DNA from: Halorhabdus sp. CBA1104
Lineage (GTDB): Archaea > Halobacteriota > Halobacteria > Halobacteriales > Haloarculaceae
Direction of reading: 5' to 3'
NCBI RefSeq assembly: GCF_009690625.1
Contig: NZ_CP033878.1
Coordinates: 930,001-994,000 of the forward strand
DNA: 64,000 nt
The first letter of the stretch is position 1; each line of letters starts with the position of its first letter. This document shows, one piece after another, positions 1-64,000 of this stretch. The translations under genes were made by a program, and so were the position numbers. The notes beneath the pieces were generated by a model. That model ran no database searches. It was not told where the DNA came from and worked only from the letters and a program-made list of their open reading frames with translations.

Positions 1-1340
1 TCCGGATCGACGGTGAAGTTCGTGAACGTCGCGGGGACTTACAGGTCGAGACCGAAGATCTCACCGTACTGGACGGGCCAGACCGCGAGGACGTCCTCGA
101 CGAGATCGAGGCCGCGTTGCGCGAGCGAGCCCGTCCCGACGAGATAGACCCACTCGTCGACGACGATGCGATCGCCGCAGAGAGTGAACCGATCGCGGAT
201 ATCGTCGAAGAGATCCGCCGAGCGATCATGGCAGATCGGCCGGTGATCGTCCGCCACAGCGCGACGACCGACGGCTACGTCGGCGCAGCCGCGATCGAAC
301 GTGCCGTGTTGCCCCGCGTTCGTGACCGTCACAGCCGGCAAGACGCAGCGTATCATTACATCGACCGCCGCCCGCTGGAAGGTGACGTCTACGATCTATC
401 CGATGCCACCACCGACGTGACACGGATGCTCTCGAACCGCGATCGTCACGACGAGAACCTCCCGTTGCTGGTGTTTGTCGGCGCTGGCGGGACCGAAGCC
501 TCCCTGGATGGGTTCGAATTGCTCGACATCTACGATGCACAGCGAGTCGTCGTCGACACGGTGGTCGAACCCGCGATCGACGAGGCCGTCGAAACCACCC
601 TTGCACCCCGGACCGACGCGGCCACTGTCGCGACCGCCGACGGACGGACTCGCGGGCCGACCGCGACGACGCTGGCCGCGACGGTTGCAGCCCACGTCAC
701 AGCGGACGTCCGTGACGACCTCACCCATCTGCCGGCCGTGAGTTACTGGGGCGAAGTGCCCGAGACCTACGGTGATGCGGCAGCGCAAGCCGGGTACGAC
801 GAAACTGCCGTTCAGGAGATTCGGGAAGCGGTTGCACTCGAGGCGTTCTATCAGTCCTACGAGGACAAGCGCGAACTGGTCACCGATCTGCTTTTCGACG
901 GCCAAAGAGAGTCTGGCAAAGATGGCCGCGGCCTGGCGAGTCACGTCAGCGAGCAGTTCCGTGAGAAACTCGACGTGGCCGTCGAGACGGCCGAGGCCAA
1001 CCTGGCCCGCCGTGACGTCGCCGGCGAGACGGTCGGCGTTCTCGACATCGAACAGTTCACGCACGGCTATGACTTCCCGACGACGATGCTGCTGCTCGAT
1101 GCGCTGTATCGTCGGCTTGGGAGCGACTTCGCGGCGATCGTCGGCATCGACGAGGACGAACTCCACGTCCGGAGCGATCGCGCAGTCGACGTGGGCGAGC
1201 TGGCAGCCGCTGCCGAAGCTGCCGTCGAAGGGGCGGACCTCCAGCCCCTGAGTACACGGAGCCACCGCATCGAGTTCCTTGCCGGCCAGCGGTCGGCCGT
1301 CGAGGACGCCGTCGTCGAGGCCCTGGCCGAGTTCTTCTAG
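1..1340 (+). CDS. RecJ-like DHH family protein, 5' end outside window
   Basis: The reading frame is open from base 3 to the stop at 1340, so the gene begins upstream of the window. The first ~35 residues (EVRERRGDLQVE and following) look like the end of an OB-fold. They are followed by a DHH-phosphoesterase-like core starting with VIVRHSATTDGYVGA (about 246-290), where the usual motif with several Asp is degenerate, and later DAQRVVVD where family members carry the DHH triad. Haloarchaea encode several RecJ/GAN-like proteins that act on single-stranded nucleic acid in replication and repair; some have lost catalytic residues. From the substitutions I infer a weakly active or structural homologue. 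The family call is firm; function is inference. Confidence 0.75.
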   Translation, partial: RIDGEVRERRGDLQVETEDLTVLDGPDREDVLDEIEAALRERARPDEIDPLVDDDAIAAESEPIADIVEEIRRAIMADRPVIVRHSATTDGYVGAAAIERAVLPRVRDRHSRQDAAYHYIDRRPLEGDVYDLSDATTDVTRMLSNRDRHDENLPLLVFVGAGGTEASLDGFELLDIYDAQRVVVDTVVEPAIDEAVETTLAPRTDAATVATADGRTRGPTATTLAATVAAHVTADVRDDLTHLPAVSYWGEVPETYGDAAAQAGYDETAVQEIREAVALEAFYQSYEDKRELVTDLLFDGQRESGKDGRGLASHVSEQFREKLDVAVETAEANLARRDVAGETVGVLDIEQFTHGYDFPTTMLLLDALYRRLGSDFAAIVGIDEDELHVRSDRAVDVGELAAAAEAAVEGADLQPLSTRSHRIEFLAGQRSAVEDAVVEALAEFF

Positions 1341-1453
1341 ACGAGAGCCGTCGCGATTTCGGCACCGTTGTCGCGATTGCCGGCCAGTGATCCGGCCGGC
1401 GTCACCCCGAACGACACGCTTATTCGCACGAAACGGCGATCACAGACAACTGA

Positions 1454-3106
1454 ATGAGTTCCGACGCTGTGAGCGAACGCGACCCGTTCGAGGCTGCGTG
1501 CGAGGAGTTGATCGAACGGATTCTCGACGGCGACCTCGACCGTGACGGCCTCGAAGCTGCAAAGCGGGAGGTCTGTTCGACGTACAGCGCACAGAAAGTG
1601 CCAAAGAACTCCGCGTTACTCGACCGGGCGCCCGACGGGCGGCGTGAGGAACTGGCTGCCGTCGTTCGTCGCAAGCCGATGCGGACGGCCTCGGGGGTAT
1701 CGCCCGTGGCCGTGATGACCTCGCCCGAGAACTGCCCGCACGGGAAGTGTCTGTACTGTCCGGGCGGCCCGGATTCGGAATTCGAGAGTTCACAGAGCTA
1801 TACCGGCCAGGAACCGGCCGCAGCCAGGGGTGTCCAAAACGAGTACGACCCCTACGGGCAGGTGACGCTGCGCTTGCACCAACTGCGGAAAATCGGCCAT
1901 CCGATCGAGAAAGTCGAACTCATCTTGATGGGCGGGACGATGACTGCCCGCAGCCACGACTACCAGGAGTGGTTCGTCAAGCGTGCCCTGGCGGCGATGA
2001 ACGACTACGACGTCGATTGTGACCCACAACCATCCGAGACCGAGAACTTCGCCCAGGACCCCTCGGAATACGACTTTCAGTATCTGGAAGACGTCATCGC
2101 AGAGAACGAGACTGGCGACGTGCGTAACATTGCGACCACCTTCGAGACCAAACCCGACTGGTGTGGTCCCGAACAGGTCGATCGCATGCTTCGCCTTGGC
2201 GGGACGAAAGTCGAGGTCGGCGTCCAGACGACCTTCGAAGCGATCAACCGCGAGATGCACCGTGGGCACGGCGTCGACGCCTCGATCGAGGCCAATCGAC
2301 GCCTCCGCGATGCCGGGTTCAAGGTCGGGTTTCACATGATGCCTGGCCAGCCCGGCATGTCCGCGGAGATGGTCCGGGAGGACTTCCGGCGGCTTTTCGA
2401 GCGACCCGAGTGGCGACCGGACTACCTCAAGATCTACCCGACGCTGGTTGTCGGCGGGACCGTTACCTACGACATGCACCGCCGTGGAGAGTTCGACCCG
2501 CTGACCAGCGAGGAAGCCGCGGAACTCGTTGCCGACGTCAAGCCAACGATCCCACGCTACACCCGGCTCCAGCGCGTCCAACGAGACATTCCAGCACCGT
2601 TGATCGAGTCTGGGGTCAAAAAATCAAATCTCCGGCAGCTTGCCCGACAGCGGATGGAATCTCGGGGCGAGTCGTGCTCGTGCATCCGGTGTCGAGAAGT
2701 CGGCCACCGCGACGAGGAACCCGAGGACGTGACGCTTTCGGTCGAGACCTACACTGTCGCCGGCGGGACCGAACACTTCATCAGCTTCGAAGATCGCGCA
2801 CACGACCTACTCGTGGGCTTTTGTCGGCTCCGCTTCCCCAGTGAGGTCGTCCGCCGAGAGCTCGAAGATGCCGCCGTTGTCAGGGAGTTACACGTCTACG
2901 GGAGTGAAGTCGCCATCGGTGACTCTGGAGGCGAAGACTGGCAACACCAGGGGTACGGGCGGCGACTGATCGAACGCGCAGAGACATTGGCCGTCGAGGC
3001 TGGCTACGAAAAACTCGCCGTCTTGAGCGGGATCGGCGCACGAGAGTACTATCGCGATCAACTCGACTACCAGCAGGACGGGCCGTACGTGAGCAAACGT
3101 CTCTGA
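1454..3106 (+). CDS. elp3: Elp3-type tRNA uridine(34) carboxymethyl-modifying radical SAM/GNAT enzyme
   Basis: Product of 550 residues, the usual length for archaeal Elp3. The radical SAM cluster motif is C94-PHGK-C99-LY-C102, followed by the family hallmark YCPGGPDS. A Cys-rich linker (SCSCIRCREVGH, near residue 405) leads into a C-terminal GNAT acetyltransferase domain with the acetyl-CoA loop HQGYGRRL. Elp3 adds the cm5 group to wobble uridine of tRNAs in the cytoplasm, using SAM and acetyl-CoA. Archaea carry it as a single protein without the Elongator partners. ATG at 1454 has a TATA-like CGCTTATTCG about 30 bases upstream. Its neighbours (rqcH, pelA) also serve translation. Confidence 0.95.
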   Translation: MSSDAVSERDPFEAACEELIERILDGDLDRDGLEAAKREVCSTYSAQKVPKNSALLDRAPDGRREELAAVVRRKPMRTASGVSPVAVMTSPENCPHGKCLYCPGGPDSEFESSQSYTGQEPAAARGVQNEYDPYGQVTLRLHQLRKIGHPIEKVELILMGGTMTARSHDYQEWFVKRALAAMNDYDVDCDPQPSETENFAQDPSEYDFQYLEDVIAENETGDVRNIATTFETKPDWCGPEQVDRMLRLGGTKVEVGVQTTFEAINREMHRGHGVDASIEANRRLRDAGFKVGFHMMPGQPGMSAEMVREDFRRLFERPEWRPDYLKIYPTLVVGGTVTYDMHRRGEFDPLTSEEAAELVADVKPTIPRYTRLQRVQRDIPAPLIESGVKKSNLRQLARQRMESRGESCSCIRCREVGHRDEEPEDVTLSVETYTVAGGTEHFISFEDRAHDLLVGFCRLRFPSEVVRRELEDAAVVRELHVYGSEVAIGDSGGEDWQHQGYGRRLIERAETLAVEAGYEKLAVLSGIGAREYYRDQLDYQQDGPYVSKRL

Positions 3107-3121
3107 GCGGCAGGCAGCCGA

Positions 3122-3346
3122 TCAGTGGTCTGCTCGCCGGACGAGCACGAAGACAGTCGCGAACACAGCCCCGAATGCACCGCCACTCAACAACGCCACC
3201 GCCGTCGAGTCACTGACAGCAAGTTGGATGAGAGTCCACGGGACCCCCGTCGTGACAGCGAGTACGAGCCACTGAGCGACGGGATGGTCCCGGAAGGATG
3301 CTTCGACGTCCGCGTCCGTCACTGAGAGGCCGGCAGGGCTAATCAC
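3122..3346 (-). CDS. Small two-helix membrane protein, unknown function
   Basis: A 74-residue frame with two hydrophobic segments (about residues 25-43 and 48-68) joined by a short polar turn, preceded by an acidic N-terminus and ending in RRADH. It is convergent with elp3, 16 bases away, and divergent from rqcH. No recognised domain. Membrane placement is read from hydrophobicity. It resembles the many short integral membrane proteins of haloarchaea, but I cannot name a family. Confidence 0.55.
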   Translation of the reverse strand: MISPAGLSVTDADVEASFRDHPVAQWLVLAVTTGVPWTLIQLAVSDSTAVALLSGGAFGAVFATVFVLVRRADH

Positions 3347-3485
3347 GGCCTATGCTAACAGCTACCGTGACTAAAATCCTCGGCGGGTGAGTTAGCCGAC
3401 ATAGAGGCTGGCAGCGATGGTGGCACGGACCACTGGAACGACGTCCGAGCGACACGCTTACCACGCGCGCCCGACCAGTCCAGGC

Positions 3486-5681
3486 ATGGATCGCAAGCGG
3501 GAACTGACGAGTGTGGACTGTGCTGCACTCGCTGGTGAGCTGAGCCAGTACACCGGTGCACACCACGATAAATCCTATCTTTACGACGACGATCTCTTAC
3601 GACTGAAGCTGAGCGGCCCGAACTTCGGCCGGATCGAATTGCTAGTCCAAGTCGACGACCCAAAGCGGGTGCACACGATGGCTCCCGAGCGGGTCCCCGA
3701 CGCACCCGAACGGCCGCCGAACTTCGCGATGATGTTGCGCAACCGGCTGGATGGGTCGAAACTCGCTGCCGTCGAGCAATTCGAGTTCGACCGCATCCTC
3801 ACCTTCCGGTTCGAGCGGACCGACGACCACACGACGATCGTCGCCGAACTGTTTGGCGACGGGAACGTCGTGATTCTCGACGAAACCGACACCGTTATCG
3901 ATAGCTTCGAGACGGTCCGGTTGCAGTCCCGGACGGTCGCGCCGGGCGGCCAATACGAGTTCCCCGAGGCCCGCTTCAACCCTCTCACAGTCGAGTACGA
4001 GGACTTCCTCGACCGCATGAGCCAGTCCGACGCTGACGTGGTACGAACGCTCGCTACCCAGCTCAACTTCGGTGGTCTCTACGGGGAGGAACTCTGCTCG
4101 CGGGCTGATGTGCCGTACAACCAGCCGATCGCGGACACGACCGAGGCCGAGTTCGAAGCCCTCTATGAGTCGATTACGGCCCTCTCTGAGCGGTTACAGG
4201 CCGGCGATCTCGATCCCCGACTCTACCACGAGGACGAGGAACCGGTCGACGCCACGCCGGTACCCCTGCGTGAGTACGACCACCTCGACAGTGAGCGGTA
4301 CGACTCGTTTACCGCAGCACTGGAGGCGTATTTCCGCGAACTCGACCGTGCCGAAGACGAACAAACCGGTGGGAGTGATCGACCCGATTTCCAAGCCGAG
4401 ATCGAAAAACAGCAGCGTATCATCCAACAACAAGAGCAGGCAATCGAAGACTTCGAGGCCGACGCCGAGCGCGAACGGGAGCGGGCACAACTTCTGTATG
4501 CGAATTACGATCTCGTCGACGACGTTCTCTCGACGATCCAGGATGCCCGGGCGGCCGAGACGCCCTGGGACGAGATCGAGTCGACCCTCGAAGCGGGCAA
4601 AGAACAGGGGATTCCAGCCGCAACAGCCGTCCGGGACGTCGATGGGAGTCGTGGGACAGTCACCATCGAACTTGAGGACCACCGCATCGAACTCGAAGCC
4701 GACACGGGCGTCGAGAAGAACGCCGATCGGCTCTACCAAGAGGCAAAGCGCATCGAGGCAAAGAAAGCCGGGGCCGAAGACGCGATCGCGGAAACTCGCG
4801 AACAGCTAGAAGCCGTCAAGCAGCGCCGTGAGGCGTGGGAAGCCGAGGAAAGCGAGGACGGGGACGACGAGCAAGCCGACGAAGACGTCGACTGGCTGTC
4901 CCGAGACTCGATTCCAGTTCGACAGTCCGAGACTTGGTACGACCGCTTTCGGTGGTTTCGAACCAGCGACGACTTTCTGGTTATCGGTGGACGCAACGCC
5001 GACCACAACGAGGAGCTGGTCAAGAAGTACCTCGATCGCGGCGACCTGTTTTTCCACACGCAGGCCCACGGCGCTCCGGCGACGATTCTGAAAGCAACTG
5101 GCCCGAGCGAGGCCGCCCCCGACGATCTGACGATACCCGAACGGAGCCGGGAGGAAGCCGCACAGTTTGCGGTCTCCTATTCGACACTCTGGAAGGACGG
5201 CAAGTACGCCGGTGACGTCTACTCTGTCGACAGCGATCAAGTCACGAAGACCCCGGAGAGTGGCGAGTATCTGGAGAAAGGGAGCTTCGCGATCAGGGGC
5301 GATCGGACGTACTACGACGACACGCCCGTCGGCGTGGCGGTCGGGATTACCTGTGAGCCGGAGACGCGTGTCGTCGGTGGGCCACCGAGTGCAATCCGCG
5401 ATCAGGCGGAGACGAGTATTACCGTCGAACCCGGCCGGTTTGCCCAGAACGATATCGGAAAGAAGCTCTACCGGGAATTCAAGGGCCGGTTCGCCGACGA
5501 GACGTTCGTTCGGAAAGTCGCCAGCCCGGACCTGATCCAGGAGTTCTTGCCGCCGGGGGCAGCCGCATGGTCGAAGAGTAGGGTGAGGAAGGCAAGTGAC
5601 GACAGCCCCGACGCCACTGTCGTCGATCCGCGTGTCGAGGTCCGGTGTCGGCGCCGAGAGACGACCCGATCGAAACAGTAG
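3486..5681 (+). CDS. rqcH: Ribosome quality-control factor RqcH (Rqc2/NEMF/FbpA family)
   Basis: The product is 731 residues from ATG 3486; an upstream in-frame start at 3417 would add 23 residues that look non-coding. Order: NFACT-N domain with the conserved Asp-Arg pair (D102-R103 in FDRIL), a helix-hairpin region, a long coiled coil (about residues 310-360, rich in Q and E), a second coiled coil near 430-465, then the NFACT-R domain (WYDRFRWF, VIGGRNADHNEE, HTQAHGAPATI). Family members bind the 60S/50S subunit with a peptidyl-tRNA obstructed in it and recruit Ala-tRNA to extend C-terminal tails. Only 30 bases separate it from pelA, which frees stalled ribosomes upstream in the same pathway. 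Confidence 0.93.
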   Translation: MDRKRELTSVDCAALAGELSQYTGAHHDKSYLYDDDLLRLKLSGPNFGRIELLVQVDDPKRVHTMAPERVPDAPERPPNFAMMLRNRLDGSKLAAVEQFEFDRILTFRFERTDDHTTIVAELFGDGNVVILDETDTVIDSFETVRLQSRTVAPGGQYEFPEARFNPLTVEYEDFLDRMSQSDADVVRTLATQLNFGGLYGEELCSRADVPYNQPIADTTEAEFEALYESITALSERLQAGDLDPRLYHEDEEPVDATPVPLREYDHLDSERYDSFTAALEAYFRELDRAEDEQTGGSDRPDFQAEIEKQQRIIQQQEQAIEDFEADAERERERAQLLYANYDLVDDVLSTIQDARAAETPWDEIESTLEAGKEQGIPAATAVRDVDGSRGTVTIELEDHRIELEADTGVEKNADRLYQEAKRIEAKKAGAEDAIAETREQLEAVKQRREAWEAEESEDGDDEQADEDVDWLSRDSIPVRQSETWYDRFRWFRTSDDFLVIGGRNADHNEELVKKYLDRGDLFFHTQAHGAPATILKATGPSEAAPDDLTIPERSREEAAQFAVSYSTLWKDGKYAGDVYSVDSDQVTKTPESGEYLEKGSFAIRGDRTYYDDTPVGVAVGITCEPETRVVGGPPSAIRDQAETSITVEPGRFAQNDIGKKLYREFKGRFADETFVRKVASPDLIQEFLPPGAAAWSKSRVRKASDDSPDATVVDPRVEVRCRRRETTRSKQ

Positions 5682-5711
5682 GCACTTGTCGGCTCCGAAC
5701 TGAATCATCGT

Positions 5712-6779
5712 ATGCGAATCGACGAGCGAGAACGCGTCGAGGGTGGCCGCGAGCGCCTTACGCTCGTCCCCGAGAGCCTCGACGACCTCTGGCATCTCAA
5801 CTACGTCATCGAGCCGGACGATCGTGTCTCCGGCGACACGACCCGCCGCATCCAGCGCAACGACGACCAGCTCCGGGATACCGGTGGCGAACGCGAACAC
5901 ATCTGGGTTGGTCTCGACGTCGAGGATGTCGAATTTGCCCGCTTTGCCAATCGTCTGCGAGTCAGTGGCGTCATCGCCGAGTGCTCCCGTGAGGACCAAC
6001 TCGGTGCTCATCACACACTCAACGTCGAACAGCACGACGAGATCGACGTCGAAAAAGCCTGGAAACCCGACCAACTCGATCGCATCGAGGATGCGGTCGA
6101 GGCCACCGACGCACCAGACGTGGCGGTCGCGACCGTCGAGGAAGGCCAGGCCTACGTCCATACAGTCGCTCAATACGGAACCGAAGAGCGGGCGAGCATC
6201 AGCGGGCCGACTGGGAAAGGCGATTACGCCCGCCCGCGTGCCGAGCTATTCAGCGAACTGACAGACGTGTTGGTCCGTACCGACGCTGACGCGATTATCC
6301 TCGCTGGCCCCGGGTTTACCAAACAGGACGCGCTCGATTATATCGAAGACGAAGCACCCGAGGTCGCCGAGGCGATTACGACAGTCGACACCAGCGCTGT
6401 CGGGGATCGCGGTGTTCACGAGGTTCTCAAACGTGGTGCCGTCGAGGACGTCCAAGAGCAGACCCGGATCGCCGAGGAAGCCGGGCTGATCGACGAACTG
6501 ATGGAGCGGATCGCCGAGGGTGTCGAAGTCGCCTACGGCCCCGACGAAGTGGCAGCAGCCGCAGAGTACGGCGCGATCGAGCGCCTGCTCGTTCTCGACG
6601 ATCGACTGCGAAGCGCCCGTGCTGGCGAGGGCGATTGGGATGTCGACATCGATCAGATCGTCGAGCGGACTGAACAACAGGGCGGGGATGTCACTGTCTT
6701 CTCAGGTGAGTTCGATCCAGGCCAGCAACTCGCCAATCTCGGTGGCATTGCGGCGTTGCTGCGGTATCGACTCCAGTGA
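5712..6779 (+). CDS. pelA: mRNA surveillance protein pelota (Dom34)
   Basis: 355 residues, full length for archaeal pelota. The N-terminal domain is the Sm-like fold of the family ([35 protein letters not shown]). The central and C-terminal domains match eRF1-2 and eRF1-3 ([27 protein letters not shown]) and lack a GGQ hydrolysis motif, as expected for pelota. With aEF1A and ABCE1 it enters the empty A site of stalled ribosomes and splits them. It follows rqcH at short spacing and is probably co-transcribed with it, so dissociation and nascent-chain tagging would be made together. Confidence 0.95.
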
Positions 6780-6850
6780 CGTCTCAGCCACTTGTCGCAA
6801 TGGTTTTTTGATGGGGGCACGACGATACAACGACGGAGATCACATTGCCG

Positions 6851-8008
6851 ATGGGTTTCGAGGATCAGGGTGACTTCGCTGCGCAAGTCGCCGATCTAAA
6901 CCGGTACGGACAAGCGCTGAACAGTTGTGAGTCGGTCGACGAAGTGGTGTCGCTGACGCTGGAAGCGATGTCGTTGTTGTTCGAATATCCCTACTCGACG
7001 TTCGTCGAGGTCCGCAATGGAGTCCCAGAAGTCAGCGAGAGCATGAACCCACACCTCGAGGCAGGTGACGAGCCCTCTGGGGTCGTGCTCGAAGCAATCG
7101 AGACCGGCGAGACAGTTCGCCGGACCGGAGCGGACGCCGGGTTGACAGCGGATTCCTCGGTCAAAGCAGAGCTTGCTGTGCCAGCGAGCATCGTCGACGA
7201 CGTGATCGCCGTTCTCGTCATGCGGGCGACGGCGATCGAGGAGATCGACAACGGACACGCTGAGCCCCTCGAAATTTTGGCTTCCCACGCGGCGACGGCC
7301 ATCAGCAATATTCGGTCTCGGGAAGAACTCGAACGAGCGCGCAACGATCTCGAAACGCGCAAGGAGATGGTCGAGATGTACGATCGGCTGCTCAGACACG
7401 ACCTGGGAAACGACTTGCAAGTCATCACCGGGTTCGCTGACGTGGTTGCCGATCAGGTCGACGGAGAGACCCGAGAGTACGTCGAGCGGATCGAACGCTC
7501 CGCCGAGAGCGCGTCGGATCTGATCGGTCGGGTCGGGGACCTCGTCTCGACACTCGAAGAGGCCACCGAACCCGAACCCAAGTCCCTCAGGGCCGAACTC
7601 GAGGAGACTGTTCGAGACGTCGACTCCCAGTACGACGGGTTGACCGTCGAGTTCGATCCCGACGCGTTCGCGTGTCAAGTATACGGGGGCGATTTGCTCG
7701 ATTCCGTGTTCACCAACATCCTCTCGAACGCGGCCATTCACAACGACGACCCCGTGACTGTCTCGATCTACGTCGAGGAACCGACCCCCGAAACAGTCAT
7801 CGTCGGATTTGCCGACGATGGGTCGGGTGTCCCCGAAGAGATTCGCGACGACATCTTCGAGATGGGGCGGAAAGGTCCAGAGAGTACTGGCACCGGACTC
7901 GGACTCGGGTTCGTCCGGGCACTCACCGAGTCCTACGGTGGGACCGTCGACGTCCGGGAGAGTGCAGCCGGCGGGGCGGACTTCCGCGTTAGGCTCGATC
8001 GGGTCTGA
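6851..8008 (+). CDS. GAF-domain sensor histidine kinase
   Basis: 385 residues from ATG 6851 (a TTG six bases upstream is an alternative). Residues ~15-155 form a GAF sensor domain; a helical linker follows, then the dimerisation helix with the phospho-acceptor H183 in RLLRHDLGND, a haloarchaeal HisKA variant. The ATPase domain shows the N box (FTNILSNAAIHND), G1 (DDGSGVP) and G2 (GTGLGLGF). There is no transmembrane segment, so it should sense a cytoplasmic signal. No response regulator lies next to it, as is usual for orphan haloarchaeal kinases. The ligand of the GAF domain cannot be predicted. Confidence 0.9.
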   Translation: MGFEDQGDFAAQVADLNRYGQALNSCESVDEVVSLTLEAMSLLFEYPYSTFVEVRNGVPEVSESMNPHLEAGDEPSGVVLEAIETGETVRRTGADAGLTADSSVKAELAVPASIVDDVIAVLVMRATAIEEIDNGHAEPLEILASHAATAISNIRSREELERARNDLETRKEMVEMYDRLLRHDLGNDLQVITGFADVVADQVDGETREYVERIERSAESASDLIGRVGDLVSTLEEATEPEPKSLRAELEETVRDVDSQYDGLTVEFDPDAFACQVYGGDLLDSVFTNILSNAAIHNDDPVTVSIYVEEPTPETVIVGFADDGSGVPEEIRDDIFEMGRKGPESTGTGLGLGFVRALTESYGGTVDVRESAAGGADFRVRLDRV

Positions 8009-8101
8009 GGGCTCGTCGGGGGCCGGCCGCATCGACACCCCACAGCTGGAGTGGGCTCGCCGGCCAGTACTGTTAATCCCTCGGCCGGTGAATTGCCCGC
8101 T

Positions 8102-8500
8102 ATGGCGACGATCCCGTCCACGTTCCAAGAACTCTTCGAGACGGCCACGTTCGCACACGTCACGACCATGACTCCAGCGGGCGAGCCACACACTACGCCG
8201 GTCTGGGTCGATTACGATGCCGAAGACAACCGGCTGTTGGTCAACACCGAGCGCGGGCGACGCAAGGAACGGAACGTCGCTCGGGATCCGACAGTGTCGG
8301 TGAGCATGGTCGACCCGGACGACCCGTATCGATTTCTCTCGGTCACGGGTGAGGTCGCCGAGACGACGACCGAGGGGGCACGCGAGCACATCGACGCGTT
8401 GGCACAGCGGTACATGGGCGAAGACGAGTACCCGAATCCAATCGAGACCGAACGCGTTCTCCTGCGGATCCGGCCCGTGGAAGTCCTCACCAGCGAGTGA
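8102..8500 (+). CDS. PPOX-class flavin/F420-dependent oxidoreductase
   Basis: 132 residues from ATG 8102, whose product starts MATIPSTFQELF; a longer frame from 8051 adds an implausible N-terminus. The single split-barrel domain (FAHVTTMTPAGEPHTTPVWV, RRKERNVARDP, VTGEVAE, LRIRPVEV) is typical of the pyridoxamine 5'-phosphate oxidase superfamily, in the small F420- or FMN-binding branch. Such proteins reduce or oxidise small molecules in the cytosol; the substrate is unknown. It is convergent with the MBL gene on the other strand (8 bases between stops). Confidence 0.85.
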   Translation: MATIPSTFQELFETATFAHVTTMTPAGEPHTTPVWVDYDAEDNRLLVNTERGRRKERNVARDPTVSVSMVDPDDPYRFLSVTGEVAETTTEGAREHIDALAQRYMGEDEYPNPIETERVLLRIRPVEVLTSE

Positions 8501-8507
8501 CTGACAG

Positions 8508-9263
8508 TCAGAGCGTCACTTCGAGGCCGTCCGCGGCGATTCGGACCTCCCCGTCGTAGGAGTCGGCGATGGAATCGAGCATCTCCCCGTGGCGGCCGTC
8601 GGTGTGGGGATAGAGGTGGGTGAGATAGACCGCCCCAACGTCGATGTCGGCCGTCGCCAGTGCCGCGCCGAGTGACGCTGGCGTGGGATGGTTGTCGGTC
8701 TCGACGTCGTCGGGAAACGAGCAGTCGTGAACGAGCGCGTCGGCCCCGTCGGCCACGGAGAGAAACTCGGGAAACGCCACGGTGTCGCCGCTGAAGACGG
8801 CTGTGGGGCCGTCGCTGTTCGCGGGCGTGACTCGATAACCAAAGCCCGGCATCGAGTGTTTTCCGCCCCGGGCGCGGATGTCGAACCCGCCGATCGTGCC
8901 CGCTCCCGGATCGAGGTCGGTGACAGTCGGGTCGACGTGATCGTCGAGATACGCGTGGACCGACAGCAGGTCGTCGACGAGTTCTCTTGTCCCCCGTGGA
9001 CCGGCAATCGTGAGCGGCGGTGCGTCCGCGAGCCAGCGGGCCTTCAACAGCGGCAGCAGGTCGGCGACGTGATCGAGGTGGTGGTGTGTCAGAAGGACAG
9101 CGTCGAGATCGGTGTAGCCACCGTCGGTCGCTGCCAGGCCACCCAGGACGCCACTGCCACAGTCCAGTAGCATGCGACTGTCGGCTGTCTCGAACAGGAG
9201 TCCGGTCTGGTTGCGCTCGCCCGTCGCCATCGCACTACCCGTGCCCAGAAACCTCAGGCGCAT
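8508..9263 (-). CDS. RNase Z-like MBL-fold metal-dependent hydrolase
   Basis: 251 residues from ATG 9263 (a GTG two codons upstream is possible). The N-terminus MRLRFLGTGSA and the metal motif THHHLDH (about residues 59-65) define the RNase Z / ElaC-like branch of the metallo-beta-lactamase fold. Later metal ligands sit in VFSGDT, LVHDCSF and YLTHLYPH. It is shorter than tRNA 3'-end RNase Z (about 300 residues) and lacks an obvious exosite arm, so tRNA processing is not assured. A generic phosphodiesterase or hydrolase is the safer call. Confidence 0.85.
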   Translation of the reverse strand: MRLRFLGTGSAMATGERNQTGLLFETADSRMLLDCGSGVLGGLAATDGGYTDLDAVLLTHHHLDHVADLLPLLKARWLADAPPLTIAGPRGTRELVDDLLSVHAYLDDHVDPTVTDLDPGAGTIGGFDIRARGGKHSMPGFGYRVTPANSDGPTAVFSGDTVAFPEFLSVADGADALVHDCSFPDDVETDNHPTPASLGAALATADIDVGAVYLTHLYPHTDGRHGEMLDSIADSYDGEVRIAADGLEVTL

Positions 9264-9407
9264 AGCCACACCTGGTCGGCCGAGCGGAAAGTTCTGGTGT
9301 CAGACCCACGAAGCGGGAAACGGCCGCCCGATCCGTCGGTCAGGTTTACGCCGCCCGCCGCCGGAGTGAGCCACATTCAGCTACGGAGTCGCCATGGATC
9401 GAAGTCA

Positions 9408-9695
9408 CTACAACCACGCACGAATACAGGAGTATGTAACTATACCCAAAGTACTTGGATAGAATACTGCTAAGTAGAAAGTGATTCTATTGTCACGGAG
9501 TACCAACTGTTTTTCCGTCGTTGTCTCGGTCGTTGTTTCCGTGGTGGTCTGTGTGGAGCCCGCTTCTGTTGTCGTAGACTGCGAATTACTCCCACCGGTG
9601 CAGCCGGCGAGCAACCCCCCGCCCACAACTGCTCCGCCGTACTTCATGTACTCACGCCGTGTCGGTGCCTCGTGGCCGCTGGAATCGTCTTCCAC
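9408..9695 (-). pseudogene. Truncated iron-siderophore ABC transporter binding lipoprotein (N-terminus only)
   Basis: From GTG 9695 the frame has a Tat signal (TRREYMKYGGAVVGGG), a lipobox (LLAGCTG) and a Thr/Ser-rich spacer, as in haloarchaeal siderophore- or cobalamin-binding lipoproteins. After residue ~62 the sequence turns into an unrelated hydrophobic tail and stops at 95 residues, whereas the family has about 350-400. The substrate-binding domain is gone. The promoter is preserved: a TATA element and a perfect iron-box palindrome (9700-9715) sit just ahead of the start. I read it as a deletion relic. Confidence 0.7.
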
Positions 9696-9699
9696 GCGA

Positions 9700-9715
9700 T
9701 TTAGGCTCGCCTAAA
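9700..9715. promoter_or_regulatory. DtxR-family iron box in promoter of truncated lipoprotein
   Basis: TTTAGGCTCGCCTAAA is an almost perfect 16-bp palindrome with GG-N4-CC spacing, the layout of DtxR/SirR/Idr operators in haloarchaea (TTAGG-N4-CCTAA). It lies between a TATA box (TTTTATAC on the minus strand, about 9715-9725) and the GTG start at 9695, where bound repressor would block the transcription start. Confidence 0.7.
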
Positions 9716-9733
9716 GTATAAAACGGTTTTGAA

Positions 9734-9750
9734 TTTTAGGGCGACCAAAA
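9734..9750. promoter_or_regulatory. Second DtxR-type palindrome
   Basis: TTTTAGGGCGACCAAAA keeps the GG-N4-CC core and T/A-rich flanks of the neighbouring box, centred 34 bases away. It overlaps the last codons of the Orc1/Cdc6 relic, so it probably belongs to the old lipoprotein promoter. Confidence 0.5.
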
Positions 9751-9986
9751 TTTTCGGCGAGGGGCTCCACAGTGCGGGCAAATCGGTGGACCGCTTTACG
9801 AAGTATCCCGATAGCCACACAGCTATCGCTAGCTGCAGCATCAGCGATCTCGGACAATTGCTGTGTATCGACAAGGTCTGGTCGGAGTTTCCACCAGACA
9901 CGGTCTACGAGAATGGCAACAAGTTCGTCGTCTCCGTAGATATCGTTTGCTGCTACACCTACTGATCGGCTGATTCTCTCTTCAAT
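9744..9986 (-). pseudogene. Orc1/Cdc6 replication initiator relic
   Basis: An open stretch of 81 codons without its own start reads EERISRSVGVAANDIYG, then DDELVAILVDRV, KLRPDLVDTQQLSE and IADAAASDSCVAIGILRKA. This is the sensor-2/lid part of the archaeal Orc1/Cdc6 AAA+ domain (family pattern: DDEL..IL..R...GLRP, IADAAAGDAR.AI.ILR). Upstream sequence is AT-rich and unrelated; downstream it runs into an iron-box promoter. No Walker motifs or winged helix remain. It is a fragment from recombination or decay. Confidence 0.6.
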
Positions 9987-10319
9987 GTTATAAATAATTA
10001 CAAATTAAATCAATCCCCCGAGGTTGTGCGCCCCTCCTGAAGTGCTGATTAGCTCGATATCGCCCATAAGTGTTGTTGAGTTATTGGTTTGTAGAAATCT
10101 AAACGCCGAATCTGTGGGACCCACGGCTCACAGAAGTTGAGACTGGTGTTCTCAATGTATATGATCCCAATCATCCACCCCACTAATCAATTTTAATTGT
10201 ACTACATCAATCCTATTGGGGAAGTTTTATGTGACAGCCTTCACCACCAGATATTGCGGTCAAAATCGAGAGACGCCACATATAGGGTTAAGAGCCTAGA
10301 GGATTAAGCAGTGACAACT
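9987..10319. other. AT-rich intergenic stretch upstream of nrdR
   Basis: No gene visible. It contains a 29-bp dyad also found at 55561 (listed separately), then AT-rich DNA. A TATA-like ACATATAGGG near 10277-10286 lies about 35 bases before the nrdR start; it also loosely resembles an NrdR box, but only one half-site is seen. Confidence 0.5.
10135..10163. repeat. 29-bp dyad repeat, copy 1 (matches 55561-55589)
   Basis: This stretch and 55561-55589 are identical at 26 of 29 positions. The core is an inverted repeat, TTGAGAC-N5-TTCTCAA here, with one mismatch in the arms, followed by ATGTATATG. The other copy lies in the promoter region of a toxin-antitoxin pair. Here no such gene follows, suggesting the operator of a lost module or an independent mobile motif. 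Confidence 0.65.
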
Positions 10320-10808
10320 ATGAACTGCCCGGACTGCGGGAACGAGCGAACACGCGTCATCGATACAGGGACCAGTGCCGACGGAACCTCCGTCCGACGG
10401 CGCCGCGAGTGTCAACGCTGTTCGTTCCGCTTTACCACCTACGAACGTCCGGAGTGGGAGTCCCTCCAAGTGAAAAAACGCGACGGAACCATTGAATCGT
10501 TCGACCGACAGAAACTCCGCGCAGGGATCGAGCGAGCCGTTGAGAAGCGGGATATAACCGAGACAACAGTGACTGCTCTCGTCGACGATATCGAGAGCGA
10601 ACTGCAAGGTCGAGAGGCACGTATCGTCGCTTCGAGTCTCATCGGCGAACTCGTCTCTGAGAACCTCCGCACGCTCGATAAGGTAGCCTACATTCGATTT
10701 GTCTCCGTTTACAAAGCATTCTCTGAGCCGCAGGAATTCCTGAAAGAACTTGATGCAGTCTTGGATGCAGAACTTGATGACTTCGAAGCCTCGAACAGCT
10801 CACTATGA
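10320..10808 (+). CDS. nrdR: Transcriptional repressor NrdR
   Basis: 162 residues from ATG 10320 (MNCPDCGNE); a GTG nine bases upstream is possible. An N-terminal zinc ribbon uses C3, C6, C31 and C34, and an ATP-cone domain spans about 47-137 (VKKRDGTIESFDRQKL, LDKVAYIRFVSVYKAF). NrdR senses dATP/ATP through the cone and represses ribonucleotide reductase genes. It is common in bacteria and found in haloarchaea. It is the first gene of the nrd operon here. Because NrdA in this operon lacks an ATP cone, NrdR may be the main dATP sensor of the system. Confidence 0.95.
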   Translation: MNCPDCGNERTRVIDTGTSADGTSVRRRRECQRCSFRFTTYERPEWESLQVKKRDGTIESFDRQKLRAGIERAVEKRDITETTVTALVDDIESELQGREARIVASSLIGELVSENLRTLDKVAYIRFVSVYKAFSEPQEFLKELDAVLDAELDDFEASNSSL

Positions 10809-10864
10809 CACAAACATACGCAGATCAAACGAATATTCGGTCATCCTTGACCGGGCAAGCATGA
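10805..10864 (+). CDS. Tiny ORF overlapping the end of nrdR (19 residues)
   Basis: ATG 10805 overlaps the nrdR stop (ATGA) and encodes MTQTYADQTNIRSSLTGQA. No domain is recognisable. It is one of two tiny frames that tile the whole 132-base gap between nrdR and nrdB, each placed for translational coupling. It may be a real small protein, a leader or coincidence; codon statistics cannot decide at this length. Confidence 0.3.
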   Translation: MTQTYADQTNIRSSLTGQA

Positions 10865-10867
10865 TCC

Positions 10868-10948
10868 ATGTCCAAACGTACAGACAACGACGGAAACAGA
10901 AACCAACCAACAGAGGACGATTCCTCCGGAGTACGTGCCAATGACTGA
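10868..10948 (+). CDS. Tiny polar ORF overlapping the start of nrdB (26 residues)
   Basis: ATG 10868 begins 4 bases after the previous tiny frame ends, and its TGA (10946-10948) lies inside nrdB, overlapping its ATG by 8 bases. The peptide starts MSKRTDNDGNRNQ and is very hydrophilic, like haloarchaeal disordered peptides. Position between nrdR and nrdB with overlaps on both sides is compatible with a genuine coupled small gene. There is no homologue I can name. Confidence 0.35.
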   Translation: MSKRTDNDGNRNQPTEDDSSGVRAND

Positions 10949-11951
10949 AAACAAAACCACAGGCGGAGATCCGGAGACCGACATCTTCTCCGAACGGACG
11001 CAGCTCAAACCGTACGAGTACCCCGACGTCCTCGAGTACAAAGACGCGATACGGAACAGCTACTGGGTTCACACGGAGTTCAACTTCTCGGGAGACGTCC
11101 AAGACTTCAAGGTCAACACGACTCCGGCCGAAAAGACCGTCATCAAGCGGACGATGCTGGCCATCGCGCAGATCGAGGTCCAGGTCAAGACCTTCTGGGC
11201 AGAGATCTACGACGAGATGCCCAAAGCGGAGGTTGGGAACGTCGGCATGACCTTCGCCGAGAGCGAGGTCAGACACATGGACGCGTACAGCCACCTCCTC
11301 GACATCCTGGGGATCACAGAGGACTTCGAGGAGGTGACCGATGTCCCCGCAATCGAGGAGCGGATCGACTACCTCGACGAGTACCTCGAGAAGAGCGAGA
11401 GCGACGACACACAGGAGTACGTGATGAGTCTCCTGCTGTTCTCCACGTTCGTCGAGCACGTCTCGCTGTTCTCGCAGTTCCTCATCATGACGAGCTTCGA
11501 CAAACACGAAAAGAAGTTCAAGGGGATCGCGAACGCCGTCGAAGCGACCAGCAAGGAGGAGCAGATTCACGGACTGTTCGGTGTCGAACTCGTGGAGACG
11601 ATTCGCGAGGAGAATCCGGATCTCTTCGACGAGGACTTCGAAGAAGAGGTCCAAGCGGCCTGTCAGCAGGCGTTTGAGGCAGAGATGAAGATACTGGACT
11701 GGATCTTCGGTGAGGGCGAACTGGAGTTTCTTCCCCGGGCGCACGTCGACGCGTTCCTGCGGGACCGGTTCAACCAGAGCCTCGAGAACGTCGGTGTCGA
11801 GCCGATATTCGACCCGGACGATGACCTGCTCGAGGAGACACGGTGGTTCGACGAGGACATCATGATGACGAAGGACAACGACTTCTTCAGCAAGCGGTCG
11901 ACCACGTACAACAAACACGCACAGAGCATCACTGCGGAGGACATGTTCTAA
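10941..11951 (+). CDS. nrdB: Class I ribonucleotide reductase small subunit (R2)
   Basis: 336 residues from ATG 10941. The ferritin-like metal site is complete: E79 (AIAQIEVQ), E109 and H112 (SEVRHMDAY), E172 (FVEH), E207 and H210 (EEQIHG). Y116, four residues after H112, matches the radical tyrosine of classical R2 proteins. The C-terminus, which docks to NrdA, ends ITAEDMF. R2 makes the stable radical used by NrdA to reduce ribonucleotides in the cytosol under air. The stop is 2 bases before nrdA. Its C-terminus differs from the nrdB relic at 13711, so the two come from different lineages. Confidence 0.95.
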   Translation: MTENKTTGGDPETDIFSERTQLKPYEYPDVLEYKDAIRNSYWVHTEFNFSGDVQDFKVNTTPAEKTVIKRTMLAIAQIEVQVKTFWAEIYDEMPKAEVGNVGMTFAESEVRHMDAYSHLLDILGITEDFEEVTDVPAIEERIDYLDEYLEKSESDDTQEYVMSLLLFSTFVEHVSLFSQFLIMTSFDKHEKKFKGIANAVEATSKEEQIHGLFGVELVETIREENPDLFDEDFEEEVQAACQQAFEAEMKILDWIFGEGELEFLPRAHVDAFLRDRFNQSLENVGVEPIFDPDDDLLEETRWFDEDIMMTKDNDFFSKRSTTYNKHAQSITAEDMF

Positions 11952-11953
11952 CG

Positions 11954-13648
11954 ATGGCACAAACAGAACCAGCACTCGACGAGGTCAACCAGCAGCACGA
12001 GGAACCGTTCTACTGGCTGAACGAGGACAGCCGGGCGTTCCTCGACGAGGGGTACCTGATCGAGGGTGTCACGGCCGAGGAGCGTGTCAGGGAGATCGCG
12101 GAGCGGGCCGAGGAGATCCTGGACGACGACGGCTTCGCGGACAAGTTCTACGACTACATGAGTCGGGGCTTCTACAGCCTCGCGAGTCCGGTGTGGTCGA
12201 ACTTCGGTCTGGATCGAGGCCTGCCCATCAGCTGCTTCGGTAGCTACATGGAGGACAACATGGAGAGCATCCTCTACACGCAGGCCGAAGTGGGCGAGAT
12301 GACCAAGCTGGGCGGCGGGACCAGCGGGTACTTCGGCGAGATCCGGCCCCGAGGCAGCCCGATCACGAACAACGGCAAGAGCAACGGAAGCTACAGCTTC
12401 ACCGAGCTGTTCGACACGATCATCAACGTCGTCAGCCAGGGCGAGACGCGGCGCGGCCAGTTCGCGGGGTACATAGACGTTGAACACGACGATCTGGACG
12501 AGTGGCTCAACATCAAGACCGAGGGCGACCCCGTACAGGACATCTACTACGGCGTCATCATCGGTGACGACTGGTTTCGGGCGATGGTCGACGGCGACGA
12601 GGAGAAGCGAGAGACGTGGGCAGAAATCATTGAGGCGCGGATCAACATCGGTGTCCCGTACATCATTTTCCGGGACAACATGAACGAAGGTAAGCCACAG
12701 GTCTACAAGGACAAGGGCTACGAAATCAATGCCTCCAACCTGTGTACCGAGATTGCACTGCCAGCCACGCCAGATGAGAGTTTCGTCTGTTGTCTCTCAT
12801 CGATGAATGCGCTCCACTATGACGAGTGGAAGGATACCGACGCAGTGGGAACGCTGACGCGGTTCCTTGATGCCGTCATGGAGGAGTTTATTCAAGAGGC
12901 GGAGGGGACGCAGTTCATGGATCGCCCGGTGCGGTTTGCGAAACGGCACAGGGCGATCGGCATCGGCGTCCTCGGCTGGCACAGCTACCTCCAGAGCGAG
13001 ATGATTCCGTTCGACAGCATGGAGGCCATGGAGAAAAACGAGGCAATCTTCCGCACCATCAAGGAGCGAAGTTACGAGGAGAGTCGTCGGCTCGCCGACG
13101 AGTTCGGCGAGCCGGAGGTGCTCGAGGGCTACGGTCGCCGGAACGCGACGACGATGAGCGTGGCCCCGACGAAATCCAGCAGTGTCATCCTGGGGCAGGT
13201 CAGTCCGAGCATCGAACCACTGAAATCGAATTACTTCGTCCGCGACGGTGCGAAGCTGAAATCGACGCAGAAGAACCGGTTCCTCGAGGCGATACTGCAA
13301 CAGCGAGGCAGAGACGAACGCGAGGTCTGGGACAGCATCGCACAGAACGACGGGAGTGTGCAACACCTCGACTGCCTGACCGACGAGGAGAAGGAGGTGT
13401 TCAAGACCTTCGCCGAGATCCCACAGATGGCGATCATCAACCAGGCAGCGCAGCGGCAGAAACACATCGATCAGGCACAGAGCCTGAACGTCTCGATCGA
13501 TCCGAGCGAAGTGAGCGTCAAGGAGATCAACCAGCTCTACATCGAGGCTTGGAAAAAAGGGGTGAAGAGTCTCTACTACCAACACAGCGTGAACGCCGCA
13601 CAGAAGTTCAGCCGAGACATCCTCGAATGCAAGGCCTGTGAGAGCTGA
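11954..13648 (+). CDS. nrdA: Ribonucleotide reductase large subunit, short form without ATP cone
   Basis: 564 residues from ATG 11954; the frame runs open upstream through nrdB, but MAQTEPALDE directly after the nrdB stop is the natural start. Active-site elements: C94 (PISCFGS) and C279/C280 (FVCCLSSMN) for the redox pair, N262-L-C264-T-E266 for the radical site, and a C-terminal reducing pair C559/C562 (ECKACES). There is no N-terminal ATP-cone; the catalytic barrel begins within ~20 residues. The enzyme is therefore probably not switched off by dATP through the classical site. It forms the operon nrdR-nrdB-nrdA. Confidence 0.95.
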   Translation: MAQTEPALDEVNQQHEEPFYWLNEDSRAFLDEGYLIEGVTAEERVREIAERAEEILDDDGFADKFYDYMSRGFYSLASPVWSNFGLDRGLPISCFGSYMEDNMESILYTQAEVGEMTKLGGGTSGYFGEIRPRGSPITNNGKSNGSYSFTELFDTIINVVSQGETRRGQFAGYIDVEHDDLDEWLNIKTEGDPVQDIYYGVIIGDDWFRAMVDGDEEKRETWAEIIEARINIGVPYIIFRDNMNEGKPQVYKDKGYEINASNLCTEIALPATPDESFVCCLSSMNALHYDEWKDTDAVGTLTRFLDAVMEEFIQEAEGTQFMDRPVRFAKRHRAIGIGVLGWHSYLQSEMIPFDSMEAMEKNEAIFRTIKERSYEESRRLADEFGEPEVLEGYGRRNATTMSVAPTKSSSVILGQVSPSIEPLKSNYFVRDGAKLKSTQKNRFLEAILQQRGRDEREVWDSIAQNDGSVQHLDCLTDEEKEVFKTFAEIPQMAIINQAAQRQKHIDQAQSLNVSIDPSEVSVKEINQLYIEAWKKGVKSLYYQHSVNAAQKFSRDILECKACES

Positions 13649-13710
13649 TCCCCCATCGGCCGGTATAATAGAGTAGTCCATGTAAACTACGCCACCCTAC
13701 CCCTCGGCGT

Positions 13711-14075
13711 ATGCGTGCCTCGGTCCTTGACAGCTTAGGCGTGGATCTCGTCAAACAGATTTGGTCGGAGAATCCCAGCGTGTGGATCGACGAGTTCGGC
13801 GACGAAGTAGTCGACCTGATTACCGAAGCGGTCGAGTTAGAAAGAATCACACCTACGAGGCGTGTCCTGACGAAATACTTGGCATGAGTGCCGAGCAGTT
13901 TGCCGAGGACGTCGAACACATCACCGACCCGCGCCTTGGACAACTCAACTTACCGGAACAGTACGGGACTGACAATCCGTTCCTGTGGATGTCCGAATAA
14001 GTCAACTTGAACAAGGAAGGGGATCCCTTCGAGACGCAGATGACCGAATACCAGAGCGGGGGAAGCCTCAATTGG
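13711..14075 (+). pseudogene. 3' relic of a second class I nrdB (frameshift and internal stop)
   Basis: Three pieces together match the C-terminal third of a class I R2 protein. Frame 1 from 13711 reads QIWSENPSVWIDEF and VVDLITEAVELE. After a frameshift near 13845, frame 3 reads ILGMSAEQFAED, DPRLGQLNLPEQYG and NPFLWMSE, ending at TAA (13998-14000). In that same frame the match continues with LNKEGDPFETQMTEYQ and SGGSLNW, the typical R2 tail. So there is one frameshift plus one nonsense codon. This tail differs from that of the intact nrdB upstream. It suggests that the present nrd operon replaced an older one. Confidence 0.75.
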
Positions 14076-14195
14076 TACCATCCGACCGCGTTCCGCATAG
14101 CAGTAGTTGAAAATGCGGTTTCTTTATCCAGTGTGAAAGGTGAAAAGCCGGTCAGTACAGAGAACATACAGAGCGTTCGAGATGGGGAAAGACGA

Positions 14196-14561
14196 CTACT
14201 CCGCATTCCGTTCGAGTTCGGCCATAGTGCCGGCTATGTATCCGACAAATCCAGCGCCGATAACGAGGAATTCGAGGCCGAGTTGGAGTTCGGCCGAGAT
14301 CGGCAGTGTCAGACTGACACCGACTAGCGCGGCAAGCGTGAAGAGCCCCGTCCCGGCCCCGGTCCAACGCTTATCCTCCCAGTTATCACCAGTCGTGTGA
14401 GAGGAGTGCTGGCGGGCGATTCGAAGCGTCATAAGGAGACCGCTTCCCCACAGCAATCCTGTGACTGCCGCCAGTGCAAAATGCCCCACAAACCAATAGA
14501 GTCCACCGGTGACGACCAGTGTAACGAGAATACCAACCACCCTGTGATGAGAACTGCCCAT
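14196..14561 (-). CDS. Four-helix membrane protein, unknown function
   Basis: 121 residues from ATG 14561 (a GTG codon precedes it). Four hydrophobic segments at about residues 8-24, 27-46, 70-86 and 92-112 are joined by short polar loops; the middle loop is RQHSSHTTGDNWEDK. No known family motif. It is an ordinary small haloarchaeal integral membrane protein with no functional clue from context, since it lies in the relic-rich strip between nrdA and leuS. Confidence 0.6.
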   Translation of the reverse strand: MGSSHHRVVGILVTLVVTGGLYWFVGHFALAAVTGLLWGSGLLMTLRIARQHSSHTTGDNWEDKRWTGAGTGLFTLAALVGVSLTLPISAELQLGLEFLVIGAGFVGYIAGTMAELERNAE

Positions 14562-14564
14562 CAC

Positions 14565-15055
14565 TTGTTCTGTAATCCAGATAGCTGTTAAACGCTCTTG
14601 GGTGAGCGATTGTTGATACTGTCGTCGGACTCTGATGGAGGGTCATGACCAGAGGTCTAAACGGCTCTCTGACCCGATCAGTGATCGGCCGACGTAATCC
14701 AAAATCCCAAGACTGCGTGCCATTAACAATGTACTACACAAGAGCGAAGGAAGTAAAAAGATGGCCGGCAGTGGACCGAAAGCTGCCTATCGAAAGCGAG
14801 TGCGTGACCTAATCTCGAAGCACAAGGATACTCTCGGCCTCCTTGAGTGACTTAATCGGGACGCTTTGACGGGTACTCTCCCTCCTGCGGAGTAGTATTA
14901 GATACTAGTGAGTTTTCGTTGACGAAACGTTGTTTTCGATAAAACGCCAACCGAACGAACGTAACGCGCGAGTTTCGCTCTGAATAATCAACCCTCACGC
15001 CATTCCCGACCGTACATTTTTGCTTTGGGACGTGAGAGATACCGTCATACATCAT
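14565..15055. other. Intergenic region before leuS with one possible micro-ORF
   Basis: No convincing gene. A 29-residue frame at 14761-14850 (MAGSGPKAAYRKRV then DLISKHKDTLGLLE) has a basic helix-like composition and could be a fragment of a larger lost gene, but nothing supports translation. The last 100 bases before leuS are AT-richer and should hold its promoter. Confidence 0.4.
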
Positions 15056-17749
15056 ATGTCACACCATGATAGGTATTCTCCGGAAGTCGTGAGGGATTTC
15101 TGGCAATACGAGTGGGACCGCCGCGACGTCTACGAATGTCCGGACGACGCGACTGACCCGACGTACGTCCTCGGGATGTTTCCCTACACGTCGGGCAATC
15201 TCCACATGGGCCACGTCCGGAACTATGCCATCACCGACGCCTACGCCCGCTACCGGCGGATGTGTGGCGACGACGTGCTCCAGCCGATGGGGTGGGACGC
15301 CTTTGGCCTTCCTGCGGAAAACGCCGCCGAACAGCACTTCACCGATCCCCGCTCCTGGACGGAATCGTGCATCGAGAGCATGCGCGAGGAGATGGACGCG
15401 ATGGGCTTTGGGTACGACTGGTCACGGGAGTTCACCACCAGCGATCCATCGTATTACCGCTGGAACCAGTGGCTGTTCAGACAGTTCTACGAGGCCGACC
15501 TGGTGGAATACGACGCGGCCGCGGTCAACTGGTGTCCGGACTGTGAGACGGTCCTTGCAGACGCCCAGGTCGAGCGACCGGCCACAAGCGACGGAAACGG
15601 TCCGGACGTTGAGGAGCCGGCCCGAACGAGTGGTCTCTGCTGGCGATGTGAAACACCCGTCGAGACCCGCGAGCTCGATCAGTGGTTCTTCACGATCACC
15701 GACTACGCCGAGGAACTACTCGATGGCCTCGATGATCTCGAGGGGTGGCCCGAGAGCGTCAGGGAGATCCAGCGCAACTGGATCGGCAAACAGGACGGGA
15801 CTGAAGTCACGTTCGAGGTCCCCGAGTATGGCGACGTCTCAGCATTTACGACGCGACTCGATACGATCTATGGGGCGACCTTTCTCGCGATCGCGCCCGG
15901 TCACGAACTTGCCCGGACGCTGGCTGCAGACGACGAGCGCGTCGCCGAGTACCTCGATGCGGTTCGGGCAAGCGACAGCGGCCGCTCGAACAGTGTGGAC
16001 GCGGGTGTTTTCACCGGTGTCCACGCCATCCATCCACTGACTGGTGAGGACGTGCCCATCTACGTCGCCGAGTACGTCCTCGACGACGTGGGCACTGGCG
16101 CAGTAATGGGCGTGCCAGCCCACAACGAGCGCGATCACGCGTTCGCAACGGCACAGGACCTCACGATAGCACCGGTGATCGACCCGGCGGACGATGACGC
16201 AGACGTGGAACTCGAATCGGCCCCGTACACGGGCGAGGGGATCCTCCGGAACAGCGAGGAGTACGACGGACTGGAAACCGGGGATGCCCGCGAGCAACTG
16301 CGCTCGGAACTTGACTGTGCGGACTCGGCTGTCACGTACCGACTCCGGGACTGGCTCATCTCCCGTCAGCGCTACTGGGGGACGCCGATCCCGATTGTCC
16401 ACTGTGACGATTGCGGACCGGTACTGGTCCCCGAAGACGAGTTACCGGTCGAACTCCCCGACTACGAGCACTCGCGGGCCAATCCCCTCGCCGAGAACGA
16501 AGAATTCGTCGAGACCACCTGTCCGGAATGTGGGGCCGCCGCGCGCCGGGAGACGGACACGATGGACACCTTTGTCGACTCCTCGTGGTACTTCCTGCGC
16601 TTTCTCTCGCCCGACAGCGACAACGCGCCCTTCGAGGCCGATCTCGCCGAGGAGTGGCTCCCCGTCGACGTCTACGTCGGCGGCGAGGAACACGCCGTGT
16701 TACACCTGCTGTACATCCGGTTTTTCGCCCGGGTGCTGTCGGATCTTGACTTGCTTTCGGTCCGGGAACCCGTCCAGCGGCTGGTCAACCAGGGAACGGT
16801 CCTCCACGGCGGGGAGAAGATGTCCACGACGAAAGGCAACGTGATCACGCCCCACGAGTACGGCCCGGAGACGACGCGCCTGTTCGTCCTGAGCGCGGCC
16901 CACCCGCGACAGGACTTCGAGTGGACCGCAAAGGACGTCAGTTCGGCCTACGAGTTCCAACAGCAACTCCACGAGATGGGGCGAGCTTTCGACGAACGCG
17001 AGCAGTTCCGCGACGAGCCTGCCCCACGAGATGAGTATCTCGACCGGGCGATCGACCGAACCATCGCCGCTGCGACCGCGGAGTTCGATGCTTTCCGGTT
17101 CCACCAGGCGATCGCCGAGATCCGTGGCCTGGCTGGACTCCTTGGCCAGTACCTCGATGCTGGGACCCCACAGCAAGCGGTCTATCGGCGCGGCCTGGAG
17201 ACGCTTGCCCTGTTGATCGGCCCGATCGCCCCATATCTGGCCGAAGAGCTCTGGAACACCCTCCGGTGTGAGGGGCTGGTCGTCGAGGCCGAGTGGCCCG
17301 ACCCAGCGAGCAACGTCACAGCGTACCAAATCGAACGCGCGCTCATCGAGAGCACTCGCGAGGACGTCCGTGACATCTGTGACGTAGCGGGCATCGACGA
17401 TCCAGACCAGATCACGTTCGTCGTCGCCCCTGCATGGAAGTACCGGGCCTACGAGTCCGTCAGGACCGCAGATCCAGAGGCTGCGGTCGTCAGCCAGGCT
17501 CTAAAAGACGAACTCGTCGCCGACCATCGGGACCGTGCTGGACCGTATCTCGCCGATCTCGAAACCCGTCGGCGCTCGCTGGAACCGGTCCTCGAACCCG
17601 ATCGAGAACGCGCCTTGCTCGATCAGGCGCGCTGGCTGTTCGAGACGGAATTCGACGCGACGGTTCGGATCACCACCGCAGACACGGTCGATGACGAGGA
17701 CCTAGCCGGCAGGGCCACGCCTGGCAAGCCAGCTATCCATATCGACTGA
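15056..17749 (+). CDS. leuS: Leucyl-tRNA synthetase (bacterial-type)
   Basis: 897 residues from ATG 15056 (MSHHDRYSPEVV). Class I signature HMGH at 50-53 (PYTSGNLHMGHVRNY) and the KMSKS-equivalent KMSTT from K588. Between them lie a zinc-type insert (NWCPDCETVL, CWRCETPVET) and the CP1 editing domain (TTRLDTIYGATF, GTGAVMGVPAHNERDHAFA). The arrangement is that of bacterial LeuRS, common in haloarchaea, rather than the archaeal/eukaryal form. It charges tRNA-Leu in the cytoplasm and hydrolyses mischarged products. It is monocistronic here, convergent with a TetR gene. Confidence 0.96.
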   Translation: MSHHDRYSPEVVRDFWQYEWDRRDVYECPDDATDPTYVLGMFPYTSGNLHMGHVRNYAITDAYARYRRMCGDDVLQPMGWDAFGLPAENAAEQHFTDPRSWTESCIESMREEMDAMGFGYDWSREFTTSDPSYYRWNQWLFRQFYEADLVEYDAAAVNWCPDCETVLADAQVERPATSDGNGPDVEEPARTSGLCWRCETPVETRELDQWFFTITDYAEELLDGLDDLEGWPESVREIQRNWIGKQDGTEVTFEVPEYGDVSAFTTRLDTIYGATFLAIAPGHELARTLAADDERVAEYLDAVRASDSGRSNSVDAGVFTGVHAIHPLTGEDVPIYVAEYVLDDVGTGAVMGVPAHNERDHAFATAQDLTIAPVIDPADDDADVELESAPYTGEGILRNSEEYDGLETGDAREQLRSELDCADSAVTYRLRDWLISRQRYWGTPIPIVHCDDCGPVLVPEDELPVELPDYEHSRANPLAENEEFVETTCPECGAAARRETDTMDTFVDSSWYFLRFLSPDSDNAPFEADLAEEWLPVDVYVGGEEHAVLHLLYIRFFARVLSDLDLLSVREPVQRLVNQGTVLHGGEKMSTTKGNVITPHEYGPETTRLFVLSAAHPRQDFEWTAKDVSSAYEFQQQLHEMGRAFDEREQFRDEPAPRDEYLDRAIDRTIAAATAEFDAFRFHQAIAEIRGLAGLLGQYLDAGTPQQAVYRRGLETLALLIGPIAPYLAEELWNTLRCEGLVVEAEWPDPASNVTAYQIERALIESTREDVRDICDVAGIDDPDQITFVVAPAWKYRAYESVRTADPEAAVVSQALKDELVADHRDRAGPYLADLETRRRSLEPVLEPDRERALLDQARWLFETEFDATVRITTADTVDDEDLAGRATPGKPAIHID

Positions 17750-17768
17750 ACAACCGCTTTCTACTCGC

Positions 17769-18386
17769 TTATGCCTCGATTCGGAGGTGACGATCGACGT
17801 AGTTGTCGAGTTCTTCTCTGGTCGACTCGAGGACCGCTTCGTCATCGACGAGTACACTCCTGACTAGCATGCCATACACCATCGCGTGGATGAACTCTGC
17901 CGTCTGGGTCGCCTCGACCCGTCGGAAAACGCCTTGCTCGATCCCTGCTTCGATCGTCTCGGTGAGCGTTGCGACGATCACGTCGTCAGTTCGGTCGAAC
18001 TGTCGGCGGAATGTTTCGTCGTGGGGAGCCTGCGCGCGCATTTCGATCAGCGCCTGGAAGAACTGGAGGTGCTCTTCATCCATCCCTGTCGGGACGAGTT
18101 TGTCGAGGAAGTCGTCGAGGCGCTCTTCGGGGCCATCTGGCGTATCTGCTTCTAGTTCGGCCTCGAGTTGGTCGAGCAAGAAGCCGAGAAAATCGGCTAA
18201 CAGCTCGTCTTTGTCTTCGTAGTGATAGTACAGGAGTGATTTGCTCTTTGGGAACTCCTCTGCGATGCGGGAGATGCTGGTCCCGGCATACCCGTGGGCA
18301 CAGAGCGCCCGGTAGGTCGCGGTCATGATCGCTTCTTCAGTGGTCCGCTCGTCCTCGGAATCCGATGGTTCAGGCACTGTTATCAC
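17769..18386 (-). CDS. TetR/AcrR family transcriptional regulator
   Basis: About 205 residues; starts GTG 18386, GTG 18377 or TTG 18389 are all possible. The N-terminal TetR helix-turn-helix is clear (EEAIMTATYRALCAHGYAG, ISRIAEEFPKSKSLLYYHYEDKDELL); the C-terminal ligand domain is alpha-helical and divergent. Such proteins usually repress efflux systems. An RND-type exporter lies 1.1 kb away behind a dyad at 19425-19442 that could be its operator. The ligand is unknown. Confidence 0.88.
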   Translation of the reverse strand: MITVPEPSDSEDERTTEEAIMTATYRALCAHGYAGTSISRIAEEFPKSKSLLYYHYEDKDELLADFLGFLLDQLEAELEADTPDGPEERLDDFLDKLVPTGMDEEHLQFFQALIEMRAQAPHDETFRRQFDRTDDVIVATLTETIEAGIEQGVFRRVEATQTAEFIHAMVYGMLVRSVLVDDEAVLESTREELDNYVDRHLRIEA

Positions 18387-18464
18387 CAATCCAGCGGTCC
18401 CTGATCGACGGCGCGACTGATTGCTGGGTGGCCCAGGCGCGCCTCGGCCATCGATGCATACAAG

Positions 18465-19271
18465 TCATGTTTCTGATGGATTACTGTGACCGATGGTCAA
18501 AACGCTGTCGACGAATCGCTCGAGAACGGACCGATCAGACGATTCTGGCAGCATCGACAGTGCCTCTTGGACCTCTGTCTGGGTGAGGGCCTCCGGTAGT
18601 CCCTGTGGGAGTTCTGGGTCGCTCTCAGCCGCCCTGTGACGTGACTGTGTTCGACTCGTCCGCTGTCGCCACCGTTGCAGTCCGAGGGTCAGCCCGAGTG
18701 ACCGCAGTGCGTCGAGGCGTTTGTCGTTCGCTTCCTCCAGAAGGCCAGCCAGCTCGCCTGCTGCCGCGGTGACGATCGGCTCGATCGGTGCCGTCTGGGC
18801 TGAGTCATTGGCTCCCGATCGAAACCAGCAACGCGTGAATCGCTGACTCGCCGTTGTGAGCGATCGGTAGCAGGCCTGACCGATCGACTCCGTAGCGTGG
18901 CGCGTTTGGGCCGGAGAGTCATCCGTTGGGACACCGGCGTATGCAAGCGAGTGGAGAAAATCACTGGCGAGTACGGCCCGTGTCGTGTCGTCGCTGTCTG
19001 CCTCGATGGCTTCGTTCGCCTTGAGTCGCATCTGCGCCGAGAGACACGCCACGCTCGCGGCTGCAGACAGCAGTTGCTCGCGATCGGCCGTCCCCGGAAG
19101 TGCCTGTCCAGCAAGCACTAGATATCGGCCACTGAACTGATCGGCCGCCTCTTCGATCGGACGAGTCGCGTCCGTCACCAACTGTGCTGGCGCCGCTTTC
19201 AACCAGGTCTGAATCTGGCGGTCGATCGCACGTGCAATGTCCGTCTCGGCGGACTCACTCGAAGCTGTCAT
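18465..19271 (-). CDS. Degenerate class 1 isoprenoid-synthase-like protein
   Basis: 268 residues from ATG 19271 (MTASSESAETDIARAI); upstream frame extends to 19421 but that part looks non-coding. The segment AVLASDFLHSLAYAGV and the preceding helix (LLSAAASVACLSAQM) resemble helices of polyprenyl synthases where AVLAGD..L..A is usual, but neither Asp-rich DDxxD motif is present. I infer an all-alpha isoprenoid-synthase fold without the usual metal site. It is divergent from the RND exporter and on the same strand as the TetR gene. Function unknown. Confidence 0.55.
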   Translation of the reverse strand: MTASSESAETDIARAIDRQIQTWLKAAPAQLVTDATRPIEEAADQFSGRYLVLAGQALPGTADREQLLSAAASVACLSAQMRLKANEAIEADSDDTTRAVLASDFLHSLAYAGVPTDDSPAQTRHATESIGQACYRSLTTASQRFTRCWFRSGANDSAQTAPIEPIVTAAAGELAGLLEEANDKRLDALRSLGLTLGLQRWRQRTSRTQSRHRAAESDPELPQGLPEALTQTEVQEALSMLPESSDRSVLERFVDSVLTIGHSNPSET

Positions 19272-19424
19272 CCATGTCCCCCCGTGACCGCCAGCCGGTT
19301 CCCGGTCCCCCGAGCCGGTCCCGTCAATCTGGCCGTGTCTGTCTCCCGGTGCATGGTAGTAACTGAACGGTAAGTCAGCATCAAAGTTTGGGATCTCACT
19401 TACGCACCCGTCCAGCGGCAATAT

Positions 19425-19442
19425 TGACCGAACATTCAGTAA
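19425..19442. promoter_or_regulatory. Candidate TetR-type operator
   Basis: TGACCGAACATTCAGTAA contains the dyad ACnGAA-N2-TTCnGT, similar to operators of TetR-type efflux repressors. It lies between the isoprenoid-synthase-like gene and the RND exporter, about 80 bases ahead of the latter's ATG, and a TetR gene is close by. Confidence 0.45.
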
Positions 19443-19523
19443 ATTCCAACAAGCCTATTACCCGCTCGTGCCAACGCAACGACTACAGATGCTTATCTTC
19501 GCCTCGAAACGGGACGTGGTTCA

Positions 19524-22500
19524 ATGAGCGTGTCTGACACCATCGTCGACGCCATCACAGATTACAGCAAACTCGCAATTGCGGTCATGCTGGTGTTGAC
19601 GATGGTCATCGGGGCTGGGGCGGCACAGGTCTCACAGACCTCGTCGCTCGATCAGTTCCAGTCGGAGACGCCGGAGGCAGACGACCTCGATTACATCGAG
19701 ACACACTTCTCGACCGGTTCGGCTAACACCACGACAGCACAGGTTATCGTCCGTGGAGATAACGTCCTGAGTAAGTCCGCACTACTCGAGACGCTCCGCT
19801 ACCAGCAACAGATCCGTACTGATCCAGCGATCGGGGAGACGCTGGCCCAAGAGCGTGCGACTGTCGGCATCGCCAACGCTATCGCCACAGCGGCGATCAA
19901 ACAAGAGCGCGGCCAGGCACTCCAGGCGACCGCCCAGGAGTTTCAGCGCGTAAACGAAACGGTCCAAGAGCAACGGGCTGCTCTCGAAGCAGAGCGGACG
20001 CGACTCGCCAAAAACCGGACCGAGTTCAACGAGACGAAAGCTGCTGTCACGGCCCGAGCGACCGAAGTGAACGCGACCGCAGATGCACTAAAGGCGGGAC
20101 TCCAGACCATCCAGCAGGAGCCGACCGCCAGCATTCGTGATCAGTTCGACGCTGTGGCGGCGAGTGCGTCGGTCGAGTTGAACGAAACTGACTACGCGAC
20201 ATTCGAGACGGCCGCCAAGCAACTTCGGAACACAACTGATCCAGCGGCGATCGAGGAGGCCTATCAACTCGGCACACGCGGTGTCCTCGCCGCGGAGTAC
20301 ACCGCACTGGCCGAACAACAAGAGCGCCTCGAAACGTGGGGGGCCCAGCTCCAACAGCGTGGCGCTGCGTTGCAGGAACAGGCAGCTCAACTCAGCGAAC
20401 GGGGCGAACAACTCCGTGACCTTGGGACGGAACTACAGCAAACACGGGCAGCCTTCGAGAACGCTACCGCGGCAACCCTGACCCAGCAGATCGACCAGCT
20501 CGAATCGATGAACGCGTCGGCGATCGAAGAGACAGTCGGGCTGGTTCTCGGTGCCGACGGAAACAGCCCATCGAGGGCGTTGACGTTCATGTCGACCAAC
20601 TACGATCAGGGGTCGAGGAGTGCCCAAGCGACGATGCTGCTGGTAACCCAGCAGACGGAGACGGCGCTGCCACCGGGCGGAACCGCCCCCGAGGCAATTA
20701 CGGACGCCCAACTGGCACTCCAGGATCTCGGCGCGGACTTCCAACAAGAGTATCTCGTGTTCGGGAGCGGTATCATCACCGACGAGATCAACCGGTCGAT
20801 GACCGACAGTATGCTCATCGTCGGCCCGCTCGCGCTCCTTTTCGTCTTGTTGGCCCTGGCGATTGGATACCGTGACATCCTCGACATCATCCTGGGCGTG
20901 TTCGGCATCGGTGCCGTCCTCGTCTGGACGTTTGGGTTCATGGGGTGGGCGAGCATCGAATTCAACCAGATTTTCATCGCCGTCCCGGTCTTGTTGATCG
21001 GGCTCTCGATCGACTACGCAATTCATATCTTCATGCGTCACCGGGAGGAACGGACCGCCGGTGACGAACTCGGGCCACGAGAGTCGATGCGGACCGCCCT
21101 CGCCGGTGTCGGCGTCGCACTGACGCTGGTCACGGCGACGACCGTGATCGGCTTCCTCTCGAATGTCACCAGTCCGGTACCGCCGATCCAGGAGTTCGGC
21201 GTCGTCAGCTCAGTCGGGATTGTGGCTGCACTGCTGATCTTCGGTGTGCTCGTCCCGGCATTGAAAGTCGAACTCGACGAGTTCCTCGAAGGCCGTGGCT
21301 TCGATCGGCACAAGCGAGCGATCGGGACTGGCGGGGGCCGCCTGAGTCAGGTACTCAAGATCGGCTCGGTCGGCGCTCGGAAAGCCCCCTATGCCGTGAT
21401 CGTCTTCGCACTGTTGTTGTCGGCTGCTGGGGCCTACGGTGGCTCACAGGTCGATACGACCTTCGCACAGGAGGACTTCCTCGCCGAGGATCCGCCCGGC
21501 TGGATGGAGCAACTCCCCGAGCCGTTCAAGCCTGGTGACTACACCGCAAAGCAGAACCTCAACTACGTCAACGACCGCTTCATCCGCGAGGACTCCCAAG
21601 CACAGCTGCTGATACGGGGTGATCTGGCCACGCCCGACGCGATCGAACGACTCGATCAGGCACGCAGTGAGATGGCCGGCAAAAACGTCACCCAGAAGCT
21701 CTCGAGTGGAGAGCCCGACGTCCAATCCCCGCTGTCGGTGATGGAGACGGTCGCTGCCCAAAACGAGACGTTCAACGCGACATTCCAGGCCGCAGATGCA
21801 AACGGTGATGGGGTGCCCGAGACGAACGTCTCTGCCGTCTACGAGACGCTGTTCGAGGTCGCACCGGACCAGGCCGGAGCCGTCCTCTCGAAGAACGGCG
21901 ACGAGTACGAAGCAGCCCGGATCGTCGTCTCGATTCAAGGCGGTGCCTCGAGTTCGGCCGTGACCGAGGAGATGCGGGCTGTCGCCGATTCACTGTCCGG
22001 AAGTGGTATCGAGGCGACGGCGACCGGCCAGACGATCCTCTTCGAGATCATCCAAGATCAGTTACTAGAGACGGTCATTCAGAGTCTGCTGATCACACTC
22101 GTGGCCGTCTTCGCGTTCCTGATGGTCGTCTACCGAATCAGTGACGGGAGCGCGACACTCGGATTCGTCACCCTGTTGCCGGTCGTGTTCAGCGTCGCCT
22201 GGATTCTCGGTACGATGTACCTGCTGGATATCCCGTTCAACGTGATGACGGGGATGATCACGAGCCTGACTGTCGGGCTCGGGGTCGCCTACAGCATCCA
22301 CCTCAGTGAACGCTACAATCAAGAACTCGAACGCGCCGATTCCGTCTGGGAGGCACTCGACCGCTCGGTGACTGGCACAGGCGGTGCATTGCTCGGCAGC
22401 GCGGCAACCACCGTCGGTGGGTTCGGCGTCCTCGTGTTCGCCATCCTGCCCCCGCTCCAGCAATTCGGCCTGATCACCGGACTGACGATCATCTATGCCT

Positions 22501-23162
22501 TCCTGGCAGCGGTCCTCGTCCTCCCCAGTCTCTTGGTCGTCTGGACCCGGTTGTTCGGCCCGGAGTGGACGTTCAGCGCGGACGAACCGGACGATGACAC
22601 CGATAGCAGCTCCGCTGACACGGACGCGTCGACAGCCAACACCCGGGCTGTCGACCAACAGGTGGACGCGACGCCGATCAGTGCCGAACGGTCCGTCAAA
22701 CCCACGCGTGTCACACCTGGCGATGGCGTGACCGTCACCGTCCGTATCGAGGGCGTGAGCGGTCGTCTCGCCGTCCGAGACGGGTTCGACGGAGCCGGGA
22801 TCGCTCTCCGGACGGCCAGTCCCGCTCCCGCCGAGTTCGCCGTCAGTGACTCGACGGCGGTTCTCGTTTGGGAAGACCCCGAAGCGCCGATCGAAGTCGA
22901 ATACGACGCGACGATTGCCGGTGACGCCTCCGACGGCTCGACGCTGCAATTCGACGGCGTCGTCTTGACCTCCGGCCCGGATGTTGCCATCGACGGAGAG
23001 GACTCGGTTACCGTCGTGTCCGACCTGTTCGATCTGGTCCGATCGGAAGGGCAAATATCACAGGGCGAGTTACGGCTGGCGACTGGACACGTTGCCGACG
23101 GCCGCCTCTCGGAGAGTGAATTCGAACGGCTCTGTCGGCTCTGGATCGAGGACGAACGGTAG
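19524..23162 (+). CDS. RND/MMPL-type exporter
   Basis: 1212 residues from ATG 19524, with a TATA-like TGCTTATC about 30 bases upstream. One N-terminal helix is followed by a large extracytoplasmic domain whose residues ~130-330 are strongly coiled-coil (repeated QEQRAALEAERTR-like heptads), then five helices (from about 425; IGLSIDYAIHIFMRHREER). A second copy follows: helix, external domain and five helices (SLTVGLGVAYSIHLSERYNQ). The C-terminal ~220 residues form a cytosolic tail with a beta-rich and a small helical domain. MMPL/HpnN-like pumps move lipids or hydrophobic compounds using ion gradients. The substrate is unknown; the neighbouring TetR gene suggests an inducible exporter. Confidence 0.9.
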   Translation: MSVSDTIVDAITDYSKLAIAVMLVLTMVIGAGAAQVSQTSSLDQFQSETPEADDLDYIETHFSTGSANTTTAQVIVRGDNVLSKSALLETLRYQQQIRTDPAIGETLAQERATVGIANAIATAAIKQERGQALQATAQEFQRVNETVQEQRAALEAERTRLAKNRTEFNETKAAVTARATEVNATADALKAGLQTIQQEPTASIRDQFDAVAASASVELNETDYATFETAAKQLRNTTDPAAIEEAYQLGTRGVLAAEYTALAEQQERLETWGAQLQQRGAALQEQAAQLSERGEQLRDLGTELQQTRAAFENATAATLTQQIDQLESMNASAIEETVGLVLGADGNSPSRALTFMSTNYDQGSRSAQATMLLVTQQTETALPPGGTAPEAITDAQLALQDLGADFQQEYLVFGSGIITDEINRSMTDSMLIVGPLALLFVLLALAIGYRDILDIILGVFGIGAVLVWTFGFMGWASIEFNQIFIAVPVLLIGLSIDYAIHIFMRHREERTAGDELGPRESMRTALAGVGVALTLVTATTVIGFLSNVTSPVPPIQEFGVVSSVGIVAALLIFGVLVPALKVELDEFLEGRGFDRHKRAIGTGGGRLSQVLKIGSVGARKAPYAVIVFALLLSAAGAYGGSQVDTTFAQEDFLAEDPPGWMEQLPEPFKPGDYTAKQNLNYVNDRFIREDSQAQLLIRGDLATPDAIERLDQARSEMAGKNVTQKLSSGEPDVQSPLSVMETVAAQNETFNATFQAADANGDGVPETNVSAVYETLFEVAPDQAGAVLSKNGDEYEAARIVVSIQGGASSSAVTEEMRAVADSLSGSGIEATATGQTILFEIIQDQLLETVIQSLLITLVAVFAFLMVVYRISDGSATLGFVTLLPVVFSVAWILGTMYLLDIPFNVMTGMITSLTVGLGVAYSIHLSERYNQELERADSVWEALDRSVTGTGGALLGSAATTVGGFGVLVFAILPPLQQFGLITGLTIIYAFLAAVLVLPSLLVVWTRLFGPEWTFSADEPDDDTDSSSADTDASTANTRAVDQQVDATPISAERSVKPTRVTPGDGVTVTVRIEGVSGRLAVRDGFDGAGIALRTASPAPAEFAVSDSTAVLVWEDPEAPIEVEYDATIAGDASDGSTLQFDGVVLTSGPDVAIDGEDSVTVVSDLFDLVRSEGQISQGELRLATGHVADGRLSESEFERLCRLWIEDER

Positions 23163-23193
23163 CTAACGACGACTGGAGAAGTACTTTCGTCGG

Positions 23194-24375
23194 CTATCGG
23201 TCGCGTGAGACTCGCTCGGCTGGGTCTGTTATTATCCCTGTCGAGAGCATAACGCCCGGATCGATGCTGGTGTTGATCCCAGTCTTGACGTCGTCGCCGG
23301 CGACGACGCCGAACTTCCGTCGGCCGGTCGAGACACGGTCCCCGTTGACTGTCGCCCGGATCGTCTCCCCGTCGTGACGGAGGTTCGCTACTTTCGTCCC
23401 CGCACCGAAGTTGACAGACTTCCCGAGCACGCTATCGCCAACGTACGAGAGGTGAGCCACGTTCGTGTCCGCTCGGACCACACTGTTCTTGATCTCGACG
23501 GCATTACCGATGTGGACGTCGGCACCGATCATGCTCGCGCCCCGAACGTAGGCGTTGGGCCCGATCTCTGCCCCGGAACGGACGTAGACTGGGCCGTCGA
23601 TGACGACTCCCGGTTCGACTGTCGCCCCCGCTTCGATGACGACCGGGCCGCGGAGATCCGCGTCGTCGCTGACGGTACCCCGGATATCCCGCTCGATGCT
23701 CGCAAGGACGGTCTCGTTGGCCTCGAGTAACTCCCAGGGCCGACCCACGTCGAGCCACCGGTCGAGTTCGACCGCACTGACGTCGTAGGCGTCGATGACT
23801 TTCGTGACGACATCGGTAATCTCGTGTTCGCCCCGTTCGCTCCGGGGGACGTCGAGCCACTCGCGGGCCTTTGCCGGAAAGGCGTAGGCACCGGCGTTTG
23901 CGAGATCCGTCGGCGGATCGGCCGGCTTCTCGACGATATCCGTGACGCTGCCGTCTGTGACAGAGACGACACCGTAGTTCGAGGGCGTCGAAACCTCGTA
24001 GGTCCCGAGGGCAGGCCCGTTCTCGAAGAGGGCCTGGACGCTCGTGGCGTCGTAGAGATTGTCCCCATTGAGAACGACAAATGAACCATCGAGGTGGGAC
24101 TCGGCCGCACGTACAGCGTCGGCCGTCCCGTCTTGTTTCGGTTGCTCGACGTACGTGACGGGCACGCCACGATACGATTCCCCAAAGTGAGACTGGATAC
24201 TCTCGGCGTGGTAGCCAACGACGAAAATCAATTCCGACGCACCTCCGTCGACGGCCACGTCAGCGACGTGTGCCAGTACCGGGCGATCGACGACCGGCAA
24301 CATGGGCTTTGGTGTTTTCGCCGTCAGCGGACGCATCCGCGTCCCCTCCCCGGCGGCGAGGATAACTGTCTGCAT
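23194..24375 (-). CDS. glmU: Bifunctional sugar-1-phosphate nucleotidylyltransferase/acetyltransferase (GlmU-like)
   Basis: 393 residues from ATG 24375 (MQTVILAAGEGTRM); the longer frame to 24465 is non-coding in character. Residues 1-~225 form the nucleotidyltransferase (LAAGEGTRMRPL, TPKPMLPV, VVLNGDNLY, EKPADPP). The C-terminal half is a left-handed beta-helix of hexapeptide repeats ending in GVVAGDDVKTGINT. Archaeal GlmU-type enzymes make UDP-GlcNAc from GlcN-1-P through acetylation and uridylation; closely related haloarchaeal proteins use glucose-1-P or dTDP, so substrate choice is open. It would supply nucleotide sugars for S-layer N-glycans. Confidence 0.88.
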   Translation of the reverse strand: MQTVILAAGEGTRMRPLTAKTPKPMLPVVDRPVLAHVADVAVDGGASELIFVVGYHAESIQSHFGESYRGVPVTYVEQPKQDGTADAVRAAESHLDGSFVVLNGDNLYDATSVQALFENGPALGTYEVSTPSNYGVVSVTDGSVTDIVEKPADPPTDLANAGAYAFPAKAREWLDVPRSERGEHEITDVVTKVIDAYDVSAVELDRWLDVGRPWELLEANETVLASIERDIRGTVSDDADLRGPVVIEAGATVEPGVVIDGPVYVRSGAEIGPNAYVRGASMIGADVHIGNAVEIKNSVVRADTNVAHLSYVGDSVLGKSVNFGAGTKVANLRHDGETIRATVNGDRVSTGRRKFGVVAGDDVKTGINTSIDPGVMLSTGIITDPAERVSRDR

Positions 24376-24602
24376 GCCCGTGGCCTCTCGATGCGGACAG
24401 ATAGACTTACCGCTCGACGGCGCTATGTTCCCCACTCGCCAAGCAGCGTCCTGACCCATCCCCACGCTCAGGCAGGCGACGGCACGAAAACGAATAGCCA
24501 GTCTGGAATGTGGACGCGAGACCAGACTGCACTGTGCTCGATCTCCCCTAACTCAAATCCCTCCGTTCACAGCCATAGCTTGCGGACTTGCTCGCTGAGA
24601 AA

Positions 24603-24677
24603 TGCTCGGTCCGGGATTTGAACCCAGGTCATCGGCTCGAAAGGCCGAAATGATTGGCCGGACTACACCAACCGAGC
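24603..24677 (-). tRNA. tRNA-Glu (UUC)
   Basis: Minus-strand cloverleaf: acceptor GCTCGGT pairs with ACCGAGC plus discriminator A, D arm GTGTAGTCCGG, anticodon arm TCGGCCTTTCGAGCCGA with anticodon TTC, T arm GGGTTCAAATCCC. 75 bases, no intron, CCA not encoded. Confidence 0.95.
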
Positions 24678-24813
24678 GATCAACTGCAATCGAATCGAGG
24701 GACTGCTGCCTAATAAATGCCGTCAATCGTCGCTGCTCTGTGGCGTGTTATGGAGCCACAGAGTCGATGCCCGAGACGGAACCTCCAAGGTGACGCTGGC
24801 CCACGTCAGTAGC

Positions 24814-25260
24814 ATGGGACTGGTTGGACAGCTTTTCGGCCGAGAACGTGCCGGCGTTGGCCTGTTCGTCGATGGCCCGAACGTCTTTCGTTCGGAGTTC
24901 GACGTCGATCTCGACGATCTACGTTCGATCGCTTCCGCATACGGTGACGTTCGGACCGCGAAGCTCTATCTCGACGAACACGCGACGCCGGGGCTCATCC
25001 AGGCCGGGGAGGCACACGGGTTCGCGGTCGTGACCACCAGCGGGGATGTGGACGTCAAACTCGCAGTCGACGGGACGCGGGCGGTCAGCGAGAATCACCT
25101 CGAGACGGTCGTGGTTGCCTCTCGGGACATCGACTTCAAACCGGTTCTCGAAGTCGCGGCGGAAGCTGGCTGCCAGACCGTCGCAGTTGCGCCCGGCGAG
25201 TACGGTCGCTCTGCTGGGCTGGCAGCGACCGCTCACGAGAGTCACACGCTGGGAGACTGA
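24814..25260 (+). CDS. NYN domain (PIN-like) ribonuclease-family protein
   Basis: 148 residues from ATG 24814 (MGLVGQLFGRERAG). The NYN core is visible: first Asp in GLFVDGPNVF, acidic and polar residues around GDVDVKLAVD, and ASRDIDFKPVL carrying the later conserved Asp residues. This is the small archaeal LabA/DUF88-like branch (TIGR00288 type). NYN proteins are PIN-fold nucleases acting on RNA; the target is unknown. It lies between tRNA-Glu and a TatD-type gene. Confidence 0.85.
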   Translation: MGLVGQLFGRERAGVGLFVDGPNVFRSEFDVDLDDLRSIASAYGDVRTAKLYLDEHATPGLIQAGEAHGFAVVTTSGDVDVKLAVDGTRAVSENHLETVVVASRDIDFKPVLEVAAEAGCQTVAVAPGEYGRSAGLAATAHESHTLGD

Positions 25261-25346
25261 TCGACGGTCCTCCGGGGTGTTGTCCCTGGGTGGGGCATCA
25301 CTCGGAGACGAACGTCTTTTTGACTCCCGCGCCTGCCTTTCAGCAC

Positions 25347-26189
25347 ATGACCGACACGTACGACGGGCCAATCCTCGACAACCACCTGCACCTCGATCCC
25401 GAGCACGGACGAGGGATCGACGCCGTCGAGGACTTTGCCCGGGCCGGTGGTACGCACATGCTCGTCGTCAACAAGCCCTCCTGGATGATCGCCGAGATTC
25501 CCGAAGACGAGGCTATCTTCGAGTCGGTCTTCGAGACGACGATCGAAGCTGTCCAACAAGCCAGTGACGTCCTGGACGGACGTGCCTGGCCGATCTTGGG
25601 CGTCCATCCGGCACTGATCTCGAAGCTAACTGGTCGTGGCTACACGCCCGAACAAGCCCGAGAGATCATGCAGGCTGGGCTCGACATCGCCGCCGAGTAC
25701 GTTGCCGACGGCCCGGCGCTCGGCCTGAAATCCGGACGGCCTCACTACGAGGTCGGTGATCCGGTCTGGGACGCCTCGAACGCCGTGATGCAACACGCCT
25801 TCGAACTCGGCGCGGAAACTGGCTGTGCGGTCCAGTTGCACACGGAAGGTGGCGAGGATTTTACTCAGGTTGGGGCATGGGCCGAGGAGCGGGGCCTCCC
25901 CGCAACGCAAGTCGTCAAACACTATTCGGAGGGCCGTCTCGACGGCCCAACCAAAAGCGTTCTCGCGGACAAAGATGAACTCGAAATCGCCGCCGAGATA
26001 GCCGAGCCGTTCTTTTTGGAGACGGACTTCATCGACGATCCGGACCGGCCAGGCGCAGTCTTGGGGCCGAAAACAGTTCCGCGTCGCACCGAGTGGCTGC
26101 TCGAAAACGGACACGAGGATGCCGTCCGGACCGCACACGTCGAGACGCCGGCGTCAGTCTACGGAATCGACACGGAAGCGACGCTGTAA
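25347..26189 (+). CDS. TatD-family metal-dependent hydrolase
   Basis: 280 residues from ATG 25347 (MTDTYDGPILDNHLHLD). Metal ligands of the amidohydrolase-like TIM barrel: H-x-H in DNHLHLD (residues ~13-15), GVHPAL, a central Glu/Lys region GLKSGRPHYE, QLHTEGGE and KHYSEG. This is the archaeal branch of TatD (MJ-type), distinct from bacterial TatD DNase. A deoxyribonuclease or a small-molecule hydrolase activity is possible. A TATA-like CTTTTTGA about 30 bases upstream fits this start and a leaderless transcript. Confidence 0.85.
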   Translation: MTDTYDGPILDNHLHLDPEHGRGIDAVEDFARAGGTHMLVVNKPSWMIAEIPEDEAIFESVFETTIEAVQQASDVLDGRAWPILGVHPALISKLTGRGYTPEQAREIMQAGLDIAAEYVADGPALGLKSGRPHYEVGDPVWDASNAVMQHAFELGAETGCAVQLHTEGGEDFTQVGAWAEERGLPATQVVKHYSEGRLDGPTKSVLADKDELEIAAEIAEPFFLETDFIDDPDRPGAVLGPKTVPRRTEWLLENGHEDAVRTAHVETPASVYGIDTEATL

Positions 26190-26215
26190 TCGCCAAGTGG
26201 AAAGACGACCGCTGC

Positions 26216-26926
26216 TTACAGTTCGAACGTCTCGTCACCGTCGAGGACGTGCACGTCGGCGTCACTACCGACGGCTTCCACTTCGCGGGCGAAGTCTTCG
26301 GGATCCTGTTCGATCGGCGGGAACGTATCGTAGTGGATCGGGAAGACGTGATCGACCGCCAGCCAGTCGACTGCGACGGCGGCCTGCTCTGGCCCCATCG
26401 TGAAGTGATCACCGATCGGTACGGCGGCAGCGTCGGGTTCGAGGAACGGGGCGATCACGTCCCGCATCTCGGTCATCAGGCTGGTATCGCCGGCGTGATA
26501 GAAGGCCGTCGTCTCCTCGTCGCGTGTCCGCGTCGGTTCCGCATCCGAGATGACGAACCCGGCGGGCATGCCTGCCGAACCGACCTCGTAGGTGGTGTTG
26601 ATGCCGTTGGTATGGTCGGCCCGGTGCATCGTCGCGTAGGCGTCACCGACCTCGACGGTTCCGCCGAGGTTCATACCGATCGTCTCGTTGCCGTGGGTGT
26701 CTGCGACGTAGGCAGCTAGTTCCGGCGTCGCCACGACAGTCGCGTCGAAGGCACCTACGTCCCCGATGTGGTCGGCGTGGCCGTGCGTGAGCAACACGAA
26801 GTCCGGCTGTTGGACCTCGGCAGGCGACAGGGCTGTTTTCGGATTGTCGAAAAATGGGTCGACGAGTAGGCGCGTCTCGTCGACGACGACACTCCAGGTC
26901 GAATGACCGTGCCAGGTGAGGTGCAT
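26216..26926 (-). CDS. UPF0173-type MBL-fold metal-dependent hydrolase
   Basis: 236 residues. Motifs: [11 protein letters not shown] at the N-terminus, [10 protein letters not shown] (metal binding, about residues 47-56), [15 protein letters not shown] and [13 protein letters not shown]. This pattern is UPF0173/YtkL, a conserved MBL family of uncertain substrate. It is convergent with the TatD-type gene and divergent from the HtrA-like gene. Confidence 0.9.
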
Positions 26927-27016
26927 ACGTCATCCGGTCGTATGGGTGTCGGTCACTTAACACTGCAGGGCGGCCCTGGCCCAAGCGTTTATGCGAACCG
27001 CTACCTAGGTACGTGT

Positions 27017-28156
27017 ATGTCTGAGGATGGCGTCTCACGGCGTGGCTTCCTCCGGACGGTCGGTGCCGCGACAGCCCTCAGCCTGGCTGGGTGTGCCGAC
27101 TCACCGTCGAGTGGGACACCGACCCAGACTGCCACTTCGGATCGATCGACGCAAACGCCGATCGAACTCCAGGATGGCGATCTCATCGACGGAGAACCGA
27201 TCGATCAACTAAATGACGACGGGACCGCTCGATTTAGCGAAGTCTATCAAGCGGTTCGAGATTCGGTTGTACAGATCAGGGTGCTGACAGCGAGCGGCGA
27301 AAGTGCGGGCTCGGGGTTTATCTACGACGAGTCACATCTGGTGACGAACGAACACGTTGTCGCCGATGCCCAGGACTTGTTCGTTCGATATCGAACAACC
27401 GGCTGGCGCGACGCCGAAGTCGTGGGAACTGACGTCTATAGCGATCTAGCTGTCCTTCGTGTCGACGATCACCCGGATGCGGCCCAACCCCTTCCACTTG
27501 TCGAGGCAGACCCAGCCGTCGGCACCGAAGTCATCGCGATCGGCAATCCGTTCGGCCTCTCGGGAACGGTTTCAAGCGGGATCGTCAGCGGTGTCGATCG
27601 AACGCTGTCGGCCCCGAATAATTTCAACATCCCCGATGCGATACAGACCGACGCTCCCGTCAACCCTGGCAACAGTGGGGGGCCACTGGTTGATTTACGA
27701 GGACAAGTCGTCGGCGTCATCAGCGCCGGTGGCGGTGACAATATCGGACTCGCGATCTCCGCACCGCTGGCCAGACAGGTCATCCCTGATTTGATCGCGA
27801 CCGGCTCTTACGAGCACCCGTACCTCGGGATCGGACTGCAAAACGTTACTCCGGAACTGGCTGCGGCCAACGACATGCCCGAAGCGACCGGGGTCTACGT
27901 CACTCGCGTCGTCACAGACGGGCCGGCCGACGGCGTCCTCCGTGGTTCGACGGGCCGTGAATACGTCTATGGCCAATCTGTCCCTGTCGGTGGCGACGTC
28001 ATTCTCCGCGTTGCAGGCCAGCCAGTCCCGACGTCGGACGCGCTCGCGAGTGTGCTGGCACTGGGCACCCAGCCCGGCGAACCAGCCGAGTTGCGTATCT
28101 GGCGGGACGGATCGGAACAGTCTGTCGAAGTCGACATCGGTGTGCGGCCCCAGTAA
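27017..28156 (+). CDS. HtrA/DegP-like serine protease, Tat-exported lipoprotein
   Basis: 379 residues from ATG 27017. Twin-arginine signal SRRGFLRTVG and lipobox LSLAGC (C26), so it is folded, exported by Tat and anchored to the membrane outside the cell. The trypsin-like domain has H113 (VTNEHVV), D143 (VYSDLAVLRV) and S220 (NPGNSGGPL), a full catalytic triad. A single PDZ domain follows (YLGIGLQNVT, GVYVTRVVTDGPAD, GGDVILRVAGQPV). Such proteases degrade or refold damaged exported proteins. It ends 6 bases before the convergent GINS gene. Confidence 0.94.
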   Translation: MSEDGVSRRGFLRTVGAATALSLAGCADSPSSGTPTQTATSDRSTQTPIELQDGDLIDGEPIDQLNDDGTARFSEVYQAVRDSVVQIRVLTASGESAGSGFIYDESHLVTNEHVVADAQDLFVRYRTTGWRDAEVVGTDVYSDLAVLRVDDHPDAAQPLPLVEADPAVGTEVIAIGNPFGLSGTVSSGIVSGVDRTLSAPNNFNIPDAIQTDAPVNPGNSGGPLVDLRGQVVGVISAGGGDNIGLAISAPLARQVIPDLIATGSYEHPYLGIGLQNVTPELAAANDMPEATGVYVTRVVTDGPADGVLRGSTGREYVYGQSVPVGGDVILRVAGQPVPTSDALASVLALGTQPGEPAELRIWRDGSEQSVEVDIGVRPQ

Positions 28157-28162
28157 GTGAGG

Positions 28163-29062
28163 TTACTCTAGCCGTTTGGCGACGCCTTGTTCGAGTAGTG
28201 GCGCCACGTTGGTCTCGGGAAGTGCTACCACGTCGTCAGTTGCAAGATCGTACGCTCGATCGTCGATACCCAGTATCTCGCCGACGTCGTCAGTGATCTT
28301 GACCGTGGTTCGGTCGATACCGTCAGCCACGCTGTCTGCAGGAACAGCCCCTGGGCCATCGCTGCCACTCGCCCCACCGTGTCCGGGTGTGCCGCCGTCG
28401 CCCCGCGTCGCCTCGTCGACTGTCTTCCCGCCGGACGTGGCACTTGTGGCCGGCGGCGTGTCGACGGGTTTGTCACTCATGTCGTCGGGGTCGTCCTGCT
28501 GGACGGGATCGGGACTCCCCATGAGATCGGCGGCAGAGACGTCGGGCTGTGTTTCCTGTTGACTGGGAGCCTTACTCGGCTGGCCGGACTCGGGATCCTC
28601 CTCGGCCGGGTCGCTGCCGGCAGGGTCTGTGGAGGCTTCGATCCCGGCCGTCTCGTCGAGCCCGATATCAGCCGTCTCGCCGTCTAGGACGTCGAAGACA
28701 CGCGTCCGGTTGTTCTCGATCGCTTCGACGAGCGTCTCGAAGAGGTCTTGCTCTTCGGTTGTCAGTCCGCCGTCTTCGGTTGGCATGTCCGCGGCCGCCA
28801 TCGAGGCCATCTTGACGAGTTTCCCGACCCGTCGTTCGTAGATGGCTTCGAGTGTCTGTTCGGCGGTCGCGATGTCGTCGCTCAGCCGGTTGACTTCGGG
28901 CGCATCGAAGGGATCGTCCGCGTTTGCAGCCACTCGCTCGCGTTCTTTACGGAGCGCACGCACGAACTCGCCAGCCTCCTCGTAGAACGAATCGCGAAGT
29001 TGCTGGAGGCTGTCGGTTTGGCGCTCGCGACTCTGTACTGATTGGATCTCGTCTAAGTCCAT
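28163..29062 (-). CDS. GINS complex subunit Gins51 (haloarchaeal, with long linker)
   Basis: 299 residues. The N-terminal A domain is helical (LRDSFYEEAGEFVRALRKER, VGKLVKMASMAA, EDLFETLVEAIENN-like region). A long low-complexity linker (residues ~135-240, rich in Pro, Ser, Asp, Gly) leads to the small C-terminal B domain (TVKITDDVGEILGIDDRAY, VVALPETNVAPLL). This A-linker-B order marks Gins51. GINS activates the MCM helicase and contacts RecJ/GAN-type proteins and primase. It is immediately upstream-paired with priS on the same strand (12 bases), the standard archaeal replication pair. Confidence 0.9.
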   Translation of the reverse strand: MDLDEIQSVQSRERQTDSLQQLRDSFYEEAGEFVRALRKERERVAANADDPFDAPEVNRLSDDIATAEQTLEAIYERRVGKLVKMASMAAADMPTEDGGLTTEEQDLFETLVEAIENNRTRVFDVLDGETADIGLDETAGIEASTDPAGSDPAEEDPESGQPSKAPSQQETQPDVSAADLMGSPDPVQQDDPDDMSDKPVDTPPATSATSGGKTVDEATRGDGGTPGHGGASGSDGPGAVPADSVADGIDRTTVKITDDVGEILGIDDRAYDLATDDVVALPETNVAPLLEQGVAKRLE

Positions 29063-29074
29063 ATCTCCTCTGCG

Positions 29075-30235
29075 TTACTCAGGTCCCTTCTGTGCGCGCC
29101 CTCTCGACATGAGGAACACGCCAAGGTACTCCGGAACGGTACTGACTCCCTCCGAGAGTGTAAAGGTATCGCCGTCGAGCTCTACCTTCCCTGGCGCTGT
29201 CACTTCGACAGTGATCTCGTGGCCCCGGAACGTGTCTGGGATCGCATCGACGAGTGGATCGAAGCTGTCGATCTCGTCTCGTTGGAGTGTCCGGACTGCG
29301 AGCCCACTGCCGCCGTGAAGGCTTCCAGGGAGGCGGATGAGGCGGTTCGTGTCCGTCGTGACCGGTTCGTCGATCGGCGCGTTCTGGGCTGTGATGACCT
29401 CGTGGGTAAGTGCATCGACGAGTTTGCGGATGCCCGGGCCACCGGCTTCGAGATTCCCGTTCTCGATGGCATCCCGGTTTGCATCGATCGCCCCGTAGAC
29501 AGTCGTTGCACGACCCTCACCGATCCCATCGAGTTCCTGGAGACGATCTTTGGCGTCGGCTTCCGAGAGCGATTCGATCTCGGAGACGAACGCCAGCAGC
29601 GCTTCGTGGACGCGCTTGCCCCAGCCACCGTCCGTTCGGAGACGGCGCGCGGTGACGTTGCCTCGCATCTCGGTCGTCACGAGGCCGTCGAGATCGAGTC
29701 CGATCCCGCGAACGTAATCGACGATCTCGCGTCGCCCTTCCCGGTCCAGTTGCTGGATACCCTCCTCGCGCACGTGGACGTGATACCCGCGCCCGCCCGA
29801 GAACACAATCGTCAAGTCTTCGAATCCGAAGTCCGTCTCCAGAAAGTCGAGCAATCGCATGAGCGCGTCCTTACACGCAGCGAGCATCTCCGCGTAGGTC
29901 GTCTCGGCCGGATCGACACTCGGGAGGTGATCTGCGTCGAGGTCGAAAACGACATCCGACCCGTGCCAGTCCTTTTCAGCCATCGAGGAGGCGCTCGGGT
30001 CGGCGTATCGGCCTGCCGAGAAGTACACGTGGCGGGGGCGCTCGCGTGCGAGAAATGACTCCAACTCGCCGAGATCGAGCAACGACTTGTGCCGAACCAT
30101 TGTCTCGCCCGGCCCCTCGGTCCAGGGGATGTAGCCCCACTCACGCTCGTGGGCATCGGGTGGCGGCGAAAGGTCGACGCGCCGGTAGTGATCGCCGAAC
30201 CGACCCCGGAGATAGGCACGGGTTCGCTCTTCCAT
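29075..30235 (-). CDS. priS: DNA primase catalytic subunit PriS
   Basis: 386 residues from ATG 30235 (MEERTRAYLRGRFG); 18 further codons to 30289 are open but unlikely. Catalytic Asp pair D98/D100 in VVFDLDADH, substrate-binding SGGRGYHVHV (about 150-160) and the C-terminal RLPGSLHGGSGL. It makes RNA/DNA primers with PriL, which is not in the window. The archaeal/eukaryal primase small subunit fits the length. It is co-oriented with gins51, 12 bases downstream. Confidence 0.95.
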   Translation of the reverse strand: MEERTRAYLRGRFGDHYRRVDLSPPPDAHEREWGYIPWTEGPGETMVRHKSLLDLGELESFLARERPRHVYFSAGRYADPSASSMAEKDWHGSDVVFDLDADHLPSVDPAETTYAEMLAACKDALMRLLDFLETDFGFEDLTIVFSGGRGYHVHVREEGIQQLDREGRREIVDYVRGIGLDLDGLVTTEMRGNVTARRLRTDGGWGKRVHEALLAFVSEIESLSEADAKDRLQELDGIGEGRATTVYGAIDANRDAIENGNLEAGGPGIRKLVDALTHEVITAQNAPIDEPVTTDTNRLIRLPGSLHGGSGLAVRTLQRDEIDSFDPLVDAIPDTFRGHEITVEVTAPGKVELDGDTFTLSEGVSTVPEYLGVFLMSRGRAQKGPE

Positions 30236-30336
30236 CGTCCCCGATTTCGGGCGAGACCAGCAAAGGCGTGTTGATCCTGTTGCCCGCAAGCGAGCTCCCA
30301 GTGCCGTGTCTCTACTCTAAGCGGAGCAGGCCGAGT

Positions 30337-30359
30337 GCCTCGGGGCTTGACCCCGAGGC
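30337..30359. other. Perfect 9-bp hairpin between priS and tRNA-Gln
   Basis: GCCTCGGGG-CTTGA-CCCCGAGGC forms a 9-bp perfect stem with a 5-base loop. It lies about 100 bases upstream of the priS start, in the 320-base gap to tRNA-Gln, so it is not a priS terminator. Similar GC hairpins occur at the ends of IS200/IS605-type elements, but no transposase remnant is seen here. The rest of the gap holds nothing recognisable. Confidence 0.5.
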
Positions 30360-30557
30360 CGTTCACACCTGCAAGTAGCCGGCTAGGACACGCTCGTTCG
30401 CTTTGGCGGCCGTCTGCCCTCCGTTCGCGTCCGCCGTCGTATCCCATCGGGCACAGACACGCGAGGATCGAAACCCAGACGCCCGCGGGATTCGCCCCAC
30501 TGGGCCGTGACCGGATGTCGGAACGAATAAGAAGTCAGGTCCAATAGCCTGGGGTGA

Positions 30558-30661
30558 AGTCCCGTGGTGTAGTGGCCAATCATAGAGGCCTTTGGACGGG
30601 ATTTGAGTGTTCAGATGCCGGAAGAGAGCCTCTGACGGCGGTTCGAATCCGCCCGGGACTA
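30558..30661 (+). tRNA. tRNA-Gln (UUG) with 31-base intron
   Basis: Acceptor AGTCCCG pairs with CGGGACT plus discriminator A; T arm GGCGGTTCGAATCCGCC. The anticodon stem GAGGC (30585-30589) pairs with GCCTC (30628-30632). Anticodon TTG is at 30592-30594. The loop is interrupted after position 37 by an intron at 30596-30626, exactly 31 bases. Haloarchaeal tRNA-Gln(UUG) is known to carry an intron of about this size, removed by the splicing endonuclease at a bulge-helix-bulge. The mature tRNA is 73 bases without CCA. Confidence 0.95.
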
Positions 30662-30761
30662 TCTTCTCGCGACCAGTTACGGAAGCGACACCGTTGATTC
30701 TACGCTGGTAGCTCGTTTTGTCCCCGATGTCGGCCTTACGCAGCGTGAACGGAGACGGGCC

Positions 30762-31103
30762 TCAGGGCCGCAACCAGGCTGCGGTCACGTTACGGTACGT
30801 CGTCCAGAAGTCCCGCCAGAGTCGTTCGTCTGGCGTGCCATCGGGTGGCATCCCATACCTCCCCCGCGCGAGGCGTGGCGATATGGGTGAGGGGAGACGC
30901 GAGTCTTCGAGTGACTGTGAGGGCCGGACCGACACGGCGCGACCACACTCCGGGCACTGGTACCAGATCGACCGAGAGCCACTCCGCTCGTGGAGAATCC
31001 AGTCTCCGTCGACGTGGCTATCGTGCCCACAGTTCGCACAGAACAACACTGACTTTCGTCGTCGTGGCCCACAACTTCCCGGTGACGGTTGCGAGGGCGC
31101 CAT
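30762..31103 (-). CDS. Zinc-ribbon protein, unknown function
   Basis: 113 residues from ATG 31103. A compact zinc ribbon is formed by CANCGHDSHVDGD (CxxC) and QCPECGRAV (CxxC), 30 residues apart, with WILHERSGSRSIWY between them. The C-terminal part is basic, then a Trp-rich end (ERLWRDFWTTYRN). Haloarchaea have many such single zinc-finger proteins, generally nucleic-acid or protein binders. The first ~15 residues are low-complexity and the true start might be further downstream (GTG before LFCANCGH). A TATA-like element at 31143-31152 supports transcription. Confidence 0.65.
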   Translation of the reverse strand: MAPSQPSPGSCGPRRRKSVLFCANCGHDSHVDGDWILHERSGSRSIWYQCPECGRAVSVRPSQSLEDSRLPSPISPRLARGRYGMPPDGTPDERLWRDFWTTYRNVTAAWLRP

Positions 31104-31235
31104 CCCTGAAGGGTACGCGACTGTTGAGTAAAAAGGTTAGTATAGATCATCATATTCCGCACTGTGAACCGCCTCGGCCCGTGCCGCCTGGAGAGTCTGC
31201 CCACAGCACGCCGATTCCATCATCCCCCTGGCGCG

Positions 31236-32222
31236 CTACGACGATTCGGTAATCGCGACTGGCTCGCCGCGGGCGGCACTTTCAGCTAATGCGTCGATGA
31301 CCCGCATATTTCGGACGGATTCTTCGACGTCGATGCGTGGTGTCTCGCCACGTTCGACTGCATCAGCAAAGTGTTCGACCTCACGCTGGTACGGATCAAC
31401 TGGTTCGAACTCTTCGGTGACGCGCCGGCCGTCGATTTCGTATTCGATCGAGACACGCTGGTCGGGATCGGCTCCGAAGACGTCCGTCGCACGGAGCCAT
31501 CCGTCGACGGCGTCGACACGGTACGATTCGGTGAGCTGTGTATCGAATCCGGAATGGACACGGGCCGTCGCCCCGGACTCGAACTCCAGAATGCCAGTCA
31601 ATTGCGTATCGACCCCGCTGTCGCGCGTGTCGGCCTGCGTTGCGTAGACGCGCTCCGGTTCGCCGAAGAACAACCGCATCGCGCTGACGGCATAACAGCC
31701 GACGTCCATGAGTGAGCCGCCGGCGAGATCCGGATTCAGCCGAATATCGTCAGGGCGACCGCGCAACGAGAACGTGAACGATGCGGACCCAGCTCTGAGA
31801 TCACCCAACTCCTCGCGAACGATCTGGGCTGCGCGCTCGGTTCGTGGGTGGAACCGATACATGAACGCCTCCATTAGCGTCACGTCCTGTTGGGCGCAGT
31901 ATTCGAACATCTCCGCCGCTTCGTCGGCGTCGACTCCGATCGGCTTCTCACACAAGATGTCCACTCCAGCGTCGGCGGCCCGCTTTGTCCACTTCGCGTG
32001 GAGGCCATTCGGGAGCGGGTTGTACACCGCATCGATCGGGGCCTCCTCGAACAGCGCCTCGTAACTCCCGTACGCGTTGGGAGTGCCCCTCTCTTGGGCA
32101 ACCGCTGTGGCTCGATCACCTCCCCGAGACGCGATTGCCGTGACCTCGTGTTCGCTGCGCTCGACTGCGGGGATGAGTGCCTTCTGTGCGATCCCGGCCG
32201 TACTAATGATCCCAAATCGCAT
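31236..32222 (-). CDS. Gfo/Idh/MocA-family NAD(P)-dependent sugar oxidoreductase
   Basis: 328 residues from ATG 32222 (MRFGIISTAGIA); the extension to 32276 is unlikely. The Rossmann segment GIISTAGIAQ, the family motif CEKPIG and the helix MEAFMYRFHP with DVGCYAVSAM are typical. It resembles glucose-fructose oxidoreductases and haloarchaeal xylose dehydrogenase-type proteins, oxidising aldoses with NAD(P). No other sugar genes lie beside it, so the substrate is not fixed. It is the last gene before tRNA-Leu and the integrated element. Confidence 0.88.
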   Translation of the reverse strand: MRFGIISTAGIAQKALIPAVERSEHEVTAIASRGGDRATAVAQERGTPNAYGSYEALFEEAPIDAVYNPLPNGLHAKWTKRAADAGVDILCEKPIGVDADEAAEMFEYCAQQDVTLMEAFMYRFHPRTERAAQIVREELGDLRAGSASFTFSLRGRPDDIRLNPDLAGGSLMDVGCYAVSAMRLFFGEPERVYATQADTRDSGVDTQLTGILEFESGATARVHSGFDTQLTESYRVDAVDGWLRATDVFGADPDQRVSIEYEIDGRRVTEEFEPVDPYQREVEHFADAVERGETPRIDVEESVRNMRVIDALAESAARGEPVAITESS

Positions 32223-32362
32223 ACGACTGGCTTCGCTTGGCACTGCCTTGAAGCTCCGGGCTCTGGCAGAAGTCAATCGCTCCTCGTCGATGATTGTATT
32301 ACGCGTATACTGGCTCTGGCGAACAATCCGACTGTCGAGTTTTTGTTCTCCGATAAGAGGAG

Positions 32363-32447
32363 TGCGTGGGACCGGATTTGAACCGGCGGACCTCTACAGG
32401 ACAGCGCCCTCAACGCTGCGCCGTTGGCCTGGCTTGGCTACCCACGC
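32363..32447 (-). tRNA. tRNA-Leu (GAG), integration target
   Basis: Minus-strand class II tRNA of 85 bases: acceptor GCGTGGG pairs with CCCACGC plus A, anticodon stem-loop CAGCGTTGAGGGCGCTG with anticodon GAG, a long variable arm and T arm CCGGTTCAAATCCGG. The 5' 49 bases (and 4 bases before them) are repeated at 39778-39830. The element lies on the 5' side of the gene, so the sequence now serving as promoter belongs to the element: a TATA-like TTTAGTATG about 40 bases upstream (32485-32493). Confidence 0.95.
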
Positions 32448-32451
32448 GCTT
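32399..32451. repeat. Left attachment repeat (53 bp), inside tRNA-Leu
   Basis: Identical to 39778-39830 over all 53 bases. It runs from the variable-arm junction through the anticodon and D arms to 4 bases beyond the tRNA 5' end. The mismatch immediately outside on both sides (a versus g at the left edge, g versus c at the right edge) defines its limits. Confidence 0.95.
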
Positions 32452-32646
32452 GTTCGCTGTCTGCATTCCACTGTTGTAGTCGGCATACTAAAGTCGCTTT
32501 CGTTTGGCTTCCGTCCCCGACATTCCTTCACTCTCACAGTGGACATGACTGATAGTTTTCTGCCGTCACTGTAGACTCAATCACCCGATTGCCTTAAATC
32601 ACTGTGTCGATTGTCCATAGGCTACCCACGTTCGTCAAATCGCAAG

Positions 32647-32713
32647 CCCGTAAACGGGTGAAGGCCTGTGACGGGGGGTAGGTTCTTCGGGTCCAGTAGG
32701 AACGTGCCTTCAC
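32647..32713. ncRNA. Candidate structured RNA or origin hairpins
   Basis: Two adjacent helices: CCCGT-AA-ACGGG (32647-32658), immediately followed by GTGAAGGC (32658-32665) pairing perfectly over 8 bp with GCCTTCAC (32706-32713), enclosing an inner GTTC/GAAC helix (32682-32685 with 32700-32703). The G- and C-rich nested fold stands out in an AT-rich arm. It could be an RNA, a replication or recombination site. No expression evidence exists in the sequence. Confidence 0.35.
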
Positions 32714-32823
32714 GAAACTTCCCGATTGCCAACAATACACAACAGTTTATTCGACTTGAACATGGTTCGTATGAAAGTAGCCAGAAATTTGATTAGAAAA
32801 CGGGTGTGAAAGGGCCAGAAAAA

Positions 32824-32919
32824 TCTATTAGAAGCGTCTGCGTGCGCGTAAGGCGCGTATGGCAACGGATTTGGCTTTCACAACTATCAAATAAGTGTCA
32901 TTGGGACTTCTCTAATAGA
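32824..32919. repeat. Inverted repeat upstream of the small recombinase
   Basis: TCTATTAGAAG (32824-32834) is mirrored by CTTCTCTAATAGA (32907-32919), with two extra bases in the second arm. Between them lies GC-rich sequence with further GCGCG repeats. Spacing of about 72 bases and position ahead of the recombinase promoter fit regulator or recombinase arm sites. Confidence 0.4.
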
Positions 32920-32975
32920 AACCCAAACTCACAAGTGCCTGCGGGTCATTCGTTTATATACGACGGGGTACGATC

Positions 32976-33593
32976 ATGGCCGAATCAACAAATTCCCAAA
33001 CTCAGACAGCCACCTACTGGTTGAAACCTGAGCAAGTCGAGAAACTCCGTGACGCTACAATCGAAACCTCTGCCAGCTACTTGGCCGACAGGAACGACGT
33101 GTTGATTGAGTTAATCTATGACACGGGGTTACGTGTCGGGGAGGTAGTTGCTCTCGACGTGGACATGGTTGACTGTGATGGCGGGATCATACGGCTACCC
33201 CCCGACATACAGAAAGACTATCCGAACGACAATTCACCGACGTACACAGAAATAGAATTGGCCGACTCGACAGTCAGGGACCTGCGGAAATACCTCTCGA
33301 ATCGGTGGAAAGACAGTGAGGCACTATTCCCGTCACGCCAGTCGGCACGGATGACAACGGAATCCGTCCGTAATGTCGTTTCAAAGGCGGCAGAGGTGGG
33401 TGAGATACGTCCCTTGACGACAAACGGACGTGGGGAGCCTGCTAACGTAACTCCCCACACGCTTCGTCACAGCGTTGCATATCGCATGATGAACGTCGAA
33501 GAGGGGAACACGCTATACGATGTACGAAACCGTCTCAGGCACAGAAGTATTCAAACCACAGAACAGATTTACGATCACTTCCGTCGAGTCTAA
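32976..33593 (+). CDS. Tyrosine recombinase, catalytic domain only
   Basis: 205 residues from ATG 32976. The catalytic residues of tyrosine recombinases are present: R in IYDTGLRVGEV, H-x-x-R in TPHTLRHSVAYRM, and the third His plus Tyr in LRHRSIQTTEQIYDHF. There is no N-terminal core-binding (SAM-like) domain, making it about half the size of XerC/D. Such short recombinases appear in haloarchaeal viruses and plasmids and may act as resolvase, invertase or excision partner. It sits at the end of the element opposite to the main integrase and reads inward from the left attachment site. Confidence 0.88.
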   Translation: MAESTNSQTQTATYWLKPEQVEKLRDATIETSASYLADRNDVLIELIYDTGLRVGEVVALDVDMVDCDGGIIRLPPDIQKDYPNDNSPTYTEIELADSTVRDLRKYLSNRWKDSEALFPSRQSARMTTESVRNVVSKAAEVGEIRPLTTNGRGEPANVTPHTLRHSVAYRMMNVEEGNTLYDVRNRLRHRSIQTTEQIYDHFRRV

Positions 33594-33987
33594 TACGGAA
33601 TTGTTTCTCTCTAAGAAAGTGTCAGCATAGACGTTTGGCCCGACTTCCGAACTGTCGACCTGCCAGCGTAGCGGGCGGGGCCTCGTCGGTTTCGGCTTCG
33701 GGCAACAGCAACAGCTTGGGAAGAGGAAGAACAAAATGTGAGAACAGAGACTGTCACAGGTTTGTTTTGAGTAGAAATATGTGAAATTATAGTCGGTTAC
33801 GGGTCACGATCGTGAGGGAAGTCACCTTTCGAGGGGAAACCCCCTGATTCGACACGGGATCATAGGAAGAGACCAACTTTCTCATTACGATTGTGACAGG
33901 TGCAAGCCTGCCACCCCCCCACGTCCCTAGCGGGGGTTTTTTAGGCCTTACAGAAGAAGGTTCAATAAGTTAACAGGAGTCCGCAAT
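33594..33987. other. Intergenic region with palindrome and terminator
   Basis: No gene. It holds the motif GTAGAAATATG (33771-33781, again at 35164-35174), a perfect 12-bp palindrome TCACGATCGTGA (33804-33815) and the terminator-like hairpin listed separately. Confidence 0.5.
33913..33942 (+). terminator. Hairpin with T-run downstream of the small recombinase
   Basis: A C-run (33914-33920) pairs with CGGGGG (33931-33936) and is followed by TTTTTT, a factor-independent-like end for plus-strand transcripts. Confidence 0.45.
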
Positions 33988-34248
33988 TCACTCGCTCTCG
34001 CTCTCCCTGTGTATCCGTGCCACCATAGCACTCGACGTAGCAGCAGGATGCGGCGAAACGTCAGTGAAGTGACTCAAGGCTGTGGAAACATCTGCCATGC
34101 GTATGTTCCCCTCCTTTTCATATTCGTGTCGCAGGTAAAAGTCGAGTGCCATGACGGGGTTGTCACCCACTTTATCCGACTGTTGTGCTTCCCTATGTAA
34201 CTCTTTCACACGGTCCCCGTCTGTTAACGTATCACGGGAAACTGGCAT
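33988..34248 (-). CDS. Hypothetical element protein (86 residues)
   Basis: No recognised family. The N-terminus MPVSRDTLTDGDRVKELHRE is charged and helical, the centre (VMALDFYLRHEYEKEG) amphipathic, the end Ser/Glu-rich. Its ATG overlaps the stop of the upstream gene by one base (TAATG), implying translational coupling. It is the last gene of a four-gene minus-strand string (35100 to 33988). Confidence 0.6.
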   Translation of the reverse strand: MPVSRDTLTDGDRVKELHREAQQSDKVGDNPVMALDFYLRHEYEKEGNIRMADVSTALSHFTDVSPHPAATSSAMVARIHRESESE

Positions 34249-34829
34249 TACAGTATGTTCACTCTCTGAGCCTCTTGCCGAACGTCACTCTCCGTCACGT
34301 TCCTGTCGAGCCTATCAGAGAGTAACTGAGCAACTTCCCCCAACGACATGCCGTTCGTAGCCAACAGCTGACTAAGGACTCTCACGTCGGCGTATACAGG
34401 CTCCTGTAGTAGTTTGAGGGGCCACGTCTCTCCCCCAGGTAGGGTGAGTGAATTCGTCCCACCTTCCTGCGGGTCACTCGACTGTGATTCAGAATCGGGT
34501 AGGTCGATCCCGTGAAGATTAGCCACCTTTTTGACCGTCTCCACCTCACTATTCAACTCGCGGCTTACATCCGATACTGAGTTGATTAGATCAGACTCGA
34601 AGAGACGGGACAGGAACTTTGACGAGTCAGGTTGAAACAGCTGATCCCCCCTCCGATAATGTTTATATCCATCATTAACATTTTCAGATAGTTTGATGGG
34701 ATCACCGATCACAGGACTTCCGACCTTCCACCTGATAGTGCGTTCTAAGGTAAGGTCATCGACGTAGTCAGGACGATCGTCACGAGCTTCACCCGTACAA
34801 TCCTCTATTTTACGAGAGCTAATGTTCAT
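34248..34829 (-). CDS. Hypothetical element protein with helix-turn-helix-like segments
   Basis: 193 residues. Two parts look like DNA-binding helices: INSVSDVSRELNSEVETVKKVANLHG (about 78-103) and LLATNGMSLGEVAQLLSDRLDRN (about 157-179), each with the spacing of a winged or simple HTH. The N-terminal third has no clear features. Start ATG 34829 overlaps the preceding small gene by 4 bases (ATGA). It might be the regulator or a replication factor of the element. The HTH reading is my inference; no family is known to me. Confidence 0.6.
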   Translation of the reverse strand: MNISSRKIEDCTGEARDDRPDYVDDLTLERTIRWKVGSPVIGDPIKLSENVNDGYKHYRRGDQLFQPDSSKFLSRLFESDLINSVSDVSRELNSEVETVKKVANLHGIDLPDSESQSSDPQEGGTNSLTLPGGETWPLKLLQEPVYADVRVLSQLLATNGMSLGEVAQLLSDRLDRNVTESDVRQEAQRVNIL

Positions 34830-35011
34830 TCGTTATACACGCTCCTTGGCAACGCATACCAGAGACTATTCCCGACAAATGAATTTCCCGACGAAACACC
34901 TAGCAATTTGGCGTCTTCATGCAGGTCGATCGACTCTCCTCTGTCAAGTCCACTTTCTTTTAGAATAACGTGAGGTTCCTCTTCGCCCTGTGAGATTGCT
35001 TCTAACGCCAC
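34826..35011 (-). CDS. Small hypothetical element protein (61 residues)
   Basis: GTG start at 35011, end overlapping the next gene by 4 bases. The middle (VILKESGLDRGESIDLHED) resembles a swapped-hairpin AbrB-like half with a GLxxGExI turn. The similar phrase GLEVGEEIEF in the tiny frame just upstream hints at one broken gene or two related small proteins. Coupled overlaps on both sides support translation. Confidence 0.45.
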   Translation of the reverse strand: MALEAISQGEEEPHVILKESGLDRGESIDLHEDAKLLGVSSGNSFVGNSLWYALPRSVYNE

Positions 35012-35100
35012 ACCCCACTAGACGACTTCAATTCGACGTGGTTGAGCTCTCCAAACTCGATTTCCTCTCCAACTTCAAGACCTTGCTTCAAATATCTCAT
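35002..35100 (-). CDS. Tiny element ORF (32 residues), first of the coupled string
   Basis: ATG 35100 to TAG 35002-35004, starting MRYLKQGLEVGEEIEFGE. It overlaps the next gene's GTG start by 10 bases. Too short for family assignment. Either a small protein of AbrB-like half-barrel type or the separated 5' part of the following gene after a frameshift. Confidence 0.4.
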   Translation of the reverse strand: MRYLKQGLEVGEEIEFGELNHVELKSSSGVWR

Positions 35101-35173
35101 ACTTTCAACCTCTCCACATCTTTCCACACGTTTTTGTTTCTACTTAAATGAAAACAAAACTGTGTAGAAATAT

Positions 35174-35284
35174 GCGGGGAGTGGCCCCGCTTGAAACTTC
35201 GTTGACAGACAGGTCATCGAAGTCAATACAAATTCCATGCGGGTGAGAATCCCGCCGTCAGGGAGTTACTTTCTCACCCTGACG
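35174..35284. other. Cluster of three hairpins between two minus-strand genes
   Basis: GCGGGG-AGTGG-CCCCGC (35174-35190), GCGGG-N7-CCCGC (35239-35255) and CGTCAGGG-N13-CCCTGACG (35256-35284, 8-bp stem). They follow the stop at 35291 of the gene transcribed toward them. On the minus strand the last hairpin runs into ATATTTCTAC, so the array may end transcription; three in a row is more than termination needs. The gap also has TTTCTAC and GTAGAAA arms (35136-35171). Confidence 0.5.
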
Positions 35285-35290
35285 CCTTTA

Positions 35291-35974
35291 TCAGTAGTTA
35301 GACGTATCTATGCCCCTCTTTTCGATTTGTTTCTCAGCGAAATCAATTGCTTTTAACAAGTCGCTTTTGCTGTCAAACACCGTTTCTATCCCGATACGTT
35401 CATCAATCGTTTCGATCGGATTTTCCCAGTCAGCAATGTGGACTGCATAGGCGGGTACTGCCGCCTTGAACCCGCCTTTAGGATTCCAAGGTCCACCCCG
35501 CCCACCAAATCCAGGATCGTCACGAACGAGTTGAATAATCTCTTTTATTTCGCTTTCATCCTTTTCTGGGAAAAGTGACCGTTGGAACTCAGTAAGGTAC
35601 TGATGTGTATCACGCTCATACGTGTTAATCGGATGAGAATGCGACGTTTCTTCGTCAACTGGCAATCCCATTTGAATTTCCCACTTCCTCCCCCCCTTCT
35701 CAAAAGCGTCTTTATGGTCTCCCATCCAAGACGTTCGTGCTTTCGATCCATCTGGATACGCGGCTTCGAAGGTATGTTCATCCATTTTACGATCGTCCAT
35801 ACCGCTATTGCCGTCAGCAGAACGATCAAACTGAGCTTCGCCCGCGTCAGGATCGTCTGCGAGACAGTCATCTGCCCGTTCGTGTTCGGCATCCATTTTT
35901 CCGATGTAGTCTGAGTCTACGTCCACGCCAGTTTCTTCAGGAGCGCTGTTAACCCACCTGTCACTCCGACTCAT
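35291..35974 (-). CDS. Hypothetical acidic element protein (227 residues)
   Basis: The N-terminal ~75 residues are very acidic and probably disordered (ERADDCLADDPDAGEAQFD). A folded part follows (HTFEAAYPDGSKARTSWMG, GRKWEIQMGLPVDE, YLTEFQRSLFPEKDESEIKE, AVPAYAVHIADWENP), ending in a helix (SDLLKAIDFAEKQIEKRG). No family recognised. It overlaps the RHH-like gene upstream by 4 bases (ATGA), so the two are co-expressed. Alternating helices and Trp/Tyr pattern look like a soluble enzyme or a partner of the RHH-like protein. Function unknown. Confidence 0.6.
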   Translation of the reverse strand: MSRSDRWVNSAPEETGVDVDSDYIGKMDAEHERADDCLADDPDAGEAQFDRSADGNSGMDDRKMDEHTFEAAYPDGSKARTSWMGDHKDAFEKGGRKWEIQMGLPVDEETSHSHPINTYERDTHQYLTEFQRSLFPEKDESEIKEIIQLVRDDPGFGGRGGPWNPKGGFKAAVPAYAVHIADWENPIETIDERIGIETVFDSKSDLLKAIDFAEKQIEKRGIDTSNY

Positions 35975-36249
35975 GCTATCACCCGCAACACGTCATTGAT
36001 ACTTACTGTCTCAGAATCGTGAAAAATGTCGGATTTCATTTCATTCAAAACCCTGTAACAACTACTGGAAACTTTGATGGGAACAGTTTCCTCTCTCGAA
36101 CGTTCAAGGTGGCCGTGACTACACGAACTTGGCCGTCCAAGAAACAGACCCGCTAATATTGCAATAGTTCGGGAATAAGACTTATTTTTATACTGACTAT
36201 TCAACTGGTCCGCAATCTCCTCATCGATGCGAATTGATTTCCTTGACAT
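35971..36249 (-). CDS. Ribbon-helix-helix-like protein
   Basis: 92 residues. The start MSRKSIRIDEEIADQL then NSQYKNKSYSRTIAILAGLF has the strand-helix-turn-helix pattern of RHH repressors. The C-terminal part (VPIKVSSSCYRVLNEMK, VSINDVLRVIA) looks like a second RHH-type unit. It begins a two-gene unit with the acidic protein downstream (ATGA overlap). RHH proteins in archaeal viruses and plasmids usually control copy number or lysogeny, and antitoxins use the same fold. The DNA just upstream is AT-rich with direct repeats (AGCGACT/ACACGGC near 36270-36315). Confidence 0.6.
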   Translation of the reverse strand: MSRKSIRIDEEIADQLNSQYKNKSYSRTIAILAGLFLGRPSSCSHGHLERSREETVPIKVSSSCYRVLNEMKSDIFHDSETVSINDVLRVIA

Positions 36250-37298
36250 ATCTACAAACCTTAATGACTACACGGCAGATTATGGGGCATAGCGACTACA
36301 CGGCCTACAAGCGACTTACAGCATTCATTCCTTCCCACGAGTTTACCCCCAAGCAATTCACCTATTGAGCGCCAGACATAAAAACCTTCGTTTTCTGATA
36401 ATATATAAAATGATAGGATATGGCAGTATCATACTCAAACTGGCTGTTTCTACGGGGTTAAATTTCTATGATATTACTACTGTAATAATCTATTGGTAGT
36501 GTATAACAACCCACCCCGAAATCGGGCAGTAGAGGGCTTCTCAAAAATAACAAATAGGTGTATAGAAGTGTGGGAAGATGAAGAGAAGTGTTCCTTGCGC
36601 GCGAGATACCTACAATCATACACTTGTACTCTAGAAGAGTGTTACCTCAATCAGGTACGTGGCGGTTCGGTACGGTTCGTTTTTGATTACTACGTAATCA
36701 ACACTCACCGCACCTTCACCACCTTCCCACAGGTACCTAGTTGAGAACAGAGATATGGATTATCACGTTCATTCGAACGTGTGAGCATAGATCTCTGTCT
36801 AGACCCCCCACCTGATTACAGGCTGTTGGCGGGTCGATTGAGTTGGTTGCCTGCCTTCCTAATGCGGTTGGGGTCGAGGAGAGAAGACGACCCAGCGTTG
36901 GGGAAAGCATCGGAACGTAGTGGAGATGATCCCCGAGTGGTCGTGTCGCTCTGCACGGAGACCCCCAAGCCCCTGTACCATCATGATCGTTACAGTCCCT
37001 CAAATATCGGCGTGAGTGGTGTTCTGTGAAGTTTGTTGAGAAAACAAGTGGTAACCATCCTATTCTCATTTCAAACCAACTGTGACCCACGTCACTGCCC
37101 TCACAGTCAATTCTAAGGGTCATGAATGGGGGTAAAATCGATTTGTTCAACAATCGAGTGGTAACCGTTGTGTAGTATACCGAACGGCCTGAGAGCCCTG
37201 TGAGAGTCTTAGAAGGAAATCTGATAGGACAAGTAGATTGCTCAATTCTTTTGCTTATCAACAGTAGATTTAATTGATTCGTGGAAGTATTTCTTTCT
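36250..37298. other. Kilobase without recognised genes in the element
   Basis: No frame here has convincing codon character or a known domain. 36250-36500 is very AT-rich with TTTCTAC (36447-36453). At 37032-37056 and 37142-37166 the pattern TTTGTT-N9-AGTGGTAACC occurs twice, 110 bases apart in the same orientation. The part at 36780-37000 is GC-richer and may be captured sequence. Candidates are a replication origin, operator sites for the RHH-like protein, or relics. Confidence 0.5.
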
Positions 37299-38512
37299 AT
37301 GGATAGACGGTCATTCATACGGTCAGCTGGGATCGGTATGGTACTTTTATCGGGGTGTAGTAGTGATAGTGATTCATCGGCTACAGAACAAAATATTCAA
37401 TTTTCAAAAAAATGGGAATATTCAGAATTGTCAGAGGATGCTAGATTTGTCGCCGGTTCATCTACAAGTGACACAATTTATATATTGCAATCAAATGGAT
37501 ATTTTTACAATATTAATAGACAAAATGGGGAGCGAAGGTGGTTTGAACAAATCGACGCAGCTCCTAGATCTGAACTCTTCACATTGAACGAACAACCAAT
37601 AATTGCTGAGTTAGGAGGGTTATGGGGAGAGGTAAACATTTACATTTATACATCTGAGGGTGAGCTACAGACTACAATTCTCCCCGAGGAACGAATAGAA
37701 ACTTCTCGTCCAATAGCAAAATAGCTTTTGACAGACAAAGATTATATCTTGCATTTGGAAATACTCACGATGAGGAGATCCATGCAACAGTCCTTAACCC
37801 AATTGAAAACGAAATGATTTCTGAAGAGAGATTAGTTTGGCCGACAATAGGACCATATGCAGTTGTTTCTGACGGAGGAGGTCTAATAGTAGGTGCTGGA
37901 GAATCACGTCCAGATTATCTTGCCCGTATAAATTCAACAGGAGAAGTTGATTGGCAAATTAAGTTTGAAGATAACGTAGTAACATCAAATGTCGATATTA
38001 TAGAAGACGATGGTATAGTGATTGTAGGAAATAAATTAACCGACACGGACGGTGCTGAAACGATAGTCACAACACTAAATGGTGACATAAAGTGGCAACA
38101 TAAGCTAAGATCCCCAAACGAATCATATCGCGTCTTAGGAGATCCAATAGTCACTAGTAATCATATTTATATCCCATATCTTATAGGCTCAAGTTCCATC
38201 GTAGTGAAGAAATTTAGAAAGGAAGGAGATGGAGAGGAACTAGACTCAAAAGAAATATCTCCAGAAGAAGGAGTGGGGGGTAATACTGTATTGTTTTCGG
38301 CAGATGGCCAAATAGTGCTAAGTAAAGTAACTCCTAATTCTTCAGGCGAAACAAGCGTTTCATTTAGAATTTTTGGTTTTCCAGATATAGATCTTGTAAA
38401 TGAGCATACACTGAATGATGTGCATTACAATAAGTTATTGCAATTGTCCTCTTCCGACTTTTTATTCTACTCTAACTTTTTTGATGAATTGCAATATATA
38501 ACATCTACATAA
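37299..38512 (+). pseudogene. Frameshifted AT-rich Tat lipoprotein with beta-propeller-like repeats
   Basis: From ATG 37299 the frame has a Tat signal (MDRRSFIRSAGIG) and lipobox (LLSGCSS), then repeats such as DTIYILQSNGYFYNIN and NGERRWFEQ, as in PQQ-type beta-propellers. It stops at 37724. Homologous sense continues in another frame (KIAFDRQRLYLAFGN, then the open frame 37814-38512 with INSTGEVDWQIKF and NGDIKWQHKL). One frameshift around 37690-37720 splits a protein of about 400 residues. GC content is far below all neighbours, a sign of recent foreign origin. It could also be a sequencing error or a rare programmed shift. Confidence 0.75.
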
Positions 38513-38517
38513 CTATC

Positions 38518-39624
38518 TTACCCCATCCGATTCAAGGCGTCACGTCGGTCCTCTGTCGGAGCTTGGTCGTACCGTTGCATCGTCTTCGGTGAGTTACGCA
38601 ATTGCTCACTGGCGGCTACAAGCCCCTCTTGGCGGGTCATGTACGTGCCCGTCGAGTGGCGTATGGCATACCAACTAATTTGCCGATTCGACGTGTCGAT
38701 CCCTGCCGTCTCACACAACTTCCCCAAGAGGTACTTGAGGGACCGTGACGAGTAGGGGTGTGCCTCACGGGTCAACCATAGTGCATCTGTCTCGTCGTAT
38801 TTGTCGTACAACTCACGTTCCTCAAGCCACCGTTCTAACATGGTTGCTGTCCGTTCTCGTAAAGCGACCTTCCAGTTATCACGACTCTTCGATGCCTCTT
38901 CTGCGGGAATCAACAGTCGTGCATTGGACAGGTCGATCCACGAGACACGGGCACGTCCGACTTCAACAGGTCGAAGGCCTGCATCTAACGATGTCCACAC
39001 GAGTGAAGGGACTTTGAACCCGTTTGCCCGTTGTACGTCATCACTGTCGATTGCGTCAATCGGCTTGCGGAATCGGTGGGACAACTCTTTCTTCTCGTCG
39101 TGAGCAAGTTCGTGATATTGAGACACGCCCCCGTATTCCAGTGACGCCTCTTCGAGTAGCCGACGTTCCTCTCGCGTGAAGAAATCCCGTGGTTGCTGTC
39201 GGGCACTATCCCCGCTAAACGTGACTGACGGGTCCCAGTCGTCTATGTCGTCGTGATAGCGGGCAAGTGTTTTGAGTGACTTCTGTGCGTTGGACTTGTG
39301 GGCATCCGAGTGATCCGAGTAGACGAGTGACCGGCAGTAGTCGTCAAGTGCGTCTGTATCTATCGACAGGGTGTAGCCGTCACGTTCGTCCCACACCCAC
39401 CTGTAGAACACGTCAATGTCGTGCATCCGTCGTCTGACTGTCGAACCCGCATACCCCTCTGCATGGTCAGGATCTTTGCCGAACCCGAGTAACCACTGTG
39501 CTAACTCTCGTCTAAACTCCTTGTAGTCCGTTCGTTGTCGTTGGTTGAGACAGTCGTGTGACGGGTCAGGCACTAACGTCACGTCGTGTCGATCCCCGTT
39601 GACAGCAATAGTTTCGTCACTCAT
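38518..39624 (-). CDS. SNJ2-like tyrosine integrase
   Basis: 368 residues from ATG 39624 (MSDETIAVNGDRH); a start at 39651 would add 9 residues. Core-binding helices in the N-terminal half (GYAGSTVRRRMHDIDVFYRW, HKSNAQKSLKTLARYHDD). The catalytic half has R (LDAGLRPVEVGRA), the Ile-Arg-His box (WYAIRHSTGTYM) and the nucleophile Tyr (PKTMQRYDQAPTEDRRDALN). This is the haloarchaeal integrase type first described for the pleolipovirus SNJ2 and related integrated elements. It lies 150 bases from the right attachment repeat and faces inward, the standard place for the gene that made the integration. Confidence 0.92.
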   Translation of the reverse strand: MSDETIAVNGDRHDVTLVPDPSHDCLNQRQRTDYKEFRRELAQWLLGFGKDPDHAEGYAGSTVRRRMHDIDVFYRWVWDERDGYTLSIDTDALDDYCRSLVYSDHSDAHKSNAQKSLKTLARYHDDIDDWDPSVTFSGDSARQQPRDFFTREERRLLEEASLEYGGVSQYHELAHDEKKELSHRFRKPIDAIDSDDVQRANGFKVPSLVWTSLDAGLRPVEVGRARVSWIDLSNARLLIPAEEASKSRDNWKVALRERTATMLERWLEERELYDKYDETDALWLTREAHPYSSRSLKYLLGKLCETAGIDTSNRQISWYAIRHSTGTYMTRQEGLVAASEQLRNSPKTMQRYDQAPTEDRRDALNRMG

Positions 39625-39777
39625 TGTCGTTAGCCTGACTGTTACGGGCAACCCCCTGCCGTCTATTGATTTGCCGATTCAGCAATGTGGGTAGTTTTCG
39701 CCGTGGCTTGTGAATACTCATTTGTATCACGTTCACGACGGCAGAAAACTGCGAGAGGGGATCGGCGTGGGTCCAAG

Positions 39778-39830
39778 GGACAGCGCCCTCAACGCTGCGC
39801 CGTTGGCCTGGCTTGGCTACCCACGCGCTT
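39778..39830. repeat. Right attachment repeat (53 bp), tRNA-Leu 5' fragment
   Basis: Exact copy of 32399-32451. It lacks the variable and T arms, so no tRNA can be made from it. The DNA beyond it (39831-39880) should be the original promoter side of tRNA-Leu: on the minus strand a TTTTAATCC element lies about 45 bases upstream of the fragment's 5' end. Confidence 0.95.
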
Positions 39831-40205
39831 CCTGCGATTAACTCGCGTTTCATTGTTCCGGAGGGGGATTAAAATGACTGTCGATTCGCCCCGTCCAGTT
39901 GTCTCCCGTGGCGTCATTTCGCTCTGTGGATAATTCGTAGAGAGCGGCCTGTCTCGATGGACCGTCCGATACTATTCGACCGGAGTATGATAAGAATATT
40001 GTCTATAATCGTCTTCCAAGTATGAAAGCAATATTATGGTATTTGGGAAACGACTGCGAGATATCTTACCTGGGATAGAAAATATGCAGAATACTCGGCT
40101 GAGATGCCCGTACCACGTGTTACCATGGTACCATTGCACACTATGAAAATACTGTTCGAATATAGGTACTTATAAGCTTGGAGTTACATAGTGTACGATA
40201 GGATT
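39831..40205. other. Chromosomal intergenic region right of the element
   Basis: No gene seen. It contains the orphaned tRNA-Leu promoter, then AT-rich DNA with CACGTG and the 10-bp palindrome TACCATGGTA (40121-40130), and a TATA-like CTTATAAG about 35 bases before the next start. Confidence 0.5.
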
Positions 40206-40457
40206 ATGAGTTGTCAAAGTAACGCGTCTCCCGCTAACCGGACGTCGTTCACTGCCCACGAAGTGACGACCGACCAAACAGCAGACGTGGCGATGAAGAC
40301 ACAGACCAAGCGCTATACGTTTTACTGGCAGATCGGGGCCAATGGACCGGTGTTGCTTCGGGTTTCCGATTACGATGGTACCGACGTAACCAGTGACGTG
40401 GATCCCCCTGACGACATGTACGATCGCGTTCGACAAAACACGGGCCGGGATATCTGA
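40206..40457 (+). CDS. Small hypothetical protein (83 residues)
   Basis: ATG 40206 (MSCQSNASPANRTSF); the frame is open a few codons upstream. Central pattern KRYTFYWQIGANGPVLLRVSDYDG looks like a small beta-sheet domain, and the end (PPDDMYDRVRQNTGRDI) is polar. No family known. An upstream TATA-like box supports expression. In the 150 bases that follow, a further 26-residue frame from GTG 40504 (CRECGSTYERHRFG) could be a micro-zinc-finger, but evidence is too thin to call it. Confidence 0.5.
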   Translation: MSCQSNASPANRTSFTAHEVTTDQTADVAMKTQTKRYTFYWQIGANGPVLLRVSDYDGTDVTSDVDPPDDMYDRVRQNTGRDI

Positions 40458-40613
40458 CCACAACGCGATCGAGCACCTGTCTTTCTGCCTGGGTAACTGT
40501 GTCGTGTGCCGTGAATGCGGATCGACCTACGAGAGACATCGCTTCGGTAACCGCTCTCTGAAGAAATACGTAACCAAACAATAAATAGGGACCTCACAGC
40601 AGTCCAAGACGGG

Positions 40614-41756
40614 ATGGAATACAGAGACTTCGGGACGGCCATCGATTTCGAACCGTCGGCCCTGGGATTCGGTGCGATGCGGTTGCCGACCGAGGGAGAA
40701 GAGGGGACGATCGACCGTCAACACGCGATCGACATGATTCGGGCGGCGATCGACGAGGGCGTCAACTACGTCGACACCGCCTGGCCGTACCACGACGGCG
40801 AGAGCGAACGGGTCGTCGGCGAGGCACTCACGGGCGACTATCGCGAAGACGTCTCTCTCGCGACCAAGATGCCCTCGTGGAAACTCGAGACGAACGAGGA
40901 CCTCGAGGAGTACTTTCAGCGCCAACTCGACCGACTTGCTACCGATCACGTCGAGTGTTATCTTCTGCACGCACTCGATGAGGAGTTCTGGAACACATAC
41001 CAAGAACTCGATACGTTCGAGTGGCTCGAACGGAAACAAGCTGCGGGGGAAATCGGTCACGTCGGGTTTTCCTTTCACGACGATCTCGATCTCTTCGAGG
41101 AAATCGTCGACACCTACGACTGGGATTTCTGCCAGATCCAGTATAACTACCTCGACCAGCAATTTCAGGCTGGGCGGGCGGGTCTCGAGTACGCCGCCGA
41201 GCGAGGATTGGGCGTCGTCGTCATGGAACCGCTCCGTGGCGGGACACTCGCGACGGATCTGCCCGATCCTGTTTGCGAGGCCTTCGAGGAGGCCGATTCG
41301 GAGCGGTCGCCCGTCGAATGGGCGTTGCAGTGGCTGTGGGACCAGCCTGAAGTGTCGACCGTCTTGAGCGGGATGTCCACCCTCGAGCAAGTGCGTGAGA
41401 ACGTCGACCTCGCCGCCCAATCCGGGGTCGGCCAGTTTTCCGAGAGCGATCTCCAGACCGTACAGCGAGCCCGTGAGCGGTTCGAGGAACTGATGGCTGT
41501 CGACTGTACGGGCTGTGATTACTGTATGCCGTGTCCGACCGGCGTCGATATTCCAGGCAACTTCGATCTGTACAACCGCCTGGAGACGAGCGACGACCCG
41601 ACGGCCGTGCTAGACGAGTATGAACAGCTGGACGAGCACGCACGAGCCGATGCCTGTGTTGCCTGTGGCGAGTGTGAACCTGCCTGTCCACAGAACCTCG
41701 AGATTATCTCTTTGCTGGAAGAAACCCACGCCCGACTGGACGCTGTGCGCGCTTGA
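40614..41756 (+). CDS. Aldo/keto reductase with C-terminal 4Fe-4S ferredoxin domain
   Basis: 380 residues from ATG 40614, with a TATA-like AATAAATAG about 30 bases ahead. The (beta/alpha)8 reductase domain shows LGFGAMRLP, the catalytic Asp and Tyr in VDTAWPYHDGESE, and Lys in SLATKMPSW. The C-terminus carries two Cys clusters: CTGCDYCMPCP and CVACGECEPACP, typical of ferredoxin-coupled aldo/keto reductases in archaea and anaerobes. It reduces carbonyl compounds, with electrons from ferredoxin or NADPH. The physiological substrate is not known. Confidence 0.92.
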   Translation: MEYRDFGTAIDFEPSALGFGAMRLPTEGEEGTIDRQHAIDMIRAAIDEGVNYVDTAWPYHDGESERVVGEALTGDYREDVSLATKMPSWKLETNEDLEEYFQRQLDRLATDHVECYLLHALDEEFWNTYQELDTFEWLERKQAAGEIGHVGFSFHDDLDLFEEIVDTYDWDFCQIQYNYLDQQFQAGRAGLEYAAERGLGVVVMEPLRGGTLATDLPDPVCEAFEEADSERSPVEWALQWLWDQPEVSTVLSGMSTLEQVRENVDLAAQSGVGQFSESDLQTVQRARERFEELMAVDCTGCDYCMPCPTGVDIPGNFDLYNRLETSDDPTAVLDEYEQLDEHARADACVACGECEPACPQNLEIISLLEETHARLDAVRA

Positions 41757-41786
41757 CCGTGCCAGAGAGTCCAACCGGTCCCGAAC

Positions 41787-42716
41787 TCAGTCGGCCTGTG
41801 GCTCCGGGTCGCTCTCGCTGGAAAGATCGACGTCTTCCAGTTCTCGGGAGGGTAACGTGTCCCGGAACCGCCGGACGATCCCTTTTGCCTCGCTCAATTC
41901 CGCACTCCCGACGGCCCGAAGCAGGGCGAGTGCCCGCCGTGCACGCGTCTGTCGCCAGGACTCCGCGCGATGCTCGTAGGTTCGGATCGCACGCAAGAAG
42001 TCGATCTTCCGGAACTCCGGCCAGTACGGGGCACAGAAATATACCGCAGCCTCGTTGCCGTTTGCGTGCCACGGGAGGAAGTTCGACGTGCGCTCGTCAC
42101 CGCCGGTTCGAACGATGAGGTCGACGTCGCTGGTCGGCCCGTCGTACAATCGATCTTCGATCGTCCCAGCGTCGATGTCTGTCGGATCGAGACAGCCGTT
42201 TTCGATATCTTCGGCGATCGAGCGCGTTGCACCGAGTAGTTCAGCCCGCCCGCCGTAGGCCAGCGCGATATTGAGGTGGAACTGGTCGTAGCCACGCGTT
42301 TGCCGATCGGCGTAGGCGACTGCCTCACGGACGCGTTCGGGGAGCCGATCCAACTCTCCGATCGCTCTGATCCGGACTTGGGCTTCGTGGACCCGGTCGT
42401 GGTCGGCAAACTCGTAGAGTTTGTCCTCGATGAGATCGAAAAGGACGGCTCGCTGATCTGCCGGCCGGTTGAAGTTCTCTGTCGAGAATGCATACAGCGT
42501 CAGTTCTGCCACCCCGAGATCGTCACACCATTCGAGCAGTGATTCCGTCGTCTGTGCGCCTGCACGATGCCCGTTGCTGGTTTCCTCGCCGTGCGCGCGG
42601 GCATACCGTCGGTTCCCATCTTGGATGACAGCAACGTGGTCCGGCGCGCCCGACACCTCCCGTTCGAGCAACTGCTCGTAGAGCTTCGAGGCCCACTGAC
42701 GCACCACAGAGACCAT
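41787..42716 (-). CDS. uppS: Cis-prenyltransferase (undecaprenyl-diphosphate synthase family)
   Basis: 309 residues. N-terminal HVAVIQDGNRRYAR has the catalytic Asp (D33). Further family motifs: YAFSTENFNRP, the RTGGDERTSNFLPW signature and the end of the core at YFCAPYWPEF. It condenses isopentenyl diphosphate to long cis-polyprenols; in haloarchaea the product is dolichol-type lipid used as carrier for S-layer N-glycosylation. A ~50-residue C-terminal tail (SSESDPEPQAD at its end) is acidic and probably disordered, as often in haloarchaea. Monocistronic, divergent from the cold-shock pair. Confidence 0.93.
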   Translation of the reverse strand: MVSVVRQWASKLYEQLLEREVSGAPDHVAVIQDGNRRYARAHGEETSNGHRAGAQTTESLLEWCDDLGVAELTLYAFSTENFNRPADQRAVLFDLIEDKLYEFADHDRVHEAQVRIRAIGELDRLPERVREAVAYADRQTRGYDQFHLNIALAYGGRAELLGATRSIAEDIENGCLDPTDIDAGTIEDRLYDGPTSDVDLIVRTGGDERTSNFLPWHANGNEAAVYFCAPYWPEFRKIDFLRAIRTYEHRAESWRQTRARRALALLRAVGSAELSEAKGIVRRFRDTLPSRELEDVDLSSESDPEPQAD

Positions 42717-42814
42717 TTAACAGAACCGATACGCGCGGATGGAATGAGTCTTCTGTTCGCTTCGCCGGAGAACCCGCAGGGTTTTAATGTGTCGACCACG
42801 ACGTACCAGTTGCA

Positions 42815-43009
42815 ATGGCGACCGGTACGGTTGATTTCTTCAACGACACTGGCGGTTACGGTTTCATCGAGACTGAGGACGCAGACGAAGACGTGTTCTT
42901 CCACATGGAGGACGTCGGCGGTCCTGACCTCGAAGAAGGCCAAGAGGTTGAGTTCGACATCGAGCAGGCCGAGAAAGGCCCCCGCGCGAAGAATCTCACG
43001 AGGCTCTAA
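42815..43009 (+). CDS. Cold-shock domain protein, first of tandem pair
   Basis: 64 residues: one cold-shock (S1-like) beta-barrel with RNP1 GGYGFIE and RNP2 DVFFH, ending KGPRAKNLTRL. It binds single-stranded RNA or DNA in the cytosol and keeps transcripts unfolded. A TATA element TTTTAAT (42782-42788) lies about 30 bases before the ATG, fitting a nearly leaderless transcript. The second copy begins 2 bases after its stop. Confidence 0.95.
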   Translation: MATGTVDFFNDTGGYGFIETEDADEDVFFHMEDVGGPDLEEGQEVEFDIEQAEKGPRAKNLTRL

Positions 43010-43011
43010 GC

Positions 43012-43206
43012 ATGGCGGAAGGCACCGTGGACTTCTTCAACGATACGGGTGGTTACGGCTTCATCGAGACCGACGCGGCCGACGACGACGTGTTCTTCCA
43101 CATGGAAGACGTCGGCGGCCCTGACCTAGAGGAGGGTCAGGAAGTCGAGTTCGAGATCGAAGAAGCCGAGAAAGGCCCGCGCGCGACGAACCTGACGCGG
43201 CTGTAA
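43012..43206 (+). CDS. Cold-shock domain protein, second of tandem pair
   Basis: 64 residues, differing from the upstream copy at about nine positions, for example AEGTVD instead of ATGTVD and DAADDDVFF instead of DADEDVFF. The same RNP motifs are intact, so both should be active. Close spacing and similarity indicate a tandem duplication in one operon. The DNA differs more than the protein, so the duplication is old and maintained by selection. Confidence 0.95.
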   Translation: MAEGTVDFFNDTGGYGFIETDAADDDVFFHMEDVGGPDLEEGQEVEFEIEEAEKGPRATNLTRL

Positions 43207-43311
43207 ACACGGTACGGCGGGTCCCACCCGTCTTCTACCGCTCTCATCCCGTCGAGCAGCTGCGCTGTCTGAGACCGTGAGTCGTATTACCAGCGACGCC
43301 GACGTACGGAT

Positions 43312-43710
43312 ATGGACGCGAACGTCGATGATCTCTACGCACAGACCCGAAAGCTACTGCAACCCGGCGAGATCGAGCTTCGCGGGTTGATCGTCCACAC
43401 CGAATTGTCGAACGATCAAGAGCCGGAACTCAATCAACTGACCATCGAAGTTGGAGACACGATCGCCGAACACGCCGCCACCGACGCGGACACGTACGTC
43501 TACTCGGGTACAGAGGATCCGGAATTTGGCCTCAACCAGCACCAGGGACTGACGATCGACGGCGACGAGTTCGTCTGGGAGTGCCAGCAACTCCTCCGGG
43601 ATGGAACCTTCGACGTGGTCTTTTACTATCGAGACAGCGCTGAGACGGATGCCATTCTCGAGGATCTTCGTGAGAACGATCACGAAGTCGCCGACGTCGA
43701 ATCTCCCTGA
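43312..43710 (+). CDS. Haloarchaeal conserved protein (DUF5778-like)
   Basis: 132 residues from ATG 43312. Single small alpha/beta domain: LYAQTRKLLQPGEIELRG, LNQLTIEVGDTIAEH, LNQHQGLTIDGDEFVWECQQ, FDVVFYYRDSAETDAIL. It resembles a haloarchaea-only family I know as DUF5778; function unknown. It stands alone, co-oriented with the siroheme gene 112 bases downstream. The name rests on recalled pattern and should be treated as likely, not certain. Confidence 0.65.
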   Translation: MDANVDDLYAQTRKLLQPGEIELRGLIVHTELSNDQEPELNQLTIEVGDTIAEHAATDADTYVYSGTEDPEFGLNQHQGLTIDGDEFVWECQQLLRDGTFDVVFYYRDSAETDAILEDLRENDHEVADVESP

Positions 43711-43822
43711 ACGGAGAGAACAGAGCCACACCCGATGAGAACGGAACAAATACAGTACAACAGGCAGGCTCGACGGTAATGGTCGTCTGGCATCGTGACC
43801 CCACAAAGCGAGCAGCGAACGG

Positions 43823-44476
43823 ATGATTCCACTCTTCCACGACTTCGATGGCGAGCGCGTGTTGATCTTCGGCGGCGGGAGCGTCGGTGCTCGGAAAGCC
43901 CGTCGGTTCGCACGGGAGGCCGAAACGATCGTCGTTAGCCCGACCTTCGCCGACGTAGCGTTCGGTGGGGCCGAGCGGATCCGTGCTGCCCCCGACGAGT
44001 CCGCCGTCGACACGTGGCTCGACCGCACCGCTCCGGCGCTGGTCGTCGCCGCGACCGACGACGAGTCACTCAACGGGGCGATCGAAACGGCAGTCCGCAA
44101 GCGGGGCATACTGCTCAATCGCGCAGACCAGCGTGGTGCGCGAGACGCCGGCAGCGTCGTCGTGCCGGCGACGATCCGGCAGGATCCGGTCGTCCTCGCG
44201 ATCGCAACGGGTGGCCAGAGTCCGGCCGTGAGTCGAGTGCTTCGAGAACGGCTCGAAAACGAGACTTACGTCCGACAGGCTGGAGAGATAGCTCGAATCA
44301 CTTCCGAGTTGCGCAAGCAGCTACAGGAAACAGGCGTAGATCCAGACCGTCGCCAGCAAGCTATTCGCGAAGTCGTCAAGCGGGACCGGGTTTGGAAGGC
44401 TTTAGATAGCAGCGGTTCTAACACTCTGGAAGTAGCAGCAGACGTGATCTCGGACGTGATCGGTGATACATCGTGA
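43823..44476 (+). CDS. Precorrin-2 dehydrogenase / sirohydrochlorin ferrochelatase-type protein
   Basis: 217 residues. NAD-binding VLIFGGGSVGARKARRF at the N-terminus, then VVAATDDESLNGAI, GILLNRADQ and the conserved VVVPATIRQDPVVLAIATGGQSPAVSR. This is the CysG N-terminal/MET8-like enzyme that oxidises precorrin-2 to sirohydrochlorin in siroheme and (in archaea) heme synthesis by the siroheme route. It overlaps hemA by 4 bases (GTGA), so both are translated together. Confidence 0.92.
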   Translation: MIPLFHDFDGERVLIFGGGSVGARKARRFAREAETIVVSPTFADVAFGGAERIRAAPDESAVDTWLDRTAPALVVAATDDESLNGAIETAVRKRGILLNRADQRGARDAGSVVVPATIRQDPVVLAIATGGQSPAVSRVLRERLENETYVRQAGEIARITSELRKQLQETGVDPDRRQQAIREVVKRDRVWKALDSSGSNTLEVAADVISDVIGDTS

Positions 44477-45792
44477 CGCGAGAGCCAGGTATTGTCTCGG
44501 GCGTGAGCGTTGCCCACCACCACGCCAGCGTCGAAGCCATCGACGCGGCCTCTGCGGAGAGTCAACGTGAGGCCGTCGAACAGCTACTGGCACGAGACGG
44601 CGTCGCTGAAGCCCTCGTCTTGCAAACCTGCAACCGTGCCGAGCGGTACGTCGTCACCGAGGACCCACAGCAGGGCCGGGACGTCCTCGCGTCCTCGACC
44701 AGTGATCTCCCGGCGGGAACCGTCGCAGAGATGGACCACGAGGAGAGTCTGCGACACCTGTTGCGAGTTGCGGCGGGACTCGAATCGCTCGTCCCAGGCG
44801 AAGACCAGATTCTCGGCCAGGTGCGAGATGCGCGCGAGGACGCACGCCACGCTGGCGGACTCGGGCCGGTCTTGGACGACGCAGTGACGAAAGCGATTCA
44901 CGTTGGCGAACGCGCCCGGACCGAGACCGCCATTAACGACGGTGTGGTCTCGCTTGGCAGTGCCGCCGTCGAACTTGCCGGGCGTGAGTGTGATCTCGCG
45001 TCGGCGACTGCGTTGGTCGTCGGAGCCGGCGAGATCGCGACGCTCGCGTCCGAGGCGCTCGCGGATCGAGCAGGGGTGGACCACTTACTCGTCGCAAATC
45101 GAACGGTCCCACACGCCGAACACATTGTCTCGACCGTCGACGTCTCAGCCTCGGCGACCGGCCTCGGGGCGCTTCCTTCGGCGGTAGACACGGCGGATCT
45201 CGTCGTTTCGGCGACCGCCAGCCCCCAGCCAGTGTTCGACGTCGAGACGTTTGGGACGGTTGGTGACACAGTTGTCGTCGACATCGGTCAGCCGCGGGAC
45301 GTGCCACGCGGCGCTGGGGAGTACGCGGGCGTCTCGGTTTTCGATCTCGACGACTTGGAGTCGGTCACTGCAGCGACGCGAGCCAGTCGGGACGCGGCCG
45401 CCGAGGCCGTCGAGGAGATCGTCGAGTCGGAGTTCCGAAACTTGCTCACCCAGTTCAAACGCAACCGGGCTGACGACGTGATTTCGAGCATGTACGAGAG
45501 TGCCGAGCGTGTCAAAGCCCGGGAACTCCAAGAGGCGTTTGGCAAACTGGATCTGGACGACGACCAACAGGAAGTCGTCGAGTCGATGGCTGACTCACTG
45601 GTCAATCAATTGCTCGCTGCCCCCACCGAATCGCTCAGGGACGCCGCCGAAGACGACGACTGGACGACCATCGATACGGCCCTGCGGCTGTTCGATCCAC
45701 ACTTCGGCAGCGGGGAACAGCCCCCGTCGGTCGCGATGGCCGAAGACGAGGTCCACGACCGTCTCTCGGCACTCGTCGACGCCGACGACTGA
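44473..45792 (+). CDS. hemA: Glutamyl-tRNA reductase
   Basis: 439 residues from GTG 44473. N-terminal catalytic domain with the nucleophile C53 in LQTCNRAERYV, GESQILGQ-like GEDQILGQVRDA, NADPH-binding ALVVGAGEIATLASEAL and the C-terminal helical dimerisation domain (EEIVESEFRNLLTQFKRN). It reduces the Glu of Glu-tRNA to glutamate-1-semialdehyde, the first committed step of tetrapyrrole synthesis. Coupling to the precorrin-2 dehydrogenase gene ties entry and branch steps of heme synthesis. Its substrate tRNA-Glu gene lies elsewhere in the window (24603). Confidence 0.96.
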   Translation: MTREPGIVSGVSVAHHHASVEAIDAASAESQREAVEQLLARDGVAEALVLQTCNRAERYVVTEDPQQGRDVLASSTSDLPAGTVAEMDHEESLRHLLRVAAGLESLVPGEDQILGQVRDAREDARHAGGLGPVLDDAVTKAIHVGERARTETAINDGVVSLGSAAVELAGRECDLASATALVVGAGEIATLASEALADRAGVDHLLVANRTVPHAEHIVSTVDVSASATGLGALPSAVDTADLVVSATASPQPVFDVETFGTVGDTVVVDIGQPRDVPRGAGEYAGVSVFDLDDLESVTAATRASRDAAAEAVEEIVESEFRNLLTQFKRNRADDVISSMYESAERVKARELQEAFGKLDLDDDQQEVVESMADSLVNQLLAAPTESLRDAAEDDDWTTIDTALRLFDPHFGSGEQPPSVAMAEDEVHDRLSALVDADD

Positions 45793-45875
45793 ACAGGTAG
45801 TGCCGACAGTCCGCGTCGACGCGCTCGTTTGCCGCCGGCCGAACGTTCTTTTGCCACGGTGGTGTGTGGCCACAC

Positions 45876-46154
45876 ATGGCAGATCTGTTGAGCGACCAAG
45901 AGATCGAGAACCGACTGCCAAGCGACTGGCAGCGAGACGGGGACGAAATCGTTCGCACCTACGAATTCGACGCCTATCTCGACGGGATCGGATTCGCGTC
46001 GGCCGCCGGGGGCCTCGCTCAAGAGGCCTTTCACCATCCGGAGATACGGATCGGGTGGCGAGAGGTCGAGATACGCCTGACGACCCACGACGCCGGGGGC
46101 ATCACCGAGGCCGACCTCGATCTGGCTGCTCGACTGAACGAGATCCGGGACTGA
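45876..46154 (+). CDS. Pterin-4a-carbinolamine dehydratase family protein
   Basis: 92 residues from ATG 45876 (MADLLSDQEIENRL). Family marks: PSDWQRDGDEIVRTYEFDAY, AFHHPEIRIGWREVEIRL and THDAGGITEADLDLAARL, including the His-His-Pro site. PCD recycles the pterin cofactor of aromatic amino acid hydroxylases; in archaea it may serve molybdopterin or other pterins. Stand-alone gene. Confidence 0.92.
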   Translation: MADLLSDQEIENRLPSDWQRDGDEIVRTYEFDAYLDGIGFASAAGGLAQEAFHHPEIRIGWREVEIRLTTHDAGGITEADLDLAARLNEIRD

Positions 46155-46230
46155 CTGCCGGCAACGGTGTTGATCGAGTCCCCCGTGTGAACGGCTGGTT
46201 TTTTTGCCTGTCGGCATCCCGTGTACGGAT

Positions 46231-46842
46231 ATGGACTCGCGTGCGGAAGGGATTGCATCGCTGCTTCGAACGACGCGACTCAACGCCGCTCTCGGCTGGC
46301 TGTTGACCGGCGTGATCGCCATGATCGTTGGCGGAAACGTCCTCTTGGGGAACGTCCTGTGGGCTGGTTTCGCGGCCGTCGTCGGCGGGTTGGCTGTGCT
46401 TCCCCCGCTGGCACAGGGCGATCCGATGGCGATGATCCCCTGGGAGGTGTTCGTCCTGGCCGCGTTGCCCTTGCTGGGGAACACGTTCGGCGTCAGCCTC
46501 GCATTCAGGGGGATACCGACCTACCTTTCGGTGGCGGCGCTTGCACTCATCGTGGCTGTAGAGCTCCACCTCTTTACTGATGTCGAGATGAACTATCAGT
46601 TCGCGCTCCTGTTTGTCGTCGTCTCGACACTCGCCTTGGCCGGCCTCTGGGCGGTCGCACGGTGGCTCTCAGATCTGTACCTCGGAACGACGTTGCTCGT
46701 CGACCCGGCAATCGCCGAATCCGTGATCGAAGAACAGCTCATGTGGGAGTTCGTCGCCTCGGCGGTTGCCGGTGTCCTCGCCGGTCTCACTTTCGAGTTG
46801 TACGTCCGCCGGTACGTCCACGTTCGCCCAGGGGGTGACTGA
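46231..46842 (+). CDS. Six-helix membrane protein, unknown function
   Basis: 203 residues from ATG 46231 (MDSRAEGIASLLRTTRL). Helices at about 19-37, 42-60, 73-90, 95-112, 120-145 and 171-190. No recognised motif. It is followed after 2 bases by another membrane protein, so the pair probably works together. The long loop between helices 5 and 6 (DLYLGTTLLVDPAIAESVIE) would be cytoplasmic or external; not decided. Confidence 0.65.
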   Translation: MDSRAEGIASLLRTTRLNAALGWLLTGVIAMIVGGNVLLGNVLWAGFAAVVGGLAVLPPLAQGDPMAMIPWEVFVLAALPLLGNTFGVSLAFRGIPTYLSVAALALIVAVELHLFTDVEMNYQFALLFVVVSTLALAGLWAVARWLSDLYLGTTLLVDPAIAESVIEEQLMWEFVASAVAGVLAGLTFELYVRRYVHVRPGGD

Positions 46843-46844
46843 GC

Positions 46845-47519
46845 GTGGGACTCACGTCACGCCTCCGTCTCACCGAGGCCCAACAGCGCCAGCTTACCTG
46901 GGTGATGGAAGTCGCGTTGATCGGGCTGTTGTTCATCGGACTGGAACGCCGATCGGCCGGGATTTCGATCAATGCTGTGATGGGGCTTTTGGTCCTCCAG
47001 ATTCCGCCGCTGCTCGAACGGGACTACAGCGTCTCGATGGACCCGCGGCTGACGCTGTGGATCACGAGTGCCGTCTTCCTGCACTCGCTGGGGACTGTCG
47101 GTATCCCCGGCGGTGAAGGATTCTACAGCACGATTCCGGGGTGGGATCATCTCACGCACGCGCTGTCGGCATCGGTCGTGGCAGGCGTCGGCTACGCGAC
47201 GACGCGAGCCCTGGATGTTCACTGGGACGACGTGCAGTTGCCCGAGCAGTTCGTGTTCGTGTTCATCCTCATGTTCGTCCTCGCGTTCGGGGTGATCTGG
47301 GAAGTCATCGAGTTTACGACCAGTGCCGCCGCAACGGCGATCGGTGGGTCGCCGGTCTTGACCCAGTACGGGCTGGAGGATACGATGAAAGACCTGATTT
47401 TCAACACGATCGGGGCCATCGTCGTGGCGTCGTGGGGAACCATCTATCTCAACGACTTCGTGACCCAGCTCCTGACAGCCGTTGGGATCGCAAACGACGA
47501 CGCCGACGGCGGGGAGTGA
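46845..47519 (+). CDS. DUF2238/YjdF-like membrane protein
   Basis: 224 residues from GTG 46845, 2 bases after the preceding membrane gene. Conserved polar marks between helices: PGWDHLTHALSASVV, FGVIWEVIEF and EDTMKDLIFNTIGA, the pattern of DUF2238 (YjdF-like) integral membrane proteins. Possible role in membrane stress or transport is unknown. Charged Asp/His/Glu inside helices suggest metal or proton binding. Confidence 0.75.
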   Translation: MGLTSRLRLTEAQQRQLTWVMEVALIGLLFIGLERRSAGISINAVMGLLVLQIPPLLERDYSVSMDPRLTLWITSAVFLHSLGTVGIPGGEGFYSTIPGWDHLTHALSASVVAGVGYATTRALDVHWDDVQLPEQFVFVFILMFVLAFGVIWEVIEFTTSAAATAIGGSPVLTQYGLEDTMKDLIFNTIGAIVVASWGTIYLNDFVTQLLTAVGIANDDADGGE

Positions 47520-47521
47520 CC

Positions 47522-47530
47522 GTTTTATAC
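47522..47530 (+). promoter_or_regulatory. TATA box for the DUF457-like gene
   Basis: GTTTTATAC lies about 25 bases before the GTG at 47551, the spacing of leaderless haloarchaeal transcripts. It decides that start against a longer frame beginning at 47482 inside the previous gene. Confidence 0.6.
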
Positions 47531-47550
47531 ACCGGTCGCCAAATCTATCC

Positions 47551-48501
47551 GTGTTCGTCGGTCACGCCTTCCTCGCCTTTGGGATCGTCGCGCTGCTCGC
47601 AGGCCGCTACGGGCCCGAGACCCGCCCGCTTGGGCTCCCTGGCGGCGTGACCGTCGGGTCCGCCGTCGCCGTCGGACTCGCAGCCGCCCTCTTTTCGTCA
47701 CTCCCCGACGTTGACGTTGCTCACGCGGCCTTCCAGGTCGTGACGCTCCCGGAGGAGTCGACGGCGTTCGATCACTTCTGGGCAGCCACCAGCGAACGCC
47801 ATCGGACGACGACTCACTCGCTGGTCGTCGCAGTGGCAGCGAGTGTTGGCTTCGCGCTCTGGCCCGTTGGCCGCTGGCTTGGGCTGGGCGTCCTCGCCGG
47901 TGTCGTCGCACTCGGCGCAGTGGCTGGCGGCATCGTGGGCGGTGCGGTCATGACCGTTTTCGTACTCGTCGGCCTCCTCGTCGTGACGCTTGCCCTCAAG
48001 ACCGGGCTCGCGGGACGATCGATCTTCACTGCGGCGGTGGTTGGGCTCTCGATCCACCCATTCACGGATCTGCTGACGGGAGAGCCTCCACTGTTTTTCG
48101 CCCCCTGGGAGTTCGCCGTGATCGGCGGTCGCATCGAGCCCTTCGTAGATCTAACGCTCAATCTCCTCCTGGCGTTCGGCACGGAACTTGCTGTCATCTG
48201 GTTTGGTCTCTTGGTCGGGCTGTGGCTCGCCGGTATCGACTGGCGTCGACACGTCCATGCTGCCGCCACTGTCGGGATTGCCTACGCCCCGATGGCACTC
48301 GTCTTACGCCAACCCAGCGTCGACAATGCGACGCCGTTCGTCGCAACGATCCTCCTCGTCGGCATGGTCGGTGTCGTTAGCTTTCGACGGCCGGTGAGTA
48401 GCGACACGACCGTGACAGCTGCCCTCACTGCCCTCGCGACGATCACTTTCGCCTGGCTCGGATTCACGCTCGCGTACGTGACTGTCACGGGTTCGGTATA
48501 A
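47551..48501 (+). CDS. Membrane-bound metal-dependent hydrolase (DUF457/YdjM-like)
   Basis: 316 residues from GTG 47551 (VFVGHAFLAFGIVALL). The family has an early HA motif (VGHAFLAF), SLPDVDVAHAAF with Asp and His, and THSLVVAVAAS: metal-ligand candidates in the first helices. About eight helices in all; FTDLLTGEPPLFFAPWEF near the middle. YdjM/DUF457 proteins are integral membrane phosphatases or hydrolases of uncertain substrate. Confidence 0.8.
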   Translation: MFVGHAFLAFGIVALLAGRYGPETRPLGLPGGVTVGSAVAVGLAAALFSSLPDVDVAHAAFQVVTLPEESTAFDHFWAATSERHRTTTHSLVVAVAASVGFALWPVGRWLGLGVLAGVVALGAVAGGIVGGAVMTVFVLVGLLVVTLALKTGLAGRSIFTAAVVGLSIHPFTDLLTGEPPLFFAPWEFAVIGGRIEPFVDLTLNLLLAFGTELAVIWFGLLVGLWLAGIDWRRHVHAAATVGIAYAPMALVLRQPSVDNATPFVATILLVGMVGVVSFRRPVSSDTTVTAALTALATITFAWLGFTLAYVTVTGSV

Positions 48502-48549
48502 CTAACCCGAGTGCACAAGGCGATCGGCCTCGTTGATTCGAGTGAATCT

Positions 48550-51297
48550 ATGGGAGGCCGAGAGCTGCTTGCAGCCGTCGAACAGTCGGTCGAATTCGAC
48601 CCGAGAGCGGTGTCGATCGACGACGGCGAGGTGCTGGAGCTGTTCGAGCCTGCCGTCAGAGAGTGGTGGGTCGAGACGTTCGGCCCGTTCGTCCCCGACA
48701 ACGGCGGCTTTTTCACCCCACCGCAAAAAGACGCCATTCCGCTCGTTCACGACGGCCAAAACGCGTTGATCGCCGCGCCGACGGGCTCGGGCAAGACCCA
48801 GGCGAGCTTCGCCGCCATCATCAACGAACTGTTCGAACGCGGCCGTACCGATGGCCTGGAAAACTCGGTGTACTGCCTGTATATCTCCCCGCTGAAGAGT
48901 CTCGCCAACGATATCCACCGCAATCTGGCTGTCCCGCTCGAGGAAATCACCGCCAAACTCGACGAGCGTGGCGAGAATGTGGACATTCGCCACGCGATCC
49001 GGCACGGAGACACCTCCGATAGCGACCGGCAAGCGATGCTCGAAGAGACGCCACACATCCTCAACACGACCCCGGAAACACTCGCTATCCTGCTCAACTC
49101 CCCAAAATTCAAGCAGAAACTCCAGACCGTCGAGTACGTCATCGTCGACGAAATTCACAGTTTGGCGGCAAACAAGCGTGGGACGCACCTGTCGGTCTCG
49201 CTCGAACGGCTCGAAGCCATGGCCGAAACCTCGCCCACCCGAATCGGCTGCTCGGCGACGGTCGAACCGCTCGACACCATGGCGGAGTTTCTGGTCGGCC
49301 GCCAGGAACCGGGCGGGGATCCACGCGAGTACGAACTCGTCGACGCCCGCTTTGCCCGCGAGTTCGACATCGAGCTTACGACACCGACGGATGATCTGAT
49401 CCACACCCCGCAATCGACCGTCAACGATCGGTTTTACGACCAGTTGCACGAGCTAATCCAGGATCACACGAACACGCTGATCTTTACCAATACGCGGTCC
49501 GGGGCCGAACGCGTCTTGCACAACCTCAGAGAACGGTTCGACGCCTACGACGAGGCCAATGCGGGCTGTCACCACGGCAGCCTCTCGAAGGACAAGCGCG
49601 AAGCCATCGAATCCGACCTGAAATCGGGCGACATCGATGTAGTGACGACTTCGACGAGCCTCGAACTCGGGATCGACATGCCCCACATCGACTTGGTAGT
49701 CCAGGTCGGTTCGCCCAAGTCCGTCGCGGCGCTGCTCCAGCGTGTCGGCCGGGCGGGTCATCAACTCGGCCAGACCGTCGAAGGACGGGTAATCGCTCTC
49801 GATCGAGACGAGCTAGTCGAGTGTGCCGTCATGCTCAAGAAGGCCGAGGAGGGGTTCGTCGATCGCGTGTTCGTTCCCGAGAATGCCCAGGACGTCGCCG
49901 CCCAGCAGGTCTATGGCATGGCGATCAACGAAGTTCGGCCCGAGGCTGAAGTGACAGGCATCCTCCGGCAGGCCTATCCGTACCGAGAGTACGGCGACGA
50001 GGAGTGGGAGCAACTGGTCCGATATCTCACCGCAGACTATCCGGGAATGGAAGACGAGAACGTCTACGCGAAGATCTGGCGAGACACGAACGATCCGCCC
50101 GACGGCGAGTACCACTACGAGGAGTTCCCGGTCGGCGAACCACTGATCGGCAAGCGCGGCCGCCTGGCCCGCGTTATCTACATGACGAACATCGGCACGA
50201 TCCCGGATTCGTTCACGTGTGACGTCCTCACTCGCGCTGACAGCGAGTGGGTCGGCCAACTCGACGAGTCGTATCTCGATACCGTAGAATCCGGCGACGT
50301 GTTCGTCCTCGGCGGCGACCGCTATGAGTACCGGTACCGCCGCGGCTCGAAGGTCTACGTCGACCCCACGAGCGCGCGACCGACGGTCCCCTCGTGGTAC
50401 TCCGAACGCCTCCCTCTCAGTTACGATCTCGGCCGAGAGATCCTGTCGTTCCAACGCGAGTTGCTTTCACGCCTCGATCGCGGCGGGCGAGCCGAGGCCC
50501 GCGTCTGGCTGCGGGAGTTCCCACTCGAGGAAAACAGCGTCCGGGCGATCGTCCGGATGTTCGATGACCAACGCCAGTACGCCGGTGCTGACAGCATCAG
50601 CACGGACGAGCGCCTCGTGATCGAAGAAGAGCGTGATCGCGACGAGTACGAGCGACGCTACTACGTCCACTCGAACTACGGACGGCGATTCAACGATGGC
50701 CTTTCACGACTGTTGGCCTCTCACGTCGCTCAAGAAGCGACCGCAAACGTGCAGGTCGCCGTCGCCGACCACGGCTTTACGCTCTCGATGCCGCTCAACC
50801 GGAAAGTCGACGTCGCCGGTATCCTCCGGTCGATCGACCCAGACGACGTGCGTACAGACTTGCGTGAAAGCCTCGACGGGACGGACCTCCTCGATCGGTA
50901 CTTCCGGATCAACGCAACGCGCTCGCTGATGATCCTCAAACGCTACAAAGGCTACGAGAAGTCCGCCAGCGAACAGCAGGTAAACAGCGAGATGCTCCTC
51001 GGGTTCGCACAGGATCTCGATGAGTTTGCCGTCGTCGAAGAGACCTACCGGGAAATTCTCGAAGACAAACTCAACGTCGAAGCGATCGAGGGCGTGCTCG
51101 GCGCAATCAGTGACGACGAGATCGATGTCGTCCATCATCGCGTCGACTCTCCGACGCCGCGGGCCTTTGGCCTCGCTACCTTGATGGCCAGCGACGTCGT
51201 CCTCGCCGAAGACGAGTCCGCCGTCCTCAAGGAGTTTCACGAACGGGTTCAGGAGGCGATCGACGAGGGTGGCGACGCGGCGGTCGCTTTCGAGTGA
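48550..51297 (+). CDS. Lhr-type ATP-dependent helicase
   Basis: 915 residues from ATG 48550 (an in-frame GTG lies at 48511). Walker A APTGSGKT (76-83), DEIH at D200 (Walker B), SAT-like GCSATVEP, then motif VI QRVGRAGHQ. The two RecA domains are followed by the winged-helix and C-terminal domains of Lhr-core proteins. Archaeal Lhr helicases unwind DNA or RNA:DNA hybrids, 3'-5', in repair. It converges with the PINc-KH gene (18 bases apart). Confidence 0.93.
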   Translation: MGGRELLAAVEQSVEFDPRAVSIDDGEVLELFEPAVREWWVETFGPFVPDNGGFFTPPQKDAIPLVHDGQNALIAAPTGSGKTQASFAAIINELFERGRTDGLENSVYCLYISPLKSLANDIHRNLAVPLEEITAKLDERGENVDIRHAIRHGDTSDSDRQAMLEETPHILNTTPETLAILLNSPKFKQKLQTVEYVIVDEIHSLAANKRGTHLSVSLERLEAMAETSPTRIGCSATVEPLDTMAEFLVGRQEPGGDPREYELVDARFAREFDIELTTPTDDLIHTPQSTVNDRFYDQLHELIQDHTNTLIFTNTRSGAERVLHNLRERFDAYDEANAGCHHGSLSKDKREAIESDLKSGDIDVVTTSTSLELGIDMPHIDLVVQVGSPKSVAALLQRVGRAGHQLGQTVEGRVIALDRDELVECAVMLKKAEEGFVDRVFVPENAQDVAAQQVYGMAINEVRPEAEVTGILRQAYPYREYGDEEWEQLVRYLTADYPGMEDENVYAKIWRDTNDPPDGEYHYEEFPVGEPLIGKRGRLARVIYMTNIGTIPDSFTCDVLTRADSEWVGQLDESYLDTVESGDVFVLGGDRYEYRYRRGSKVYVDPTSARPTVPSWYSERLPLSYDLGREILSFQRELLSRLDRGGRAEARVWLREFPLEENSVRAIVRMFDDQRQYAGADSISTDERLVIEEERDRDEYERRYYVHSNYGRRFNDGLSRLLASHVAQEATANVQVAVADHGFTLSMPLNRKVDVAGILRSIDPDDVRTDLRESLDGTDLLDRYFRINATRSLMILKRYKGYEKSASEQQVNSEMLLGFAQDLDEFAVVEETYREILEDKLNVEAIEGVLGAISDDEIDVVHHRVDSPTPRAFGLATLMASDVVLAEDESAVLKEFHERVQEAIDEGGDAAVAFE

Positions 51298-51315
51298 TCC
51301 CGATCCCTAGGTTCC

Positions 51316-53169
51316 TCAAGACGGGACGACAGTGATCTGCCGGCTGTGATCGATCGCCCGTTCCAGTTCTTCGGCGATGGCACTCCCACGGGAGACTTGG
51401 ACCTCGCCGCCGCGGCTGACTGTCGCCGTAAAGAGATATTCGCCGTCGGCCCGCACCTCGACCGTCTCGCCGGCCAGGCCTTCGGCAGGAACGACCACGT
51501 GTCTGGACGTGATCTCTGGTGTGACCGTCCGTCCCGCCTGTCCGCCGGAACTGCCTGATGTCCCACTCGGCGCGCTCGACTGGCTGCCCTCACGCTCGTC
51601 GAGCGTCCGGACGTCGATGTCGATACCGAGGCGGTTCTCGACATCTGTGATCCGGCCCCCGCCTTTCCCGATGACCTGGGAGATATCGTGCTGTTGGACC
51701 CAGACGACCGCCCGGTCGCGCCCGCGGACCTCGACCTCGACGTGGCCGTCGGCTATCTTCCGAATCTCACCTTCGACCTCCTGGCGAGCGATCCGGTCGA
51801 CGCCGCTCTCGGTACCCTCGTCGTCGCCAAGTGGCACGGTGACGACCTGGCGGTTGAACGTGTAGATCTCGTACTCCGGAACCCCCGTCTCGAAGTCCTC
51901 GATGACGATGACCGGCCGGGCGAGATCCTCTTCCATGAGGCCTTCGGGGACTTTCACTTCAGTATTTACGTCGTAGACTGTCTCGATCTGGCCGGCCTCG
52001 ATGTAGACGACGGTATCGACGACCTGTGGGATCATGCCCAGCTCGACGCGGCCGACGAGGCGCTGTAGGGCGTCGATCGCTCGTGTCGCGTGCACGACGC
52101 CGATCATGCCGACGCCGGCCAGGCGCATGTCTGCAAAGACTTCGAAGTCGTCGGTTTTGCGGACTTCGTCGTAGATCGTGTAGTCCGGCCGGACCATCAA
52201 CAGAGAGTCTGCGGTCCGCTCCATCGAGCCGGCCAGTTCCGTGTACTGGGTAATCTCCGGGCCGACCTGGAGGTCTCGCGGTTTCTCCATCGTCTTCACC
52301 GAGAAGTCCGAGTCGGCGAGGAAACTCCCGACAGCCTGGGCGAACGTTGACTTGCCGGCTCCTGGCGCACCCGAGATCAACACGCCGCGCTGGCGTTCGA
52401 GCAGCCGATCGCGCAGTTCCTCGGCGTACTCGTAATCGTCTAGGTCGGTCTGGACGATCGGGCGGACAGCCGTGATCTCTAAGCCGTCCGCGAAGGGCGG
52501 CCGAGCGATCGCGATGCGGTATTCCCGGAACTGGACGATCGTCATGCCCGGTTCGTCGATCTCGATGAACCCCTCGGGACTCGCCCGGGCGCTCTCCTCG
52601 ATGTCGTGGGCGTACGCCGTGAGTTGGTCTTCTGTCGAGAGATCTTGCCGGATCGACTCGTAGTGCATGTCGCCGATCTCGCCGCGCTTTGCCATTGGCT
52701 TCGCGCCGACTTTGAGGTGGACACTCATCGTGGTCTCGTCGAAGAACGACTCGATGTCCAGTTCCTCGACGTCCCGACCGACGGGTTCGATGAAGACGAC
52801 GTCCAGTCCTTTCGCGCGGGCGACCTCGCTTTGAACGACATCGCTGGTGACCAGCGTCGACCCGCGCTCTTCGGCGAGATCCCGAATGAGTGCGTCGACG
52901 TCTCCGTCCGCGGCTGCTCGTTTCTCGGCGTGTTCCGGGCGTCGGCCGATGTACTCGACAGTGATCGTTCCCTCCTCGGCCAGGTCGGCCAGTCGCTGTA
53001 ACTCTTCGAGGCCGTCCCAGCCGGTCTGGCGACCTTCGTTGGCCTGGGCTTCGAGTTCACCGACGACGGCTTCGGGGACCGATATGGTGGCGTCGGCGAA
53101 CTCCCCCTCGGCCACGCGATCGGACACCCGACCGTCGATAATGACGCTCGTGTCCGGTACGACGTTCAT
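51316..53169 (-). CDS. PINc/KH-domain ATPase (PilT-like)
   Basis: 617 residues from ATG 53169 (MNVVPDTSVIIDGRVSD); the longer frame to 53268 overlaps the divergent epimerase promoter. Order: PIN domain with D6 and further acidic residues (1-~135), a helical linker, a PilT/VirB11-type ATPase with Walker A GAPGAGKST (267-275), then a KH domain with IGKGGGRI (near 505). A C-terminal OB-like part follows (VVVPAEGLAGETVEVRADG). This archaea-wide architecture is thought to be an RNA-processing ATPase with nuclease. Target unknown. Confidence 0.92.
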   Translation of the reverse strand: MNVVPDTSVIIDGRVSDRVAEGEFADATISVPEAVVGELEAQANEGRQTGWDGLEELQRLADLAEEGTITVEYIGRRPEHAEKRAAADGDVDALIRDLAEERGSTLVTSDVVQSEVARAKGLDVVFIEPVGRDVEELDIESFFDETTMSVHLKVGAKPMAKRGEIGDMHYESIRQDLSTEDQLTAYAHDIEESARASPEGFIEIDEPGMTIVQFREYRIAIARPPFADGLEITAVRPIVQTDLDDYEYAEELRDRLLERQRGVLISGAPGAGKSTFAQAVGSFLADSDFSVKTMEKPRDLQVGPEITQYTELAGSMERTADSLLMVRPDYTIYDEVRKTDDFEVFADMRLAGVGMIGVVHATRAIDALQRLVGRVELGMIPQVVDTVVYIEAGQIETVYDVNTEVKVPEGLMEEDLARPVIVIEDFETGVPEYEIYTFNRQVVTVPLGDDEGTESGVDRIARQEVEGEIRKIADGHVEVEVRGRDRAVVWVQQHDISQVIGKGGGRITDVENRLGIDIDVRTLDEREGSQSSAPSGTSGSSGGQAGRTVTPEITSRHVVVPAEGLAGETVEVRADGEYLFTATVSRGGEVQVSRGSAIAEELERAIDHSRQITVVPS

Positions 53170-53300
53170 GTCTGTGAGTGGGGTCCCGTCGCTGATAAAC
53201 GCCCGCATCCACCTCCCCATCTTGCCGGGCCGTCGCGATGGTCCAACAGGATACCGGCCGGCACCCAACGTTCTTGTCGACGCCAGTGGAACGTCCGACG

Positions 53301-54476
53301 ATGGCCCCAGAGTACCAGGATACCGAGTGGCTCGCAGCTCGGCTCCGCGATATCCTCGAGTTTTACTATCCCGACGGTATCGACGACCGCGGCGGCTACG
53401 TTGCCCAACTCGACGGAGAATCGGGCGAGATCTACGACCGCGATTCGAAGCACCTCGTCGCCACTTCTCGATACGTCGTGAATTTCTGCCTCGGGGCGCG
53501 TTTCGACGGGCCGGACCCGTGGCTCGAAGCGGCCAAACACGGCATCGAGTTTCTCCGAGAAGGCCACCACGACCCCGACACCGGTGGGTACGACTGGCTT
53601 CTTGAGGGGACAGAGACAGTAGACCGCAAGCGCGTCTGTTACGGCCACGCGTTCGTCCTGCTGGCCTACGCTCGTGCCGTCGAAGCGGGAATCGACGGCA
53701 CCAAAGCCGATCTCGAAGCTACCTACGACCTCCTGCTGGATCGCTTCTGGGAACCCGAATACAACCTCTGTCAGAGTGAATTCGACGGCGACTTCGAGGA
53801 CGCGTCGGCGTATCGCGGCCAAAACGCCAACATGCACACCTGTGAGGCGATGCTCGCCGCCTACGAGGCGACTGGTCAGCAGCGGTATCTCGACCGCGCC
53901 CGAGAGATCGCCCACGCGCTGACAGTCGATCTCGCAGCCGACCACGACGGCTACCTCTGGGAACACTACACCGACGAGTGGGACCACGACATGGACTACA
54001 ACCGCCAGAAACCAGACGATCTCTTCCGTCCGTGGGGCTACCAACCCGGCCATCACATCGAGTGGGCCAAATTGCTGGCAGTGCTCGATCGCTACGCCGA
54101 CGTCGACTGGGCGATCGAACGGGCCGAAGAGCTGTTCGAAATCGCGATCGAGGACGGCTGGGACGACGACTACGGTGGCTTCTACTACAATTTCGATCCC
54201 GACGGCGAACCCATCGTCGACGACAAGTACGGCTGGCCGGTCGCGGAAGGTATCGGGGCAGCTGCCGCCCTGTACGAACGGACGGGAACCGCGCAGTATC
54301 TGGACTGGTACGACCGGTTGTGGGCATACGCCCAGGCGAATCTGACTGCACCGGAGGGGAATTTCTACGTCAAACTCACTCGCGACAACGAGCCATCCCC
54401 GACAGACGACGGCCCAGCAGTCGAACCTGGATACCACCCGGTCGGCGCGTGCTTCGAGGGACTTCGTTCGCTGTGA
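53301..54476 (+). CDS. N-acylglucosamine 2-epimerase (AGE) family sugar epimerase/isomerase
   Basis: 391 residues from ATG 53301 (MAPEYQDTEWLA). The (alpha/alpha)6 barrel shows family patches HGIEFLREGHHD, DGTKADLEATYDLLLDRFWEPEYNL, AYRGQNANMHTCEAMLAAYE, PGHHIEWAKLLAVL and WPVAEGIGAAAALYE; the His and Glu residues in them form the active site. AGE members interconvert mannose/fructose/glucose or N-acyl sugars. The next gene is a PfkB kinase of fructokinase type, so a mannose to fructose step is a natural guess. Inference only. Confidence 0.9.
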   Translation: MAPEYQDTEWLAARLRDILEFYYPDGIDDRGGYVAQLDGESGEIYDRDSKHLVATSRYVVNFCLGARFDGPDPWLEAAKHGIEFLREGHHDPDTGGYDWLLEGTETVDRKRVCYGHAFVLLAYARAVEAGIDGTKADLEATYDLLLDRFWEPEYNLCQSEFDGDFEDASAYRGQNANMHTCEAMLAAYEATGQQRYLDRAREIAHALTVDLAADHDGYLWEHYTDEWDHDMDYNRQKPDDLFRPWGYQPGHHIEWAKLLAVLDRYADVDWAIERAEELFEIAIEDGWDDDYGGFYYNFDPDGEPIVDDKYGWPVAEGIGAAAALYERTGTAQYLDWYDRLWAYAQANLTAPEGNFYVKLTRDNEPSPTDDGPAVEPGYHPVGACFEGLRSL

Positions 54477-54535
54477 CTGCCTCGCCGGGATCGGTGTAGA
54501 TAGAACAATAAGCCACGGCCTGCAAGACCACAGCC

Positions 54536-55492
54536 ATGACAACACCAGACGCGCTCGTGGCCGGTGAAGCGTTGATCGACATGTTTCCGACGACCAGTGG
54601 GCGATTGGCTGCTGTCGACACTTTCGAACGACGGGCCGGTGGTGCTCCAGCGAATCTCGCCGTCGCGATGGCACGCCTCGGAACGGCACCGTATCTCTGG
54701 ACGAAGCTGGGCGACGATCCGTTTGGTACCCACCTCGAAGACGTCCTGACCGAACAGGGGGTGCCGGACCGCTTTTTGGAAATCGATCCGTCCCGAAAGA
54801 CGGCACACACCTTGGTCGGTGACGATCCCGACGCCGACCAGTCGTTCGTCTTCTACAAGGAGGAAACGGCGACGATGGCGATGGAACCCGGGACAGTGCC
54901 AGATGAGGTGCTTGCCGACCTGTCGTGGGTCCACTTTGGCGGCGTCATGCTGTGTGAAGAGCCGGCCCGGACGGCGATGCTCGACCTCGCCAAACGCGCG
55001 AAGGCCGCCGGCTGTACGGTCTCGTTCGATCCAAACACACGCGAGGACCTCTGGCCGGATCCCGAAAAAATAGGGCCAACGATGCGTGACGCACTCGCGC
55101 TCGCCGACGTGATCAAGACCGATCGCGAGGATCTGGCGTCGTTGTTGTCCGACCCCAACGGAGCGATCAGTGCGGTTGCCGAAGAACTGACGACGTTTGG
55201 CCCGCACACGGTTTTGCTCACGCAGGGTGAGGCAGGTACCTACGCGCTGGCGACAGAGAGCGCCCCGTGGGGTCCGGCTGTGGCTGATGAGCCGGCTGCC
55301 GACGTCGAGGCCGTTGACACGACTGGTGCCGGAGACGCGTTCACTGCTGGCGCGATCAGGAGTCTGATCGACGGTGAGTCACTCGAAGCGGCAGTCGAGT
55401 TTGCCAACGCAGTCGGCGCACTCACCACGACTGAGGTGGGCGCCATGGCTCCCCTCCCGACGCGTGCAGACGTCGAACAGCTCCTTGGGTAG
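54536..55492 (+). CDS. PfkB-family sugar kinase (fructokinase-like)
   Basis: 318 residues from ATG 54536. Signature 1 region RRAGGAPANLAVAMARLG, signature 2 DTTGAGDAFTAG with catalytic D267. The N-terminus ALVAGEALIDMFP is like bacterial and haloarchaeal fructokinases. It phosphorylates a sugar using ATP. It lies 59 bases after the AGE epimerase and in the same direction, probably one operon. Confidence 0.92.
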   Translation: MTTPDALVAGEALIDMFPTTSGRLAAVDTFERRAGGAPANLAVAMARLGTAPYLWTKLGDDPFGTHLEDVLTEQGVPDRFLEIDPSRKTAHTLVGDDPDADQSFVFYKEETATMAMEPGTVPDEVLADLSWVHFGGVMLCEEPARTAMLDLAKRAKAAGCTVSFDPNTREDLWPDPEKIGPTMRDALALADVIKTDREDLASLLSDPNGAISAVAEELTTFGPHTVLLTQGEAGTYALATESAPWGPAVADEPAADVEAVDTTGAGDAFTAGAIRSLIDGESLEAAVEFANAVGALTTTEVGAMAPLPTRADVEQLLG

Positions 55493-55560
55493 ATCCCTAC
55501 CCACACAACAGTCTTATCGCGCCACGCCAAGCGAAAGAGATGCGAGACGAGCCACACAGT

Positions 55561-55589
55561 AGTTGAGACTGGTCGTCTCAATGCATATG
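55561..55589. repeat. 29-bp dyad repeat, copy 2, in the TA operon promoter
   Basis: Perfect 7-bp arms TTGAGAC-N5-GTCTCAA (55563-55581) followed by TGCATATG. It lies 53 bases ahead of the antitoxin ATG, where an autoregulating antitoxin would bind. The related copy is at 10135-10163. Confidence 0.7.
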
Positions 55590-55641
55590 GCAGTCTGGCG
55601 TAGTTCATAAATAGTATGAAGACATAGTCTCGGATAGAACG

Positions 55642-56010
55642 ATGGCACGAATTACCGGCTCCTACCCAGACGATCTCGACCTCCTCATCGAGGGTGCTGT
55701 CGAGGCTGGTGTGTTCGGGGGCAAGAGCGATGCGTTACGCGAGTTCGTGCGTGAATACTTCGAGGACCACGAGAACGAACGGATTGCAGCTGCGGTCGCC
55801 CTCTACGAACGCGAGCGGATCACACTCGGTGATGCTGCGAGACTCGCTGATGTCGATCGCTGGACGATGCGTGACATCCTTCGTGAGCACGGTGTTGCAC
55901 TTCGACTCGGGCTTGTTGACGAAGACGACGCAGCCGACGAGATAGAGGCAGCACCCGAACTCGAATTCGATGATAGGGACTCGTCTGATGAGGAGTCACG
56001 TGTTAAATGA
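55642..56010 (+). CDS. UPF0175-family antitoxin
   Basis: 122 residues from ATG 55642. The N-terminus looks like a ribbon-helix-helix (ARITGSYPDDLDLLIEGAVEAGV, KSDALREFVREYFEDH), followed by a UPF0175-type HTH (RITLGDAARLADVDRWTMRDIL). The last 25 residues are acidic (EFDDRDSSDEESRVK) and may bind the toxin. It overlaps the following DUF3368 gene by 4 bases (ATGA), the usual antitoxin-toxin arrangement. Confidence 0.9.
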   Translation: MARITGSYPDDLDLLIEGAVEAGVFGGKSDALREFVREYFEDHENERIAAAVALYERERITLGDAARLADVDRWTMRDILREHGVALRLGLVDEDDAADEIEAAPELEFDDRDSSDEESRVK

Positions 56011-56510
56011 CAGGTAACGATCTCCCAGCGAACCCGAGGGTCTTGAACACGACTGTCCTCTCGAATTTTGCGTACATCGGTCAACTGTGGGTAGTTGCTT
56101 CCCTCTCTGGAATCTGTACGGTACCAGTCGTTCGTGAGGAGTTCGAACACGGCGTCGATAACCATCTATATCTCCAGGAAGCACTCGATACTCTCGACGA
56201 AGAGATCCCGATCGCGCCAATCTCGGACACTGTCGCAAACAGAGAGGCGATTGTCAGTGATCACCTCGATCCAGGGGAAGCACAGGCGTTCGCCCTCGCC
56301 GACGCACACGACGGTCGGCTGCTGACAGACGACGGAGATGCCCGAACGTTTGCGAAAGACCACGGCGTGACCGTTGTCGGGTCGGTTGGCGTTCTGTTGG
56401 CTGCAATCGATGCTGGGAAGATCGATGAAGCTACTGCTGACGAGTGGCTATCGACGTGGATAGATGAGATCGGCTACTACGTCCCGTATCGGACGATATT
56501 AGAATATTGA
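56007..56510 (+). CDS. DUF3368-family PIN-like toxin
   Basis: 167 residues from ATG 56007. N-terminal VLNTTVLSNFAYIG has the first polar pair of PIN nucleases (Asn instead of Asp at the first position). The DUF3368 core follows: LDPGEAQAFALADAHDGRLLTDDGDARTFA, then TVVGSVGVLLAAIDAGKI. As VapC-like proteins, these toxins are thought to cleave RNA. With the upstream antitoxin it forms a type II system. The first-Asp change to Asn (L-N-T-T) may reduce activity. Confidence 0.9.
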   Translation: MTGNDLPANPRVLNTTVLSNFAYIGQLWVVASLSGICTVPVVREEFEHGVDNHLYLQEALDTLDEEIPIAPISDTVANREAIVSDHLDPGEAQAFALADAHDGRLLTDDGDARTFAKDHGVTVVGSVGVLLAAIDAGKIDEATADEWLSTWIDEIGYYVPYRTILEY

Positions 56511-56584
56511 GAATGACTGTATTGAAGCAGACACAGACCCAGCACTCGCCATTTGGCGAACACCTGAGGCAAGTCGCTGACCGA

Positions 56585-57025
56585 CTACAGGACGTCACAA
56601 TCAGACGCGTCGGTCGCCTCGCAGTGGTACTCACAAGGTTGATCAACGTGGTCTCCGACCGCACGCACTTGATTGCGGTCGAATTCGATCGCGATCCGGT
56701 AGGCCTGATCGTTCGCCAGTGAGAACGCAAGTTCGTTCTCGAAGAACTGCTGGGTGGCACACCGACGCCACAACACAGCGCGGGCAACACGCTCTCCACG
56801 GTCGGTCAACTCGACGCCGCGGTAGCGTTCGTACTTGACCAGTCCCTCTTCGGCGAGTGACTCGACCATGCCGGTGACACTCGCGCCACTGACGTCGAGA
56901 TAGTCAGTGAGTTCACGGTTGCTCACCGGTGATGTATCTACAAGCGTCCGGTAGAGAACGCCACAGAGGTATCGTCCCTCTCCGGGTGTGAGATCGTCAA
57001 CCACTGCGTGCGTGCTCAAACTCAT
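56585..57025 (-). CDS. DtxR/SirR-family metal-dependent regulator
   Basis: 146 residues from ATG 57025. Winged HTH (TPGEGRYLCGVLYRTL, SNRELTDYLDVSGASVTGMVESLAEEGLVKYERYRGVELT) and the DtxR dimerisation helices (RVARAVLWRRCATQQFFENEL). The end is Cys/His-rich (QPCEYHCEATDASDC), matching SirR-like haloarchaeal members whose ligands bind Fe or Mn. Iron-box-like palindromes elsewhere in the window are candidate targets. It is 21 bases downstream of a small HTH gene on the same strand. Confidence 0.9.
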   Translation of the reverse strand: MSLSTHAVVDDLTPGEGRYLCGVLYRTLVDTSPVSNRELTDYLDVSGASVTGMVESLAEEGLVKYERYRGVELTDRGERVARAVLWRRCATQQFFENELAFSLANDQAYRIAIEFDRNQVRAVGDHVDQPCEYHCEATDASDCDVL

Positions 57026-57046
57026 AATCCTATATCCCGAGAGTGT

Positions 57047-57382
57047 TCATTCACTGTGATCGTCCACCGTTGTCCCAATTCGCCAGTAAACAATGGTTCG
57101 GCCAGTCTTGCGCCGGCGGAGCGCCCCGTCGCTGACCTGCTCGTTCAAGTGTTGCCGGGCAGATTCCGTCGAGATTCCGAGCACGTCGGCGACGTCCGTG
57201 CTCGTCACGACTGGTCCATCGACGGCGTCGAACACCGCGAGTACGTCGGCCGCCTCGATCGAATCCGCGAACTGGCCGTCCTCGTCACGAACGCGTTCGC
57301 GTCGCCGATCGCCCCGGCACCGACCGTTTCCATGGCCACTCGCTCCACGTTGGTCGCCACGCCTGCCTGCTTTCGGTGTCAT
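57047..57382 (-). CDS. Small winged-HTH transcriptional regulator
   Basis: About 111 residues from ATG 57382 (a GTG just upstream is possible). The first ~35 residues are Arg/Gly-rich and may not be translated. The C-terminal 65 residues form a winged HTH (ADVLAVFDAVDGPVVTSTDVADVLGISTESARQHLNEQ, GALRRRKTGRTIVYWRI), the haloarchaeal ArsR-like small type. The pattern has no Cys metal site, so it is not a metal sensor by itself. It is probably co-transcribed with the DtxR-type gene. Confidence 0.75.
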   Translation of the reverse strand: MTPKAGRRGDQRGASGHGNGRCRGDRRRERVRDEDGQFADSIEAADVLAVFDAVDGPVVTSTDVADVLGISTESARQHLNEQVSDGALRRRKTGRTIVYWRIGTTVDDHSE

Positions 57383-57467
57383 CACTCAATCTAGGAAATC
57401 AGTCGGCATAACCCTTTTGCCAGTACCCAAATGGTGAGGGCCGTCAATTCAGGCCCTCTACGGTGAA

Positions 57468-58247
57468 TCAGAGTTCGATCCGAGAACCCGCCCCCACGCG
57501 AAGGTATGCCTCGTCGAAAGCATCTTCGAGAGCACGTCTGGCGACGTGACCGGTACAGTGCGTCGGTGCGATCCGCTCGACGCGTCCGTCGAGCCACTCG
57601 ACAACGGGGTCGATCTCGCTCTGATCATCTGACCGAAAGTGGGTTCCGCCGATCACGGTCTGCACCGGTGCGTCGAAGACGCCCTCAGCGTATTCGATCG
57701 TGTTCCGGAGGCCAGCGTGACAGCAGCCGAGAACCAGGCTGACCCCGCTCTCGACCTCGATGGCCAGCGACTGGTCGTCCCACACGGGGTCTTCGATTCT
57801 CTCGCCGTCCTGGACGTGTTCGCCCGTTCGACTGTCGGGATACTCCCGTGGAATCTCACCGAGTGCATGAATGCCCGGCGCGACCTCGACGGGGTCGGTG
57901 TGCGTCGTCACTGACACCTGCGCCTCGATCCAGGACCGATCGTATGGCATCCCGATCGGTTCCTCGTCGTGGTACTTCGACTCGAAGGTCGCCGGGTGAC
58001 AGTACAACTCCTCGGCGTCGTCGAGAAACGGTGGCAACCCTTTCGTATGATCGTAGTGACCGTGACTCAGGACGATCGTCTCGAAGGGACTGACACCGAG
58101 CGTATCGGCGTTGTCGTACGCCACACCCGTCTGCCCGGCGTCGAACAGCAGGTCGTCGATCGCCGCGGAGAATCCCCACTCGGCGCGCAGCCCCTTCGGT
58201 CGCGAGCCCTTGACTTCGTTGTCTGCGAGTATCGTGACTGTGGTCAT
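57468..58247 (-). CDS. MBL-fold metallo-hydrolase
   Basis: 259 residues from ATG 58247. Metal motif SHGHYDHTKG (about 61-70), then GCCHAGLRNT and PTHCTGHVARRA with further His ligands. It belongs to the MBL branch sometimes annotated as dihydropteroate-synthase-related or DHPP-like. It stands beside a NifX-like gene, an arrangement repeated in several anaerobic and archaeal genomes, suggesting Fe-S or metal cofactor handling. Substrate unknown. Confidence 0.85.
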   Translation of the reverse strand: MTTVTILADNEVKGSRPKGLRAEWGFSAAIDDLLFDAGQTGVAYDNADTLGVSPFETIVLSHGHYDHTKGLPPFLDDAEELYCHPATFESKYHDEEPIGMPYDRSWIEAQVSVTTHTDPVEVAPGIHALGEIPREYPDSRTGEHVQDGERIEDPVWDDQSLAIEVESGVSLVLGCCHAGLRNTIEYAEGVFDAPVQTVIGGTHFRSDDQSEIDPVVEWLDGRVERIAPTHCTGHVARRALEDAFDEAYLRVGAGSRIEL

Positions 58248-58262
58248 GGAGGTCGTTTGTTT

Positions 58263-58667
58263 TCACTCCGCGTGATGTTCGTGATGACGTCCTTGGGAGT
58301 GGTCGTGGCCCTCGTGCCCATTACAGTGCGACCCGTCTGGCGTCGCCACCTCGAGATCGCCTGCCTCGAACTGTTCGAGCGCCTCGGCGACGGTACCCTC
58401 GGTTCCACAGTAGACCTCGATGTCCATCGCGTCGAATCGCTCCACAGCTTTCTGACCGAGGTTGCCACAGAGCAACACGTCGGCCCCGGTCTCGGCGATG
58501 ATCTTGGGTGGCGAGCGACGGCCACCGTGGTGTTGCCCGTCGTTGTCGATCACCTCGACGCTCTCGGCCTCGGTATCGAGGAGTGTGTAGTTCGGTGCCC
58601 GCCCGAAGTGCGGGGAGACTGGTGCCCCAAGCGTGCCGTCTTCGAGACTGGGGACGCAGAGCAACAT
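58263..58667 (-). CDS. NifX/NifB-like dinitrogenase cofactor-family protein with His-rich tail
   Basis: 134 residues from ATG 58667 (MLLCVPSLEDG); a TTG nine bases upstream is possible. The single NifX-NifB domain shows APVSPHFGRAPNYTLLDTE, GADVLLCGNLGQKAVERF and DIEVYCGTEGTVAEAL. The last 20 residues are His-rich (HCNGHEGHDHSQ, then GRHHEHHAE), a metal-chelating tail. No nitrogenase genes are near; this family also carries Fe-S or Mo clusters in other systems. It ends 15 bases before the MBL gene start. Confidence 0.9.
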   Translation of the reverse strand: MLLCVPSLEDGTLGAPVSPHFGRAPNYTLLDTEAESVEVIDNDGQHHGGRRSPPKIIAETGADVLLCGNLGQKAVERFDAMDIEVYCGTEGTVAEALEQFEAGDLEVATPDGSHCNGHEGHDHSQGRHHEHHAE

Positions 58668-58724
58668 TTGTTTCAAATATCTATGGGCTCCGGGCTACCT
58701 TGTCGGTTCTGATTTCATTGTCAA

Positions 58725-58742
58725 GTTTTGGCATGGCAAAAC
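58725..58742. promoter_or_regulatory. Palindrome upstream of the NifX-like gene
   Basis: GTTTTGGCATGGCAAAAC matches its own complement at 16 of 18 positions, with GG-N4-GC core and T/A flanks like DtxR-type boxes. It lies about 60 bases upstream of the NifX-like start. Confidence 0.45.
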
Positions 58743-58766
58743 CAACGGGTGATAGCGCCGTGGCGA

Positions 58767-59771
58767 TCAGCCAAACAGGACGAACGACGAGACGAGAGAC
58801 AGGACGCTGACGACGAGCAACGCCGAGAGAACGACGACGACCGGTCTGATTCCGGTCGATCGCATCTCCCGGAGATCGATCTCCATCCCGAGACCGACGA
58901 ACGCGACGAGGAACAACCCCTGATAGGCCGACTCGAGCAGCGCCACGTCCGTCGAGGAGAGCCATCCGAGACTCGCGATCGTCGCCATGAGGACGAACCC
59001 GACCACGAACTTCGGAAACTGCGCCCAGAAGTATCGCCAGCTGACGCCGTCTGCCTGTCCGTCGTCATGTCGTCGGGCGTAATAGATGGCATAGAGGACG
59101 GCGACGACGCCGATGAAGATGTTCCGACCAAGTTTCGTCACGGTGGCCCACTCCCCGGCCTGTGGGGAATAAGCGAACCCAGCGGCGACGACGGGGCCGG
59201 TCGATACCATACTGACACCTGCCCAGGTGCCAAAGACGATGTCCGGGAGTGCCAGAACCCGTCCCACGACTGGGTACACTGCCAGGGTGACGGCATCGAA
59301 CAGCAGGATCGTCGCGACGGCGTAGGCGATCTGCTCGCTTTTGGCTTTGATACCCCCCGAGACGGCGACGATGGCCGAAACCCCACAGATGGAGTAGCCG
59401 GCCGCCAACAGCGATCCCAGCCGCTCGTTGATCCGAAAGACGTTGCGTGCGATCATCTCGACGAAGAGGAGGCTAAAGATCAGGAAGCCGACGACCAGCG
59501 CGAGGAGTTCGACGCCGACCGCGAACAGCTGTCCGATCGCGATGCGAGCGCCCATGAGCACGATTCCCGTCTCGAGCCAGAGTTTCTGCGTGTCGACGCC
59601 GTTACTGGCCCACTCCGGAACACCGACTGTGTTCCCAACCACCATCCCCAGTCCGACGGCGACAAGCAACTCGTTGAGGCCCAGGACGGTCGCCGAGAGT
59701 CCGCGAGCGAGACCCGCGCCGGCGACGAGAAGGCCGATACCGGGGAGTAACCGCGAGTAGCGTCGAATCAT
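58767..59771 (-). CDS. YeiH/UPF0324-family membrane exporter
   Basis: 334 residues from ATG 59771. About ten helices; family marks LLPGIGLLVAGAGLA, WLETGIVLMGARI, AAGYSICGVSAIVAVSG and GTWAGVSMVSTGPVVAAG, with the last helices at GLFLVAFVGLGMEID. UPF0324/YeiH proteins are assigned to sulfur anion or sulfonate export. It is upstream on the same strand of the NifX-MBL pair; a palindrome separates it from them. Confidence 0.9.
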   Translation of the reverse strand: MIRRYSRLLPGIGLLVAGAGLARGLSATVLGLNELLVAVGLGMVVGNTVGVPEWASNGVDTQKLWLETGIVLMGARIAIGQLFAVGVELLALVVGFLIFSLLFVEMIARNVFRINERLGSLLAAGYSICGVSAIVAVSGGIKAKSEQIAYAVATILLFDAVTLAVYPVVGRVLALPDIVFGTWAGVSMVSTGPVVAAGFAYSPQAGEWATVTKLGRNIFIGVVAVLYAIYYARRHDDGQADGVSWRYFWAQFPKFVVGFVLMATIASLGWLSSTDVALLESAYQGLFLVAFVGLGMEIDLREMRSTGIRPVVVVLSALLVVSVLSLVSSFVLFG

Positions 59772-59817
59772 ATGTGAACAAATAATTCGTTTACAATCAG
59801 ATTACGTATGTTTCGGC

Positions 59818-59949
59818 TCACATAGCGATCACGATCGAAACGACCAATACACCAATTAAGACAGCTATCCACCCGCTTTCGAGCCTCTGAAACCACTTTA
59901 GGAGAGAAGTGATTCCCGTCGTGACGAGGTTGAGATACTCGTTTAGCAT
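59818..59949 (-). CDS. Single-helix membrane micro-protein (43 residues)
   Basis: ATG 59949 to TGA 59818-59820. Starts MLNEYLNLVTTGI and ends with one clean transmembrane helix (WIAVLIGVLVVSIVIAM). Charge pattern (LKWFQRLES) before the helix fits insertion with the N-terminus inside. It is 46 bases upstream of the YeiH-type gene on the same strand, so it could be its small partner. Nothing else in the 330-base gap is recognised. Confidence 0.5.
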   Translation of the reverse strand: MLNEYLNLVTTGITSLLKWFQRLESGWIAVLIGVLVVSIVIAM

Positions 59950-60102
59950 CACAATTGGGCGCTACAGTGCGTCATAGATATCGGCAATTGTTAGGTTTTA
60001 GCATAAGGGAGATAGTTACTTAATAATGATGAGATTGGTCCCAGGCGACAGTGAGCAGGACGTCGCACGATTGAGGGTTAATCGCACACACGTATCTCCA
60101 GT

Positions 60103-61053
60103 ATGGATCTCGCATACGGTCCCGTCCCGTCTCGACGGCTCGGTCAGAGCCTCGGGGTCAACACGATCCCGCCCAAGACCTGCACCTATGCTTGCGTTTA
60201 CTGTCAGCTCGGTCCGACGACGACCACCGGGACAGATCGTCTCGAATTCTTCTCACTCGAGGAGATCGAAACGGCTGTTTGTGACCGCGTCGAGCAGGTC
60301 AGGGCCACGGGCGAAGAGATCGATTATCTTTCGATTGTCCCTGACGGTGAGCCGACGCTCGACGCCAATCTCGGGGACATGATCGACCGTCTGGGGGAGT
60401 TCGACATCGATGTTGCGGTCATCTCGAACGCATCGTTGTTGTCCAAGCCCGGCGTCAGGGCGGATCTCGCGAAGGCCGACTGGGTGTCGCTGAAGGCAGA
60501 TGCTGGCACTGCCGAAACCTGGCGGCAGGTCGATCGGCCCAACGGAACGTTGTCTTTCGACGCCATCACGCGCGGGATGGAACTGTTCGCCGAGGAGTTC
60601 ACGGGCACGTTGACGACCGAAACGATGCTGGTCGACGGACTCAACGACGACGAGACGACACTCCGAGAGACAGCCGAACTGGTCGCGACTGTCGATCCGA
60701 ACACGGCCTATCTCGCCGTCCCGACGCGTCCGCCCGATGAGGAGTGGGTCGAACCCGCAAGCGAGGGTGCGCTCGCGAGTGCGTATTCGATTTTCGACGA
60801 CCGACTGGACACTGTCGAATACCTCATCGGCGCGGAGGGGGCGTCGTTCGCCGCGACGGGCGACGGACGTGCGGACATCCTCGGTGTGACGGCTGTCCAC
60901 CCGATGCAAGAAGGGGGGCTCCGGGAACTACTCGACCGGGACGACGCCGACTGGACGGTCGTCGACGCGTTGCTCGATGCGGGTACGTTGCTCGAACGCG
61001 AGTACGGCGGCGAGACGTTCTATCTGCGACCGGTGGAAACGATTGCGGAGTAA
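60103..61053 (+). CDS. Radical SAM protein
   Basis: 316 residues from ATG 60103. SAM cluster C27-TYA-C31-VY-C34 after the phrase GPVPSRRLGQSLGVN. Later motif IVPDGEPTLD and the barrel region WVSLKADAG, TETMLVDGLND. This is the archaeal/bacterial family resembling MoaA-like or wyosine-like enzymes with a short C-terminal extension including a winged helix (LREL...DWTVVDALLDAGTLL). Substrate unknown. A peptide- or tRNA-modifying role is possible. Confidence 0.9.
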   Translation: MDLAYGPVPSRRLGQSLGVNTIPPKTCTYACVYCQLGPTTTTGTDRLEFFSLEEIETAVCDRVEQVRATGEEIDYLSIVPDGEPTLDANLGDMIDRLGEFDIDVAVISNASLLSKPGVRADLAKADWVSLKADAGTAETWRQVDRPNGTLSFDAITRGMELFAEEFTGTLTTETMLVDGLNDDETTLRETAELVATVDPNTAYLAVPTRPPDEEWVEPASEGALASAYSIFDDRLDTVEYLIGAEGASFAATGDGRADILGVTAVHPMQEGGLRELLDRDDADWTVVDALLDAGTLLEREYGGETFYLRPVETIAE

Positions 61054-61175
61054 CGATCCCGAGGCCGACGGATAGCCATTCCCGGCAACCCCGCACACAG
61101 GCCAAGTGTTTTTGCGATCGACTGTCCTACGTCGAGGAGCCACCGACGGAACGATCGCGTCCAGGAAGACTCACC

Positions 61176-61874
61176 ATGAGCGAGCCAACCATCACGCTAC
61201 TGGATGCTTCGATCGGCCAGACGCCCGCCGAGCAGAACTTTCGCCGGGCGTTCGACCTGCCCGTGACGGCTTGGAAGGTGAGCGACGGGGACGTACCACC
61301 GGTTCCCGACGGCGACATGTGGACGGGTGATGGAGTCGTCATCTCTGGCTCACAGACTGCCGTCTACGAGGACCGAACGTGGATCGACCGGACGGCCGAG
61401 TGGGTCGCCGATGCGGTCGCCGCCGGCGTGCCCGTGTTGGGCGTCTGCTGGGGTCACCAACTCCTCGCCCGTGCGCTGGGCGGAACGGTCGAACCGATGG
61501 GCGCGTACGAACTCGGCTACGCCACGGTCGAGCGCGTGGCCGCCGACCCCTTCTTCGATGGGATCGACGACTCCTTTCTTGCCTTCGAGAGCCATTCTGA
61601 TGCCGTGGGCGAACTGCCCGACGAAGCGACGCTGCTCGCCGAGAACAACCGTGCGACCCAGGCGTTTCGCGTCGAGAACGCCTTCGGTGTCCAGTTCCAT
61701 CCCGAGTACGACATCGATACTGCCCGGTGGGTCGTCCAGAACAAGGAGGGGGAACTCCCCACGGAACGCGTCGAACGGGTTCTCGACGCCATCACACCGG
61801 AACGACACGCTGACACGGCGTCGGCGAACCACGTCTTCGAAAACTTCGAGAAGTTGGTTCGACGGCGGGGCTGA
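61176..61874 (+). CDS. Class I glutamine amidotransferase (GMP synthase-like)
   Basis: 232 residues from ATG 61176 (MSEPTITLLDASIG). Oxyanion and nucleophile in VLGVCWGHQLLARALGG (C91), catalytic His-x-Glu in VQFHPEYD (around 170). It resembles the GMP-synthase-like amidotransferases found singly in haloarchaea, which lack the synthetase domain. It may donate ammonia to an unknown partner or hydrolyse gamma-glutamyl bonds. It follows the radical SAM gene after 122 bases. Confidence 0.9.
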   Translation: MSEPTITLLDASIGQTPAEQNFRRAFDLPVTAWKVSDGDVPPVPDGDMWTGDGVVISGSQTAVYEDRTWIDRTAEWVADAVAAGVPVLGVCWGHQLLARALGGTVEPMGAYELGYATVERVAADPFFDGIDDSFLAFESHSDAVGELPDEATLLAENNRATQAFRVENAFGVQFHPEYDIDTARWVVQNKEGELPTERVERVLDAITPERHADTASANHVFENFEKLVRRRG

Positions 61875-61907
61875 GTACAGTGGGTCGTGTTGCAGTGACG
61901 TACTACC

Positions 61908-62582
61908 TTACTGTTCGGAGAGGGTAAACCACCAGTCGTACTGCTCGTACCCCTCGTCGTCAGCCTCGGCTTCCCGGGCGTCGACATCGTCGCGGGTGCC
62001 CGGCGGCGGCAGAAGGACGCGATCGCCGAACCGCTCGTTCTCGGGCCAGTTTGCCGGCGTCGCGACACCCTCGTCGTCACTCTTCTTCAGCGCGTCCAGC
62101 GAGCGCAGGATCTCGTCGATGTTGCGGCCGATCTCCTCGGGGTAGTACAGCACCTGCCGGACGACGCCCTCGGGATCGACGATGAACACGGCCCGGACAG
62201 TACTCGTGCCCGCACCGGACTGGATCATCCCGAGTTGCTCGCCGACCCGGCCGCTCTCGTCGGCGATGATGGGAAAGCCGATCTCGACACCGATCTCTTC
62301 CTCGATCCAGTCGACCCACTTGAGGTGAGAGTGGACCCGGTCGACCGAGAGCCCGATCAGGTTGGCGTTACGCTGCTCGAACTCCTCGCGTCGGTCCTCG
62401 AAGGCGACGAACTCGGTCGTACAGACCGGCGTGAAGTCGCCCGGATGGCTGAACAGCACGACCCACTCGCTCGCGTAATCGTCGGGCAGGGAGATCTCGC
62501 CGTGAGTCGTCTCGACGGCAAGGTCGGGGAATTCATCGCCGATCAGCGGGATACCGCTCGCGTCGTCTGTCTCGGATTCCAT
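61908..62582 (-). CDS. Peroxiredoxin (Prx6/AhpC type)
   Basis: 224 residues from ATG 62582 (MESETDDASG). Peroxidatic Cys C54 in HPGDFTPVCTTEF, then GLSVDRVHSHLKWVDW and VRAVFIVDPEGVVRQVLYYP. The architecture is archaeal Prx6-like with a C-terminal extension (RDDVDAREAEADDEGYEQYDW). It reduces hydrogen peroxide in the cytosol. Upstream DNA has an inverted repeat and a direct repeat (62601-62660) suggesting regulation. Confidence 0.94.
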   Translation of the reverse strand: MESETDDASGIPLIGDEFPDLAVETTHGEISLPDDYASEWVVLFSHPGDFTPVCTTEFVAFEDRREEFEQRNANLIGLSVDRVHSHLKWVDWIEEEIGVEIGFPIIADESGRVGEQLGMIQSGAGTSTVRAVFIVDPEGVVRQVLYYPEEIGRNIDEILRSLDALKKSDDEGVATPANWPENERFGDRVLLPPPGTRDDVDAREAEADDEGYEQYDWWFTLSEQ

Positions 62583-62600
62583 TGCATTGTCTTGTACTAT

Positions 62601-62660
62601 CTTTCCAATATTAAAAACTTCGATGTCGATATGGAAACTTCGATTTTCAAATTGGGAAAG
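62601..62660. promoter_or_regulatory. Repeats in the peroxiredoxin promoter
   Basis: CTTTCCAAT (62601-62609) is mirrored by ATTGGGAAAG (62651-62660). Inside, AAACTTCGAT occurs twice (62615-62624 and 62635-62644), 20 bases apart, that is two helical turns. They lie 20-80 bases before the peroxiredoxin start and are candidate sites for a redox or metal regulator. Confidence 0.45.
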
Positions 62661-62692
62661 TAAAGGTGATGTATGTAAACTCCGATACCGTA

Positions 62693-63556
62693 CTACCCCA
62701 TCGCGAGAGCCTGCCATAGCACGAAAATCGCGCCGGCTCCGGCGAGGGTGCTCGCCACCGCGTACTGTCGAACGCGATGAATATTGCGCGAGCACTCGAT
62801 GGTTCCATGCCCGCTGGAATCGGCGTGAGAGCCGACGTGTGAACACTCCGGCAGCATGTCGATCGCCACGTGTGCGAACACGCCCGTCGAGACGCCGTAA
62901 AAGACCGCCTGGACAGTCGCCGAGAGGTCCGGCGTCAGAATCGACAGCGGGATCGCCGCGAGCGCGACCGCCGCCGCCGGGACGATCATCACCGTCCGCG
63001 GGATACCGGACTGTCTGAGCGCCTCAGACCCCGTGAAGCCGGCCGGGAACTTGTGGGCGAGAATGCCAAAGCCAAACAGCGCCGAGAGGTCGGGCAGCGA
63101 CCCGTAGACGACCCCCATGATCGATCCGGCGGCGAGGGCATGCAGCGTGAGTTCGCTGACGGCGGCGTTCAGCGGGAGGTCGTAGTGGCTGACGAGGTGA
63201 CCGAGTTCGTGGCCGGCGTACCCCAGCAAGTACCCCAGCGCGATGGCGAACCCGCCGTACTCCGGGTGACGACCGATGGCTTTCGGCGCCAGCAGTGCCG
63301 CGGCGCTCGCGAGCATTGCGCCACTGGCGAGACCGTAGGCCCAGACCTGGCGGTTGGGTGTGCTGAAGTCAACGAAGAGACTGATCGTCACGCCCGCGGC
63401 CATCGCGAGGAAGCCGAAGACGACAACGACGACGAGTGTAGTGCGTTCGGTTACGATGCCGGCCGCCAGCACGCTGACGAAGAGGATCGCGGTGACAGCG
63501 CTGACTACCTTTGCGATGCGATCCCGTCGTGGTTCCTCGGTTTTGGTTGGTGTCAT
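62693..63556 (-). CDS. ZIP-family metal transporter
   Basis: 287 residues from ATG 63556 (MTPTKTEEPRRDRI). Eight helices are visible; metal-binding polar residues lie in helix 4 (GYAGHELGHLVSHYD) and helix 5 (GSIMGVVYGSLPDLSAL, then HKFPAG). Divalent metal import (Zn, Fe or Mn) across the membrane is the family role. Next to a peroxiredoxin and the FeoA-like gene it fits metal homeostasis. Confidence 0.85.
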   Translation of the reverse strand: MTPTKTEEPRRDRIAKVVSAVTAILFVSVLAAGIVTERTTLVVVVVFGFLAMAAGVTISLFVDFSTPNRQVWAYGLASGAMLASAAALLAPKAIGRHPEYGGFAIALGYLLGYAGHELGHLVSHYDLPLNAAVSELTLHALAAGSIMGVVYGSLPDLSALFGFGILAHKFPAGFTGSEALRQSGIPRTVMIVPAAAVALAAIPLSILTPDLSATVQAVFYGVSTGVFAHVAIDMLPECSHVGSHADSSGHGTIECSRNIHRVRQYAVASTLAGAGAIFVLWQALAMG

Positions 63557-63772
63557 GGTGTGTCCGTCTCGATCGCGACGTCTATTGATGGTTGGTTCGG
63601 CAAGCCAATAATAACTCACTACTTAATCTTAATAAGAATTGCTATCTACGACCTTCTCATTAGTAATTCGCCCTGGTTTCCGGCGGGAGCCCGCGTCCCA
63701 GGGGGGCCAGGCGTCGATCGACGCGATGCCACGCCGACGAAAGCGCAATATTTACTTCTATCTCCCCGAAAT

Positions 63773-63803
63773 TTTTCGGCACGCCAAAATTAGGTGAGAC
63801 TAA
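63773..63803. promoter_or_regulatory. Two adjoining DtxR-type boxes ahead of the FeoA-like gene
   Basis: TTTTCGGCACGCCAAAA (63773-63789) and TTAGGTGAGACTAA (63790-63803) are placed end to end. Both have the GG-N4-CC type core (the second with one mismatch) as at 9700-9750. A TATA-like AATATTTAC (63748-63756) precedes them, so a bound repressor would cover the transcription start. Confidence 0.6.
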
Positions 63804-64000
63804 GTAACGAAAACTCGCTCCGATGGGACGGCCGCTCCGGGAGGAAGAACACGGGAGACGGACGAAATCGAGGCAGGCGACGCCAACAGCGCAAGCGCCT
63901 CGCTGACGTCGAGTGCGGCAAAGCGGGGACTGTCGAACAGATAAGCGATCGCTTCCGGGAATACCTTCGCTCGATGGGTATCCGGCCGGGCAAGGAGATC
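63794..64000 (+). CDS. FeoA-like iron transport protein, 3' end outside window
   Basis: The frame is open from GTG 63794 to the end of the window. Its last 34 residues (RLADVECGKAGTVEQISD, FREYLRSMGIRPGKEI) match the FeoA SH3-like domain pattern L..L..G..G.V..I, L...GI.PG..I. The first ~35 residues are Arg-rich and unusual, so the true start may lie later or the N-terminus is poorly conserved. FeoA assists the ferrous iron pump FeoB, which probably follows outside the window. Two iron-box-like sites overlap the start. Confidence 0.6.
   Translation, partial: MRLSNENSLRWDGRSGRKNTGDGRNRGRRRQQRKRLADVECGKAGTVEQISDRFREYLRSMGIRPGKEI

Follow-up and report, generated by a model that had tools for sequence, protein, structure and literature searches.

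A haloarchaeal element in the 5′ half of tRNA-Leu(GAG) that appears to have exchanged the promoter of its target

A tRNA-Leu(GAG) gene and the element upstream of it

The window, by which we mean the whole 64-kb stretch of DNA that was analyzed, contains an intact tRNA-Leu(GAG) gene with a ~7.4-kb element upstream of it, bounded by two exact copies of a 52-bp direct repeat that lie 7379 bp apart (Table 1). The gene itself is as originally predicted, save that ARAGORN places its start at 32362 and not at 32363. The predicted extent of the repeat, from the tRNA 5′ end to the variable arm, was borne out: it comprises tRNA nucleotides 1–48 together with 4 nt upstream (AAGC), and it stops where the variable arm begins, immediately after the anticodon stem. 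The intact gene is a chimera, with a 3′ half from the host and a 5′ half from the recombined repeat. The repeat cannot be chance, as the match of the tRNA fragment has an E value of 2.5e-21 genome-wide and the same duplication is found in G003, the only genome besides the present one (G000) to carry it among the 146 family genomes searched.

A search for a second functional tRNA-Leu(GAG) gene, which would run counter to the original prediction, found none genome-wide (2.63 Mb, one contig); the other close tRNA matches are the TAG, CAG and CAA isoacceptors. In eight ORFs of the window, CTC makes up 48% of Leu codons and CTC plus CTT 57%, so the gene should be essential. Given a single-copy gene that serves a dominant codon, some promoter must work.

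Table 1. Features of the tRNA-Leu(GAG) locus, with positions in the window
Feature	Position	Strand	Basis
tRNA-Leu(GAG), intact, single-copy	32362–32447	−	ARAGORN
Direct repeat copy 1 (att site within intact tRNA)	32400–32451	−	repeat finder
Whole integrated element, 7379 bp including one repeat copy	32452–39830		repeat, empty sites and comparison with G003
Putative element-borne promoter of tRNA-Leu(GAG)	32452–32502	−	weight matrix and homology to genus g5 promoters
Candidate arm 1, 14-bp inverted repeat AGTTTTCTGCCGTC	32554–32567	+
Second tyrosine recombinase, 205 aa, catalytic domain only, diverging from the tRNA	32976–33593	+	Pfam PF00589, E 2.4e-24
Variable middle, four ORFs (33988–34248, 34248–34829, 35291–35974, 35971–36249)	33988–36249	−
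PQQ/BamB-repeat lipoprotein-like cargo, two ORFs (37281–37724, 37814–38512)	37281–38512	+
Integrase (int), 368 aa, HSTV2-like tyrosine recombinase	38518–39624	−	Pfam PF00589, E 1.3e-12
Candidate arm 2, 14-bp inverted repeat AGTTTTCTGCCGTC	39737–39750	−
Displaced tRNA fragment, nt 1–48 plus acceptor-strand remnant CCCACGC (39765–39771)	39765–39826	−
Direct repeat copy 2	39779–39830	−	repeat finder
Stranded native promoter of tRNA-Leu(GAG)	39831–39894	−	sequence directly 5′ of the tRNA in five empty-site genomes

The element encodes two tyrosine recombinases. The integrase gene (int) adjoins the displaced tRNA fragment and is co-directional with it, with an ATG ~200 nt downstream of the native promoter and catalytic residues that alignment places at R218, K246, Y319xxR322 and Y352; it is intact in the integrated state, and the att site at that end lies outside it. 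The 205-aa recombinase at the other end is XerA-like by NCBIfam, below the cut-off. As for the remaining genes, the four ORFs of the middle gave no useful family match in PADLOC, PHROGs or NCBIfam, the PQQ/BamB cargo gene is perhaps frameshifted, and no replication or virion gene was recognized. The sequence AGTTTTCTGCCGTC forms an exact inverted repeat around the att core, has only two exact copies in the window and is kept in G003; we regard these arms as candidate integrase arm sites. A search of viral contigs did not find the exact att core, nor was a solved structure found that matches int by sequence. Inside the element, 170 nt upstream of the tRNA gene, a further sequence resembling the start of a tRNA-Leu (ACGTGGGTAGCCTATGG, 32616–32632, minus strand) was noted; it is perhaps a coincidence, or else the remains of an older att site.

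Comparison with the sister element in G003, which occupies the same tRNA (2749604 and 2756823), reveals a layout of conserved ends and exchangeable cargo. Specifically, identity between the two elements is ~99% both at the int end (39826 to about 38600) and at the promoter end (about 33640 to 32452). They do not differ at all in the 200 bp at the promoter end or in the 80 nt that precede the tRNA, and the middle ranges from near-unrelated to ~80% identical, with a few conserved patches.

Empty sites and the two promoters

With respect to the state of the locus before insertion, we compared six genomes of the same genus (G001–G006). In five of them (G001, G002, G004, G005 and G006) the tRNA is immediately preceded by the sequence that begins at 39831 in the window (CGACAGTCATTTTAATCCCC...), where it occurs only beside the fragment; the sixth is G003. 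No empty site continues into the sequence from 32452 onward, and in G002 both flanks are collinear with the window at ~82% identity, with no element between them. Because the five empty sites carry the 39831-onward sequence directly before the tRNA, the native promoter has been stranded at the far end of the element, and element DNA now precedes the intact gene. The repeat and the empty sites thus uphold the original prediction on two counts, namely that the element sits upstream of the tRNA as a result of integration into its 5′ half and that the host promoter was left beside the fragment.

The stranded promoter contains CGACAGTCATTTTA at 39870–39883 (minus strand) and now points through the tRNA fragment towards int. 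It is identical to the G002 empty site at 62/65 positions, the following bins matching at 30–56 of ~65, and this good preservation suggests either a recent insertion or a promoter that is still in use. The fragment is displaced, as predicted, but its description as useless is doubtful given its position directly upstream of, and co-oriented with, int.

On the other side of the element, the intact gene is preceded by the BRE/TATA-like sequence CGAAAGCGACTTTA at 32489–32502, 55 nt upstream of the tRNA 5′ end (−55, as in relatives). A promoter sequence had been predicted near 32485, and TTTAGTATG is indeed present at 32484–32492 on the minus strand. Scored with a weight matrix (CGAAAGTCCTTTTA) built from the tRNA-Leu(GAG) promoters of 34 relatives, CGAAAGCGACTTTA reaches 16.9 bits, and only two positions on both strands of the window score equally high, CGAAAGCGACTTTA itself and the stranded native promoter; the maximum over 35 upstream regions of other tRNAs in the same genome is 13.1 bits. 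Unguided motif discovery in 35 tRNA upstream regions of this genome had returned a G+C-driven motif, and was dropped for the matrix derived from orthologous promoters.

The origin of the element-borne promoter was approached by searching 88 nt around it against 392 genomes. The best non-self match is the tRNA-Leu(GAG) promoter of G068, a member of genus g5 (probably Haloarcula), at 72% over 68 nt, and several more genus g5 genomes match at the same place. The local alignment score of 50 compares with 29 at the 99.9th percentile of 1000 random element segments, and the mean alignment score to 28 such promoters is 24.7, the maximum mean in 1000 random element segments being 17.9. This likeness to the tRNA-Leu(GAG) promoters of other haloarchaea bears out the earlier proposal of capture: the element promoter looks captured, though 72% over 68 nt, with an E value of about 1e-3 on its own, could also have arisen by convergence. 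Read-through into the tRNA is unlikely, as there is no co-directional gene close upstream and the nearest element gene on that side, the 205-aa recombinase, diverges from it. Judged by sequence, element DNA is the only plausible source of a promoter for the intact tRNA-Leu(GAG), which lends support to the predicted transcription of this tRNA from element DNA.

Two other accounts of these features have to be weighed. There is next to no chance that the fragment is a relic of an unrelated event, such as a tRNA duplication or an older island, rather than an att site. The fragment region (39763–39826, minus strand) does keep GGACCCACGC, matching the 3′ acceptor strand of the tRNA (GGTCCCACGC), so the capture of a complete tRNA-Leu gene may lie at the origin of the fragment, and with it of attP. 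The idea is nonetheless refuted by the native promoter and right flank, which start exactly at the end of the repeat, as in the empty sites, and int stands immediately behind the fragment, as it does in the whole integrase family. A somewhat better case, although still an improbable one, can be made for the view that the element promoter is simply the promoter of int, never captured, and drives the tRNA only incidentally, as proposed for pTN3. In the circle, the promoter would come first, followed by attP and then int, and passages of PMC8371274 and PMC5495485 describe a recombinant tRNA that is placed on the integrase promoter or parted from its own. Against this, the sequence resembles tRNA-Leu(GAG) promoters in particular, shares their −55 spacing and has a homologous leader, and the other tRNA promoters of the genome score lower. 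The two roles are not mutually exclusive, and a captured tRNA promoter can also be the int promoter.

The integrase family and its target sites

In terms of family, int is 42.3% identical over 96% to the integrase of Halorubrum virus HSTV-2, and in this pairwise comparison it lies within the bounds given for HSTV2-like integrases, ≥30% identity to the representative across ≥60% of the protein (PMC8371274). Passages of that review name the family, with Halorubrum sodomense tailed virus 2 as its type, and restrict it to Halobacteria; no description of its att type was found in them. Like HSTV2-like integrases, int has Phage_integrase (PF00589) as its only Pfam domain, and its named matches are haloarchaeal, bar one 3.4-kb contig labelled Pacearchaeota that is probably mis-binned. 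A single-protein scan of GTDB contigs for relatives returned none, and an alignment query returned 80. Relatives are present in 73 of the 146 family genomes, and a tRNA or a fragment of one is nearly always found ~70–400 bp upstream of them, in most cases on the same strand. In eight genomes (G008, G079, G084, G108, G116, G126, G130 and G133) a second, divergent HSTV2-like recombinase was observed near the first, mostly on the opposite strand.

We surveyed 113 relatives and typed those loci where both att sites could be found. Most of the resolved loci, about two dozen, are of a 3′-type in which the 3′ half of the tRNA is restored (Glu, Gly, Arg-GCG, Thr, Leu-TAG and Met), and a minority of 11 loci, at four tRNA targets, restore the 5′ half (5′-type). 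The latter comprise Leu-GAG in G000 and G003; Leu-CAA in G112 (L171), an uncultured Halobacteriales (L283) and Halolamina salifodinae (L285); Arg-TCG in G100 (L110 with L143) and an uncultured Halobacteriales (L218); and Ser-TGA in G111 (L128), Salinibaculum sp. KK48 (L129), G029 (L167) and Halobellus clavatus (L260). The repeats of the two Arg-TCG elements extend ~46 nt upstream of the tRNA and include a TATA-like sequence, so both elements carry a copy of the native upstream region; the corresponding empty sites in G098, G099 and G101 have upstream sequence in common with G100. At the Ser-TGA loci an intact tRNA copy adjoins int, which faces away from it. Promoter capture is not universal in the family, since the tRNA-Leu(GAG) matrix found no tRNA-like promoter in the Ser-TGA elements.

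On the integrase tree, 5′-type loci fall in two places, a Leu-CAA clade beside 3′-type Leu-TAG and a group made up of Leu-GAG, Arg-TCG and Ser-TGA. Three changes between the types are needed on this tree, though a single origin of the 5′-type is just conceivable. Repeats of the 3′-type start mostly at nt 13–34 (later in shorter or interrupted repeats) and those of the 5′-type end at nt 34–60, a distribution consistent with a single crossover point at the anticodon loop, the two types keeping opposite halves.

Several further observations were made in the course of this survey. At L159 (G104) an element is flanked by two complete copies of tRNA-Glu(TTC), each with 22 nt of upstream sequence (589–686 and 6146–6243, in int orientation), and is possibly an intermediate between the two types. 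In genus g5 (L178, L181 and L126), tRNA-Leu(TAG) and tRNA-Leu(GAG) are convergent, and HSTV2-like elements inserted at the TAG gene have their end near the GAG gene; elements at Leu-TAG beside Leu-GAG are a possible route for picking up a tRNA-Leu(GAG) promoter. A G+C-rich hairpin of unrelated sequence (for example, GACGCGCCTACCGGCGCGTC) directly follows the 5′-half fragment at L171, L283, L285 and L128; it may belong to the integrase core site or serve to block transcription. As for the fragment in our window, it is predicted to fold into a 62-nt tRNA-like stem closed by an acceptor helix, with no T arm (−33.5 kcal/mol, z −2.9). A role as a processed mini-tRNA was considered and set aside, and we treat the fragment as a relic because, judged by eye, its acceptor remnant recurs only in G112 among the other 5′-type elements.

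Promoter exchange and its consequences

Taken together, we consider it very probable that the 7.4-kb element used its own HSTV2-like integrase to insert into the 5′ half of tRNA-Leu(GAG) and swapped promoters in doing so. Site-specific recombination by this tyrosine integrase would take place at or near the anticodon loop, where the exact crossover presumably lies. The circular form would have the order captured promoter–tRNA 5′ half (attP)–int, and integration would bring the captured promoter before the restored tRNA and the native tRNA promoter before the fragment and int, which could then be read from it. Both exchanges are visible in the sequence, and we infer the activity of each promoter; a separate int promoter between the fragment and int is possible. 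Excision, for an element still competent in it, would undo the exchange. On a more tentative level, to which we give a little under an even chance, the integrase lineage would have changed over repeatedly from 3′-half to 5′-half restoration, and the Leu-GAG elements, and probably those at Arg-TCG, would have captured the tRNA's own promoter. On integration, int would then come to be read from a tRNA promoter, with a 5′ leader resembling a tRNA, and the element would gain control of an essential tRNA that serves a dominant codon.

Whether the cell depends on the element is a separate matter. The original prediction held that cells would depend on the element, a kind of addiction at the promoter of an essential tRNA. 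In its strict form, in which loss of the element kills the cell, this would need an essential gene, and the tRNA is indeed single-copy and presumably essential, with element DNA as the only nearby promoter. However, five relatives live without the element, and recombination between the 52-bp repeats, whether integrase-mediated or homologous, should bring the native gene back. Since excision should restore a working gene from the well-preserved native promoter, addiction is not supported, and we regard it as highly unlikely. Harm would come only from an imprecise deletion in which the ~60 bp adjacent to the tRNA are lost. This leaves room for a weaker dependence, a minority view on our part, in which the host selects only for the ~60-bp terminal promoter, and imprecise deletions spare it as the rest decays, giving a stabilizing ratchet. 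The identity of the promoter-end 200 bp in the two sister elements, with a diverging middle, points in this direction, but the int end is equally conserved, and recent shared ancestry or module exchange would explain the pattern as well.

Promoter exchange of this kind has a precedent in pTN3 of Thermococcus nautili (Cossu et al. 2017; PMC5495485), whose insertion into the 5′ half of a tRNA-Leu parts the tRNA from its promoter. The pTN3-like integrases are stated by Badel et al. (2021; PMC8371274) to be unique in archaea for 5′-half integration, with rare bacterial cases. As with pTN3, attB here is the 5′ half of a tRNA-Leu, which also forms the att repeat, and the full tRNA is rebuilt off its original promoter, to be read in all likelihood from element DNA. 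Whereas the pTN3 integrase is suicidal, with att inside an int gene that is split, here attP lies outside an int gene that remains whole; moreover, the present element has an integrase of another, haloarchaeal family and a promoter of the captured tRNA-Leu type. Although it operates in the same way as pTN3, the element falls outside the pTN3-like group, because its integrase is not suicidal and is of another family. The thaumarchaeal CalSub-E1, with 5′-distal integration in tRNA-Ser (PMC6563490), differs in phylum and in element, and is one exception among the tRNA-targeting elements of that study, whose text does not contain the word "promoter" for its target or otherwise. With classical islands at tRNA 3′ ends (Williams 2002, via PMC8371274; Islander, PMC4383910) our element shares a tyrosine integrase beside att, a regenerated tRNA and a displaced fragment at the other end. 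In those islands the tRNA keeps its own promoter, whereas here the promoter is replaced, the repeat corresponds to nt 1–48 and the element lies upstream of the tRNA.

Integration into a tRNA 5′ half with promoter replacement was thus already known from pTN3; what is new is a recurrent, non-suicidal haloarchaeal form of it with a captured promoter. Its recurrence in a large haloarchaeal family, at four tRNA targets, stands against the statement in PMC8371274 that 5′-half integration is unique to pTN3-like integrases. The 3′-type and 5′-type relatives, which share an apparent crossover site, provide a comparative set. The locus shows how an element can occupy the promoter side of an essential gene harmlessly, and it makes testable whether integration rewires the expression of both int and an essential tRNA.
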